Assembly: GCA_944383915.1 (NCBI GenBank)
Contig: CALWRJ010000003.1
Span: 1-48,819, forward strand
From: an uncultured Clostridia bacterium
Lineage (GTDB): Bacteria; Bacillota; Clostridia; Christensenellales; UBA1242
Reading direction: 5' to 3'
DNA: 48,819 bases
In this document: positions 1 to 48,819 of the stretch, one piece after another
Layout of the letters: each line of letters opens with the position of its first letter
Position numbering within the stretch: the stretch's first letter is position 1
Made by a program: the position numbers and the translations under genes
Notes under the pieces: generated by a model
What the model was told of the DNA's origin: nothing
What the model saw: only the letters and a program-made list of their open reading frames with translations
The model's database searches: none

Positions 1-551
<551 letters not shown>

Positions 552-668
552 TAAGGACACGGTTAAGAGCCGTTATCCAAGTCGACTTCGCAAGCGTGCT
601 TTTAGCACAAACTAGAATTTCTAGTGCTTGCGATGAAATTTTCAAACAAGAATTTAATTACTTAAAAA

Positions 669-684
669 CTATTCAGTTATTAAG
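669..684 (+). other. 16S 3' trailer, probable rRNA processing stem half
   Basis: This stretch just after 16S is nearly complementary to the boxA-like sequence in the 23S leader at 48078-48095 (CCTTGACAACTGAATA). In Firmicutes such sequences lie in the leaders of both 16S and 23S. The simplest reading is that it pairs with the unseen 16S leader to form the RNase III processing stem. Confidence 0.5.
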
Positions 685-695
685 GTTTCATAGGG

Positions 696-731
696 AACGA
701 GGTTTCTAGTTATAGAAATCTCGTTTTTTTT
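696..731 (+). terminator. Intrinsic terminator after 16S rRNA
   Basis: A 13-bp stem (696-708 with 713-725, one G-U pair) with a GTTA loop runs straight into eight T residues (724-731). It ends the 16S transcript about 145 nt after the gene and separates it from any 23S gene. Confidence 0.93.
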
Positions 732-1227
732 AGTCATATCTAGCACTAAACCTGCTTCGTCACGAGGCAATAAAATGCTCAATCATGTATTTCTCTATAC
801 ACTCATTCGCATTTTTTGCCATGCTCCTTGCATATTTATCACTATCTACGACTAAAAGTTTTTACTTGGTCTTTTTGTGCTATACTTCGTCATTAAACAA
901 AATTTAGGTACTGTAAAATTAATAAAATAATGGGAGTGCGCCTACGCACCTTGTCTAGCGCAAAAATACTCGTAAAAACATCTCCGCCACTAAATGTAGA
1001 TTAACATAAAAATAGGGTGTGCGCCTACGCACCATTTTTTGCCATGCTCCTTGCATATTTAGCACTATCTACGACTAAAAGTTTTTACTTCGTCTTTTTG
1101 TGCTATACTTCGTCATTAAACAAAATTTAGGTGCTGCAAAATTAATAAAATATTGGGAGTGCGCCTATGCACTGCACCCATGCACTGCGTATTTGTAATT
1201 TTCTCTTAAAAATTTGCTTATTTTTGC
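732..1227. repeat. Non-coding stretch with a ~140-bp direct repeat and three GTGCGcctaCGCAC hairpins
   Basis: No gene is visible here. Two near-identical copies of a ~140-bp unit lie at 810-950 and 1033-1172. Each begins with ATTTTTTGCCATGCTCC, contains GTGCTATACTTCGTC and ends in a small hairpin, GTGCG-CCTA-CGCAC or a close variant. A third hairpin copy is at 1019-1032. The copies are about 95% identical by eye, so the duplication is recent. The nature of the element is unknown; it carries no ORF. Confidence 0.8.
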
Positions 1228-1256
1228 TTGACACTTTTTTAAATTATTCTTATAAT
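1228..1256 (+). promoter_or_regulatory. Consensus sigma-A promoter for the 53-aa gene
   Basis: Perfect TTGACA at 1228-1233 and perfect TATAAT at 1251-1256 with a 17-nt spacer. A start site near 1263 would leave a short leader carrying the ribosome binding site AAAAGGAGAA (1271-1280). Confidence 0.9.
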
Positions 1257-1287
1257 GAAGCCGAGAATACAAAAGGAGAAAAAGATT

Positions 1288-1449
1288 ATGCAAGAAAAAG
1301 AATTTGATGTTGAAATTTACCGCGAGGAAGGGGACAAAATGGCGGAAAGAATAATGGAAAAGTATTTTAGAAAAGATTTTGCTAGAAAAGGTGTTAACGA
1401 AAAAGGAAGAGATGTATATAAAATGGGAGAGTTGGACCGCAATAGATAA
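1288..1449 (+). CDS. Small charged protein of unknown function (53 aa)
   Basis: I do not recognise the family. ATG 1288 is chosen over an upstream in-frame ATG at 1255 because AAAAGGAG lies 8-10 nt before it and the upstream ATG falls on top of the -10 box. The product starts MQEKEFDVEIYREEGDKMAE, is rich in Lys, Glu and Arg, has no Cys and no membrane segment, and is probably helical. It is a complete single-gene unit, with a consensus promoter in front and a perfect 10-bp terminator stem overlapping its stop codon. This packaging makes it more credible as a real gene than its length alone would. Confidence 0.7.
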   Translation: MQEKEFDVEIYREEGDKMAERIMEKYFRKDFARKGVNEKGRDVYKMGELDRNR

Positions 1450-1463
1450 GTCTAACTCTTTTC
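1428..1463 (+). terminator. Terminator overlapping the stop codon of the 53-aa gene
   Basis: A perfect 10-bp stem (one G-U pair), 1428-1437 with 1450-1459, is followed by TTTTCTATTTTC. The left arm lies inside the coding sequence. Confidence 0.8.
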
Positions 1464-1487
1464 TATTTTCTTTAAAAGATTCTCTTA

Positions 1488-1516
1488 TTGACAAAAATCA
1501 AAAAATATGCTATACT
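1488..1516 (+). promoter_or_regulatory. Promoter for the HAD hydrolase gene
   Basis: TTGACA 1488-1493, 17-nt spacer, TATACT 1511-1516. The leader to the start at 1682 is about 160 nt; I see no known riboswitch in it. Confidence 0.85.
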
Positions 1517-1681
1517 ATTTCTATAGAAAAAGATGTTTTTTAAAAGTTTAGAGTGCATTTGACGAAATAAAGAAACGCAGAAATTACTTTAAAATTCAAA
1601 TTGCATTTCTACACTTTTTAACGCCTTTTAAATGACTAATTAGCAAAGCAATTTTTAAAACTTCATAAAGGAGAAAAAATT

Positions 1682-2653
1682 ATGCAAAGCAAAATTTATA
1701 CTTTGGCTTTTGATGTTGAAGGCACTTTACTTGACAAAAAGGGCAATTTAGACCCCGATGTAGTTGACATTTTTAACAAGGCGGAAAAATCAAAAACAAA
1801 TTTTGTGTTTTTGACTGGCAATAATTACCGCGTGGCACAATGCGTTCTAGCACGCATTAATGAAATCAGTGAAGGGTACAGGGTCGAATCGTGGGTTGCG
1901 GCAAACGGCGGTAGCACAATTTACGCACCTAATGGGTTACTTGTTAGAGAATACAGTAAAACGCTACCTACGGAAAAATTGCAAAGCATTATCGACACGG
2001 CGCGCGCTATTGACCCAAAGTGTATTTTTATGTACTCTAATGTTGAGGAAAATTACATCGAAAAGCAAAATAAAAAAGATTTGTATAACTACACAATGCT
2101 CGAAGCATTTAAGCGCAACGACAAGAAAAAAGGCGATATTAGTCTAGACTTAAAAGAAATCGAAGGCGTCAAGTCAGGGCGTAAATTAGACGAAATTTTA
2201 GCCGAAATAGGAGAAATAAATCAATTCTTTATTTCAAGTCTAAACAAAGACAAGCAGGCGCAAATTTATAATGCCCTTAATGAGAAATTTGAAGGCGAGT
2301 ATTCCGTTTACCTTGATGGCAAGTATATTGCAATTCCTGCACAGAATAAATTACAAGCACTCCAAAAAATTGTTGAACTAGACCACTTCCGTTCAAGACC
2401 AGTGCTTCCAACCGATTATCGCGAGATTGTGTATTTTGGTGACGGAGTAAATGATGTTGAATGTCTCAAAAACTGCAATGTGAGTGTGGCAAGGGGAAAA
2501 TATGCTGATGAACTCGCAAAAAAATCATCAACTTTTAAAATAACAAATTTGACAAATTTCGCAGACAGCCTATATAATGGTGCTTATGACGAATTGATTG
2601 AAAAAAATCGCGAACACACAACTCCACGCCCACGCACTATTAGTATAAGATAA
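1682..2653 (+). CDS. HAD superfamily hydrolase, Cof/YidA-like phosphatase
   Basis: A 323-aa cytosolic HAD phosphatase of the Cof type, whose members dephosphorylate sugar phosphates or flavin/PLP-type phosphates. Visible motifs are motif I at D11-V-E13-G-T, motif II FLTGNN near residue 42, and motif IV GDGVND at 253-258, with a Cof-type cap between. The second catalytic Asp of the usual DxD pair is Glu (DVEGT), which is uncommon and may slow or alter phosphate hydrolysis. The start is set by AAGGAGAAAAAATT before ATG. The last ~15 residues are a polar tail. Substrate cannot be inferred from context. Confidence 0.88.
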   Translation: MQSKIYTLAFDVEGTLLDKKGNLDPDVVDIFNKAEKSKTNFVFLTGNNYRVAQCVLARINEISEGYRVESWVAANGGSTIYAPNGLLVREYSKTLPTEKLQSIIDTARAIDPKCIFMYSNVEENYIEKQNKKDLYNYTMLEAFKRNDKKKGDISLDLKEIEGVKSGRKLDEILAEIGEINQFFISSLNKDKQAQIYNALNEKFEGEYSVYLDGKYIAIPAQNKLQALQKIVELDHFRSRPVLPTDYREIVYFGDGVNDVECLKNCNVSVARGKYADELAKKSSTFKITNLTNFADSLYNGAYDELIEKNREHTTPRPRTISIR

Positions 2654-2658
2654 TCTTA

Positions 2659-2705
2659 TTCGCTTTGCGAGAATTGGCAATGAGCAATCTTGTTCGCAAA
2701 GCGAA
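2659..2705. terminator. Perfect 12-bp inverted repeat after the HAD gene
   Basis: TTCGCTTTGCGA (2659-2670) and TCGCAAAGCGAA (2694-2705) form a stable stem 6 nt after the stop codon. There is no clear U tract, so it may be part of the repeat element that follows rather than a true terminator. Confidence 0.5.
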
Positions 2706-3039
2706 AATTAGCAATTAGCAATTAGCAGTTAAGGCTTAGCGCTACGCGCAATTTTGAATTATGAATTGTGAATTTTGAATTAAGGACAAAATTTCTTGCT
2801 ACTTATACTTATTTAATTTAACTCCGCTTTTAGAAATTTTGGAATATTTAAATATATTTTTTCATAAAAAACGCGTACTCTGAGAGTTTTACTCTCATTT
2901 TGCTACGCTCAAATTTTTAATTAGTAATTAGGAATTGTGGGGCTCTAGCGCGCAAGCCTACTCGCTACGCAAGAATTAGCAATTATTGCTGGGTATATTA
3001 TTTATTTTAGATTGGTATAAAAGTTTAATTTTAATAATA
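2706..3039. repeat. Intergenic repeat region with AATTAGC heptads and a dispersed inverted-copy element
   Basis: No gene. It begins with tandem AATTAGC heptads, then TTTTGAATT-type repeats. From about 2948 to 3000 runs a segment (GCGCGCAAGCCTACTCGCT through TTATTGCTGGGTATATTA) whose reverse complement is at 47641-47709. The same heptads recur at 47541-47570. This is a dispersed non-coding repeat family found at both ends of the window in opposite orientation. Confidence 0.75.
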
Positions 3040-3092
3040 AAAAAACACAAAGGGAAAGACATAAAACTTTGGAAATAGCCCTTGTGTTTTTT
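3040..3092. terminator. Bidirectional terminator downstream of the Nudix gene
   Basis: AACACAAAGGG (to 3054) pairs with CCCTTGTGTT (from 3079) with one bulge, flanked by A and T runs on both sides. On the minus strand it ends the transcript of the Nudix gene. Confidence 0.8.
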
Positions 3093-3128
3093 AATTATTA
3101 ACTCAAATAATTACATTAAAAATGCTTT

Positions 3129-3587
3129 TTAATTCCAACTGCACTCAAACTTAATAAACGGGCGGTCTAGTTTTTCGCCATACTCTTTTAAATCACTTTT
3201 TAACTGTTCTTTAACCTCGATAGGCAAAAGATTTGCAGAGTCTAATTCATCAAGAGAAATTGTGCTAGGCTCGTAAGTTCCGTATTTTGAAACATCGTTT
3301 GTGGTGTATTCCTCGGCATCGGTTTTGTGAATTTCGCCACTTATCCAATCTGCCACAAAAAAGCCTTGCTTTGTTAGTCCTTGCTTGATTTCGTAAATTA
3401 GGCGCAAAGGCTTAATGGTTATACCAAATTCCTCGGCTAGTTCTCGCGTGCAACATTCTTGTGGCGTTTCGCCAGGCTCAATACTTCCACCAGGCAACAC
3501 GCAAAAACGCCTGCCGTTCCTTTCTCGCTTCATAACAAGCAAACGCCCATCTTTTATAATAATCGCTCTATATCTTTCGTTGTTCAT
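3129..3587 (-). CDS. Nudix hydrolase (MutT family)
   Basis: A 152-aa protein that should cleave a nucleoside-diphosphate-linked substrate with Mg2+. The Nudix box is clear: GGSIEPGETPQECC followed by TRELAEEFGI, matching Gx5Ex7REUxEExGU. The start at 3587 is preceded on the minus strand by AAGGAAG. It sits behind the HipA-like kinase on the same strand with a 97-nt gap that holds its own promoter, so it can be expressed independently. The substrate (house-cleaning nucleotide or other) is not inferable. Confidence 0.92.
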   Translation of the reverse strand: MNNERYRAIIIKDGRLLVMKRERNGRRFCVLPGGSIEPGETPQECCTRELAEEFGITIKPLRLIYEIKQGLTKQGFFVADWISGEIHKTDAEEYTTNDVSKYGTYEPSTISLDELDSANLLPIEVKEQLKSDLKEYGEKLDRPFIKFECSWN

Positions 3588-3660
3588 TTTTTACTTCCTT
3601 TTTTAAATCTTAATTTAATATTTTTTCATTTTAGTAAAAACAACTTTATTAGCCCTAAAT

Positions 3661-3688
3661 TTTATATCATTTTTGCCGAAAAAGTCAA
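3661..3688 (-). promoter_or_regulatory. Promoter for the Nudix gene
   Basis: Minus strand: TTGACT (3688-3683), 16-nt spacer, TATAAA (3666-3661), with TGA before the -10. The -35 box overlaps the stop codon of the kinase gene. Its first 12 bases, TTGACTTTTTCG, are also those of the kinase promoter. Confidence 0.7.
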
Positions 3689-4821
3689 TTACCGAAATTA
3701 TGCTCATTATCTTTTGTTAAATTTTCGCGCTTTTCATCAAGAGTTGCCGAGCCGTCTTGCTTGCGCGCATCGTTTTCTATGTTTTCGTTTTTATGCTCTA
3801 ACTCGCTTGATTTTGTTAAATTATGCAGTTGGCTTTTATTTAAACGATTTTGCAACTGCTCAACCGTGTATTTGTAGTGGCTTTGCCTTTCGGTAATGTT
3901 ATCGATGATTTTTTCGCGAATTTTAGGCGGAATAGAGCATTGTTCGTCCTTTTCCATTTCGTCTATAACGGCTGAAATATTGAGATTTACGAGTTTCTCA
4001 ACCAATTCTTTCATTTTTTCGTCTTGTTTTGTTAGTTCGTAAATATCGCTTGCGACAATTCCGCCCTTTTCAAAATAACGGTTATTTTTAAAATCGCTAA
4101 TCTGTCCATTTTGCGAATAGCCGAGTTGCATAACAACGCCTTGTCGCTTTATTTCCATTTCACTTAACCCAGACGAAAAACCGAACGCCTCGCCGTTATC
4201 GAATAGGGGAGATAACTCAATACTGCGAACACCGTCTTTTTCTTTGGTTAAAAAGGTGAGATTGTTCCAATGCCTGTCGCTGTTGCATAAAAAGTAATCG
4301 TACACAACAGCTTCACTAAGGCGCTTTTTTAACTTGTCCATATCGCAGGTGTATCCGTAAATTTTACAAAATTTCTCAACTTCACCGCAAACGGACGGTA
4401 TAGACATAATGTATTGCCCTAATTCCATATTTTCAGGCTTTTGTAGATGTGCTTCAAAAAATTCATCGAAAAATTTTGCATCGACCGAGCCCGTAAAATG
4501 CGTGCGCTCGTGATTTTTCTCAAAATAATAAGTCATTTGCTCCATATTCATTAAAAAAATTTCGTCTAACACATCAGGCGTGAAAAAAGATTTACTTACG
4601 CAACCATTTTGCCCCTGGTACTCCGCCATATGATACTCGACAAAGTTTTTACAACCCGTTTTTTTTAAAATGCGAGAAAAAAGCACTTCGCTTATATCTT
4701 GACGCATATCTTTGTAGTTGCCTTTAAAAATATATGTTTCGCCGTTAAGGTGATAACTGAATTTTGGACTAATGCCTTTTTTAAAATTTTCCGTTTTGGT
4801 TTTTTCGTCAATCTTAATCAT
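3685..4821 (-). CDS. HipA-like serine/threonine kinase, stand-alone
   Basis: A 378-aa protein with the C-terminal kinase fold of HipA/CtkA. Visible are an N-lobe Lys in YIFKGN (K33), the catalytic loop NSDRHWNNLTF with D182 and N186/N187, and the metal-binding DFG-equivalent LFDNGEA with D208. It lacks the separate HipA N-terminal subdomain. The last ~80 residues are charged and Lys/Glu-rich, probably disordered. No HipB-like DNA-binding antitoxin is encoded next to it, so it resembles CtkA-type orphan kinases rather than a classical toxin-antitoxin pair. The target is unknown. The start is set by GGCAGGAAAAT before ATG. Confidence 0.8.
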   Translation of the reverse strand: MIKIDEKTKTENFKKGISPKFSYHLNGETYIFKGNYKDMRQDISEVLFSRILKKTGCKNFVEYHMAEYQGQNGCVSKSFFTPDVLDEIFLMNMEQMTYYFEKNHERTHFTGSVDAKFFDEFFEAHLQKPENMELGQYIMSIPSVCGEVEKFCKIYGYTCDMDKLKKRLSEAVVYDYFLCNSDRHWNNLTFLTKEKDGVRSIELSPLFDNGEAFGFSSGLSEMEIKRQGVVMQLGYSQNGQISDFKNNRYFEKGGIVASDIYELTKQDEKMKELVEKLVNLNISAVIDEMEKDEQCSIPPKIREKIIDNITERQSHYKYTVEQLQNRLNKSQLHNLTKSSELEHKNENIENDARKQDGSATLDEKRENLTKDNEHNFGN

Positions 4822-4904
4822 ATTTTCCTGCCTTTTATTCTTTAAAATGTTTAATTATTCAAAGCACTTTTTGTACTAATAAAGAAAAACTACTTTTACC
4901 ACAA

Positions 4905-4933
4905 AGTATAATTTACTTTTTCGAAAAAGTCAA
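4905..4933 (-). promoter_or_regulatory. Promoter for the HipA-like kinase
   Basis: Minus strand: TTGACT (4933-4928), 17-nt spacer, TATACT (4910-4905). Confidence 0.78.
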
Positions 4934-5297
4934 AAAAATTACAGCATTTCTTTTTAAGTCTAAAATTAGAAATACTAAAAGATTACCTAAAAAAGATTTA
5001 GGTAATTTAGATAGCGTTTAATCTAATAGACAAGCCTCAAAAACCACTTACTTTTGCTTTTTATAATAAAAATGTAATAAAAGTGAAAAAATCACGAAAA
5101 CAAAAGCGCAAACAAAGAAAAGATGTACACGAGTGATGGGCTGGATTGCCTCCGAGCGAAGCGAGTAGCCAACACATTTTGCTTTTGGAAGGAGTATTTT
5201 ATGGAGATTACTTGTAAGCGCCAAAAATACGAGTGAAAAAAGGTTTGCGATAGCAAACAAAAAATTTTGTAAAATCAAAATTTTTTAAATAAATGTG
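4934..5297. other. Intergenic region with two hairpins, no convincing gene
   Basis: A 10-bp stem ATTACCTAAA/TTTAGGTAAT lies at 4982-5006. GTTTGC-GATA-GCAAAC at 5243-5258 carries a T run only on the minus strand. The 5136-5170 segment (CGAGCGAAGCGAGTAG) resembles pieces of the dispersed repeats elsewhere in the window. An 11-codon ORF with a good ribosome site starts at 5201 but nothing supports it as a gene. Confidence 0.5.
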
Positions 5298-5326
5298 TTG
5301 ACAAAGAGTGATAATTAATGTATAAT
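5298..5326 (+). promoter_or_regulatory. Consensus promoter of the S10 ribosomal protein operon
   Basis: Perfect TTGACA (5298-5303) and TATAAT (5321-5326) with a 17-nt spacer, about 385 nt before rpsJ. It is the only strong promoter seen before the cluster. Confidence 0.9.
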
Positions 5327-5332
5327 TCATTT

Positions 5333-5709
5333 ACTGTTAGTCTGGGTAGAAACTCAAAGTTACCGCAAAATAGCTAGGTTTTGAGGAAAATTTGAGCGTA
5401 CAAGTGGTGCAAAAGCACTGCGTTCAAGCGTACTTTAAAATTTTTTATTTTTTGGCTTTCAGTATGACACACTCGGGTGCGTATACGCGTGCGCGTGGCA
5501 TTATTATATAATAAATAGTTTTTTCGAAAAAATTTTATCAAATTTTTATTAAAAATGTGTGAAAGTCTTTGATAATATTTAAGAGAAAAACTGCCATACG
5601 GCACGAGTCGAAACAGTGAGTGTGGAACGAACGGTATAAAACACTAGGTTTGCGTTCGTTGGGGGAGTATCCCTTACGCTTGAAGGAGTTATTTCATGGA
5701 GGTCGTACA
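5333..5709 (+). promoter_or_regulatory. Long structured 5' leader of the S10 operon
   Basis: About 375 nt of untranslated leader. Stems seen include GTGC-AAAA-GCAC near 5411-5422, TTTTTTCGAAAAAA near 5520-5533 and AACGAACG/CGTTCGTT (5626-5633 with 5653-5660). The length and structure suggest ribosomal-protein feedback, as L4 does in other bacteria, but I cannot match it to a described L4 leader. Confidence 0.5.
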
Positions 5710-5713
5710 ATGA
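5696..5713 (+). CDS. Five-codon leader ORF coupled to rpsJ
   Basis: ATG 5696 has a strong site AAGGAG (5683-5688) at 7-nt spacing. It encodes MEVVQ and stops at TGA 5711-5713, overlapping the rpsJ start as ATGA. The rpsJ ribosome site GGAGGT (5698-5703) lies inside this mini-ORF, so ribosomes translating it would cover or deliver to the rpsJ start. Translation is inferred, not proven. Confidence 0.4.
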
Positions 5714-6018
5714 GTACACAAAAAATCAGGATTAAGTTAAAGTCTTTTGACCACCGCTTAATCGATGAGGCTGCCGCTCGCATTGTTGAAGCAGCCCAAA
5801 AGTCTGGTTGCAAGATTTCAGGACCAATTCCGCTTCCAACCGACAAAGAAATTATCACTATCCTTCGTTCACCACACATAAACAAGGATAGCCGTGAGCA
5901 ATTCGAATTGCGCACACACAAACGTTTGATTGATATTTTCAGCGCAAACAGCAAAACAGTTGACCAACTCGGTAAACTTGATTTACCTGCTGGCGTTGAT
6001 ATAAATATCAAAATATAG
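5710..6018 (+). CDS. rpsJ: 30S ribosomal protein S10
   Basis: A 102-aa S10 of normal length, a component of the 30S head and in other bacteria also the NusE antitermination partner. ATG 5710 gives the canonical start [15 protein letters not shown] and has GGAGGT 6 nt upstream. A longer in-frame reading from 5620 adds residues with no homology to S10 and is rejected. It is the first gene of the S10-spc cluster. Confidence 0.97.
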
Positions 6019-6039
6019 GCAACATAAGGAGAAAAAGTT

Positions 6040-6669
6040 ATGAACAAAGCAATTTTAGGTAAAAAACTTGGTATGACACAAGTCTTTGCTACTAATGGCT
6101 TAGTAATTCCTGTTACCGTTGTCGAAGCCGAACCTAATGTCATCGTTCAAATCAAAAACGAGGACAAAGACGGCTACAACGCAATTGTTGTTGCCTATGG
6201 TAGTATCCGCAAAGACTTGGTAAACAAGCCAAGACTTGGTACTTTTGAAAAGGCTGGCGTGGAGCCTAAGCGTATTCTTCGCGAATTCCGCGTAAACGAT
6301 GTTTCTGGCTACGCTGTTGGTCAGGAAATCAAGTGCGACATCTTTGGTGAAGGCGAAAAAGTTGATGTTATTGGAAAATCTCGTGGACACGGTTTTACAG
6401 GTATCATCAAGCGCTGGAATATGAAACACCAAGACAACACCCACGGTGGTAACAAAATTCACCGTCACCAATCATTAGGTAGTGGTCCAGGAATTGCTAA
6501 AGTATTTAAAGGCAAGAAAATGGCAGGTCGTTATGGTGGTGTTCGCACAACTGTACAAAACCTTGAGGTCGTAAGGGTTGACAGCGAAAGAAATCTTATT
6601 TTGGTAAAGGGCGCTATCCCAGGTGCACGCAACAGCGTGGTTATGGTGAGAAACGCTGTGAAAGCCTAG
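6040..6669 (+). CDS. rplC: 50S ribosomal protein L3
   Basis: A 209-aa L3 of normal length. L3 binds 23S near its 3' end and reaches toward the peptidyl-transferase centre. It has the typical N-terminus ILGKKLGMTQVF and the conserved GKSRGHGFTG and GGNKIHRHQSLGS blocks. AAGGAG lies before the start, and the gap to rpsJ is 21 nt. Confidence 0.98.
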   Translation: MNKAILGKKLGMTQVFATNGLVIPVTVVEAEPNVIVQIKNEDKDGYNAIVVAYGSIRKDLVNKPRLGTFEKAGVEPKRILREFRVNDVSGYAVGQEIKCDIFGEGEKVDVIGKSRGHGFTGIIKRWNMKHQDNTHGGNKIHRHQSLGSGPGIAKVFKGKKMAGRYGGVRTTVQNLEVVRVDSERNLILVKGAIPGARNSVVMVRNAVKA

Positions 6670-6681
6670 AAGGAGTGAAAA

Positions 6682-7308
6682 ATGCCTACAACTAAAGTAT
6701 ACAACTTACAAGCCGTTGAAGTCGGCAATGTAAAATTAGACGACAAGGTATTTGGCGCAGAATTTAACGAAGCGCTCATTCATCAGGTTGTCGTAGCGTA
6801 CCTAAACAACCAACGCCAAGGCACAAAGTCAACACTTTCTCGTAGTGAGGTACGCGGAAGGGCGAAAAAGCCATGGCGTCAAAAGGGAACAGGTCGCGCC
6901 CGCCAAGGTAGCCGTAGAGGTCCTCAATGGACAAAAGGTGGACTTGCTTTTGCTCTCAAACCTCGCGACTTTTCGCAAAAGGTTAACAAGAGCGCAAAGC
7001 GCGCTGCATTTAAGAGTGCTATCAGTACAAAATTAGCAAAAGGTGATGTATTTGTCGTAGAAAACTTCGATATCGCTGACCACAAGACAAAGACATTTAA
7101 GGCTGTACTCGATGCATTCAAATGCAACAAATCTGTACTCGTTGTACTTGATTCCGCAAACGAAAATGTTATGAAAGCAAGCGGAAACTTAAACAAAGTT
7201 TTGGTAGAAAGTTATAGTTTACTCAATGTCTACCAAATCGTTAATGCCGATAAAATTCTTATCACGAAACAGGCAATTAAATCTATAGAGGAGGCTTATA
7301 CTGAATAA
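6682..7308 (+). CDS. rplD: 50S ribosomal protein L4
   Basis: A 208-aa L4, a tunnel-lining 50S protein that in many bacteria also represses its own operon. The tunnel loop is KPWRQKGTGRARQGS followed by RRGPQW at about residues 60-80, as in other Firmicutes. The ribosome site is GAAGGAG. The stop overlaps the rplW start by one base (TAATG). Confidence 0.98.
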   Translation: MPTTKVYNLQAVEVGNVKLDDKVFGAEFNEALIHQVVVAYLNNQRQGTKSTLSRSEVRGRAKKPWRQKGTGRARQGSRRGPQWTKGGLAFALKPRDFSQKVNKSAKRAAFKSAISTKLAKGDVFVVENFDIADHKTKTFKAVLDAFKCNKSVLVVLDSANENVMKASGNLNKVLVESYSLLNVYQIVNADKILITKQAIKSIEEAYTE

Positions 7309-7601
7309 TGGAAGCAAATAAGATTATTATTAAACCCCTTTTATCAGAAAAAAGTTATGCCGATATAGCTAAAAAGCGCTACTGGTTTGTGGTAGATAAA
7401 TCGGCTACTAAAACTCAGATAAAAGACGCAGTTGAACAAATGTTTGGTGTGCAAGTTGATTCCGTCAACACACAATTAACTGCGAAAAAACCTAGAAAAA
7501 GACAAGGCAGAACGGCTGGTTACATATCTGCTAAAAAGAAAGCAATCGTAACTTTAAAGAAAGATAGCAAAGCCATCGCGTTCTTTGAAAGCCTATCTTA
7601 A
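7308..7601 (+). CDS. rplW: 50S ribosomal protein L23
   Basis: A 97-aa L23, at the tunnel exit, where trigger factor and SRP dock. The N-terminus IIIKPLLSEKSY and the loop KKPRKRQGRTAGY are typical. Its start overlaps the rplD stop, implying translational coupling. Confidence 0.97.
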   Translation: MEANKIIIKPLLSEKSYADIAKKRYWFVVDKSATKTQIKDAVEQMFGVQVDSVNTQLTAKKPRKRQGRTAGYISAKKKAIVTLKKDSKAIAFFESLS

Positions 7602-7622
7602 TTAGCACAGGAGGAGTAAGTT

Positions 7623-8450
7623 ATGTCAGTTAAAAGATTTAGACCAATTACACCGACATTGCGTGGCACCGTTCGTCCGACTTTTGAGGAAATAACTACT
7701 AATAAGCCTGAAAAGTCGCTACTAAAGCCTGTAAAGAAAAATGCAGGTCGCAATATGTACGGTCGTATCACTGTGCGCCACCAAGGCGGTGGTACAAAAC
7801 GCCAATACCGTGTCATTGATTTCAAGCGCAACAAAGACGGAATCCCTGCGACTGTTAAATCAATCGAATACGACCCAAACCGTAGCGCATACATCGCACT
7901 TTTGAGTTATGCAGACGGTGAAAAACGCTACATTCTCGCACCACTCGGCTTGACTGTTGGACAAAAAGTCGTAAGCGGTGAAGGTAGCGAAATCAAAGTT
8001 GGTAACGCAATGCCAATGTCAGCAATGCCAGTTGGTACTGTTGTTCACAACATCGAAATGCAACCAGGAAAAGGTGGACAAATGGCTCGTAGTGCTGGTG
8101 AGTCTGCTCGTCTTGTTGCAAAAGAAGGCACACGCGCAACTTTAAAACTTCCTAGTGGTGAGATGCGTATGGTGTCTGCAAAATGCCGTGCTACTATCGG
8201 TCAAATCGGCAATGTAGACCACGAATTAGTTAAATGGGGTAAGGCTGGTAACACTCGTTACCGCGGAATTCGTCCTACCGTTCGCGGTAGTGTTATGAAC
8301 CCTATTGACCACCCTCATGGTGGTGGTGAGTCAAAGGCACCAATCGGTTTGCCTGGACCTCGTACCCCTTGGGGTAAACCTGCATTAGGTAAGAAAACTC
8401 GCAACAAGCACAAACCTAGTAGCAGTATGATTTTAAAAAGAGTTAATTAG
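7623..8450 (+). CDS. rplB: 50S ribosomal protein L2
   Basis: A 275-aa L2 of normal length, needed for subunit association and peptidyl transfer. It contains the conserved [12 protein letters not shown] segment with the key His near residue 229, plus [16 protein letters not shown] near the N-terminus. GGAGGAG precedes the start. Confidence 0.98.
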
Positions 8451-8461
8451 GAGTAAGCACT

Positions 8462-8743
8462 ATGAGTAGAAGTTTAAAGAAAATGCCATATGTGGAACCT
8501 CGTTTAATGAAAAGAGTGCAAGACCTCAACGCGAAAAACGAGAAAAAGGTCCTTAAAACTTGGTCTAGGTCAAGTACAATCTACCCAGACTTTGTAGGAC
8601 ACACAATCGCTGTTCACAATGGTAGAAAGCACATCCCTGTATATTGTTCTGCCGAAATGGTAGGACACAAACTCGGCGAGTTTGCTCCAACAAGAACATT
8701 CAAAGGACACAGCGGGTCAAAAATCGCTGATGCCAAGAAATAA
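8462..8743 (+). CDS. rpsS: 30S ribosomal protein S19
   Basis: A 93-aa S19, 30S head, pairing with S13. It has the typical start [13 protein letters not shown] and the conserved [16 protein letters not shown] segment. The gap to rplB is 11 nt, with TAGGAG before the start. Confidence 0.98.
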
Positions 8744-8759
8744 GAGTGAGGTATAATGT

Positions 8760-9422
8760 ATGGCAAAGAGAATGAGAGAAAAAGCATTGGCTCGCAAACA
8801 AAATGCTGACAAACGCCCTCAGGCAACAGCAAAGTTTGTCCGCATTAGCCCTAGTAAAGTCCGCATTGTACTCGACATTATTCGTGGCAAGAGTTACAAC
8901 GATGCTATGGCGATTTTACAAGGTACCCCAAAGGCTGCTAGCGAAGTTTTGATTAAACTTCTCGCTTCCGCCGGAGCAAATGCTGAATATAAAAACATTG
9001 CAAAAGAGGACTTGTTTGTCGTAGAAACTTACGCAAACGAAGGTCCTACTTACAAGCGTTGGTGGCCCCGTTCACACGGTAGCGCTGACCAAATCTTAAA
9101 ACGCACAAGTCACATTACTATTATCCTTGACGAGAAAAACGACTTGGACGCAGTAAAAAAGGTTAGCAAACCTGCTCGCGTTTCATCAACTCAAATCGAT
9201 GTCGCAGACGAGGCAATCGAGCAAGTTAAAGACGATGTCGTAAAAGCAAAAGAAACTGCAAGCAAAGTAGAAAAGTCTGCCGCTAAAAAGACAGCAACCA
9301 AGACTGCAACAAAAAAGGTTGCAACAACTAAAACAACAGCAACAAAAAAGACAACTACAACAAAAACCGCTAGCACAAAGAAAAGTACTAGCACAAAAAC
9401 GACAAAAGGAGGCGCAAAGTAA
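8760..9422 (+). CDS. rplV: 50S ribosomal protein L22 with a long basic C-terminal tail
   Basis: 220 aa, about twice the usual 110-115. The L22 core spans about residues 22-125. A 21-residue basic N-terminal extension precedes it, and ~95 residues follow, of which the last ~60 are almost only Lys, Thr, Ala and Ser, like a histone H1 tail. The tunnel hairpin (97-112) reads GPTYKRWWPRSHGSADQ; against the E. coli hairpin this replaces K90, R92 and R95 by His, Ser and Gln. GAGTGAGGT precedes ATG 8760. The tail most likely binds RNA or DNA non-specifically. Confidence 0.95.
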   Translation: MAKRMREKALARKQNADKRPQATAKFVRISPSKVRIVLDIIRGKSYNDAMAILQGTPKAASEVLIKLLASAGANAEYKNIAKEDLFVVETYANEGPTYKRWWPRSHGSADQILKRTSHITIILDEKNDLDAVKKVSKPARVSSTQIDVADEAIEQVKDDVVKAKETASKVEKSAAKKTATKTATKKVATTKTTATKKTTTTKTASTKKSTSTKTTKGGAK

Positions 9423-9424
9423 TT

Positions 9425-10102
9425 ATGGGTCAGAAGGTCAATCCTCACGGAATGAGAGTCGGTATCGTTAAAGGCTGGAACGCTAACTGGTACGCCGACA
9501 AAAAGACTTTTGCAAATATTTTGCTTGAAGACAACACAATTCGTGAGTTTATCTTAAAGAAATACAAAGACGCACTAATTTCTAGCGTCTCAATCGACCG
9601 TACTCAAGGCGAGCACGGCAAAATTGTCGTAAACATCGTTACAGGTAGACCAGGTCTAGTTATTGGACAAAAGGGTGCAGGTATCGAACAATTAAAGAAA
9701 GAACTTGACAAAATCGTTGACGGAAAACACCTAACAATTAACATTAAAGAAGTGAAAAATCTTGACACAGACGCAAATGTTGTCGCTCAAAGTATCGCTG
9801 CTCAAATCGAAAAGCGTGTACTCGTAAAGCGTGCAATTAAGTCAAGCCTACAACGCGTTATGAAAGCCGGTGTTGAAGGTTGTAAAATTATGGTAAGTGG
9901 CCGTATAAACGGTGCTGAAATTGCTCGTAGTGAACAATTCGCACAAGGTTCAATTCCACTTCACACCCTAAGAGCCGACATCGATTACGGCTTTGCAGAA
10001 GCACACACTACATACGGTGTGCTCGGTGTAAAGGTGTGGATTTACAAAGGTGAAATCTTAAAGAAAGGTAATAAGCCTTCTAGCGAGGGAGGTGAGCAAT
10101 AA
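9425..10102 (+). CDS. rpsC: 30S ribosomal protein S3
   Basis: A 225-aa S3, part of the mRNA entry channel and helicase. It has the typical start [14 protein letters not shown] and the KH-domain motif [23 protein letters not shown] lies 11 nt before the start, inside the end of rplV. Its stop overlaps the rplP start by one base. Confidence 0.98.
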
Positions 10103-10590
10103 TGTTGATGCCAAAGAGAACAAAACACCGTAAGGTGCAAAAAGGCCGTATGAAAGGCGAAGCGCTCCGTGGCAACCGTATTGCTTATGGTGAATACGGA
10201 CTTGTTGCTCTCGAGCCTTGCTGGGTTAAATCAATTCAAATCGAGGCTGCGCGTGTCGCAATGACTCGTTATATGAAAAGAGTTGGTAAAGTTTGGATAA
10301 AAATATTCCCAGACAAGCCATACTCACAAAAACCTTTGGGTACTCGTATGGGTAAAGGTAAAGGTAATCTTGAAGGTTGGGTAGCAGTTGTGCGCCCAGG
10401 CAGAGTGCTTTTTGAAATCAGTGGCGTAAGCGAGGAGGTTGCTAGAGAAGCCCTTCGCCTTGCCGCTCACAAGTTACCACTTGCTACCAAATTTTACTCA
10501 AAGGCAGAACTTGACAAAGTTGTTGACGCTAAATTAAATGGCGAAAACAATGTAAAATCTGTAGAGGAGGGAACAAGCAATGAAAACTAA
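10102..10590 (+). CDS. rplP: 50S ribosomal protein L16
   Basis: A 162-aa L16; the usual length is 137-145. The canonical start [11 protein letters not shown] is used, with GGGAGGTGAG 5 nt before it. Conserved segments are [20 protein letters not shown] and [12 protein letters not shown]. About 20 extra acidic and polar residues at the C-terminus overlap the rpmC start by 11 nt. Confidence 0.97.
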
Positions 10591-10783
10591 AGAATTAAGA
10601 GACATGACCACAGAAGAATTGCAAAACAAGTTGAAAAGTTTAAAGACTGAACATTTTAACTTGCGTTTCTCTCACGCAACAGGTCAATTAACAAATCCTA
10701 TGATGCTAAACACCGTTCGTAAAGACATCGCAAAGGTTATGACAATATTACGCGAACGCGAATTAGCAGGGAATAAGGAATAA
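10580..10783 (+). CDS. rpmC: 50S ribosomal protein L29
   Basis: A 67-aa L29, at the tunnel exit beside L23. It shows the typical [18 protein letters not shown] and the C-terminal helix with [26 protein letters not shown] precedes the start, inside rplP. Confidence 0.97.
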
Positions 10784-10799
10784 GGGTGGAGGTTAAGAA

Positions 10800-11063
10800 A
10801 TGGAAACACAGGAAAGAAATAGTCGTAAACAGCGTATCGGTATAGTTGTCAGCAACTTAATGGACAAAACCGCAGTTGTCGCAATCGTCAACAAAGTCCG
10901 CCACCCGCTTTACAAAAAAATCGTCCAAAAAACTGTTAAGTTTTTCGTTGACGACCCTAAAAATGAGTGTTCAATAGGCGATAAGGTCGTAATCGCCGAA
11001 ACTCGCCCCCTTTCTAAAAACAAACATTTTAGATTGGTAAAAATCATCGAAAAAGCGAAATAA
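10800..11063 (+). CDS. rpsQ: 30S ribosomal protein S17
   Basis: An 87-aa S17, an early 30S assembly protein. It has the recognisable [18 protein letters not shown] and the C-terminal [28 protein letters not shown] lies before the start, and the gap to rpmC is 16 nt. Confidence 0.97.
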
Positions 11064-11081
11064 TAAAAAGGAGTAATTATC

Positions 11082-11450
11082 ATGATAATGCCTCAAACAA
11101 AATTGAAAGTAGCCGACAACACGGGCGCAAAAGTGTTAATGTGCATTAGAGTGCTCGGCGGTTCTTTTAGAAAATCAGCCAATATCGGCGATATAATCGT
11201 AGGTACGGTCAAGAGTGCAATCCCTGGCGGTAGTGTCAAAAAAGGTGATGTCGTAAAAGCAGTTATCGTTAGAAGTAAACGCGGTGTGCGTAGACCAGAC
11301 GGTAGTTCTATCCGCTTTGACGACAACGCAGTTGTTATCATCGACAAAGACAAACAACCAAAAGGTACTCGCGTGTTTGGTCCAATTGCAAGAGAACTCC
11401 GCGAACGCGACTTTATGAAAATTATTTCGCTTGCTAACGAAGTGCTTTAA
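11082..11450 (+). CDS. rplN: 50S ribosomal protein L14
   Basis: A 122-aa L14 of exactly the usual length, at the subunit interface and the RsfS-binding site. It has the typical [17 protein letters not shown] and the C-terminal [20 protein letters not shown] precedes the start. Confidence 0.98.
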
Positions 11451-11463
11451 GGAGGATAATTAA

Positions 11464-11985
11464 ATGAATAGCAATTTAAGAACAGGTGATACCGTACTCG
11501 TTATTGCTGGTAAGGACAAAGGTAAAACTGGCAAGATTTTATCTTCCGACAGCACTAAAAATCGTGTCGTTGTAGAAGGCGTAAACATCGTTCACAAACA
11601 CACAAAACCTCGTTCTCAAAAAGATAGAGGTGGCATTAAAAAAGTAGAAGCAGGCATCGATGTTTCAAATGTTATGCTAGTTTGTCCATCTTGTAACAAA
11701 GCAACCCGTATAGGTCACGCTTTTGATGAGAAGGGAAATAAGCATCGCGCTTGCAAGCACTGTGGTGCATACATTGACGGCGAAAAGAAAGCAAGAGTAA
11801 AGAAAGAAGCAAAGAAAGAAAAAGACGCCGTTAAAAAGGTCGAAAAGGCAGAAGGAAAGGAAAAGGCAAAGCCCGCACCAAAGAAAACTGCTGTAAAGAG
11901 CGAGAGCGCAAAAGTTGACTCTGCTAACAAAGTGGCTAGTACAACTCGCCGTAAAGCACCCGCTCAAAAATCTCAAGGTAAGTAA
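11464..11985 (+). CDS. rplX: 50S ribosomal protein L24 with zinc ribbon and basic C-terminal tail
   Basis: 173 aa; the usual length is about 103. The KOW core is GDTVLVIAGKDKGKTGKIL. A zinc ribbon is formed by C74, C77, C97 and C100. After residue ~107 comes a ~65-residue Lys/Ala/Glu-rich tail that is probably disordered. Together with the L22 tail it points to a lineage habit of extending tunnel-exit proteins. AAGGAGG lies before the start. Confidence 0.95.
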   Translation: MNSNLRTGDTVLVIAGKDKGKTGKILSSDSTKNRVVVEGVNIVHKHTKPRSQKDRGGIKKVEAGIDVSNVMLVCPSCNKATRIGHAFDEKGNKHRACKHCGAYIDGEKKARVKKEAKKEKDAVKKVEKAEGKEKAKPAPKKTAVKSESAKVDSANKVASTTRRKAPAQKSQGK

Positions 11986-12009
11986 TTTACTATAATTTAA
12001 GGAGAAAAA

Positions 12010-12630
12010 ATGGCTAGTAAAGATGTTAATCAGGTTGCTAAGGAAACTGCAACCGATAGCAAAAGCGTAGCACCTGCTAAAAAGGAAAAACCTAGACTTC
12101 AGGCGTTCTACGAAAAAACCGTTGTACCTGCTCTTGAAAAAGAATTAGGCTACAAAAACATAAACCAAGTGCCAAGAATTGAAAAAATTGTTGTAAATGC
12201 CGGCCTTGGTGATGTAAAAGACAACGCAAAGAGTTTTAATATGGCTGTTGACGAGTTAGGACTAATTACAGGACAAAAACCACTCGTTACAACTGCTAAA
12301 AAAGCCGTTGCAAACTTCAAACTTCGTGAAGGTATGAAAATCGGTGCAAAAATTACTTTGCGTGGTGAAAAGATGTGGGAGTTTTTAGACAGACTTATCT
12401 CTGTTGCTCTACCGCGCGTGCGCGACTTTAGAGGTATCTCTCCAAAATCTTTTGACGGAAAAGGCAACTACTCTATGGGTATTAAAGAACAGTTGGTTTT
12501 CCCTGAAATCGATTACGACAAAATCGAAAAAGTTAGAGGCTTCGATGTCTGCATCGTTACGACTGCAAATACCGACAGCGAAGCAAAGGCATTGCTTGAC
12601 CAATTAGGAATGCCTTTCAAAAAGGCGTAA
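12010..12630 (+). CDS. rplE: 50S ribosomal protein L5 with N-terminal extension
   Basis: 206 aa; the usual length is about 179. The L5 core begins near residue 30 at [21 protein letters not shown] ~28-residue Lys/Ala/Ser-rich segment precedes it. L5 binds 5S rRNA and helical P-site tRNA. TAAGGAG sits 6 nt before ATG 12010. No in-frame ATG lies near the core start, so the extension is probably translated. Confidence 0.95.
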
Positions 12631-12646
12631 AGGAGGAAGTAGTAAA

Positions 12647-12832
12647 ATGGCAAGAAAAAGTATGGTTTTAAAGGCAAAAAAGCCACAAAAGTTTTCAACT
12701 CGTGAATACACTCGTTGCTCAATTTGCGGTCGTCCTCACGCAGTTTTGAAAAAATATGGCATTTGCCGTATATGTTTTAGAGAAATGGCATACAAGGGTG
12801 AAATCCCTGGTGTCAAAAAGGCAAGTTGGTAG
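12647..12832 (+). CDS. rpsN: 30S ribosomal protein S14, zinc-type
   Basis: A 61-aa S14 of the zinc-binding (type Z) form, with C24, C27, C40 and C43 as ligands. The C-terminus [10 protein letters not shown] is canonical. AAAGGAGG precedes the start. Confidence 0.98.
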
Positions 12833-12841
12833 GAGGATATT

Positions 12842-13243
12842 ATGGCAGTAGTTACAGACATTATAGCAGATATGCTTACACGCATTCGTAACGCGATAAA
12901 TGCAAAGCACTCTACCGTAGAAATTCCTACTAGTAAAGTTAAACTTGCAATCGCTCAAATTTTAAAAGACGAAGGCTACATAGCCGACTTTGCTGAAAAA
13001 GGCGAAGGCGTATCAAAAGTTATCGAAATTACCTTAAAGCAAGACAGCAAGGGTAAATATGTTATCACAGGGTTAAAGAGAATTTCTAAACCAGGACTTC
13101 GTATTTACGCAAGCGTTGACAAACTTCCAAGAGTAATTAACGGACTCGGTATCGCAATCATTTCAACCAGCAAAGGTATTATGACAGACAAGCAGGCACG
13201 CGCACAAAGTGTGGGCGGAGAAGTCCTTGCTTATGTATGGTAG
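12842..13243 (+). CDS. rpsH: 30S ribosomal protein S8
   Basis: A 133-aa S8, which binds helix 21 of 16S and in other bacteria represses the spc operon. It has the typical [13 protein letters not shown] and the C-terminal [29 protein letters not shown] precedes the start. Confidence 0.98.
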
Positions 13244-13254
13244 GAGGTATCGGT

Positions 13255-13800
13255 ATGTCAAGAATAGGTAAGAAACCAATCGAACTCCCTGCTGGCGTTG
13301 ACTTCGCTGTATCGACTCACAATGTTGTGTCTGTCAGCGGAAAACTCGGCAAACTCGAGCAACAAATTAGTAAACTTATTAAAGTCGAACTCGTAGACGG
13401 CAAAATCTATGTTACAACACTTAACAATTCTAGGGAAGCAAACAGTCAACATGGTCTTGCCCGCACTCTTATTGCTAATATGATTGAAGGCGTTACAAAC
13501 GGCTTTACAAAAAATCTAGTAATTAACGGTGTAGGTTACAAAGTGTTCGACAAAAACGGTTCTATCGAATTTAAAATCGGTAAGAGTCACCCCGTAATCT
13601 TTGCAGCGCCTGAAGGCATCACTTTAAGTTGCCCAAGCCAAACAGAAGTAAAGGTTTTCGGTTATGACAAACAAAAGGTCGGTCAGGTAGCAGCAAGTAT
13701 TCGCGCTATCGAGCCTGTTGAGCCTTATCATGCTTACGGTATTCGTTATGTTGACGAAGTCGTAATCAAGAAAGAAGGTAAGACAGCGGCTAAGAAGTAA
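13255..13800 (+). CDS. rplF: 50S ribosomal protein L6
   Basis: A 181-aa L6 near the factor-binding site. ATG 13255 (MSRIGKKPIELPAGV) is preferred over an in-frame upstream reading from 13237 because it matches the family start and has TAGGAGGT 8 nt before it. The conserved C-terminal EPYHAYGIRYVDEVV is intact. Confidence 0.98.
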   Translation: MSRIGKKPIELPAGVDFAVSTHNVVSVSGKLGKLEQQISKLIKVELVDGKIYVTTLNNSREANSQHGLARTLIANMIEGVTNGFTKNLVINGVGYKVFDKNGSIEFKIGKSHPVIFAAPEGITLSCPSQTEVKVFGYDKQKVGQVAASIRAIEPVEPYHAYGIRYVDEVVIKKEGKTAAKK

Positions 13801-13814
13801 GGAGGTAAAGCGGT

Positions 13815-14183
13815 ATGATTAATAAGATTGACAAAAATAAAGAACGCGGTCGCCGTCACGCACGCGTACGCAAAAATTTAAGCGGTACTGCTGAGCGTCC
13901 TAGACTCGTAGTTTACCGTTCGTTATCAAATATTTATGCTCAAATTATCGATGACACCAAAGGACACACACTAGTTTCTTGCGGTACAGTCGAAAAAGCA
14001 TTAAGTGATGCCTTAAAGGGCAAAACAAAACAAGAGCAAGCGTACATTATCGGCGAAACAATCGCAAAGCGCGCTCTTGACAAAAAAATCACTCAAGTCG
14101 TTTTTGACCGTGGTGGTTACATCTATACAGGTCGAATTAAAAATCTTTCAAATGGCGCTAGAGACGCAGGATTAAAGTTTTAG
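13815..14183 (+). CDS. rplR: 50S ribosomal protein L18
   Basis: A 122-aa L18, which carries 5S rRNA into the 50S. It has the family pattern [20 protein letters not shown] and ends [18 protein letters not shown] lies before the start. Confidence 0.97.
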
Positions 14184-14192
14184 GAGGAAAAA

Positions 14193-14744
14193 ATGGCAGA
14201 AGTTAATAAACAACAAAAGCGTCACCCCGACAACAAATCCCGCGGTAGACGCGATGACAAAAAGCCCGTTGACGATGGACTAACTAAAATTATGGTAGAC
14301 CTTCGTCTCGTACAAAAAGTTATCAAAGGTGGTCGTACACCAAGTTATAGCGCCCTTTGTGTAGTTGGCGACAAGAAAGGTCGCGTAGGTATCGGTACAG
14401 GTAAGGCAAGAGAAACTACAAACGCTATGGAAAAAGGCTTTAACGCAGCCAAAAAGAATATGATTACCATTATTATGAACGGTACGACTATTCCACACGA
14501 AATTACTACTAAATATGGCGCAAGTACGATTGCTCTAAAGCCAGCAAAGCCAGGTACTGGTGTAATTGCAGGTGGTGCGGCTCGTCCCGTTCTCGAACTT
14601 GCTGGTATCAAAGACATTACTGCTAAGAACCACGGCAGTAACAACAAAATCAACACCGTACGCGCTACTTTCAATGCTCTAAAAGCATTGTCATCAGCAG
14701 AACAAATTGCAGAAAGACGCGGTAAGACCGTGGAAGAATTGTAG
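14193..14744 (+). CDS. rpsE: 30S ribosomal protein S5
   Basis: A 183-aa S5 with a ~28-residue charged N-terminal extension. The RNA-binding and catalytic-like blocks are intact (GDKKGRVGIGTGKARET). The loop that contacts helix 34 and where spectinomycin-resistance mutations fall reads KGGRTPSYSALCVVG, whereas most bacteria have KGGRxFxFTALxVVG. This is of interest beside the altered 16S base 1192. TAGGAGG lies before the start. Confidence 0.97.
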   Translation: MAEVNKQQKRHPDNKSRGRRDDKKPVDDGLTKIMVDLRLVQKVIKGGRTPSYSALCVVGDKKGRVGIGTGKARETTNAMEKGFNAAKKNMITIIMNGTTIPHEITTKYGASTIALKPAKPGTGVIAGGAARPVLELAGIKDITAKNHGSNNKINTVRATFNALKALSSAEQIAERRGKTVEEL

Positions 14745-14754
14745 GAGGCGCATT

Positions 14755-14964
14755 ATGGAAAAGAAAACTACCAAAAAGCCTACTACGGCTAAAGAATTAA
14801 AAATTAAACTTATTCACAGCGCAATAGGCACTACTCCAAATCAACGCAAGACTTTAAAAGCACTTGGACTTCGCAAGATTAACCAAGTTAAAGTTATGCC
14901 CGACAACGAGGCAATTCGCGGAATGATTAAAGTAGTTGCTCACCTTGTGCAAGTGGAAGAGTAG
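14755..14964 (+). CDS. rpmD: 50S ribosomal protein L30
   Basis: A 69-aa L30. ATG 14755 is chosen over an in-frame start at 14707 because TAGGAGG precedes it and the product then begins just before the L30 core LKIKLIHSAIGTTPNQRKTL. It has a ~10-residue Lys/Thr-rich N-terminal extension. Confidence 0.96.
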   Translation: MEKKTTKKPTTAKELKIKLIHSAIGTTPNQRKTLKALGLRKINQVKVMPDNEAIRGMIKVVAHLVQVEE

Positions 14965-14973
14965 GAGGAAATT

Positions 14974-15420
14974 ATGGAATTACACACACTATCTCCTGCG
15001 CCCAATTCAAAGCACCGCCTCCGCCGTGTTGGTCGCGGTCGCGGTTCTGGACTAGGCAAGACCTCTGGTCGTGGTGAAAACGGTCAAAACAAGCGTTCTG
15101 GTGGCGGTGTTCGCCCATTGTTTGAAGGTGGTCAAATGCCTTTGGCGCTCCACTTGGGCAAGCGCGGGTTTAGAAACGGAAAATTTAAAGCGGTATACTC
15201 AACTGTAAATGTAGGACAACTTGATTGTTTTGATGAAGGCACTGTCATTACCGCCCAAGTCTTAAAAGACAAAGGAATAATCGGTAAAATCGAAAAAGAC
15301 GGATTAAAAGTGCTCGGTGACGGTAAAATCACAAAAGCCCTAACTATTAAGGCAGACAAATTTACCCAAACAGCCATCAAAAAAATTCAAAAAGCCGGCG
15401 GAACGGTTGAGGAGGCATAA
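14974..15420 (+). CDS. rplO: 50S ribosomal protein L15
   Basis: A 148-aa L15 of normal length. It has the Gly/Arg-rich N-terminal arm RRVGRGRGSGLGKTSGRG and the conserved GFEGGQMPL-type segment FEGGQMPLALHLGKRG. Its stop overlaps the secY start by one base. Confidence 0.97.
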   Translation: MELHTLSPAPNSKHRLRRVGRGRGSGLGKTSGRGENGQNKRSGGGVRPLFEGGQMPLALHLGKRGFRNGKFKAVYSTVNVGQLDCFDEGTVITAQVLKDKGIIGKIEKDGLKVLGDGKITKALTIKADKFTQTAIKKIQKAGGTVEEA

Positions 15421-16742
15421 TGTTTCAAACATTAAAGAATGCTTTTAAGCAAAAAGACATTCGTAAAAAACTGCTTATTATTTTAGGCATTATATTAGTT
15501 TATAGAATAGGTTGTTGGTTGCCAATTCCTGGACTTGAAGTCGGCGCATTTAGTGCCATTGCAGGTAACGAAACAGGCTTCCTAGACCTACTCAGCAGTG
15601 TGTCTGGTGGCGCGCTAGCAAATGGTTCGCTACTAGCACTCGGTGTTGTGCCGTATATCTCGGCATCAATCATTATGCAACTTTTAACTGTTGCAATTCC
15701 TGCTCTTGAAAGATTAAGTAAGAGCGGGGAAGACGGTCGCAAGAAAATTGCACTGTATACTCGAATAGCAGCGCTGGTGTTCTCAATTTTACAAGCCATC
15801 GCGATAGTCATAGCATTCTATGGTGACGGTGGGGACAACTGCGTTATCAACTTAACATTATTTGGCGAAGGAACTCCTGTTTGGATAGTACCGACAATTA
15901 TCTGCTTTATTTTAGTTGCTGGTGGTATGTTTACACTTTGGCTCGGTGAAAAGATAACTGACCAAGGCATCGGTAACGGTGTATCACTTCTAATTTTTGT
16001 AGGTATCCTTTGTAGCGCTGGAACAGCACTCCTTCAAGCATTCGCTGGTGTGTTCAGTTCTGACCTTGACCAATTATGGAACATCTTAATTTTTGTAGCA
16101 ATTTTGATTGTTGTGTTCGGTTTAATGGTATTTATCGACCAATCAGAGCGTAAAATACCTGTGCAGTACGCAAAGCAAGTCAAAGGGCGCAAAATGTACG
16201 GTGGACAATCTACAATGATTCCTATTAAGGTAAACAGCAACGGTGTGCTTCCAATCATCTTTGCGACAGCACTCGTTACATTCCCGCAACTTATTACTCA
16301 AATGTTCTGGCCAGAAAGTGGCTTCTATCAATGGTGGTCACAGTGGTTAGGAACAGGTACTCCACTTTACTTCGTGTTTAATGCTATATTTATATTCTTT
16401 TTCTCATACTTCTATGCTCAAATTACTTTCAACCCCGAGGATGTCAGCCGAAACTTACAACAAAACGGTGGCTTTATCCCGGGAATCCGAGCGGGGCGAC
16501 CGACTACAGATTATCTAAAGAAAATCAACAGCCGAATCACTCTGTTTGGTGCAACTTATCTAGCAATAATTTTCATCGTACCAACTCTAATTTTCTCACT
16601 CGTTCAAGGTCCAAATACAACTTCGCTTATGACTGCGTTTAGTGTAACAGGTATGTTGATTGTCGTATCTGTAGCCCTTGAATTTGACAAGCAATTAGAC
16701 GCGCAAATGTTGATGAAAAATTACCGCGGATTCCTAAAATAG
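15420..16742 (+). CDS. secY: Protein translocase channel subunit SecY
   Basis: A 440-aa integral membrane protein with ten predicted helices, the core of the Sec channel. Visible are the N-terminal IRKKLLIILGIILVYRIGCWLPIPG, the plug region with GGALANGSLLALGVVPYISASIIMQLL, the cytoplasmic loop IPVQYAKQVKGRKMYGGQST and the C-terminal QLDAQMLMKNYRGFLK (each quoted in part). It is translationally coupled to rplO. Confidence 0.97.
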   Translation: MFQTLKNAFKQKDIRKKLLIILGIILVYRIGCWLPIPGLEVGAFSAIAGNETGFLDLLSSVSGGALANGSLLALGVVPYISASIIMQLLTVAIPALERLSKSGEDGRKKIALYTRIAALVFSILQAIAIVIAFYGDGGDNCVINLTLFGEGTPVWIVPTIICFILVAGGMFTLWLGEKITDQGIGNGVSLLIFVGILCSAGTALLQAFAGVFSSDLDQLWNILIFVAILIVVFGLMVFIDQSERKIPVQYAKQVKGRKMYGGQSTMIPIKVNSNGVLPIIFATALVTFPQLITQMFWPESGFYQWWSQWLGTGTPLYFVFNAIFIFFFSYFYAQITFNPEDVSRNLQQNGGFIPGIRAGRPTTDYLKKINSRITLFGATYLAIIFIVPTLIFSLVQGPNTTSLMTAFSVTGMLIVVSVALEFDKQLDAQMLMKNYRGFLK

Positions 16743-16944
16743 CGGTAATTTGAAATCAACACAACGATAAATAACGGTAATTTGACGAACTTAATTATTA
16801 CAATTAAGACATTAGAAAGTTTGCATTTTAAAAATACAACTATTTAAAAACAAAGTATTTGTTTTAAAAAGTGAAAAAACAAACGATAAAAATCTTTGCA
16901 AAATGCAAAGGTGATTGAAGGTTAATTCAAGCACAGGAGTAATC
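16743..16944 (+). promoter_or_regulatory. secY-adk spacer with two hairpins
   Basis: A 202-nt gap in an otherwise tight cluster. It has AAAACAAA-GTA-TTTGTTTT at 16847-16865 and CTTTGCA-AAA-TGCAAAG at 16894-16910, plus the short direct repeat CGGTAATTTGA near 16742 and 16774. It may partly terminate or stabilise mRNA; I see no clear promoter. Confidence 0.45.
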
Positions 16945-17592
16945 ATGAATTTAGCAATTCTAGGTCCTGCTGGTAGCGGGAAAGGAGAAAACACAGGCAA
17001 ACTTGCAGAGCGTTACCACTTAAAGCATGTCGTTGTTGGTGACATAGTCAAAGCCGAGATTCGCAACAAAACCGAAGTCGGCAAGATTATGTACGAATAC
17101 ACAAGTGTTGGCAGATTCGTGCCGAGTGATATTGTTATGCAAGTACTTGCTTCTCAACTTAAAGATTTAGGCGGTTATGACGGATACATTATAGACACAG
17201 CGCCAATCAATATGGACCAATACAATAGAATGGATACAAGTGATTTGGACGCCGTTATCTCTCTTGAAGTCGAGGACAAAAACATCTTGCGTACTCGTAC
17301 CTTAAACCGTCTAATTTGTCCAAGTTGCCGTAGAGTAACAAGTGTGTTTGATTCGCCGACAGGCATTTGTGCGCATTGTGGCGCAACGCTTGAACACCGT
17401 TATGACGACAATTTGGAAACGGTAAATTTCCGTCTAGCGCAATACGAGCGCGAAACGGTGCCCGTTCTCGAAGCGTTTGAACAACAAGGCAAATTGATTA
17501 GAATAGATGCTTCGCTGTCAAAAAGTGAGGTTTTCGACCAAATTTGCAACAAAATTGATGACTTTTTTGCAAAAAAGCCTTTAAACAATTAA
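16945..17592 (+). CDS. adk: Adenylate kinase-like nucleoside monophosphate kinase, divergent
   Basis: 215 aa in the normal adk position between secY and map. The P-loop GPAGSGKG (7-14) is present, as is a zinc LID with C125, C128, C142 and C145. The AMP-binding site is unusual: the residue after GKG is Glu instead of Thr, the TGDMLR-type motif is VGDIVK, and the nearly invariant DGFPR is DTAPI (84-88), losing the Arg that grips AMP. ATG 16945 follows CAGGAG. The product may still be the cell's adenylate kinase, or it may use another NMP; the assignment rests on position and fold. Confidence 0.8.
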   Translation: MNLAILGPAGSGKGENTGKLAERYHLKHVVVGDIVKAEIRNKTEVGKIMYEYTSVGRFVPSDIVMQVLASQLKDLGGYDGYIIDTAPINMDQYNRMDTSDLDAVISLEVEDKNILRTRTLNRLICPSCRRVTSVFDSPTGICAHCGATLEHRYDDNLETVNFRLAQYERETVPVLEAFEQQGKLIRIDASLSKSEVFDQICNKIDDFFAKKPLNN

Positions 17593-17608
17593 AAAGGTAT
17601 GGTATAAT
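17580..17608 (+). promoter_or_regulatory. Extended -10 promoter that would give a leaderless map transcript
   Basis: TGGTATAAT (17600-17608) is a perfect extended -10, with TTTAAA (17580-17585) at 17 nt. The expected start site, 7 nt downstream, is exactly the map ATG at 17615. Confidence 0.55.
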
Positions 17609-17614
17609 TAATTT

Positions 17615-18385
17615 ATGAGTGGAATAAAAACGCTAACAAAACATCAAATCGAACTAATGCGTCACAGTGGCGAAGTTATGAAGGGCATTTTAGTTGGGCT
17701 TCGCGATGTGATTAAACCTGGTATCTCAACAAAAGATATCGACACTTGGTGCTACAACTACATTATAGAGCACGATTGCAAGCCTTCGTGTCTAGGGTAT
17801 ATGGGCTATCCCGCATCTGTTTGCACTTCGGTAAACGATGTCGTAGTCCACGGTATTCCCGATGACAAGTTAATCTTGCAAGACGGCGATATCGTCAGTG
17901 TCGACCTTTGTGTTAACTACAAAGGTATTCACACCGATGCTTGCAGGACTTATCCCGTAGGCAAAATTTCGCCCGAGGCGCAAAAACTCATCGATGTTAC
18001 AAAACAGTCTTTCTTTGAGGCAATCAAAGGCTTAAAAGCAGGCAAGACCGTTGGCGACATCGGCGCAAGTGTCCAAACTTATGTCGAGGCAAATGGCTTT
18101 TCAGTCGTTCGCGATATGCAAGGACATGCAATAGGTACGCACATTCACGAGGACCCTGGTATTCCAAATTTTGGAAAAGCAGGCAGTGGGGTAAAACTGC
18201 GCGAGAATATGGCAATATGTATCGAGCCTATGGTAAATATGGGTTCATATCATGTCAAAATCGAGCGCGATGGCTGGACTTGTAGGACTCGTGACGGTAA
18301 ATGGGCAGCGCATTATGAAAATACAATGCTTGTTACCAAAAACGGTGTAGAACTTTTGACACTTGAGGATGATGAAAATGTCTAA
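17615..18385 (+). CDS. map: Methionine aminopeptidase, type I
   Basis: A 256-aa metalloprotease that removes the N-terminal Met of nascent proteins. The five metal ligands are in place: two Asp in VDLCVNYKGIHTDACRTY, His in GHAIGTHIHEDP, Glu in CIEPM and Glu in HYENTML. Only a weak AAAAAGG is found before ATG 17615, and a promoter lies directly on the start, so a leaderless mRNA is possible in addition to read-through from adk. Confidence 0.97.
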   Translation: MSGIKTLTKHQIELMRHSGEVMKGILVGLRDVIKPGISTKDIDTWCYNYIIEHDCKPSCLGYMGYPASVCTSVNDVVVHGIPDDKLILQDGDIVSVDLCVNYKGIHTDACRTYPVGKISPEAQKLIDVTKQSFFEAIKGLKAGKTVGDIGASVQTYVEANGFSVVRDMQGHAIGTHIHEDPGIPNFGKAGSGVKLRENMAICIEPMVNMGSYHVKIERDGWTCRTRDGKWAAHYENTMLVTKNGVELLTLEDDENV

Positions 18386-18656
18386 AAATTTTACACTCGG
18401 TCAAGTTGTGCGTTCTACTCAGGGCCACGACAAAGATTGCTACTATCTTGTTGTTGGCTTCACTAAGGATAAAGTTTTGGTCGCAGACGGCAAGTATAAA
18501 CTTATTCTCTCGCCAAAATCTAAAAATCCAGCACATTTAAGTAGTATGGGGAAAATAGACCCCGAAATTAATTTAAAACTAGAAAACGGACAAAAAATAA
18601 ACGACCAGATGATTTATCATACACTATACAAATTCAAAAAATCAAATAAGGAGTAA
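18378..18656 (+). CDS. KOW-domain RNA-binding protein (L14e-like)
   Basis: 92 aa from ATG 18378, overlapping the end of map by 8 nt, with TTGAGG upstream. The pattern LGQVVRSTQGHDKDCYYLVVG with LVADGKYKLILSPKSKNPAHL matches the small KOW proteins found between map and infA in Clostridia, related to eukaryotic L14e. It probably binds rRNA or mRNA; its role is not established. In-frame starts at 18372 and 18363 (TTG) are alternatives. Confidence 0.88.
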   Translation: MSKNFTLGQVVRSTQGHDKDCYYLVVGFTKDKVLVADGKYKLILSPKSKNPAHLSSMGKIDPEINLKLENGQKINDQMIYHTLYKFKKSNKE

Positions 18657-18660
18657 AGGT

Positions 18661-18921
18661 ATGGCTAACGATGATTCAATCAAAGTGGAAGGCACGGTTA
18701 TTGAGGCGCTTCCAGGTGCGAACTTCAAAGTGCAATTACCCAACGGTTACATTGTTAATGCTTACATGGCGGGCAAAGTGTACAAATCACGCACTCGCGT
18801 ATTAGTAGGCGACAGAGTAACAGTTGTGTTGTCGCCATACGATTTATCTCATGGGCGTATTATTTGGCGTGGTGATGCCAAAAAATCGCCAACAAACCCG
18901 TCAGGTAGCGGCGAAAACTAA
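18661..18921 (+). CDS. infA: Translation initiation factor IF-1
   Basis: 86 aa; the usual length is 72. The OB-fold core [21 protein letters not shown] through RGRI-type [11 protein letters not shown] is clear. A ~12-residue Ser/Pro/Gly-rich C-terminal tail is added. AAGGAG precedes the start, 4 nt after the KOW gene. Confidence 0.96.
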
Positions 18922-18947
18922 AAACTACCAAACAAGGAGAAAACAAA

Positions 18948-19061
18948 ATGAAAGTAAGACCATCTGTTAAACCTATGTGCGACAAGTGTAAAGTAATTCG
19001 TCGTGAAGGCAAGGTTATGGTAATTTGTAAAAACAAAAAGCACAAGCAAGTTCAAGGTTAA
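18948..19061 (+). CDS. rpmJ: 50S ribosomal protein L36, zinc form
   Basis: 37 aa, [20 protein letters not shown] to the C-terminus KHKQVQG. The zinc ligands C11, C14, C27 and H32 are present. AAGGAGAAAACAAA precedes ATG 18948. It is below common ORF length cut-offs and easily missed. Confidence 0.98.
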
Positions 19062-19121
19062 AACTTGCTTTAATTTGAAAATAATCAAGGTACTTTCCGC
19101 GGCAGTTTACAAAGTATCTTG
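19044..19121 (+). promoter_or_regulatory. Two hairpins between rpmJ and rpsM
   Basis: AAGCAAGTT/AACTTGCTT (19044-19070) spans the rpmJ stop but has only a weak T run. CAAGGTACTTT/AAAGTATCTTG (19086-19121) is an 11-bp stem. Together with the 219-nt gap they divide the cluster into two units, spc-like and alpha-like, and could be an attenuator or an S4-type control site. I see no clear promoter for rpsM here. Confidence 0.5.
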
Positions 19122-19280
19122 CTTATATATTTAATTATCTTTTTAAGCTAAAAGTAATTGATATGTATTTACTTGCTTTTGCTTATTAAAGATATTTAGC
19201 CTTTTAAATTACTAATATAAAAGGCAATTTACTAGTTTTAGTAATTATACACAGAAAATATTTTTCGGAGGAAATTTTTA

Positions 19281-19670
19281 ATGGCTCGTATAGCAGGTGT
19301 AGACTTACCCAAAGAAAAGAGAGTAGAAATAGGACTTACTTATATCTACGGTATTGGAAAGGTTAAGTCGAATGAAATTTTGCAAAATGTGGGCATCAAC
19401 CCAGACACTCGCGTAAAAGACCTTACAGAACAAGAAGTTGCTAAAATTCGTGACTACATCGACAAAAGCGGTTTGCTTGTAGAAGGTGATTTACGCCGTG
19501 AAGTAAACTTAAACATTAAGCGTTTGATGGAAATCGGTTGCAACCGCGGTATTAGGCACCGCCGTAACTTACCAGTTCATGGACAACGCACAAAGACAAA
19601 TGCTCGCACTCGCAAGGGCCCTCGTAAGACGGTTTCTCGCGGTAAGGCAAAAGTAGGTAAAAAAGGTTAA
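19281..19670 (+). CDS. rpsM: 30S ribosomal protein S13
   Basis: A 129-aa S13, 30S head, contacting P-site tRNA. It has the canonical [21 protein letters not shown] and the basic C-terminus with [24 protein letters not shown] precedes the start. Confidence 0.98.
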
Positions 19671-19688
19671 TAAAGAGGAGTAGTTCTA

Positions 19689-20072
19689 ATGGAAAAACCA
19701 ACAAAGAGAAAAAGAGCGACCAAAAACTTGGGCACAGGTGCGGTACATATCAAATCTACATTCAACAACAATTTGGTAACTATTACAGACCAGGCTGGTA
19801 ATGTTGTAGCATGGTGCAGTAGTGGTAGTCTTAAATTCCGTGGTGCTCGTAAAGATACTCCATACGCAGCGCAATTAGTTGCTGAAACTGCTGGTAAAAA
19901 GGCAAAAGATATGGGTATTAATCAAGTCGCAGTTTATGTAAAAGGCGCAGGCAGTGGTAGAGAGGCAGCAATTCGCGCTCTTACAAATGTAGGTCTTGAA
20001 GTTACATCAATCAAAGATGTTTCAGGCATTCCTTTCAATGGTTGCCGTCCTTCAAAACCTCGCAGAGTCTAA
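19689..20072 (+). CDS. rpsK: 30S ribosomal protein S11
   Basis: A 127-aa S11, 30S platform. It has the typical [18 protein letters not shown] and the C-terminal [16 protein letters not shown] lies before the start, and the gap to rpsM is 18 nt. Confidence 0.98.
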
Positions 20073-20097
20073 TAACTAAAATTTAAGGAGAAATAAA

Positions 20098-20724
20098 ATG
20101 GCAAAATATACAGGTGCCAACTGCAAATTGTGTAGACGCGAAGGTTGCAAGTTATTCTTAAAGGGCGACCGTTGTGTATCAGGCAAGTGTTCTATGGACC
20201 GCAGACCTTTAGTGCCAGGTCAACACGGTGAAGCCGCTTTGCGTAAAAAGCCAACAGGTTATGGTTTGCAGTTGCGCGAAAAGCAAAAGGTAAAACGCGC
20301 TTACGGCTTACTCGAAGCGCAGTTTAAAAACTATTATCTTGAAGCGAAAAGACAAAGAGGCGCCACAGGCGAAGTTATGCTTTCGTTACTTGAGCGCAGA
20401 CTAGACAATGTAGTTTACCGTCTCGGTTTTGGTATTTCAAGAGCACAAAGCCGTCAAATCGTAAACCACAGACACATTCTAGTAAATGGTAAAATTGTAA
20501 ACATTCCTTCTTACCAAGTTAAAGTTGGCGATGTAATCTCGGTTAAGCCAAGTGATTTGGATACACCATTGTTTAAGGAACTTAAAAATTCCAAAATCAT
20601 CGCTCCAAAATGGTTAGAAGTTGATTCTAGCACACTTACAGGAAAAGTAATCGCTAACCCTGCTCGTGATGATATCGACCTTAACATTAGCGAACACTTG
20701 ATTATTGAGTTGTACTCAAGATAA
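20098..20724 (+). CDS. rpsD: 30S ribosomal protein S4, zinc form
   Basis: A 208-aa S4, a primary 16S assembly protein and, in many bacteria, a repressor of the alpha operon. The N-terminal zinc site C9-x2-C12-x13-C26-x4-C31 is complete. The S4 RNA-binding domain [20 protein letters not shown] is clear. AAGGAG precedes the start. Confidence 0.98.
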
Positions 20725-20745
20725 TAAGTTGGGAGGATAGTTTTT

Positions 20746-21699
20746 ATGATGCAAATTGACAAGCCAAGCATCAAATTTGAAGAGTCAAATGGTGGTGCAA
20801 CAGCAAAGTTTACTCTTGAACCTCTAGAACGCGGTTTTGGTACAACTATTGGAAACGCGATGCGTAGGGTATTACTTGGAGGACTTCCAGGCGCTGCTCC
20901 TGTCGCAATTCGTATTCAAGGTGTCCAACACGAGTTTAGCGTAGTTCCAGGTGTCGACCTTGATGTTGCTGATATCGTGCTAAATATCAAGACTTTGATA
21001 ATTCGCACACAGGACACAAGCCCTAATTTTAGAGCAACACTTACTGTTCATGTAAAAGGTCCTTGCGATGTAACAGGCGCTGATATCGTTACCCCTGATG
21101 GAGTCGATGTTGTAAACACCGATTTGGTGCTTTGCCATGTTGCTTCTGGCGCAACTCTCGATATGGAAATTATCGTTGGACGCGGTAGAGGTTATGTTTT
21201 GGCAAAAGATAACAAAGAATACTGCGATTCAATCGGCTACATCGCCGTTGATAGCATTTTCTCGCCGGTTGTTTCGGCTGAATATCATGTAGAAAGTGCC
21301 CGCGTAGGTCAAAATATCAATTTTGACAAACTTACTATGGAAGTCACCACAAATGGTGCAATTTCAGCAAAAGAAGTAACTAGTATGTCGGCAAAGTTGT
21401 TAAACGAACACCTAAATCTATTTATCGAATTAATTGAAAATATGTCAAATCAAGTTTTCTTGGTAGCAAAAGAAGAGGACGAACAAAAGAAAATTTTAGA
21501 CCTATCAATTAACGATTTGGAACTCAGTGTTCGCAGTACAAACTGTTTGAAGCGCGCTAATATAAATAATGTTGGCGACCTTACAAACAGAACACATAAA
21601 GAGTTGGCAAAGGTGCGCAACCTAGGCAGTAAATCTTTGGAGGAAATCGTCCAAAAGATTCATCAACTCGGACTCACTTTAAAAAGTGATGATGACTAA
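20746..21699 (+). CDS. rpoA: RNA polymerase alpha subunit
   Basis: A 317-aa alpha subunit of normal length. The N-terminal dimerisation domain (about 1-230) carries PLERGFGTTIGNAMRRVLL. The C-terminal domain (about 250-315) with SVRSTNCLKRANINNVGDL binds UP elements and activators. This fits the A/T-rich UP-like stretch before the 23S promoter. GGGAGG lies before the start. Confidence 0.98.
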   Translation: MMQIDKPSIKFEESNGGATAKFTLEPLERGFGTTIGNAMRRVLLGGLPGAAPVAIRIQGVQHEFSVVPGVDLDVADIVLNIKTLIIRTQDTSPNFRATLTVHVKGPCDVTGADIVTPDGVDVVNTDLVLCHVASGATLDMEIIVGRGRGYVLAKDNKEYCDSIGYIAVDSIFSPVVSAEYHVESARVGQNINFDKLTMEVTTNGAISAKEVTSMSAKLLNEHLNLFIELIENMSNQVFLVAKEEDEQKKILDLSINDLELSVRSTNCLKRANINNVGDLTNRTHKELAKVRNLGSKSLEEIVQKIHQLGLTLKSDDD

Positions 21700-21716
21700 T
21701 AATAAGGAGAAGTAAA

Positions 21717-22229
21717 ATGGCTGGATACAAAAAATTGAGCAAACGCCCATCTATCCGTGACGGTTTGATTCGCAACCAAGCCACCACACTTTTGTGGACA
21801 GGCAAAGTAGAAACAACTCTCGCGCGTGCTAAGGTAATCGCAAGAGTTGCAGAGAAGTGGCTCACAAAGGCAATCAACACTTATGAAGACACCGTTAAAG
21901 TGGAAAAAGATGTCATTATCGATGGCGTTACTACAAAGAAACAAGTGATAAACGATGGTCCAAAGAAACTTGCAGCACGCCGTTTTCTTATGGCTAATGT
22001 TTACGATGTCCAAGAACAACGCGCACCAAAGGAAGCAAAAGCCGACTTTATCGCGCGCACTGAGGATATCAAGCACCCTGTTATCGAAAAAATATTCAAT
22101 GTGTATGCGCCTAAATACGCACAACGCAAAGAGGAACTAGGTCAGGGTGGCGGTTACACACGCATTCTAAAAGTTGGCGCACGCCGTGGAGATGCCGCAG
22201 AACGCGTTATCGTTACTTTAGTAGACTAA
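21717..22229 (+). CDS. rplQ: 50S ribosomal protein L17
   Basis: 170 aa; the usual length in Firmicutes is about 115-120, extended by an internal segment and a longer C-terminus (GGGYTRILKVGARRGDAAER). L17 lies at the tunnel exit next to L22. AAGGAG precedes the start. It is the last gene of the cluster. Confidence 0.97.
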   Translation: MAGYKKLSKRPSIRDGLIRNQATTLLWTGKVETTLARAKVIARVAEKWLTKAINTYEDTVKVEKDVIIDGVTTKKQVINDGPKKLAARRFLMANVYDVQEQRAPKEAKADFIARTEDIKHPVIEKIFNVYAPKYAQRKEELGQGGGYTRILKVGARRGDAAERVIVTLVD

Positions 22230-22247
22230 TAAGCAGATATAGTTTTT

Positions 22248-22288
22248 AAAAAAGTTCGTAAAAGTCTTACGGGCTTTTTTGTTTTTTT
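22248..22288 (+). terminator. Terminator of the ribosomal protein cluster
   Basis: AAAAAAGTTCGTAA pairs with TTACGGGCTTTTTT (22248-22261 with 22267-22280), followed by a second T run to 22288. Confidence 0.93.
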
Positions 22289-22380
22289 ATGCAAAATTGT
22301 TGTATATTTCGAATAAAAAACATTATAAATTATACTTATATTTACCGTTCAATTTGCTGTTTATGGCTAAAATAGCGGTA

Positions 22381-22409
22381 TTGACTTTTCTCCTATATTG
22401 TGATAAAAT
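22381..22409 (+). promoter_or_regulatory. Promoter for the HA-repeat helicase
   Basis: TTGACT (22381-22386), 17-nt spacer, TAAAAT (22404-22409) preceded by TGA, an extended -10. Confidence 0.75.
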
Positions 22410-22440
22410 CATATAAATAGGTAGAAAATAGGGGAAGGAA

Positions 22441-25400
22441 ATGGAAAAAAGAGAAGTACAGTCGATTTTGGATAGATACGGTATAGACAAGGCTTTAGAC
22501 TTTTCAGACGGTATTTTAAAGGAACACAACGAGCCCGTTTATTCAAAAATTATACAGGGATTTGATAAAAGTAACAAGGTTTTAGTCGAGCAAGCAACAG
22601 GCACAGGCAAGACTTTTCTTGCAATGAAATATATCAAAGATTTTGCGTCAAATGGTGAGCGCATTCTTTTTGTCGCGCCAACTCATGTGGTAGAAAGGGC
22701 GTTTTTGGACAACTGCGCCGAGTATTTAGGTTATAACAGTAACAACAATAACACCACGCAAAACAAAAGACAAACAGATACAAAAGTTCAAAGCACACCT
22801 TATAACGAAAACCAAACAAACGAAAGCCAAACAGTACAAAGTAAACATCAAGAAGCAAGCCAAACAGACATTCAAAAAGAAAAACAATCAACACAAAACA
22901 TCAATATCTCAACTGCGCTTTACGCAAGTTTAAATAAAGTTACTAAAGACAAGTACGATTTAATTATTTTAGACGAAGTCCACCGCGCAGGCGCTCCAAA
23001 GTGGAGTGAATACGCAAAAAAATTGATAGACAACAACCCAAACGCCCGCGTTTTAGGGCTAACCGCCACACTAGAACGCACGGACGGAGTAGACATAAAG
23101 CCCCTTTTTGATAACCAACAACCTGTGTCCAGTCTAACACTCGTAGACGCCATCAAAGATGGAGTTTTGCCAACACCAGACTATACCCTTTCGAAAATTG
23201 ATTTCCAGACAGACCTAGACTTTATCAACGAAAACAGCCACGAACTAATGGAAATGATGAAAAACGCAACACCACGCGAACGCGCTTTCATTGTACACTA
23301 TTTGGCAGATTTAAACGCAGCGCAAAAAATGATTTCGGAGCGCGAAGAGATTACGGATATTTTTGCGCGCGAATTAGACACTCCAAAATTAAAAAGTGGA
23401 AAGTTTATCGTATTCTGTGAGCCAGGGGAAAAGGAGAGCGAACAACAGACATCTCTAATTCTTGAACAAATGGCAAAGCAAGCGCCGGAGTGGTTTAAAT
23501 CGGTAGACAGCGTAAAAGGAATAACCACATACCTAGCGCACTCGCGCTTTGGTGATGAATTTAACGAAAGCCAAATTGAACAATTCGAGCAAGACAAATC
23601 GGACAACATCAAACTTTTATTTACCGTAAATATGCTAAACGAAGGTAAACATGTAAAAGATATAGACGGAGTTATAATGTTCCGCCCAACATCATCGCGC
23701 CTAATTTATCTACAACAACTCGGGCGCGCACTATCGGTTGGCAATAACGAGCACCCCAAAATATTTGACTTTGTGGCAAATCTATCTTACGCAAATATTC
23801 AAGAGATGACAATGCTTTTATCACTAGATGAAAGAACGCCACGCACTGCAAACGCTGACGCAGAGGGCGACACCACAACACTAAATTTAAAAAATTTAGC
23901 CTTTGATTTAAATATCCGTAATCTAGAACTATATGATTTTTTAGAAAAACTACACGATAACATCTATTCTTTTGACCGCGATTATAGATTTGAAAGATTT
24001 TATAACCACTTAATAGAATATAAAGACGAATACGGTGATGTTCTTGTGCCTAGTAAATATGTTTCACCTGACGGCTACAAATTAGGCAGGCAAGTGTTGA
24101 TATTTAGACAAATTGAAAGGGGAACTTCCGATTACGCACCGCTAACAAAAGAGCAAAAAGACAAGTTAAACGAAATAGGTTTTATTTGGAATGCTAAAAA
24201 GTTTGATTTTGAAAAATTCTACAACTATTTAGTGGAGTATAAAAGCGAATTTGGTGATGTAATAGTGCCAAAGAATTATACAACAAGTGACGGCTACAAG
24301 CTGGGAAGTCAGGTACATACAGTAAGGCAAATAGAAAAAGGTACATCGCGCGGTACTAGGCTAACGCTCGTGCAGAAAGCAAGATTAGATGAAATAGGTT
24401 TTAAGTGGGATGCGACTATTAGAATTGATTTTGAGAAATTCTACAATCATTTAGTCGAATACAAAGCCGAGTTCGGCAATCTTTTAGTTCCTACTGAGTA
24501 TATAACTGATGACGGTTATAAATTAGGATATAGAGTCCAAATAGTAAGATATACAGAAAAAGGTCTTGGGGAAAGTGCTCCCTTAACACAAGAGCAGCGA
24601 GATGTTTTAAATAACTTAGGCTTTGTGTGGGATGCGACTGTTAGGTTTGATTTTGAACGCTTTTATAATTATTTAGTAGAATACAAAGCTGAATTTGGCG
24701 ATGTGCGTGTTCCTGTCAAATATATAACACCTGACGGCTATACCTTAGGAAGTAAAGTTGGAAGAGTTAGGCTAACAGAAAGAGGTATAACAGGAGGCGT
24801 TCCTCTAACACTAGAGCAAAAAGACAAGTTAAACGAAATAGGTTTTGTGTGGGACGCTAAAAATAAATTTAATTTTGATGAATTTTATAATTATTTAGTC
24901 GGCTACAATGCTGAATTTGGTGATGTATTAGTACCCAAAAAATATGTTACAAACGATGGCTACAAATTAGGGGCTAAAGTACTTTTAGTTAGGCAAGTAG
25001 AAAAAGGCACAACGCATGGCACTCCACTCTCGCAAGAGCAGAAAGAAAAGTTAGACGACTTAGGTTTTGTGTGGGATGCTAAAAATAAATTTAATTTTGA
25101 CGAATTTTACAGTTATTTAGTTGGCTATAAAGCCGAATTTAATGATTTACTAGTACCGAAAAATTATGAAACAACTGACGGCTATAAACTAGGGCAACAA
25201 GTTTATTATATTCGAAAAACAGAAAATGAAAAATCTCGCGGAACGATTTTAACAAACGAGCAGAAAAGCAAATTAAACGAATTAGGTTTTGTATGGGACG
25301 CAACCAGCAAATTTGATTTCGAAAAATTTTACAATCATTTGATAGAGTACAATGACGAATTTGGAAATTTGATAGTACCAAGCAAATACATAGCAAAAGA

Positions 25401-26013
25401 TGGCTATACGTTAGGGAAAAAAGTGGGGGTGGTTAGACAAATAGAAAAAGGCACATCACGAGGAACTCCACTCTCGCAAGAGCAAAAAGGCAAGTTAAAC
25501 AAAATAGGCTTTGTGTGGGATGCGACTGTTAGGTTTGATTTTGTAAGTTTTCATAATCACTTAATAGAGTACAAAGCCGAATTTGGTAATCTTGTAGTTC
25601 CTAATAAATACATAGCAAAAGACGGTTATCCACTAGGAAAAAGAGTAAAAACAGTTAGACAAATAGAGAAAGGAAATCAAGGCGGTTGCATTCCTTTAAC
25701 ACAAGAGCAAATGGAAGCATTAAATGACATAGGTTTTGTGTGGGACGCGACAAAAAAATTTGATTTCGAAAAGTTTTATAATCATTTAGTAGAATATAAG
25801 GGTGAATATGGAGATTTACTTGTTCCTTTTAAGTATATAACACCTGATGGCTATGCGTTAGGAAATAAAGTAATAACCATTCGGCGAGTTGAAAAAGGAA
25901 CATCTACAGGTACTCCGCTAACGAAAGAGCAAAAAGACAAGTTAGACGATTTAGGCTTTGTTTGGGAAGTAAGGAATAAATCAAGAGAAACAACATTTGG
26001 CGACAATCAATAG
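22441..26013 (+). CDS. SF2 DEAD/DEAH helicase with nine tandem helicase-associated (HA) repeats
   Basis: 1190 aa. The helicase core spans about residues 25-480: Walker A ATGTGKT (52-58), DEVH (178-181), TAT (208-210) and motif VI QQLGRALS near 424-431, where the last Arg finger position is Ser. A ~55-residue Asn/Gln/Thr/Ser-rich insert (99-155) sits between motifs Ia and II. From residue ~516 to ~1180 run nine copies of a 74-residue unit of the HA type, each FDFEKFYNHLVEY...FG.L.VP.KY...DGY.LG..V..VR..EKG...PLT.EQK.KL..IGFVWDA. HA domains are predicted nucleic-acid-binding modules. It is a single-gene unit with its own promoter and terminators. The biological role is unknown; possible roles are DNA repair, RNA work or defence. 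Confidence 0.92.
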   Translation: MEKREVQSILDRYGIDKALDFSDGILKEHNEPVYSKIIQGFDKSNKVLVEQATGTGKTFLAMKYIKDFASNGERILFVAPTHVVERAFLDNCAEYLGYNSNNNNTTQNKRQTDTKVQSTPYNENQTNESQTVQSKHQEASQTDIQKEKQSTQNINISTALYASLNKVTKDKYDLIILDEVHRAGAPKWSEYAKKLIDNNPNARVLGLTATLERTDGVDIKPLFDNQQPVSSLTLVDAIKDGVLPTPDYTLSKIDFQTDLDFINENSHELMEMMKNATPRERAFIVHYLADLNAAQKMISEREEITDIFARELDTPKLKSGKFIVFCEPGEKESEQQTSLILEQMAKQAPEWFKSVDSVKGITTYLAHSRFGDEFNESQIEQFEQDKSDNIKLLFTVNMLNEGKHVKDIDGVIMFRPTSSRLIYLQQLGRALSVGNNEHPKIFDFVANLSYANIQEMTMLLSLDERTPRTANADAEGDTTTLNLKNLAFDLNIRNLELYDFLEKLHDNIYSFDRDYRFERFYNHLIEYKDEYGDVLVPSKYVSPDGYKLGRQVLIFRQIERGTSDYAPLTKEQKDKLNEIGFIWNAKKFDFEKFYNYLVEYKSEFGDVIVPKNYTTSDGYKLGSQVHTVRQIEKGTSRGTRLTLVQKARLDEIGFKWDATIRIDFEKFYNHLVEYKAEFGNLLVPTEYITDDGYKLGYRVQIVRYTEKGLGESAPLTQEQRDVLNNLGFVWDATVRFDFERFYNYLVEYKAEFGDVRVPVKYITPDGYTLGSKVGRVRLTERGITGGVPLTLEQKDKLNEIGFVWDAKNKFNFDEFYNYLVGYNAEFGDVLVPKKYVTNDGYKLGAKVLLVRQVEKGTTHGTPLSQEQKEKLDDLGFVWDAKNKFNFDEFYSYLVGYKAEFNDLLVPKNYETTDGYKLGQQVYYIRKTENEKSRGTILTNEQKSKLNELGFVWDATSKFDFEKFYNHLIEYNDEFGNLIVPSKYIAKDGYTLGKKVGVVRQIEKGTSRGTPLSQEQKGKLNKIGFVWDATVRFDFVSFHNHLIEYKAEFGNLVVPNKYIAKDGYPLGKRVKTVRQIEKGNQGGCIPLTQEQMEALNDIGFVWDATKKFDFEKFYNHLVEYKGEYGDLLVPFKYITPDGYALGNKVITIRRVEKGTSTGTPLTKEQKDKLDDLGFVWEVRNKSRETTFGDNQ
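23986..25980 (+). repeat. Nine in-frame 222-bp repeats encoding HA modules
   Basis: The nine units average 222 bp (74 codons), with no spacers. Protein identity between units is high (roughly 50-70% by eye), while DNA identity is patchier, so the array is old enough to have diverged but could still recombine to change copy number. Confidence 0.9.
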
Positions 26014-26033
26014 TTTTTGATACCACAAAAAAG

Positions 26034-26061
26034 AGAAATTATCTCGAAGTAATTTCTTTTT
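26034..26061 (+). terminator. First terminator after the helicase gene
   Basis: AGAAATTA/TAATTTCT stem (26034-26041 with 26050-26057) followed by TTTTTA. Confidence 0.8.
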
Positions 26062-26081
26062 ATATCATTAAGTTATAAAAC

Positions 26082-26122
26082 AAAAAAAGCATCCAAAACT
26101 AATTAGTTTTGGTGCTTTTTTA
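26082..26122. terminator. Second, strong bidirectional terminator
   Basis: A long near-perfect stem: AAAAAAGCA then CCAAAAC on the left, GTTTTGG then GCTTTTTT on the right, with A and T tracts on the two sides. Confidence 0.88.
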
Positions 26123-26169
26123 ATTATTTAAGATTTTAGACAAAAATACATAATAGATTAATTTTCTAT

Positions 26170-26279
26170 ATAAATAAAATAGATTAGCCTTTGTTTATTG
26201 AATTTTACTACTGTGCTTTAAAAAATTGTGAAAACAGTTTAATATTTTCTTAAAAATCAACATAAATAAAATAGATTAG
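26170..26279. repeat. Direct repeat ATAAATAAAATAGATTAG upstream of the secernin gene
   Basis: Two exact 18-nt copies at 26170-26187 and 26262-26279, 92 nt apart. Partial flanking similarity follows each (TATTTTCT..AAAAATCAAC). They lie before the promoter and could be regulatory or the scar of a local duplication. No gene lies in 26014-26385. Confidence 0.6.
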
Positions 26280-26317
26280 GGCTTTTTAAGTATTTTCTCT
26301 AAAAATCAACTTTTTAT

Positions 26318-26346
26318 TTGTAAATATGATATTTATTTGTTATAAT
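26318..26346 (+). promoter_or_regulatory. Promoter for the secernin-glycerate kinase operon
   Basis: TTGTAA (26318-26323), 17-nt spacer, TGTTATAAT ending in a perfect -10 (26341-26346). Confidence 0.8.
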
Positions 26347-26385
26347 TAGAGTAATTAAGGAAAAAGTGTTGTTTGGAGGGAGTTT

Positions 26386-27615
26386 ATGTGCGATACAATT
26401 TATTTTAAAAGAAATGGCAGGTCATATTTTGGGAAAAATAGCGACCGCTCGCCAAACGAGGCGCACTTAATGATTCGCGAGCCTGCAAAAGACTATCAAA
26501 GCGGTGAAATGCTTAAAACAACTTATATCACAATTCAGCAAATCGCTCACACTTATGAATGTGTGCTTCTAAAACCGAATTGGATTTGGGGCGCCGAAAT
26601 GGGTTGGAACGAATGGGGGCTCAATATCGGCAACGAAGCCCTTTTTTCGCTAGTTAAACGCGGGCAGTACGAAGGGCTTATTGGTATGGACTTAATTAGA
26701 CTTGCATTAGAAAGGTGCAAAACCGCGAAAGAAGCGCTTCAATTAATTATAGAAAGCATAAAAGTTTACGGACAAGTTGGCAACTGTGGCTATGACAAAA
26801 AATTTTACTACGACAACGCTTTTATGATTGCCGATAAGAATGACGGATTTTTGCTAGAAACAGCAGGTAGGAATTGGGCTTACCGCAAAGTTTACGAAAG
26901 CGCCACTATTTCAAATTGTTATAGTTTATCCAAAAATTATGACTACTGCGCAAGGGGCTTTTCGGGCGACTTTAAGAAAAGATTCCAAAATAATTTGTTT
27001 ACTCGCGTTGCGGGAGCGGAAAAAAGAAAGGCAATGACCGCTTCAATTATCGTGCAAGACGGCGAGCCGTTTTCACTATTGTTAGAGGCACTTCAATCTC
27101 ACGAAAACGAAAAAATTAGCATAAATAAAAGTTCTACAAGCAGTGTTTGTATGCACGCAGGCAACCTTTTTGGCGACCAAACGACAGGCAGTTATTTTGG
27201 CGAAATCGGTAAACTATATTTTGTGTCCGGTTCGTCCTTTCCGTGTATGTCTGTATTTAAGCCCGTTACTCAAAAAGCAAATATTTTGCCAACGGACGAA
27301 AAAGTTGCACTCGACTATTGGTTAAAACGCGAAATTCTACATCGCCATATAATGTGCGGAAATATCGACCAAATCAAATTTTTAATCGCAGTACAAAGTC
27401 TACAAGACAAAATATTTAAAATGGTAGCAAACGCGAAAACTGATGCAGAACTCGAAAAAGTTTCAAAAGACTCATTTGATTTAGAACAAAAGCTTGTGGA
27501 CAACTTTTTAGAACTTGGCAAAGGCAACCCCCTTCACCTTAAAAAAGGTGGTATGTACTTTAAATCATATTGGAATAAAAAGAATAAGGAATTGCTCGAT
27601 GCCTACAAAATTTAG
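26386..27615 (+). CDS. Secernin-like C69 family peptidase
   Basis: 409 aa. After Met removal, C2 would be the N-terminal nucleophile (MCDTIYFKRNGR). The sequence follows eukaryotic secernins closely: FGKNSDRSPNEAHL, TYITIQQIAHTYECVL, WIWGAEMGWNEWGLNIGNEA, GLIGMDLIRLALERCKTA, YGQVGNCGY and LLETAGRNWA. The C69 family includes dipeptidases and amide hydrolases, but the secernin substrate is not settled. No signal peptide is visible, so it is probably cytosolic. GGAGGG precedes ATG 26386. It overlaps the glycerate kinase start, forming a two-gene operon. Confidence 0.92.
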   Translation: MCDTIYFKRNGRSYFGKNSDRSPNEAHLMIREPAKDYQSGEMLKTTYITIQQIAHTYECVLLKPNWIWGAEMGWNEWGLNIGNEALFSLVKRGQYEGLIGMDLIRLALERCKTAKEALQLIIESIKVYGQVGNCGYDKKFYYDNAFMIADKNDGFLLETAGRNWAYRKVYESATISNCYSLSKNYDYCARGFSGDFKKRFQNNLFTRVAGAEKRKAMTASIIVQDGEPFSLLLEALQSHENEKISINKSSTSSVCMHAGNLFGDQTTGSYFGEIGKLYFVSGSSFPCMSVFKPVTQKANILPTDEKVALDYWLKREILHRHIMCGNIDQIKFLIAVQSLQDKIFKMVANAKTDAELEKVSKDSFDLEQKLVDNFLELGKGNPLHLKKGGMYFKSYWNKKNKELLDAYKI

Positions 27616-28690
27616 TACAATTTTAGTAGCACCTGATAAATTTAAAGCGAGTATGACCGCACGCGAGTTTTGCGACATCGCCGAAAGCGTGATTATTGAA
27701 ATTGATAAAATTATTAATGTTATAAAGTGTCCGCTCGCTGATGGTGGCGAAGGTAGTCTTGATTGTTTTGTTTCTAACACAGGCGCTAAAATAATAACCA
27801 ACACATACACCGATGCTAATTTTAATAAAATAAAAGCAAGTTTCGCGGTTTTCCGTGATACTGCATTTATAGAGTGCGCGCAAACGATAGGACTTGCAAA
27901 AACGAAAATCAAAAATCCGTGCATTACCACAAGTTACGGTGTGGGCGAGCAAATTAATGACGCAATTAAATTAGGTGCTAAAAAAATTAATCTAGCACTA
28001 GGTGGTAGCGCCACAAACGATGCAGGTTGTGGGCTTGCTTGCGCGCTTGGGTATAAATTCTTAAATAACGAAAATAAGGCATTTATACCGACAGGAAATA
28101 GTTTAATTGAAATTAAAAAGATAATTCCGCCTAGCAAAAAGTGTGATGCTGAGATTATAGCGCTTTGTGATGTATATAATGTCCTGTTTGGGGAGTCTGG
28201 CTCTGCATATGTCTACGCAAGTCAAAAGGGAGCGAAAGTAAACGAAGTTGCCTTACTTGATAAAAATCTAGTGTACTTTAACGAACTTGCTAAAAGTTTC
28301 GGTTACGATTTTTCTAACATAAAAGGGAGTGGCACAGCAGGTGGACTTGGTGCTGGGGCGATGCTATTTTTGAACGCAAAATTAGTTAGTGGTGTCAGCG
28401 AAATTTTTAAAATTACAAACATCTATTCAAAAATAAAACAAGCCGATTTAGTTATCACTGGCGAAGGTAAAATCGACAATCAATCTAAATTTGGTAAAGT
28501 CGTTTTTGAATTACATAATTTAAGCAAAGACAAAAACTTTGTAGCCTTTTGTGGAGTAAATACTTTATCAAATGCACCATTTAAAATTGTTAATATAAAC
28601 AATAAAAATGAATCACTACAAGAGTCTATCAAACACACAAAAACTAATTTTAAAAATAAATTAAAAGAGTATTTATTGTCGATTCTTTAA
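27599..28690 (+). CDS. Glycerate kinase (GarK/GlxK family)
   Basis: A 363-aa kinase that phosphorylates glycerate, feeding it to glycolysis as a phosphoglycerate. The family start ILVAPDKFKASMTAREF and the CPLADGGEGSLDCF block are clear, as are GGSATNDAGCGLACALG and GEGKIDNQSKFGK. ATG 27599 is chosen over an upstream in-frame start at 27515 because AAGGA lies 8 nt before it and the protein then begins at the family N-terminus. It overlaps the secernin gene by 17 nt. Confidence 0.95.
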   Translation: MPTKFSTILVAPDKFKASMTAREFCDIAESVIIEIDKIINVIKCPLADGGEGSLDCFVSNTGAKIITNTYTDANFNKIKASFAVFRDTAFIECAQTIGLAKTKIKNPCITTSYGVGEQINDAIKLGAKKINLALGGSATNDAGCGLACALGYKFLNNENKAFIPTGNSLIEIKKIIPPSKKCDAEIIALCDVYNVLFGESGSAYVYASQKGAKVNEVALLDKNLVYFNELAKSFGYDFSNIKGSGTAGGLGAGAMLFLNAKLVSGVSEIFKITNIYSKIKQADLVITGEGKIDNQSKFGKVVFELHNLSKDKNFVAFCGVNTLSNAPFKIVNINNKNESLQESIKHTKTNFKNKLKEYLLSIL

Positions 28691-28705
28691 AATTAAATAG
28701 TATCA

Positions 28706-28740
28706 AAAGCGGTAATTTTAGTACCGCTTTTTCTTTTTTT
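28706..28740 (+). terminator. Terminator after glycerate kinase
   Basis: AAAGCGGTA (28706-28714) pairs with TACCGCTTT (28722-28730), followed by TTCTTTTTTT. Confidence 0.92.
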
Positions 28741-28774
28741 ATCTAATTTGAAAAACTGATTTATATAGTTAAAT

Positions 28775-28820
28775 TAGTATACTATTCTTGCATAATAGTA
28801 TGCATAATACCTATGCATAG
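28775..28820. promoter_or_regulatory. Cluster of short palindromes between convergent genes
   Basis: TAGTATACTA (28775-28784) is a perfect 10-nt palindrome, followed by two ATGCAT copies (28800-28805 and 28813-28818) in TATGCATA contexts. The surrounding 28741-28947 is AT-rich with nothing else visible. It may be an operator or simply AT-rich sequence. Confidence 0.3.
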
Positions 28821-28942
28821 TACTTAAAAACACTAATTTTTACACCAATTTTAAAAAATCAAAATAAAATTATGGTAAATTAAGATAATCTAGCAAATAG
28901 TGAAGGAATATAAGAATTGTTAATTAAAGATAAAATTAAAAA

Positions 28943-28969
28943 TAAAAAAGCAAGTTTTAAAACTTACTT
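28943..28969 (-). terminator. Terminator of the methyltransferase gene
   Basis: On the minus strand AAGTAAGTTTTAAAACTTGCTT forms a stem (one mismatch) overlapping the stop codon, followed by TTTTTTATTTT. Confidence 0.75.
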
Positions 28970-30113
28970 CTTATATATTAAATTATATAGTGTTTGGCCA
29001 AACTTATAACTTTTCATAAGCCTTTCAATCTCTAATAAATTTTTATCATTTTCTGCGTGCGTCTTTTTTGCGCGTATCATAATATTTTTAGGTGAGTGTT
29101 CAAAGTCTACAAACTCAATCATATCTACTTTATAACCTTTATTTTCCAAAATGCTTGCGCGTATCGAATCGGTTAGCAGACTTGAAAAACGCTCTTTTGT
29201 AATTCCGTATTTTAGTAAAATATCAAAATCTCCGCCTTTGCAAATCTCATTGTTAATTTCGTGCTGACAGCAGGGAACAGAGAAAATATATCTAACATTA
29301 TTTTTAATTGCATATTCAAGTGCATAGTCCGTTGCGGTGTCGCAAGCGTGTAGCGAAACAACCATATCAATTTTGCCCGAGTATAAATTGCCTTTTGAAA
29401 TATCGTTAACATAAAATTTTAAGTTTTCATAATTATAATTTTTAGCAATCTCGTTGCAGTGCGCGACAATATCTGCTTTTAAATCATATCCTATAATATT
29501 TGCCTTAATTTTTTTAATCTCAACAAAATAGTAGTATATGATAAAAGTTAGGTAAGATTTTCCGCAACCAAAATCAAGTATTGAAATTTCATTAATGTTA
29601 CTTTCTTTAAATGCATCATCAATGAGTTCTATAAATCTATTAATTTGCTTAAATTTGTCGTACTTTGATTTGATAATCTTATAGTCTTTCGAAAAAATGC
29701 CGAGGTCAACAAGCGCAGGAATATTTTCACCTTCCTTTAAAATTGTAATCTTTTGTCTATCGTGGCTGTGGTCTATTTTTGCATTCAAATTTTCTTTGGC
29801 TATTTCTTTTAATCGTTCCGTCTTTATTTATAAAAAATTGTACATCTTTATCGCTAAGACTTAAAAGAACCTGCTTGTATTTCTTAATAATTTCCTTATT
29901 AAAAAAATCAACTAAATTTTTCGTGTCAAAATTTTGGTGAAAAACTTGCTTGTCGGTATATTTTTCAATTTGCCAAAGTTGGTTATTTTTAATATCAACC
30001 GCGCGCACAACAATTTTTTTGTATTCGGCACTTTTTTCTTGCGTGTCACTAATACTTGCCTTTATTAGTTTTTCGCGATTCTCAATAATTTCATTTATAA
30101 TTTTACTAATCAT
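28964..30113 (-). pseudogene. SAM-dependent methyltransferase gene split by a +1 frameshift
   Basis: Two overlapping frames together make one ~390-aa Firmicutes methyltransferase. The first (30113 to 29757) gives the N-terminal ~100 residues (MISKIINEIIENREKLIKAS..., FTDKQVFHQN-type block). The second (to 28964) carries the catalytic part with SAM motif DFGCGKSYLTF, then LHACDTATDYAL and SVPCCQHEIN. One extra A in the run around 29806-29811, next to the codons for TIK, would restore a continuous frame reading IKEIAKENLNAK. The N-terminal start has GGAGCAG before it. The cause is a sequencing error, a recent knockout or recoding. Confidence 0.85.
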
Positions 30114-30225
30114 ATCTGCTCCAAAAACATTATTTTCTATTATATAAAAAATTTAATAAATTTTCAATATTTTTATGGCAACTTTGTTTTAAATTAGCAA
30201 AATTGAGAAAATATAGTATTTTGTT

Positions 30226-30255
30226 TTGAAAACTATTATAAAATTTTGGTATACT
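30226..30255 (+). promoter_or_regulatory. Promoter for the 122-aa membrane protein
   Basis: TTGAAA (30226-30231), 18-nt spacer, TATACT (30250-30255) preceded by TGG. Confidence 0.75.
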
Positions 30256-30282
30256 GAATCAAAAGTTTAAAAGGAGTTTTTC

Positions 30283-30651
30283 GTGTTTAAAATTTTTAGA
30301 CAACTTTTTGGAGCGCGAGCGCAGTATATGATGATTTGTGCGCAAGGAGAGGAGAAAAAAGCCGAGGCAACTAGGTTGGGGATGCAGTCAATAATTTTAG
30401 CAGTAGTCGGCACAGTGATTTTAGTTGTAATGGCAGTAATTGGTTCGCTTTGTGCGCAAAATATGATGGGCACAACTGTTGGAGACGGGCAAGTATCTTT
30501 CCCAGCGTTATCTTTGCTTGGAGCGATTGTCTTTTATCTTTTTGCGTTCATTGGTCTTATGATTTTGCTAAATGGTATAACTTTTGCTAGTCTAACACTG
30601 CTCGCTCTTTCAATCGGTGCAGTAATCGCAATTTTAGTTGTAATGTTGTAA
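30283..30651 (+). CDS. Small integral membrane protein, unknown function
   Basis: 122 aa from a GTG start preceded by AAAAGGAG. After an amphipathic, charged N-terminus (residues 1-33) there are about three hydrophobic helices: IILAVVGTVILVVMAVIGSL, LSLLGAIVFYLFAFIGLMIL and the C-terminal ASLTLLALSIGAVIAILVVML (each quoted in part). No family is recognised. It is a single-gene unit with its own promoter and terminator. Confidence 0.78.
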   Translation: MFKIFRQLFGARAQYMMICAQGEEKKAEATRLGMQSIILAVVGTVILVVMAVIGSLCAQNMMGTTVGDGQVSFPALSLLGAIVFYLFAFIGLMILLNGITFASLTLLALSIGAVIAILVVML

Positions 30652-30658
30652 AAATAAG

Positions 30659-30678
30659 GAGCAGATTTCTGCTCTTTT
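30659..30678 (+). terminator. Terminator of the small membrane protein gene
   Basis: GAGCAG-ATTT-CTGCTC (30659-30674) followed by TTTT. Confidence 0.75.
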
Positions 30679-30778
30679 ACTTTTCTATTTCTATAATATA
30701 ATAAAATATAATAGTACCAAATATTGCGAATTATATATTATATTAATAAGATTTATAATTAGCAAGGCAAATATAAAA

Positions 30779-31133
30779 ACTCCCTTTTGGGAGTCTTAAA
30801 TACCAAGGTGCTTTAAATATGTGAACTGTTCGGCGAGGCGTAAAATTTAATAGAGCGGAAAAGTTTATTAAAAGCGAGCGCTCCACAATCGCCGAACGTT
30901 GTCTGTGTAGACAATCCCCTTCCCCTTGGATATAAAAAACTCCCTTTTGGGAGTTTTCTTTGGTACCACCAAGGGGATTCGAAAGAGAAAACAGTTCGGC
31001 GATACATAGACTTAATAAAACTATACATTTTAATACAGCACAAACAAAACAAAATCGCCGAGCGTTAGGACATAGGGACACTTTCTGTTCGCCTCTTGGT
31101 GAATACAAAAAACTCCCTTTTGGGAGTTTTCTC
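30779..31133 (-). repeat. Tandem degenerate copies of the tRNA-Glu 3' end and terminator
   Basis: The terminator stem ACTCCC-TTTT-GGGAGT occurs three times, starting at 30779, 30939 and 31112 (periods 160 and 173 bp). The middle copy also keeps 23 nt of the tRNA 3' end (30961-30983, TGGTACC through TTCGAA). Both spacers contain a long-range inverted pair, GTTCGGCGA (30828, 30994) with TCGCCGAAC or TCGCCGAGC (30889, 31055). No gene is credible in this stretch; ORFs here just run through the repeats. Confidence 0.85.
31112..31131 (-). terminator. Terminator of tRNA-Glu
   Basis: Minus strand: AAAACTCCC-AAAA-GGGAGTTTTTT directly behind the tRNA 3' end. Confidence 0.85.
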
Positions 31134-31208
31134 TGGTACCACCAAGGGGATTCGAACCCCTATATCCAACGTGAGAGGCTGGTGTACTAACCCTTATACT
31201 ATGATGGC
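31134..31208 (-). tRNA. tRNA-Glu (anticodon CTC)
   Basis: A full cloverleaf on the minus strand: acceptor GCCATCA/TGGTGGT, D-arm with loop TAAGGGTTAG, anticodon stem CCAGC/GTTGG with loop CTCTCAC, T-arm AGGGG-TTCGAAT-CCCCT, discriminator A and encoded CCA. The anticodon CTC reads GAG codons. Confidence 0.95.
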
Positions 31209-31225
31209 ATATTCTATATAACTAT

Positions 31226-31254
31226 ATTATAGCATAACTTTTTTAACTTTTCAA
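31226..31254 (-). promoter_or_regulatory. Promoter of tRNA-Glu
   Basis: Minus strand: TTGAAA (31254-31249), 17-nt spacer, perfect TATAAT (31231-31226) preceded by TGC, 18 nt before the tRNA. Confidence 0.85.
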
Positions 31255-31406
31255 GTTTTTTTATTTATTTTTCTAAATTCATTACAAAATATTTTTATCT
31301 GTGTAAATAATTTATCTACATAGTATTATGTTTTTTAATTAATATTTAACTCATATTTTACAAATTGGCGGAAAATGTAAATTTTTAAAAATAGTATATC
31401 AAAATA

Positions 31407-31436
31407 TTTACGACTTTTTAGCAATTATGATATAAT
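31407..31436 (+). promoter_or_regulatory. Promoter of the ABC transporter gene
   Basis: TGATATAAT with a perfect -10 at 31431-31436 and TTACGA/TTTACG as a weak -35 near 31407-31413. Confidence 0.65.
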
Positions 31437-31455
31437 CATCTAAAAGGCGGTAACT

Positions 31456-33819
31456 ATGTTAAAACTAATTGATATCAAAAAAGATTATGGCGACAAAGAT
31501 TATGTTGTGCCCGCGCTAAAAGGGATAACGCTAGAATTTCGCAAAAGCGAATTTGTGTCAATCTTAGGTCCTAGTGGTTGCGGAAAAACGACACTTCTAA
31601 ATATAGTTGGTGGTCTTGATAAATATTCGAGTGGTGATTTGGTTATCAATGGTCGCTCGACAAAAGACTACACCGACAAAGACTGGGACGCATACCGCAA
31701 CCGCACAATTGGTTTCGTCTTTCAAGATTACAATCTAATTCCGCACTTGACAATCTCCGAAAATGTTGAACTTGCCCTTACATTATCAGGTATAGCGAGA
31801 AAAGATAGAAAGGATAGGGTAAACGCTGCGCTCGAAAAAGTAGGTTTAATAGAGCACGCAAAGAAGCGCCCTAACCAACTTTCTGGTGGGCAAAAACAGC
31901 GAGTCGCGATTGCGCGCGCAATTATAAACAACCCTGACATAGTTTTAGCAGATGAACCGACCGGAGCGTTAGACAGTAAGACAAGCCTTCAAATAATGGA
32001 TATCCTAAAAGAAATTAGCAAGGATAGGCTAGTTATAATGGTTACGCACAACAATGATCTTGCCGAAAAATATAGTACGCGCATAATTTCACTGCTTGAC
32101 GGTGTTATTAAAAGCGATACAAATTCTTTTGATTCTAAAAAAGAGAAGGAAGTCGTTACTCAAGACAAACTCGAAAAAGCGCGCACAAGTATGAGCTTTT
32201 GGACAGCGCTTTCTCTAAGTCTTAAAAATCTAATTACGAAAAAGGCGCGCACCATTTTAACAGCACTTGGTTCGAGTATCGGTATTATTGGAATCGCGCT
32301 AATTTTGTCCGTAAGTAACGGTTTTAATGTTTATATTTCGAATATGCAACGAGATAGTTTGTCTACAATGCCAGTTACCATCAGTTCGACATCGTATTCA
32401 CTAAATTTCGATGAAGTGCAAAATAATGTCGATTCGGGCAACCCAAATATGACTGATGATAAGATTGCTTCATATGTGCCTGAACCTAGCGCGCTTATTC
32501 ACAAAAATAATATTACGCAAGATTATTTAAATTATATTGAAGCGACCGACCCAGAATATTATACTTTCATTACTTATAGATATAATATGACTTTTAACAT
32601 CGCAAAGCATGACGGCGATACTTACTCTTATTTAACTAACATTAACCTTTTCCAACTTGCCAATAATACCGATTATTTAAATAATCAATATCCGCTCGTT
32701 GCAGGAAATTATCCACAAAATGAAAATGAGATTGTGCTAATTTTAAATAACAACGGCACAATCAGCGAAAATTTGCTAGCGCAGTTGGGGATTGATAAGG
32801 GAAATGGTGAAGCATATATTTACGAGCCGAGTGACTTACTAAATAACACCTACAAAGTTATTTTAAATAATGAAGCGTACGCCCTAGATGAAAGTAATGA
32901 CAGGGTATTGTACGAAAAATTACCCCTAACGCAAAGCATTTATGATAACGCTAATGCTATTGAATTGAAAATTGTAGGAATTGTATCAAATAACAGTTTA
33001 ACAAGCCAATTTGATACTTCAAGTATATTTGGTGGCGTAAATGACAATGAAGGTATAGGTTACTTAAACACTTTGGCAAATAGCATTCACGAAGCAAATT
33101 ATACTTCTAATATTGCAGTTGCACAGCGCGAAAATCAAAGTTATAATATATTATTAGACAAAGTTTTTCAACCTGTTTTTGAAAATGGTTTTATGGTTCA
33201 AACCATCTACGATGTATATTTACAAGCACTACAAAATCTCGGTGGTTACGAATTTCCAACAAGCATAAGTATTTATACTGATACTTTCGAAGCAAAAGCG
33301 GAGTTGTTAAGTTATCTTGACGCGTACAACATAAATCTTGATGCAAATAACCAAATTTTGTACACCGACACAAGCCAAATAATTTCGGAAACATTTAGTA
33401 CGATTGTAAACGCAATTTCAATTGTCTTAATCGTTTTTGCCGCGATTAGTTTAGTTGTATCAAGTATAATGATAGGAATTATAACCTATGTATCCGTAAT
33501 TGAACGAACTAAAGAAATTGGAGTTTTGCGAAGTCTTGGTGCGCGAAAACGCGATATTTCGCGAGTATTTAATGCCGAAACTTTCTTAATAGGGCTAACT
33601 TCGGGCGTTTTGGGAATTGTAATAAGTTTGATTTTGTTGTGGCCAATAAACGCAATAATTGCTTCACTTGCTGGCGGAGTCGAAGTGTCTGCTATTATGA
33701 ACCCGCTACACGCGTTCATTTTGATAGTTTTAAGCACATTGCTTACTTTGATTGCTGGGTTAATTCCGTCTAGAATTGCAAGTAAGAAAGAGCCTGTTAA
33801 ATGTTTGCGCGCAGAATAA
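31456..33819 (+). CDS. MacB-type ABC transporter, ATPase fused to FtsX-like permease
   Basis: 787 aa. The N-terminal ATPase (1-230) has Walker [10 protein letters not shown] (38-46), signature LSGGQKQR (142-149), Walker [13 protein letters not shown] and H-loop VTHN. One membrane helix follows near 270-290, then a ~330-residue extracytoplasmic domain, then three helices at the C-terminus with the FtsX motif [20 protein letters not shown]. MacB-like mechanotransmission transporters export peptides or lipoproteins or confer resistance to antimicrobial peptides. It is the only peptide-type exporter in the window, about 7 kb from the RiPP cassette, but no direct link is shown. AAAAGGCGG precedes the start. 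Confidence 0.93.
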
Positions 33820-33885
33820 AAACCGTTACAAAAGAAGAGGAAAATGCATTGCTTTACGAAATTTAACTGTCCCTTATTTAATAGT

Positions 33886-33912
33886 AAAGCACCTAATAAG
33901 GTGTTTTATTTT
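33886..33912 (+). terminator. Terminator between the ABC transporter and comEC
   Basis: AAGCACCT-AATA-AGGTGTTT stem followed by TATTTTT. Confidence 0.75.
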
Positions 33913-33932
33913 TGCTTTGGTAGGGGCAAAAA

Positions 33933-35546
33933 GTGATAGTCCAAATTAGACCAATATTTTTCTCTTTTCTCGGGCTAATGTTTGGTGTATATTTGATGAA
34001 ATTATTCCATTACGACAGCCCGTGGTTTTTCTACGCCTTTTTGATTGTGTTGGGAATTTTTCTAATTTGCTTGCTACTACATTTTGCTTTTCGAAAGAAT
34101 AAAATTTTTAATTATTTATTTAGTAAAAAATTATTGCTAATCGTTATAGTTATAAGTGTAGCGCTAGGTTCGAGCCTATACTTAATTGCTCAAAGTTTAT
34201 ATGAGGTTGATTTTCGTCCAAACGAAGATACCTACTACGGAATCTCTGGCACGATTAATACAAATTATATTCAAACTAGTAACGGCACTTACTTCTTTAT
34301 TAGCAATGTTTCGGTTTACGATGAAAGCGAAATTATAAATCTCGAACGCAATATGTATGTTTATATTTCTAATGTAGACGGAGCACCACCAAGTGATAGT
34401 GAGTTAGAAAAAATTTTACCTGGCAACCAAATTTTGTTTACTTCTCACATAACGCTTACACTTGTTTTTGACTATGACGAAATAGACGACTTTGCCTATC
34501 GCAATAATTTCCAGCATACCGCATATGTTTCTATTGAAAATATTGTAGTGCTTGATGGCAAAATGAGTTTTCTAGATAGTGTCCGCGAGTATATTCGGCA
34601 AATGTATCACGAGCATATGAGCGATAGATACGCAGGGCTTGCTTTTTCAGTTTTAATTGGTGACCGCGCCGAACTTGCCTTTGATATTGAGGACAATTTC
34701 TCAATTTCAGGAATTGCTCATGTCGTGGCGGTAAGTGGACTAAATACCACGTTTATTATGATGCTTCTACTTTGGATACTCAACCGTTTTCGTATAAATC
34801 GGTGGGTAAAACTAGTAATAGTTGGGCTGGTACTACTATTTTATGCACTTCTTTGTGATATGACGCCGAGTATCGTTCGCGCAAGTTTGATGTCCGTATT
34901 TTTACTTATTGGCACATTGTTTGGTAAACAAGCGGACAAGTTAAACAGCATCTCTTTAGCAGGTATTGTAACGCTCCTGTTTGCGCCACTTTATATTTTT
35001 GATTTAAGTTTCTTGTTAAGTTACGCAGGTGTTTTTGGAATATTCTTGCTTTATCCTGTAATGCAGAAAGTTTTTAAGTGGCTAAAATATAAAAAATTAA
35101 TTGATGCAGTCGCGCTTACGGTTTCAGCAACAATCGGGACTGCGCCATTAATAGCAAACACTTTCGGCTACTTTTCAGTCGTTGGGTTGCTTGCAAATTT
35201 AGTGCTTGTACCACTTTTTGGTTACGCTTTTATGATTTTGTTTTTAGTAACTATTGTCGCGTTAATAATTCCGTACGTTGCATACACCTTTACTGTTGTT
35301 CAATACGGATTTTGGCTTGTCGATAAGGGCGCGTGGTTGTGTGCGAGCGTGCCTTTTGCGAGTATAACTTTGCCAAGTACTCGGGACTTTGCTTTAATTG
35401 GCTACTATGTGGGAATATTTTGTGTAAGCAGGTATTATCTAGTTAGTTCTAAAACAAAATTCATCTCCGTGACTCTTTGCTTTTTAATATATTTTTCAGG
35501 TATTGTATCGTCATATTATATTCTTTACAATTCTCTTTTAATATGA
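33933..35546 (+). CDS. comEC: ComEC/Rec2-type DNA uptake channel protein
   Basis: A 537-aa polytopic membrane protein. It begins with two or three helices, then an OB-like extracytoplasmic part, then the competence domain with the signature GIAHVVAVSGLNTTFI and a series of helices. The C-terminal metallo-beta-lactamase domain present in many ComEC proteins is missing, so this is the short form. The start is GTG with only GGGG before it. holA follows 23 nt later, the usual Firmicutes arrangement. No other competence gene is seen. Confidence 0.92.
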   Translation: MIVQIRPIFFSFLGLMFGVYLMKLFHYDSPWFFYAFLIVLGIFLICLLLHFAFRKNKIFNYLFSKKLLLIVIVISVALGSSLYLIAQSLYEVDFRPNEDTYYGISGTINTNYIQTSNGTYFFISNVSVYDESEIINLERNMYVYISNVDGAPPSDSELEKILPGNQILFTSHITLTLVFDYDEIDDFAYRNNFQHTAYVSIENIVVLDGKMSFLDSVREYIRQMYHEHMSDRYAGLAFSVLIGDRAELAFDIEDNFSISGIAHVVAVSGLNTTFIMMLLLWILNRFRINRWVKLVIVGLVLLFYALLCDMTPSIVRASLMSVFLLIGTLFGKQADKLNSISLAGIVTLLFAPLYIFDLSFLLSYAGVFGIFLLYPVMQKVFKWLKYKKLIDAVALTVSATIGTAPLIANTFGYFSVVGLLANLVLVPLFGYAFMILFLVTIVALIIPYVAYTFTVVQYGFWLVDKGAWLCASVPFASITLPSTRDFALIGYYVGIFCVSRYYLVSSKTKFISVTLCFLIYFSGIVSSYYILYNSLLI

Positions 35547-35569
35547 TAAAATAGGGTAGGAGTGAAAAA

Positions 35570-36532
35570 ATGAAATTTCAGGAATTAAAGAAAAGTTTAG
35601 CAAACGGACTAAAAAATTTATACTACATTAAAGGCGATGATGCGTTTTTAAGGCATAAAGCACAAGAAATGATAGAAAACTCCGCCGTTTCACTAAAAGA
35701 TTTAAATATTGTGCGCTTTGATGATGAAAACGCAAATGCTTTTGATATTGTAAACGCTTGCCAAATTTTACCGATGATGGATAAATACCGCGTTGTTGTC
35801 GTAAAGGGTGGCTTTAAAAAGGCTGACGAAATAAAGCCTATTATAGAGTACGCAAAAAAACCAACGACTACGACAGTTTTAATAGTTGTTGATAATGGCG
35901 CAAATCCAAATCTTTATAAAAGTTATTCGAGTATTGCTGAATTAGTCGATTGTAGCAAACTCGATTCCGCGCTTTTATCAAGGCTAGTTTTAAGCGAACT
36001 TGCGCCATATAAAACTAAAATAAATTCGGACGCAATGGAAAGTTTACTCTCTATTTGCAACTTCGATTTTACGCGCATAAATAATGAAGTAATTAAACTT
36101 GCAAACCTTGTAGGAACTGGTGAAACAATTACAAAAGACGATGTTTTAAATAATGTTGCGCGCGAAATTGAGTATGATATTTTTGAATTAAGCAACGCGG
36201 TTAGCGTTAAGCAAGGGGCTAAGGCTCTCGAAATAATCAAAAACTTGCTTGAACGCAAAGAATCACCGCAAATGCTATTAATGCTTATTCAAAGCACTTT
36301 CCGCCGTATGTTTTACGCAATCGGCACAAAAGAAAGCAACGCAGAAATTGCAAGCAAATTGGGAGTCAAAGAGTATTCTATAAAAATAGCACGCGACCAA
36401 GCATCGAGATTTACACTGTCGCGCTTAAAAAGTATTATAGAGTTAGGCGAAAAACTCGATTTTGATATAAAATCAGGAAATATGAATGACGAAAACGCAC
36501 TTTTATACTTTATAACAAATATTTGCGGATAA
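35570..36532 (+). CDS. holA: DNA polymerase III delta subunit
   Basis: 320 aa, the clamp-loader subunit that opens the sliding clamp. It has the family features LYYIKGDDAFLRHKA, CQILPMMDKYRVVVVKGG and the C-terminal collar helix region with YSIKIARDQASRFTLSRL. TAGGAG lies before ATG 35570. It directly follows comEC, as in most Firmicutes; rpsT, often next, is absent. Confidence 0.94.
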   Translation: MKFQELKKSLANGLKNLYYIKGDDAFLRHKAQEMIENSAVSLKDLNIVRFDDENANAFDIVNACQILPMMDKYRVVVVKGGFKKADEIKPIIEYAKKPTTTTVLIVVDNGANPNLYKSYSSIAELVDCSKLDSALLSRLVLSELAPYKTKINSDAMESLLSICNFDFTRINNEVIKLANLVGTGETITKDDVLNNVAREIEYDIFELSNAVSVKQGAKALEIIKNLLERKESPQMLLMLIQSTFRRMFYAIGTKESNAEIASKLGVKEYSIKIARDQASRFTLSRLKSIIELGEKLDFDIKSGNMNDENALLYFITNICG

Positions 36533-36553
36533 TATTCCGCTTATTTTATTTTC
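36525..36553. terminator. Bidirectional terminator between holA and alr
   Basis: GCGGA/TCCGC with a 6-nt AT loop at 36525-36540, overlapping the holA stop codon, followed by TTATTTTATTTT. Confidence 0.6.
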
Positions 36554-37590
36554 TTAAAGTTGGTTAAAATTTCGTATTCGATAGTTTTAGTCGCCTTTGC
36601 AATCTCTTTTGCGGTGATTTCGCTTTTTCCGTCTTGCCCTAAAATTGTAGCGTAGTCGTTAATCTTTACATCAAGACCGCTAATATCAATTATTGATAAA
36701 TTCATACAAATATTAGCAACAAACCTACACATTTCGCCCTTAATTAATACATAACCGCGTTTTGTCCATAGTCTAGGCAAGCCATCGCCGTAGCCCATTG
36801 AAATTGTAGCAATCGTCATATCTTTTTTGGCTTTGTGTTTGTTGCCATAACCGATAAAATCACCAGCCTTTACTTTTTTTATCGAAATAATGCGAGCGCG
36901 AATATTTAATATCGGCTTTACATACGGAAAACCATATCCATATAAGCCAATACCGACTCTAACCATATCATAACACGGGTTATCCGCGTAAAAAGTCGAG
37001 TTGCAAAGATGTTTTAAAGTATTAACAGGGCAGATATCGACAAATTTTTGAAAAGATAAAATTTGGTCGTAATTCCGCTTTGAATAACTATCGCCACTTC
37101 CTAAATGGCTATATAGACCGATAAAAACAACATTTTCATACTTTTTTAATTTGTCAAAAAACTTATACAGTTTTTCAATACTATCAAGCCCGAGCCTATG
37201 CATACCTGTATCAACTTTTATATGTATTAGCGCCTTTGTTTGCGATTTTCGCGCGTATTTAGAAAGAATAGGTATTTCATCCACGCCTTCAAGACTGATT
37301 TCAACACCTAATTTAATCGCGCTTGCCAGTTTTTCAGTCGAAAAGCCACCTAGTACAAAAACTTTCGCATTTGGAAATTGCTTTTTTATGGTAATGCCTT
37401 CAGTATTATTTGCAACAGCAAAATAATCAACAAAGTTATTTAACTCGGCGCAAATTTCTCTTGCTCCGTGTCCATATGCATCACTTTTTACAACAGCGCA
37501 AAGCCGAGTCGAGTTCGGCAATCGGTCGCGAATTATTTTTAAATTATTAAAAAGGCGCTCTTTATCAATTTCAAAAATTATATTTTTCAT
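36541..37590 (-). CDS. alr: Alanine racemase
   Basis: 349 aa from ATG 37590 (MKNIIFEIDKERLFNNLK); an in-frame TTG at 37614 would add 8 residues, and neither has a good ribosome site. It converts L-Ala to D-Ala for peptidoglycan. The PLP lysine lies in VVKSDAYGHG, and VRVGIGLYGYG and ISMGYGDGLPR are family blocks. It is divergent from pgi, and convergent with holA across a shared terminator. Confidence 0.93.
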   Translation of the reverse strand: MKNIIFEIDKERLFNNLKIIRDRLPNSTRLCAVVKSDAYGHGAREICAELNNFVDYFAVANNTEGITIKKQFPNAKVFVLGGFSTEKLASAIKLGVEISLEGVDEIPILSKYARKSQTKALIHIKVDTGMHRLGLDSIEKLYKFFDKLKKYENVVFIGLYSHLGSGDSYSKRNYDQILSFQKFVDICPVNTLKHLCNSTFYADNPCYDMVRVGIGLYGYGFPYVKPILNIRARIISIKKVKAGDFIGYGNKHKAKKDMTIATISMGYGDGLPRLWTKRGYVLIKGEMCRFVANICMNLSIIDISGLDVKINDYATILGQDGKSEITAKEIAKATKTIEYEILTNFKKIK

Positions 37591-37631
37591 ATAAAATTTA
37601 TATGAGTAAACCAAAACTTTTGTTTAAATAT

Positions 37632-37660
37632 TTGCTAAAACTTCTGCACTATGATAAAAT
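37632..37660 (+). promoter_or_regulatory. Promoter of pgi
   Basis: TTGCTA (37632-37637), 17-nt spacer, TGATAAAAT (-10 at 37655-37660). Confidence 0.65.
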
Positions 37661-37689
37661 TATTTCATAAAATTGAGATAAGGACTATT

Positions 37690-39006
37690 ATGCCAACAGA
37701 AAATTTTATATATAATTACGATTTATTAATAACAGAAAATTTTTCAAGAAAAGATATTTTACCACTTTTGCAAAAAACTTACGAGTCAGTTTTTAAAAAC
37801 ACAGATAGCGAAACTCAAAGCGTAATCGATATTATAAATAATTTAGATATTGATGCAATTTTAAATTATGCTAAAACGATTAGGAAAAAATGTTCCGCAT
37901 TCGTTGTGTTTGGAATAGGGGGGTCATCATTAGGGACAAATGTCATTTTCCACGCGCTAAAACAGCATAACTACAACGAACTATCTAGAGTTGAGCGTTC
38001 TGCGCCGAAATTTTATGTGGAAGACAATGTCGACCCCGAAAAAATAACTGCGCTACTCAATATTTTAAATTTAAAAAGGACAATATTTTGTATTGTTAGT
38101 AAAAGTGGCGATACGATAGAAACGCTTGCGCAGTTTTTTGCAATTTTAGAAAAAATAAAAAGCGCAACTGGGAAAAGTTGGGCTGAACATTTTGTTATTA
38201 TAACTGGAAATAATGACGGATTTTTAAATAAATTCGCGCGCGAAAATTCTATAAAAACTTTTGAAATTCCAGAAAAACTTGGGGGGCGGTACTCGGTTTT
38301 AAGCGCGGTTGGGCTACTACCATCTGCTATTTTAGGTGTCGATATTCGCGCAATGCTCGAAGGCGCACGCGAAATGCTTGAAAACGCAAAAAATACTGAT
38401 TTTACGCATAATGCTCCGCTAATAAGTGCTGTATTAAACTATAAACATTATTTAAATGGTAAAAATATCGCAGTTTTACTTTCGTACGCGAATGCGTTAG
38501 GCAGGTTTGGAGATTGGTATTGTCAGTTGTGGGCGGAGAGCTTAGGAAAACGCAATCTAAATGATAATACGCGTGTAGGGCAAACTCCAGTTACCGCAAT
38601 AGGTACAAGTGTGCAACATAGCCAGTTCCAACTTTATTTAGACGGTCCTAGTGATAAAGTTATTACCGTTTTAGGTGTCGAAAATTTTCGTAATGATTTA
38701 GAATACTACAACGAAAATTTAAACGAAAAAGTCTCTTTTGAGCATTTAATCAAGACAGAACGCGATGCATCGATTCAAGTTTTATATAAAAATAACATTC
38801 CGTGCGAGTTTATAACTCTTTCAAAAATGAATGAAAACAACCTAGGCAAATTATTCGTTTTCTATTTATTTAAAACCATTTTTTCAGGGGCCTTGCTAGG
38901 AGTAAATCCATACGGACAACCCGCAGTCGAATCGGTAAAACAAACAATAAAGCGAATTTATAAAGACGAAAATAAACTAATTTTTTCAAATAGTATAAAA
39001 ATTTAG
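37690..39006 (+). CDS. pgi: Glucose-6-phosphate isomerase
   Basis: A 438-aa glycolytic enzyme. ATG 37690 (MPTENFIYNYDLL) is preferred over 37651 because AAGGA lies 6 nt before it and the earlier ATG overlaps the -10 box. The family blocks are FVVFGIGGSSLGTNV, VSKSGDTIETLAQF, GGRYSVLSAVGLLP and GQPAVESVKQTI. It is encoded alone, between alr and tRNA-Lys. Confidence 0.95.
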   Translation: MPTENFIYNYDLLITENFSRKDILPLLQKTYESVFKNTDSETQSVIDIINNLDIDAILNYAKTIRKKCSAFVVFGIGGSSLGTNVIFHALKQHNYNELSRVERSAPKFYVEDNVDPEKITALLNILNLKRTIFCIVSKSGDTIETLAQFFAILEKIKSATGKSWAEHFVIITGNNDGFLNKFARENSIKTFEIPEKLGGRYSVLSAVGLLPSAILGVDIRAMLEGAREMLENAKNTDFTHNAPLISAVLNYKHYLNGKNIAVLLSYANALGRFGDWYCQLWAESLGKRNLNDNTRVGQTPVTAIGTSVQHSQFQLYLDGPSDKVITVLGVENFRNDLEYYNENLNEKVSFEHLIKTERDASIQVLYKNNIPCEFITLSKMNENNLGKLFVFYLFKTIFSGALLGVNPYGQPAVESVKQTIKRIYKDENKLIFSNSIKI

Positions 39007-39016
39007 CCAAAAACTC

Positions 39017-39045
39017 TTGATTAAATTATTAAATTGTGATAACAT
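39017..39045 (+). promoter_or_regulatory. Promoter of tRNA-Lys
   Basis: TTGATT (39017-39022), 17-nt spacer, TGATAACAT (-10 at 39040-39045), 29 nt before the tRNA. Confidence 0.65.
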
Positions 39046-39074
39046 TATTAAAGCATTCAATAATTTTATCATAT

Positions 39075-39150
39075 GGATGATTAGCTCAGTTGGTAGAGCA
39101 ACTGACTCTTAATCAGTGGGCCTAGGGTTCGAGTCCCTAATCATCCACCA
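39075..39150 (+). tRNA. tRNA-Lys (anticodon CTT)
   Basis: Cloverleaf with acceptor GGATGAT/ATCATCC, anticodon stem ACTGA/TCAGT and loop CTCTTAA, T-arm TAGGG-TTCGAGT-CCCTA, and encoded CCA. CTT reads AAG codons. Confidence 0.97.
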
Positions 39151-39160
39151 CAAGTCAAGG

Positions 39161-39218
39161 AGAACGAATAAAACTTTGCTAAAATTTATTTTAGAGAAAA
39201 AGGGTTCGTTCTTTTTTT
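39161..39218 (+). terminator. Terminator of tRNA-Lys
   Basis: AGAACGAA (39161-39168) pairs with TTCGTTCT (39205-39212), enclosing a small inner CTAAAA-TTTA-TTTTAG hairpin, followed by a T run. Confidence 0.75.
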
Positions 39219-39265
39219 ATTGCGTTATGCTTGCATATAAGCATAAAAAAGGACGAATACTTTTA

Positions 39266-39350
39266 GCATCATAGATGCGTAGTTTTATGAGTGGCTTGCG
39301 CAGTAGTCTACCGCAAGGGCTTTAGCCCGCGGATAGACAACAAGCAAGCC
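39266..39350 (+). ncRNA. Possible structured RNA between tRNA-Lys and the RiPP cassette
   Basis: An unusually GC-rich, strongly folded segment in AT-rich intergenic DNA. GGCTTGC (39293-39299) pairs with GCAAGCC (39344-39350). Inside it lie GTCTA/TAGAC, CCGC/GCGG and GGGC-TTTA-GCCC, stacked with small bulges. A small GCATC-AT-AGATGC hairpin precedes it. No known RNA family is recognised. It could equally be a degraded mobile repeat. Confidence 0.45.
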
Positions 39351-39406
39351 TTTAAGCCGGCAGGAACCCTTTAAACTATATATGAAACAAATTTTCAATC
39401 AAAAAG

Positions 39407-39427
39407 CTGTGTCAAAACTGTGTCAAA
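39407..39427. repeat. Short tandem CTGTGTCAAA repeat near the tRNA
   Basis: Two adjacent copies of CTGTGTCAAA. Repeats of this look are sometimes found at integrase arm sites next to tRNA genes, but no integrase is present. Confidence 0.35.
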
Positions 39428-39450
39428 TTTGAAAGTATAAAAACTTAAAT

Positions 39451-39483
39451 AAAAAAGCACCGCTAAATTATTTACGGTGTTTT
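39451..39483. terminator. Terminator of the radical SAM gene
   Basis: GCACCG/CGGTGT stem with a 12-nt loop flanked by AAAAAA on the left and TTTT on the right. On the minus strand it is followed by T6. Confidence 0.75.
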
Positions 39484-39492
39484 AAAATTCTA

Positions 39493-41232
39493 TCATTTAA
39501 ACCTTTGCAAGTACTTTTCTATATTAACTCTGTTCAATTTAAATCGGTAGGCATTTGGTCTTTCTTCGATAATTTCGGCGCCGAGATGGAAGCAAGTATC
39601 AAGAGATTTTTTATTATTTTTGTTAATTCCAAAGAAAAGGGCAGGGTAGTCTTTAAACTTTTGATTTGCGTTCAAAAATTTGATAACATCTAGTATTAAT
39701 CTAGTCTTTTGAACATTTTCATCTAATTCTATATCGCATAAAAATAGATTATTTTCAACACTTTCTAGCGACACAAAACCAACAATTTCGCCATTCCTAT
39801 AAATATTATATAGGGTAAAATTTTTAGAATGTAAATTATTTTTTAGACTTTCGCACCAAATTTGTTTGTCCGAGTCTTTAATTTCAAAACCAATTTTTGC
39901 CATATTACTAGCTGTTATTTCAAAAAGCCTATTCAATTCTTTTTGCAATAAAAATTTCTTTTCAACAAAGCGATTGCCTTCGATAAAGTTTTTGTAGACA
40001 AGATTTCCAAATTCGCAAAACCACTCGTGAGGTTTTTCGTAGTCTTTTGTCATTAGATAAAATTTAGCAGGGCAGTATCTACAAAGTGGCTTTAGGGAAC
40101 AGTCCTTGCATTTTGCGTTTACATCATATTCTTTTGTCTTAATTTTTTGCAATTCAAGGATAATTTGCGCCAAATTTCCCTTATTATATGGAATAGAACA
40201 CTGTTGCATACATATGCACATACTAACATTTAAATTGCAATCAACAAAAATGGAGTCATCGTCTTTTTTGCATTTAAAAATTAAATTGCTGGTGTCTTTA
40301 TTTTGAAATTTATCTAAAAAGTGCGCCTCGATGTTTTTCTGCGCTTTAAGATATTCAATTGCTTCTTGTGGCGAAATAAGTTGTTCGTTTTTTGTACCAA
40401 TATCCGTTAAACTAGGGAAAACGAAATAGTCCGAGCGGAATTTCGCGTTTAGACTATGCGCTAGTTCCTTAATTTTGTAAAAGTACGCCTTATTTTTGTT
40501 GGTTATAACATTTTTTAAGACAACATTTATATTGCTTTTTTGCAATTCTTTAATGTTTTGAATAGTTTGCTCTAAATAATTATTATTCGTTTTGGTAAAG
40601 TTATCAAAGTTTTGCTCGTTATCACCATAAAGACTTATTTCAACAGCAAAAGGCGGACGCTCCTTTAAAAATTCTAAAATTTCACCTTTTAGGAACGAGC
40701 CGTTTGAGTTAATCGAAACGATAAAGCCAAGGTCATAAATATAGGAGTAAATCTCTTTAAAATTTGGGTGAGTGCAAACTTCGCCACCACTTAAAAGTAT
40801 TCGGTTGCAGTTTAAACTATACAATTCATCAACAAAAGCTTTTATTTGCTCAACCGATAAAAAATGCGATTGCCTTTTTTCGACATAACAGTGTTCGCAT
40901 CTAAAATTACAGTTGTTGGTTATTTCAAGTATGCAAGACTTGATAAATAAAGTGCCATCATTTGTTTTATAGTCATTTACGCTTTCAATAAATCGCCCGT
41001 TTAATAGGTTGTATACTAGGGAATTTAGAACCTTTAAATTCTCCGTACGCCCTTCGTGAAATTCGTTTTCAAGTCGGTTAATTACGGCGGTGTCGCCATT
41101 TTTTATTAACTCGTTAAAAAGTTCTACCGCAAGCCCGCTTAATTTTGTTTCATAGTTTAAACGCGGGTTTTTTAAAAGAAGTAGATTTTCTAATGCAATA
41201 CTTTCTACATTTTCGCTTAACTTATATTTCAT
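39493..41232 (-). CDS. RiPP maturase: RRE-like, radical SAM, SPASM and GNAT-like domains fused
   Basis: 579 aa. Residues 1-85 resemble a PqqD-like leader-binding domain (RRE). The radical SAM core has C108-x3-C112-x2-C115 for the [4Fe-4S] cluster and a GGE motif at 149-151. A SPASM segment carries C332, C339, C341 and C345, then CKDCSLKPLCRYC (C375, C378, C384, C387) and C406 for auxiliary clusters. Residues ~440-575 look like a GNAT acetyltransferase fold (IYRNGEIVGFVSLE, GINKNNKKSLDTC). AAAAGGAA precedes the start. It lies 43 nt behind a 30-aa precursor on the same strand. It should bind the leader, form a radical-based crosslink on the core and possibly acylate it; the chemistry is inferred. 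Confidence 0.88.
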   Translation of the reverse strand: MKYKLSENVESIALENLLLLKNPRLNYETKLSGLAVELFNELIKNGDTAVINRLENEFHEGRTENLKVLNSLVYNLLNGRFIESVNDYKTNDGTLFIKSCILEITNNCNFRCEHCYVEKRQSHFLSVEQIKAFVDELYSLNCNRILLSGGEVCTHPNFKEIYSYIYDLGFIVSINSNGSFLKGEILEFLKERPPFAVEISLYGDNEQNFDNFTKTNNNYLEQTIQNIKELQKSNINVVLKNVITNKNKAYFYKIKELAHSLNAKFRSDYFVFPSLTDIGTKNEQLISPQEAIEYLKAQKNIEAHFLDKFQNKDTSNLIFKCKKDDDSIFVDCNLNVSMCICMQQCSIPYNKGNLAQIILELQKIKTKEYDVNAKCKDCSLKPLCRYCPAKFYLMTKDYEKPHEWFCEFGNLVYKNFIEGNRFVEKKFLLQKELNRLFEITASNMAKIGFEIKDSDKQIWCESLKNNLHSKNFTLYNIYRNGEIVGFVSLESVENNLFLCDIELDENVQKTRLILDVIKFLNANQKFKDYPALFFGINKNNKKSLDTCFHLGAEIIEERPNAYRFKLNRVNIEKYLQRFK

Positions 41233-41245
41233 AACAAATTCCTTT

Positions 41246-41274
41246 TAAAAAAATAAAAGTGGATAAACCACTTT
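41246..41274 (-). terminator. Attenuator-like terminator between RiPP precursor and maturase
   Basis: On the minus strand AAAGTGG-TTTAT-CCACTTT starts just after the precursor stop and is followed by TATTTTTTT. The maturase ribosome site comes right after it. Partial termination here would make precursor mRNA exceed maturase mRNA. Confidence 0.8.
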
Positions 41275-41275
41275 A

Positions 41276-41368
41276 TTAGCAATCGTAATTACCGCCGCCA
41301 ACATTCCAGCAACCATCTGAAAATGTTTCTGTAGCAGATACATTAGACACAATTTCCAAAGTTACCAT
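41276..41368 (-). CDS. RiPP precursor peptide (30 aa)
   Basis: Start ATG 41368 with a perfect AAGGAGGG 7 nt upstream (41376-41383) and a consensus promoter. The peptide begins MVTLEIVSNVSATETF, leader-like with acidic and hydrophobic residues. It ends in a core CWNVGGGNYDC, with C20 and the C-terminal residue C30, aromatic W21 and Y28, and a GGG turn. No Lys or Arg is present. It lies directly upstream of the RRE-radical SAM-SPASM protein, the standard order for radical SAM RiPPs. It fits no precursor family I know. It is too short for usual gene callers. Confidence 0.85.
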   Translation of the reverse strand: MVTLEIVSNVSATETFSDGCWNVGGGNYDC

Positions 41369-41397
41369 AACTGGACCCTCCTTATAATATTTGTTAA

Positions 41398-41426
41398 AAT
41401 ATAACATAATATATGAATGTTGTCAA
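41398..41426 (-). promoter_or_regulatory. Promoter of the RiPP cassette
   Basis: Minus strand: perfect TTGACA (41426-41421), 17-nt spacer, TATATT (41403-41398) preceded by TGT. Confidence 0.85.
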
Positions 41427-41558
41427 AAAGAAACGACATTTTTATAAAAAATTTTCAAATTATAGTCAAAATCGTTAGGAAAATTTGTAAGATTATAGTA
41501 AAATAGAGTGTATAAAATAGTTATATTGTCAAAAAATAGTCTTATAATGGAGGTATGT

Positions 41559-42746
41559 ATGACTGAAAATAACTTCGGCAATAACAATTTTTCACCTAAT
41601 AATAACAATGTAGGAAGCAATCCTCCGACCGCGCCACAAGGGCAAGGCCCGCAAAATACCGCTTCTGGCTCGGTTAATAATATTAATAATCAGCAATTTG
41701 CTAGACCTACTCAAAATACAAATACGCAACCGCAAAACCCGGCTCAACAATCAGGCGCTCAAAATAATTTCCAAGCTCCTAATATGCAAAACACTACTCG
41801 TCCACAAGGGCAAAGTCCGGTTCAGCCACAACAACCACTAAACACTGGCGCTCCTCAAATGCCAAAGCAAAATTTGGAAAATAAAAAGGTGCTTACCGAA
41901 GAGGACAAACAGCGTTTGCGCAATATGAATGACGGCAACGCCGAAATTAAAAAGATGAAAAAGCGCGTAAAAAAGCCAACATTGACCGAAAACGCGCGCC
42001 CGCTTTATAAGGTTCGTCGTTTATATTCTGCACGCCTTTCTCACAGACTTTACTTTGAACATATGTTAGAAATCGCGCGTTTGCGTGCAATTGCAGGCGA
42101 GAGCGGTAAAAAGGGTGCTGCGCTAATTGGTGCAGCCGCTAAAAAGACTCGAAATCTTGTAGCAACGCTTCTAATCGTTTTTGCGATACTTGCTGTAATC
42201 GGTACAGGTACATTGGTAACCGTGCTTGTCATCAACCAAGATCAGCGCGATTACAACCTTCTTGAAAGGCTCGATATTTTAAATCAAAGTACATTTACTG
42301 ACCCGATTTCAAATTATCAATTAGGTACAAATATCAATAGACAATGTACTGTATTAAACAATGATGAACAAGATTTGTTTATTGAATTTAGCGTAACAAT
42401 GCGTGCAAATGAAACCTTACAAAATGCTATCACTCAAGGCACTACTGATTTAACTCTAGACCAACTCGAATGTAATTTAATTGCACATAATTCTAGTGAT
42501 TGGATTTATGAAGGAAACTCACTTTATTATATTGGAGAACTTGCAGTTGGTAGTCAACTTACAATTCTTGACGGATACAACATTACACTTCGCGATGGTT
42601 TTGAACAAAACTCTGCCGAATGGTCAAATGGTTCTTATGGAGTAATTCTTGACTTTGAAATTACATATTACAGTGTCGGTGGTGTAAGCATTGACGAGTT
42701 AAACTGGCCTCAAGCGTGGGAAAACGCATACAACGAAAGATTTTAA
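41559..42746 (+). CDS. Single-pass membrane protein with Asn/Gln/Pro-rich N-terminus
   Basis: 395 aa from ATG 41559, chosen because GGAGGT lies 4-5 nt before it; an in-frame ATG at 41547 is the alternative. Residues 1-~110 are low-complexity Asn, Gln and Pro. A basic region follows (KKMKKRVKKP to ~190), then one membrane helix (LVATLLIVFAILAVIGTGTL) near residue 210, then a ~170-residue domain outside the membrane. The topology (basic side in, C-terminus out) suggests an envelope sensor or anchor. No family is recognised. Confidence 0.82.
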   Translation: MTENNFGNNNFSPNNNNVGSNPPTAPQGQGPQNTASGSVNNINNQQFARPTQNTNTQPQNPAQQSGAQNNFQAPNMQNTTRPQGQSPVQPQQPLNTGAPQMPKQNLENKKVLTEEDKQRLRNMNDGNAEIKKMKKRVKKPTLTENARPLYKVRRLYSARLSHRLYFEHMLEIARLRAIAGESGKKGAALIGAAAKKTRNLVATLLIVFAILAVIGTGTLVTVLVINQDQRDYNLLERLDILNQSTFTDPISNYQLGTNINRQCTVLNNDEQDLFIEFSVTMRANETLQNAITQGTTDLTLDQLECNLIAHNSSDWIYEGNSLYYIGELAVGSQLTILDGYNITLRDGFEQNSAEWSNGSYGVILDFEITYYSVGGVSIDELNWPQAWENAYNERF

Positions 42747-42750
42747 CCTT

Positions 42751-42786
42751 TTATCTCGCAGGCGATAGTTTGCGAGATAAATTGTT
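42751..42786 (+). terminator. Hairpin after the Asn/Gln-rich membrane protein gene
   Basis: A perfect 10-bp stem TTATCTCGCA (42751-42760) with TGCGAGATAA (42771-42780), followed by the weak T run ATTGTTATTT. Confidence 0.65.
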
Positions 42787-42796
42787 ATTTACGCAA

Positions 42797-42825
42797 TTGA
42801 CTATTTCATTAAACATATATATAAT
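42797..42825 (+). promoter_or_regulatory. Promoter of the transglutaminase-like lipoprotein gene
   Basis: TTGACT (42797-42802), 17-nt spacer, TATAAT (42820-42825). Confidence 0.82.
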
Positions 42826-42863
42826 ATAATTATTGATTTTAAAAACATACTTTGGGGTTATTA

Positions 42864-44963
42864 ATGACTGCAACAAATAAAATACTTAAAATTTTACTAC
42901 CATTAATTATACTAGTTTTTTCCTCACTTATTTTTACTGGGTGCGGTTCTATTGCTACGCCTATTTTAACACTAAACGGCTATACTGTGTCGTGGGGAGT
43001 AGTCGATGGCGCGGAAGGCTACGAAGTAAATCTCAACAATAGAGTTTTTCAAACTAATGATACAAGCATAAATATTATACAAGATCTCCAACAGGAAGGA
43101 ATTGTTGTTGTTAGCGTGCGCGCTTTAACTAATAGTTTTTTCTCCTCATCGTCAAATTATTCAACACCGATTACTGCAAGTGTCGGTTCATCTAGACTTA
43201 ACGCCCCTCAAAACCTTTCAATAGATATTTCAAATAATATCTACACGCTTTCTTGGGATAGTGTCGCAAACGCGGAAATGTATTGCGTAAAACTCGTTCG
43301 CGACAATACAGAAACAACTTATCATTATGCTTCAACAACAACTTTAAATCTAAATAGCGTGCTATCAGGTGGTGGCGAGTATACAGCAAGCGTTTTTGCG
43401 TATTCTAGGGATTTAAATAATTACGGTCCTTCACTATATTCTAATTTAGTCGAATTTGCTTACAGTACCTTACTTGAAACTCCGCAAAATACCGAAGCAA
43501 GCATAAGTGGAAATACGGTTCACTATTCGTGGGACGCTGTCGAAGGCGCGCGTGGGTACAATGTTAGTATCCTAAATGGCGAAACCTCTTTTACGACTGC
43601 TACTTCAATTTCATTAGACCTTAACTTATCAGCAGGGGAAACTGCATTCTTATCTGTTCAAGCAGTAAGCAACGACTTGACTTACCGTCAAAACTCCGCT
43701 TTCTCTGATATGTCCGCTGTATATACGACTGCATCTAAAAGCAGTTATGTAGGCAAAATGTACAATCTAGGCACAACGCAGTTTGACTTGGTCGCAGATA
43801 GTTATGCCGAACTAGAAGCCATTGTCCACTTTGGGCTATATTATAGGATAAATAATATCTGCTTCTTTGATAACTATTCAACTTATTCCGACCGTGACCC
43901 AATAAATGCGTTGGGGTCATATGTAGAAATAAAATATGTAACTTACAATCAATACATTTCGCGTAATAGTATGGGAATGCGAGAGTTGACTATTGCTGAC
44001 TATCAACACACAAACCACCCAACAAAAGTGGCGGCAGGTGATACAGAAGTTCGCCAAAATACCGCTGTTACTCCAACTTCGTATACTGACACCCCACGCG
44101 CAAGCGACTTTGACGACTTTAAAATTAATGACCGCACAACTACAATGATGGTGTATAACTCTGACCAACTTTACTACGCGGTGCAAAATGGCGCGCGCCC
44201 AACTTTCCCAAACACTACCGCGCCAGCATATACCGCTTATAATGCTGCGAAAGATGTTTTGCGTGAAATTGTCGATGACTCAATGACCGATTATGAAAAA
44301 ACTTTGGCAATTTTCGATTGGCTATGCTATACTGTAAAATATGATTATAACCTTGTAGATTTAACATCAACTAACAATGCCACAATTTACGACTACCGCG
44401 GTTTTTATATAGAAGGCGTTTTATTTGATAACGGTCAGGCAGTTTGTGACGGTATCGCTAAAACTTTTGCGCTTATGTGTAATATAGAAGGAATTGATTG
44501 CTACAAAGTCACAGGTATGGCAAGCGGGGGCGGGCATGCTTGGGATAAAGTGCGCCTTGATTTAGACAATGACGGAACAGGCGAATGGTATGCTGTAGAC
44601 CCAACATGGAATGACCACACTCAAATTTATCCAAATGGAACTTATGAGGAAACACTCTCGCACAACTACTTTTTGTCTACCGATGATTATCTTGAATCAA
44701 ACGACCACACCGAAACATCACCCCTAACCGATGTTGCAAACACTTCCTTTGATTACTATCGATACACCCTTTACGATGGCACACATTCTCTATATGTTGC
44801 AAATATGCCAGAATTAGAAAGTATCCTTTTGTACTTTGAAAATAACGCAGATTTAAGCCACATAGAGTTTAAAACCTATCTGCCAAGCAGTATCGTTATA
44901 AATTATATTGATTCATTAAATTATGAATGCGTTTATTTGGACAATATCTATATTGTGTACTAG
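42864..44963 (+). CDS. Lipoprotein with FN3-like repeats and a transglutaminase-like domain
   Basis: 699 aa from ATG 42864 (a TTG at 42852 is in frame). The N-terminus is a lipoprotein signal peptide ending LIFTGC, so it should be anchored to the outer face of the membrane. Three FN3-like domains follow (about residues 35-115, 115-205 and 205-295; LSWDSVANAEMYCVKL is typical). The transglutaminase/protease-like core has Cys in GQAVCDGIAKTF (C531), His in GGHAWDKV (H558) and Asp in VDPTWND (D579), a complete triad. It could crosslink or cleave envelope proteins or peptides. Confidence 0.9.
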   Translation: MTATNKILKILLPLIILVFSSLIFTGCGSIATPILTLNGYTVSWGVVDGAEGYEVNLNNRVFQTNDTSINIIQDLQQEGIVVVSVRALTNSFFSSSSNYSTPITASVGSSRLNAPQNLSIDISNNIYTLSWDSVANAEMYCVKLVRDNTETTYHYASTTTLNLNSVLSGGGEYTASVFAYSRDLNNYGPSLYSNLVEFAYSTLLETPQNTEASISGNTVHYSWDAVEGARGYNVSILNGETSFTTATSISLDLNLSAGETAFLSVQAVSNDLTYRQNSAFSDMSAVYTTASKSSYVGKMYNLGTTQFDLVADSYAELEAIVHFGLYYRINNICFFDNYSTYSDRDPINALGSYVEIKYVTYNQYISRNSMGMRELTIADYQHTNHPTKVAAGDTEVRQNTAVTPTSYTDTPRASDFDDFKINDRTTTMMVYNSDQLYYAVQNGARPTFPNTTAPAYTAYNAAKDVLREIVDDSMTDYEKTLAIFDWLCYTVKYDYNLVDLTSTNNATIYDYRGFYIEGVLFDNGQAVCDGIAKTFALMCNIEGIDCYKVTGMASGGGHAWDKVRLDLDNDGTGEWYAVDPTWNDHTQIYPNGTYEETLSHNYFLSTDDYLESNDHTETSPLTDVANTSFDYYRYTLYDGTHSLYVANMPELESILLYFENNADLSHIEFKTYLPSSIVINYIDSLNYECVYLDNIYIVY

Positions 44964-44992
44964 AAAGTGCTGTTTTAAACAGCGCTTTTTAG
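44964..44992 (+). terminator. Terminator after the transglutaminase-like lipoprotein gene
   Basis: AAAGTGCTGT/ACAGCGCTTT stem right after the stop codon, followed by TT and AGTTTTG. Confidence 0.82.
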
Positions 44993-45331
44993 TTTTGAAT
45001 AACAAAACTAAATATTTTAAGTATTATTAAAACTGATAGGTATGCAAAATTATTTTTAAATTTGTTAGTAGCAGTTGTTTATTTATATATCAAAATAGCA
45101 AACTCTTTAACGATAACTTTTTCGAAATTAAAAGTTTAAATTAAATAACAAAAACTATAAGTTATATATAAAATTTGCCCTTTTTGTAAAAGCGTGCGAT
45201 TTTTTGAGCAATATTAAAAAATTATATAAATTTTGAGTTTTTTTGTAAAATAGTGTTATTTTGTTTTGTAAATTTAAACTTTTCGAGTATACTATAATTA
45301 TAAAAATAATAAAGCAAAAGGGGAACAAAAT
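44993..45331. promoter_or_regulatory. AT-rich intergenic region with a likely promoter
   Basis: About 340 nt of very AT-rich DNA with no ORF. The best promoter candidate is TTGTAA (45266-45271), 16-nt spacer, TATACT (45288-45293), with an overlapping TATAAT (45293-45298). It would drive the leader ORF and the surface protein gene. Confidence 0.5.
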
Positions 45332-45382
45332 ATGTTAAAATTGCAAATTTCCCCTTCCCAAAATTCGATGGGGGGGGGGGGG
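45318..45382 (+). promoter_or_regulatory. G13 tract and two mutually exclusive hairpins (putative phase-variation switch)
   Basis: The ribosome site AAGGGGAA (45318-45325) is the exact reverse complement of TTCCCCTT (45349-45356). The same C-rich strand, CCCCTTCCC (45351-45359), can instead pair with the G tract (13 G, 45370-45382). Only one pairing can form at a time: the first hides the ribosome site, the second frees it. A change in G number shifts both the balance and the reading frame. Confidence 0.6.
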
Positions 45383-45463
45383 CGCTTAAATAGCCCAAAA
45401 ATACTTGTTTTACCGCATTTTAAAGACTTTTTTAAAGCACAAAAAGGCGGTGAAATATGGTAA
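45332..45463 (+). CDS. Leader ORF (43 aa) carrying the G13 tract, overlapping the surface protein start
   Basis: It runs from ATG 45332, preceded by AAAAGGGGAA, to TAA 45461-45463. It begins MLKLQISPSQNS, has MGGGG from the G tract, and ends AQKGGEIW. The last codons overlap the start of the surface protein gene (ATG 45457, different frame). By hand translation, one G more gives a stop at TAG and one G less at TAA, each within four codons of the tract, so only this length (or ±3) keeps it open to the downstream start. Translation is plausible but unproven. Confidence 0.45.
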   Translation: MLKLQISPSQNSMGGGGRLNSPKILVLPHFKDFFKAQKGGEIW

Positions 45464-47505
45464 CCATTAAAGCGAAAATAATATCAATAACTATATCAAT
45501 AATTCTCCTTTTATCCGCGCTCGCCGGCGGAATTACTGCAATCGTATTAAATGAGATAAATAAGAGTAACGCCTATCGAGGTACAGAAAGTAGTGTTTCC
45601 ATTGGTAATTTACTTACAGACGATGGAACAAGCATGAATGTCGACACATTCAATACGCTTATGATGCACCTTGATGCAATAGGAAGCGTATCAAGTGTGC
45701 AAAATTCGAACGATATCAATGGCGGTAACCCCTTAATCTTCCAAATGGGCGAAGTAAACGGCAACCCTATATACTGGCAAGTAGTCTACCGCACAAAAGA
45801 CTATATAACAGTTTGGATGACGGAGCCATATACAGCGGAATATTTCAACAATAGTGGAAGTTCAATTAACAATAGTGATTTAGCGGGGTACACTACGGGT
45901 AAATATAGCAATTACGGAAACTACTCACAATCGGTTATACGAGATGTAACGCTTGGAATATACAATGAAATGTTATCTTCATTTTCAGCATTATCAAGCT
46001 TTATAGTATCGCCACAAACAATGGCAACCAACACTGGTATAGATTGGCAGAGTACGCAGGAAAGAAAGAAAGTTTCCTCTTATTATTCCACGACAGACGG
46101 TTTAGGCAATCAAACAAATGATAATGCTAACAATCCACATGGCTGGACATATAACAGTTGTATGAGTGATATGTTTTGGATACCTAGTTACATAGAAGTG
46201 CATTATAATTCGACAGCGTACGACTCAGAAAGTTGGCCAGGGGATACTGGCGGTCGTGGTTTATGGGCATTACCGAATGAAGAAAAAGGATTTGACAATA
46301 GTAGCACAGCGCTTGATGGCACTAGCGGAGTAAGTTCATATTGCTGGCTGCGCTCCGGCAACTCCACCTCTTACAGCTATGCGATGCTAGTTGACCCGTC
46401 GGGCACCGCTGGCAGCCTCATTGTGAGCAGTAGCCGCGGCGTCCGTCCTGCCGCTCACATCTCGTTATCGGCTTTAAAAAATCTCGTCAAATATAATGTA
46501 ACAACCGCAGTAACTCCCGCAGGTTCGGGCACTGCAAGCGCAAATTATAGCAGTGTAGCCCTTGGTACAAGTGTAACATTTACAGCCACCGAAACAAATT
46601 CTAGTTACCGCTTTGTAGGTTGGGACACTAATGGAGATGGGCAAGCAGACAATACCGCAAATCCCTTGAGAGTTACAATAAATGCAGACACCATATACAC
46701 TGCAATATTTGAATTGCGCACATACTCGGTAACCACCAGTACGGACGGAAACGGAAGTATCACCGCAAGTACTACCGTTACTCACGGTGGAAGTTATGAG
46801 GTAACCGCCACTCCTGTAAACGAAACTTATGAATTTGACTATTTTATATTAAACGGAAATACTGGTAACCATATACGGTCTAACCCGTATACGATTGCAA
46901 ATATAATAGCAAATACAACAATAACTGCATATTTCAAACTAAAACCATACAATGTATCAATAACCACAAACGATAGTAGTATCGGCAATGTGTTATATAA
47001 CAATAGTTTAACAAATACCTCAAATACAAGCATAAGCACAAATCAAACACACGGCTCTAATTTAACAAACATTTACGCAATAGCCAGTGGTGGAAATGCC
47101 TTTGCATACTGGCAAATTGACAGGGGCGGGGGAAATGTAACCACAAGCACAGCAAACCCACTAACGCTTCAAAACATCACCGCAGACACAACGGTTACTG
47201 CATATTTTTCTAGTAATGTACTTGATACCGTTGGGGTAGTGGCGACATATGGCGGAAGTGTTGAGATATTAGGGGAGAACTTCGATAGCCTTTTGCCTAG
47301 TGACGAAATAACGCTCGTTTCTCGAGTAAAGATAGACGGTTATCGATTTGTTGGCTGGTATGACGGCGAAACTTTACTAGGCACATCGGCAAGTATTAAA
47401 CTACAATATTCACAAATACAAGGCAAACTTATTACAGCCCGCTTTGAACCAATAAATACAAATGCAAATGGACAAACAGACACAGGTAATAGTGGAGTAC
47501 TTTAA
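45457..47505 (+). CDS. Secreted surface protein: DUF6273/C-type-lectin-like domain plus InlB-like repeats
   Basis: 682 aa. A signal peptide or membrane anchor lies at residues 5-35. Residues ~80-335 form a DUF6273-like domain: IYWQVVYRTKDYITVWM, FWIPSYIEV, then YCWLRSG (295-301) and GVRPAAHISL (328-337). Four InlB B-repeat-like units follow (about 345-420, 421-495, 496-585 and 590-670; YRFVGWDTNGDG, YRFVGWYDGE). No LPXTG is present. Codons for residues 296-333 are GC-rich, unlike the rest of the gene. Upstream lies the G13 leader ORF. GGCGGTG precedes ATG 45457. Probably a cell-surface binding protein. Confidence 0.85.
   Translation: MVTIKAKIISITISIILLLSALAGGITAIVLNEINKSNAYRGTESSVSIGNLLTDDGTSMNVDTFNTLMMHLDAIGSVSSVQNSNDINGGNPLIFQMGEVNGNPIYWQVVYRTKDYITVWMTEPYTAEYFNNSGSSINNSDLAGYTTGKYSNYGNYSQSVIRDVTLGIYNEMLSSFSALSSFIVSPQTMATNTGIDWQSTQERKKVSSYYSTTDGLGNQTNDNANNPHGWTYNSCMSDMFWIPSYIEVHYNSTAYDSESWPGDTGGRGLWALPNEEKGFDNSSTALDGTSGVSSYCWLRSGNSTSYSYAMLVDPSGTAGSLIVSSSRGVRPAAHISLSALKNLVKYNVTTAVTPAGSGTASANYSSVALGTSVTFTATETNSSYRFVGWDTNGDGQADNTANPLRVTINADTIYTAIFELRTYSVTTSTDGNGSITASTTVTHGGSYEVTATPVNETYEFDYFILNGNTGNHIRSNPYTIANIIANTTITAYFKLKPYNVSITTNDSSIGNVLYNNSLTNTSNTSISTNQTHGSNLTNIYAIASGGNAFAYWQIDRGGGNVTTSTANPLTLQNITADTTVTAYFSSNVLDTVGVVATYGGSVEILGENFDSLLPSDEITLVSRVKIDGYRFVGWYDGETLLGTSASIKLQYSQIQGKLITARFEPINTNANGQTDTGNSGVL
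46342..46455 (+). other. GC-rich patch in the lectin-like domain, candidate DGR variable region
   Basis: By hand count 46341-46460 is about 63% G+C, whereas the gene around it is below 40%. It covers codons from CWLRSG to GVRPA, the place where diversity-generating retroelements vary C-type-lectin-like targets. Many codons end in C (AAC, TCC, ACC, TAC, AGC, GAC, GGC), as expected if AAC-type template codons had been varied. No reverse transcriptase or template repeat is in the window. Confidence 0.5.
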
Positions 47506-47507
47506 TT

Positions 47508-47539
47508 AAAAAATTCACTTCAAAAGGGGTGAATTTTTT
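47508..47539. terminator. Terminator of the surface protein gene
   Basis: AAAAAATTCAC (47508-47518) pairs with GTGAATTTTTT (47529-47539), with A and T tracts on both sides. Confidence 0.9.
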
Positions 47540-47540
47540 A

Positions 47541-47940
47541 ATAATTAGCAATTAGCAATTAGCATTTAGCAGTTAAGGATGAAATAATTAGAAATTAGGA
47601 ATTAGTAATTAGGAATTGTGGAGTTATTTTCAAAAATAGATAATATACCCAGCAATAATTCAAAATTCAAAATTCAAAATTCGAGCGTCAGCGAGTAGGC
47701 TTGCGCGCAGGCGCACATTAACTGCTAATTGCCTTTACGCTTCGCCGTTGGCTTCGCTTTAATTAGAAATTAGAAATTAGGAATTAAGAAATGAATTTAT
47801 TTAAAATAATATATTTTAAGTATTCCTTCCTTAACTGATAATTGCTAATAAAAAGCGCGTAAAAATATTGCTAAATTTGATAAAAATAGCTAAAATAGCG
47901 CTTTTAGACTGGACACACACGGTAGAGTGTCCTAAAAATC
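47541..47940. repeat. Intergenic repeat region: AATTAGC heptads and inverted copy of the 2948-3000 element
   Basis: Tandem AATTAGC heptads (47541-47570) and variants (AATTAGAAATTAGGAATT) recur to about 47790. The 47641-47709 segment is the reverse complement of 2948-3000. TTCAAAATTCAAAATTC tandem units sit inside it. No gene is visible. Confidence 0.75.
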
Positions 47941-47951
47941 ACCAAAAAACG

Positions 47952-48021
47952 CAAAATTTTTTAATTTTTTATAAATTTTTTTAAAAAAGTAGTTGACGGA
48001 TTAATTCTAGATTGCTATAAT
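47952..48021 (+). promoter_or_regulatory. Strong rRNA-type promoter of the 23S transcript with UP element
   Basis: TTGACG (47993-47998), 17-nt spacer, TGCTATAAT with a perfect -10 (48016-48021). An almost pure A/T stretch with T and A tracts (47954-47987) precedes it, as in UP elements. It lies about 245 nt before 23S, with no 16S in between. Confidence 0.9.
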
Positions 48022-48027
48022 AACCGA

Positions 48028-48264
48028 GTATCATCGCTAAACAAGAGGTGATACGCGGAGAAATCCGCCAGTGTGTACCTTGACAACTGAATAACTAATA
48101 TTGATTTAAAATCTTTTTAAACAATATTCTACGAAATAGTGTAATATGCAATTTTTCACAAATTACTAATTATGCTAGAGTTTTTTAACAAAGAACAAAT
48201 GCTAATGCAATTCCTATATATATTATAGGGATAGCCAGAACGCAAAATGCAATCGACAGTATAC
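48028..48264 (+). other. 23S rRNA leader with boxA-like antitermination/processing sequence
   Basis: The leader has GTATCA/TGATAC and GCGGA-GAAA-TCCGC hairpins, then TACCTTGACAACTGAATAAC (48075-48094), the boxA-like sequence normally seen in Firmicutes before 16S and 23S. It contains no tRNA. CCTATATATATTATAGG near 48212-48228 may be part of the 23S processing stem. Confidence 0.75.

Positions 48265-48819
<555 letters not shown>

Follow-up and report, generated by a model that had tools for sequence, protein, structure and literature searches.

A putative minimal RiPP operon pairs a 30-residue precursor with a fused radical SAM-GNAT-like enzyme in uncultured Clostridia

In the window, the 48,819-nucleotide stretch of DNA from an uncultured Clostridia bacterium that was analysed here, a 30-codon open reading frame (ORF) stands directly upstream of a radical SAM enzyme gene and ends in a short segment with cysteine at both ends. 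Does this ORF encode the substrate of the enzyme, and which bond would the enzyme make in it? Analysis of the locus and its relatives indicated that the two genes are almost certainly a RiPP precursor and its maturase. As an explanation of the whole locus, we favour a minimal RiPP operon that closes a ring between the Cys-Trp start of the core and its C-terminal Cys, to which we assign a probability of about 0.6.

The precursor gene and its relatives in Clostridia

The precursor gene and its signals are located as follows:
41276..41368, minus strand: RiPP precursor MVTLEIVSNVSATETFSDGCWNVGGGNYDC, leader about residues 1-19, core CWNVGGGNYDC; assigned from the sequence, codon comparison and the homologs in G006, G199, G062, G161 and G181
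41376..41383, minus strand: ribosome-binding site AAGGAGGG, 7 nt 5' of the precursor ATG, read from the sequence
41398..41426, minus strand: promoter-like site TTGACA-17-TATATT, 11/12 matches, 5' of the precursor
41256..41274, minus strand: 7-bp hairpin followed by a T run between precursor and maturase, probably a leaky terminator or attenuator

The precursor ORF comprises 30 codons and a stop, from the ATG at 41368 to the stop at 41276, and with its ribosome-binding and promoter-like sites it agrees with the original prediction. The promoter-like site (41426-41398) is the best of 15 such sites within 3 kb; since shuffled sequences contain 11.2 sites on average, only its place and score are informative, and a TTGACA/TATAAT-type site is also readable by eye upstream in five of seven other loci. 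First-ATG ORF calling gave a 43-aa version of the precursor, and the 30-aa start was preferred because the ribosome-binding site belongs to it. Terminator-like hairpins with a T run barely exceed the shuffled expectation in bulk (3 in 3 kb versus 2.4), but the hairpin was given weight because folding predicted a hairpin in the corresponding position of all eight loci examined, the window included, with differing sequences, MFE values of -7.4 to -14.5 and z scores of -1.3 to -6.1 against mononucleotide shuffles. A ribosome-binding site also precedes the maturase gene, after the hairpin and T run. A peptide gene of 30 residues is below the usual annotation size; in line with the claim that the core belongs to no known precursor family, the 43-aa form matched no NCBIfam or Pfam family at E 0.01, and three precursor relatives matched no NCBIfam family at 0.1.

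The family search for the maturase covered 298 and then 310 genomes. Five full-length maturases were found among the 310 family genomes (the window, G006, G199, G062 and G161), and a CW...C precursor lies directly upstream in all five, although these maturases are related and the pairings are therefore not independent cases. The precursors of the four relatives are MEQLLIKTEIVVTETFADGCWNVGGQDYDC, MQIEIKTTKKNTFSASSGCWGVGGNDESSC, MVININNSESFDDGCWQVANGQDAC and MIINITNTESFDDGCWQVANGEDAC. The original prediction had placed a RiPP precursor beside a radical SAM maturase and had held that maturase homologs without a small Cys/aromatic ORF upstream would speak against this; each of the five has such an ORF, with Cys and Trp in its C-terminal part, and the proposal stands. 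In G181 (L010:1264-2181, the same locus as L039), an intact precursor (MVIEIKINKKLFTVSSYCWNFGRSEESSC) lies beside a 260-aa frame that keeps the start and the SPASM/GNAT end of the maturase and has no radical SAM core, which may reflect decay, an assembly error or a real reduced form. G102 holds only a C-terminal part of the maturase, and no precursor peptide was found there. The Clostridia relatives come from MAGs of uncultured Clostridia and 'uncultured Christensenella sp.'.

Alignment of the six Clostridia precursors, proposed earlier as a check, revealed that C20, W21 and the last residue, C30, are invariant, with variable residues between them. Of the predicted core, the opening Cys-Trp and the closing Cys are thus conserved, while W-N-V and Y-D-C are not: the cores of close relatives read WQV...QDAC, WGV...ESSC and WNF...ESSC, and Y-D-C is present in only two of the six. 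The three-residue cyclophane that had been suggested at W-N-V or Y-D-C was rejected on this ground. Comparison of the window and G006 precursors gave 11 synonymous, 12 replacement and 7 identical codons overall, and 10, 3 and 5, respectively, over codons 13-30; the predominance of synonymous changes there indicates selection on the core and on the TETF segment. For this pair, dN is 0.34 and dS is saturated and not computable, while dN and dS are 0.068 and 0.53 between G062 and G161, and 0.035 and 0.28 between Citrobacter and Escherichia coli, whose loci are described below.

As a control for chance, ORFs of 20-90 aa ending in CW-x(8-13)-C were counted in 2.51 million strand-bases of non-family loci, where five occurred, two of them with a Shine-Dalgarno-like site. 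Because the ribosome-site filter in this control looked only at the first start codon, and so would have overlooked the ORF of the window itself, all five were counted rather than two; the expectation is then ~5e-4 per upstream stretch of 250 nt, where all five full-length maturases have such an ORF. Among 71 loci (L149-L219), most of them from class or phylum searches, CW...C peptides occurred only in L149 and L159, which are second copies of family loci, and in L171 and L175, where the ORFs have no ribosome site; further chance-like CW...C ORFs were found in unrelated loci. Near radical SAM genes in L165, L166 and L171, peptides of the form MKKY..P..E.V.LR.EER.A...C.GAC... were observed, likely a different precursor family.

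A maturase with a C-terminal GNAT-like domain

The regions of the maturase are located as follows:
39493..41232, minus strand: maturase, 579 aa, with an RRE-like N-terminal region, radical SAM, SPASM and C-terminal GNAT-like domains
40948..41232, minus strand: N-terminal 95 aa, probable RRE (PqqD-like), from its position and the separate PqqD-like ORFs in L013 and L041
40453..40941, minus strand: radical SAM core, residues ~98-260, CX3CX2C at 108-115; PF04055
40015..40272, minus strand: SPASM region, residues ~321-406, with invariant cysteines
39496..40005, minus strand: C-terminal GNAT-like domain, residues 410-579, from alignment with standalone copies and the separate GNAT gene in L040

At a threshold of 0.01, the only Pfam match of the window maturase is Radical_SAM (PF04055, 3e-20). 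In an alignment of the window enzyme with four homologs (five sequences), the cysteines of the motif C108-x3-C112-x2-C115 do not vary, and neither do SPASM-type cysteines at 321, 339/341, 375, 378, 384, 387 and 406; the Pfam SPASM model gave no match on the window maturase. NCBIfam returned 44 families, the best 25 of which all lie far under cut-off. Heme biosynthesis models rank first (AhbD, 1.5e-25; NirJ2, 2.4e-20), above AlbA, the best RiPP-maturase model (3.9e-19, 68.4 of a cut-off of 850 bits); the mycofactocin and SbtM models score near AlbA, SkfB reaches 57.8 of 300 bits (8e-16) and WgkB is lower at 45.8 bits. Neither curated sactisynthase cut-off, that of AlbA or that of SkfB, is reached. 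Because heme models outscore AlbA and the listed families all fall far below cut-off, the bond chemistry is not readable from the family. Among solved structures, only SkfB (8.8e-11) and 9dfu (0.00096) are related to the window maturase at E 0.001.

The gene had been read as an RRE/radical SAM/SPASM protein; the radical SAM and SPASM parts hold, and the RRE is unclear by sequence. The PqqD profile weakly matched two of six maturase N-termini (best E 0.025) and did not match that of the window, and hhalign of the maturase N-terminus against the PqqD protein of L041 gave no support (0.5%). At the position of the N-terminal 95 aa, L013 and L041 carry separate PqqD-like ORFs (7.1e-9 and 4.6e-7), which suggests that this region is probably a PqqD-like RRE. 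A 71-aa ORF in the PqqD position of the Citrobacter operon gave no Pfam match.

The earlier reading also missed a domain: the last 170 residues of the maturase can be aligned with proteins encoded on their own within the same bacterial family, and also with the product of a distinct GNAT gene located 3' of the maturase in L040, a Bacilli MAG. The L040 protein matches PF13673 at 1.6e-7, the best value among the 7 of 12 GNAT-like members matching that model, and the window C-terminus aligns with it at 7e-7 in a two-sequence BLASTP; the window domain alone reaches 0.018-0.029 against PF13673, below cut-off. These alignments make the window enzyme look like the product of a fusion between two neighbouring genes, one radical SAM and one GNAT. 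The acetyl-CoA motif of GNAT proteins is Q/R-x-x-G-x-G/A. Inspection of the alignment by eye found QKTRLI and similar in place of this motif, so the acetyl-CoA loop looks degenerate, and for this reason we say only that the domain may acetylate. No solved structure related to the L040 GNAT protein was found. Standalone GNAT-like copies of ~164-189 aa occur in related genomes (L015-L018, L228), and no radical SAM gene lies beside them in the L015-L018 stretches. In literature searched by title and abstract start, neither such a peptide was recognised nor a radical SAM-GNAT fusion found among the matches listed, and both are likely new.

Relatives beyond the family and the tRNA setting

Outside the family, the Bacilli MAG L040 has the same precursor-maturase order with the core GCWEQSYSANDGDGC, and L044 (Citrobacter sp. 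MGH106) has the core GCWGPSPDDGYNQC followed by the 71-aa ORF and two radical SAM genes. In L041 (Lachnospiraceae), the peptide GCWSCSANGMNFC lies 2 kb from a maturase, with an IS110 transposase between, and probably belongs with it. A midpoint-rooted tree of 32 radical SAM domains with FastTree supports, in which 23 'other' loci were hand-picked from those fetched and L121 and L195 were dropped for having no usable ORF, placed all 11 maturases with a GC...C-type peptide in one clade (support 0.98). This clade comprises nine CW entries, the two Citrobacter enzymes counted separately, and two GCN entries (L012, L013). Within it, the CW maturases are not monophyletic on their own: L041 clusters with the two GCN enzymes. 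L012 and L013 hold sister precursors of the CW family: their maturases share the clade, and the peptides share GC at the core start and a Cys at or near the end, but they differ in having Asn for Trp and a maturase without the GNAT domain. They end in GCNSSGSDDDSCYC and GCNSYSNDDNSCY, respectively, and because they carry GCN instead of GCW and L013 ends in SCY, neither Trp nor a Cys at the very end holds for every member of the clade. The sister precursors lie beside radical SAM genes at L012:2868-2972, L014:2865-2969 and, in L013, upstream of 2475 on the minus strand; the PqqD-like gene is separate in L013, and in the genome of L012 (G197) a GNAT-like gene stands alone on a different contig.

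The Citrobacter operon was matched in 96 of 5426 complete E. coli genomes, with coverage of >=80% of the query in 95; 95 of the matches have 80-90% identity and the remaining one has 90-95%, with a value of 89.4% in the best 20 of the 96. In E. coli 042 (L144:4021-6417), a 48-aa precursor ending ...RKTLGCWGPSPDDGYNQC precedes two radical SAM genes, and the operon is flanked within ~4 kb by a RepL gene and a MobQ relaxase. The annotation there covers a 61-aa gene and both radical SAM genes but omits the precursor; because none of 13 E. coli records (042 and 12 of the 96) has a gene annotated at the precursor, the peptide family has gone unseen in this well-studied species. Plasmids gave no match to the E. 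coli precursor and, for the Citrobacter and Bacilli enzymes, only matches below 60% identity, and no CW...C peptide was found in the plasmid loci L145, L146 and L147. Three scans of viral contigs found no relative, and 19 phage records had weak maturase matches, none covering 80%. Other peptides were seen in these searches: one 38-aa peptide (MSYSKPTVLAKSSTYMAQCRPNSKPSGRPCNPPGPSGR) occurs unchanged on a Photobacterium plasmid and an E. coli plasmid (L146:3414-3530 and L147:2413-2529), in both cases next to radical SAM genes and recombinases, and is probably another mobile RiPP, and a record named 'Bacteriophage sp.' (L148:2435-5662) combines a radical SAM gene and an ABC transporter with a Cys-rich peptide (IGCWGCLGCASCGIG...) in an arrangement reminiscent of subtilosin.

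The maturase gene of the window faces a tRNA gene:
39075..39150, plus strand: tRNA-Lys (CTT), its 3' end directed towards that of the maturase gene at a distance of 342 bp; possible integration site

A tRNA scan of ten sources (the window/L035-L042 set and L044) revealed that the operon 3' end faces a tRNA 3' end at 342 bp in the window, 198 bp in L036, 33 bp in L037 and 195 bp in L039, the four tRNAs being different; four of the six Clostridia copies thus lie <350 bp from a tRNA 3' end. No tRNA was found in L035, L038, L040, L041, L042 or L044. In L036 (606-3100), a 45-bp exact direct repeat of the 3' half of tRNA-Met stands on the far side of the operon, and the repeats bracket a 2.4-kb segment with precursor and maturase, a possible non-autonomous integrative cassette in which no integrase was recognised. 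L037 has a weak 20-nt repeat (shuffle p ~0.05), and neither the window nor L039 has a tRNA 3'-end repeat across the operon. Among nine genus mates, five have a pgi match, with tRNA-Lys adjoining in four of the five; beyond the tRNA lie a tyrosine integrase in G006 (PF00589, 1.1e-15) and other ORFs in G003 and G004, and the G005 stretch ends soon after the tRNA. The next window gene beyond the precursor was not found in these pgi/tRNA-Lys stretches by tblastn. G+C content contrasts weakly, at 0.28-0.34 for the operon against 0.34-0.41 past the precursor and 0.30-0.37 towards pgi. Because four of six copies lie near tRNA 3' ends and one lies between 45-bp repeats, the pair is probably mobile; with clear repeats only in L036, this reading draws on one clear case and on position. 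Elsewhere in the window, a run of 13 G (45370-45382) lies inside a short ORF directly 5' of an InlB-type-repeat gene (45457-47505) and may be a phase-variable tract, and 42864-44963 encodes a predicted lipoprotein with a transglutaminase-like core (PF01841, 2.5e-12).

The proposed ring and its alternatives

In the proposed mechanism, the strong promoter would drive the 30-aa precursor and the leaky hairpin would pass little transcription on to the maturase, so that substrate would be abundant and enzyme scarce. The precursor's N-terminal half, with a short hydrophobic strand and a Phe before the core, would dock on the RRE-like domain, and the radical SAM/SPASM part would link the invariant CW end of the core to its C-terminal end in a ring of about ten residues. 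The ring is placed between the core ends because the conserved residues flank a variable loop. For the GNAT-like domain, acylation of the product is one possible role, serving tailoring or self-protection, and simple peptide binding is another; the pair would move as a small cassette to tRNA 3' ends. The observations behind this scheme are the conserved ORF, its place beside the maturase gene, the fused domains and the neighbouring tRNAs. Profile search recognised no protease, exporter or immunity gene beside the pair in the window, and neighbours of the relatives were examined as nearby ORFs only; any export and the biological role of the product are presumed here. The G181 locus counts against this explanation, since it keeps its precursor although the frame beside it lacks a radical SAM core.

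For the bond itself, we lean towards a thioether made by radical chemistry and involving either or both of the invariant cysteines; a Cys left over may coordinate a SPASM cluster while the reaction proceeds or enter a disulfide afterwards. Donor Cys residues in known sactipeptides mostly stand before their acceptors, and since nothing follows the terminal Cys, sactipeptide-type use of C30 is disfavoured. A thioether is favoured because both cysteines are kept, AlbA is the best-scoring RiPP-maturase model and SPASM binding by a peptidyl Cys is known from CteB (PMC8172795). The same source describes the sporulation killing factor (SKF) as combining Cys, thioether and disulfide. Like the sactipeptide maturases AlbA (subtilosin) and SkfB (SKF), the latter its best solved relative, the window enzyme has a radical SAM core, SPASM-type cysteines and, probably, an N-terminal recognition region. 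It differs from those systems in its AlbA score of 68 of 850, the GNAT fusion and the lack of a recognised adjoining protease or exporter, and its putative substrate differs in the 11-residue core with terminal Cys and in matching no family at the thresholds applied.

It is unlikely that the maturase instead makes a C-C bond on Trp, for example to the residue two positions on, yielding a triceptide-like cyclophane while the two Cys form a disulfide. The invariant Trp of the six Clostridia precursors would suit such a bond, and the model of WgkB, which makes a Trp-Lys C-C link, matches the window maturase at the 45.8 bits given above, with DynA at 42 bits on the L041 enzyme and AmcB at 33 bits on the second Citrobacter enzyme. 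On the window maturase, however, AlbA scores 68 bits against 46 for WgkB among the best 25 of the 44 families. In the excerpted text of PMC11002830, from which our definitions of sactipeptides, ranthipeptides and triceptides are taken, the SPASM radical SAM enzymes XncB, OscB and MscB make triceptides on aromatic-x-x motifs, including Trp-x-x; the acceptors named there are Asn, Asp, Arg, Ser and Ala, and the motifs described lack two conserved Cys. Here the residue two positions after Trp is V in five of the Clostridia precursors and F in the sixth, and Q, P and C in L040, L044 and L041, so that the motif with a known third residue is not found, and Y-D-C varies as noted.

A ranthipeptide-type bond from a Cys sulfur to the C-beta or C-gamma of an acidic residue (Asp/Glu) near the C-terminus is equally doubtful. 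As in the PapB/freyrasin and CteB/thermocellin systems, a radical SAM/SPASM enzyme is paired with a core holding Cys and acidic residues: Asp or Glu lies between the first and last Cys in eight of nine CW cores, the PapB model matches both Citrobacter enzymes at ~36 bits, and PapB accepts Cys-Xn-Asp with n of 0-6 (PMC9413430, abstract). The acidic residue has no fixed place, however, and is missing from L041, eight residues separate the first Cys from Asp in the window core, and PapB is not among the best 25 of the 44 families for the window maturase. The Cys-x3-Asp motif of the PapB kind was rejected separately, its spacing being absent from the window core and the acidic position varying; none of the nine cores has a Cys-x3-Asp/Glu spacing.

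Less likely than either is a more far-reaching version in which the C-terminal Cys is joined to Trp (at the indole or at the alpha or beta carbon), the macrocycle is acylated by the fused GNAT domain and the operon is a tRNA-targeted cassette with relatives from Clostridia to E. coli; such a Cys-Trp staple is not among the radical SAM bonds described in the passages of PMC11002830 and PMC8172795 consulted. That the ORF is real but not the substrate, for instance a small regulatory or toxin peptide preceding the maturase, would fit the intact precursor beside the reduced frame in G181, but is very improbable given the co-occurrence in all five full-length cases and a precursor type that tracks the maturase clade from Clostridia to Enterobacteriaceae. 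A chance ORF, for which only its 30 codons and the lack of a database family at the cut-offs used could be argued, is practically dismissed by the upstream homologs, the invariant C/W/C, dN/dS, the pattern control and the clade support.

The proposed ring-closing operon offers a compact, testable RiPP system with a substrate of 25-30 aa and one fused enzyme, and the separate GNAT gene of the Bacilli relative explains the radical SAM-GNAT fusion. The same maturase clade reaches Citrobacter and the 96 E. coli genomes. A minimal, apparently mobile peptide-modifying cassette of this kind would help to explain the spread of such RiPPs.
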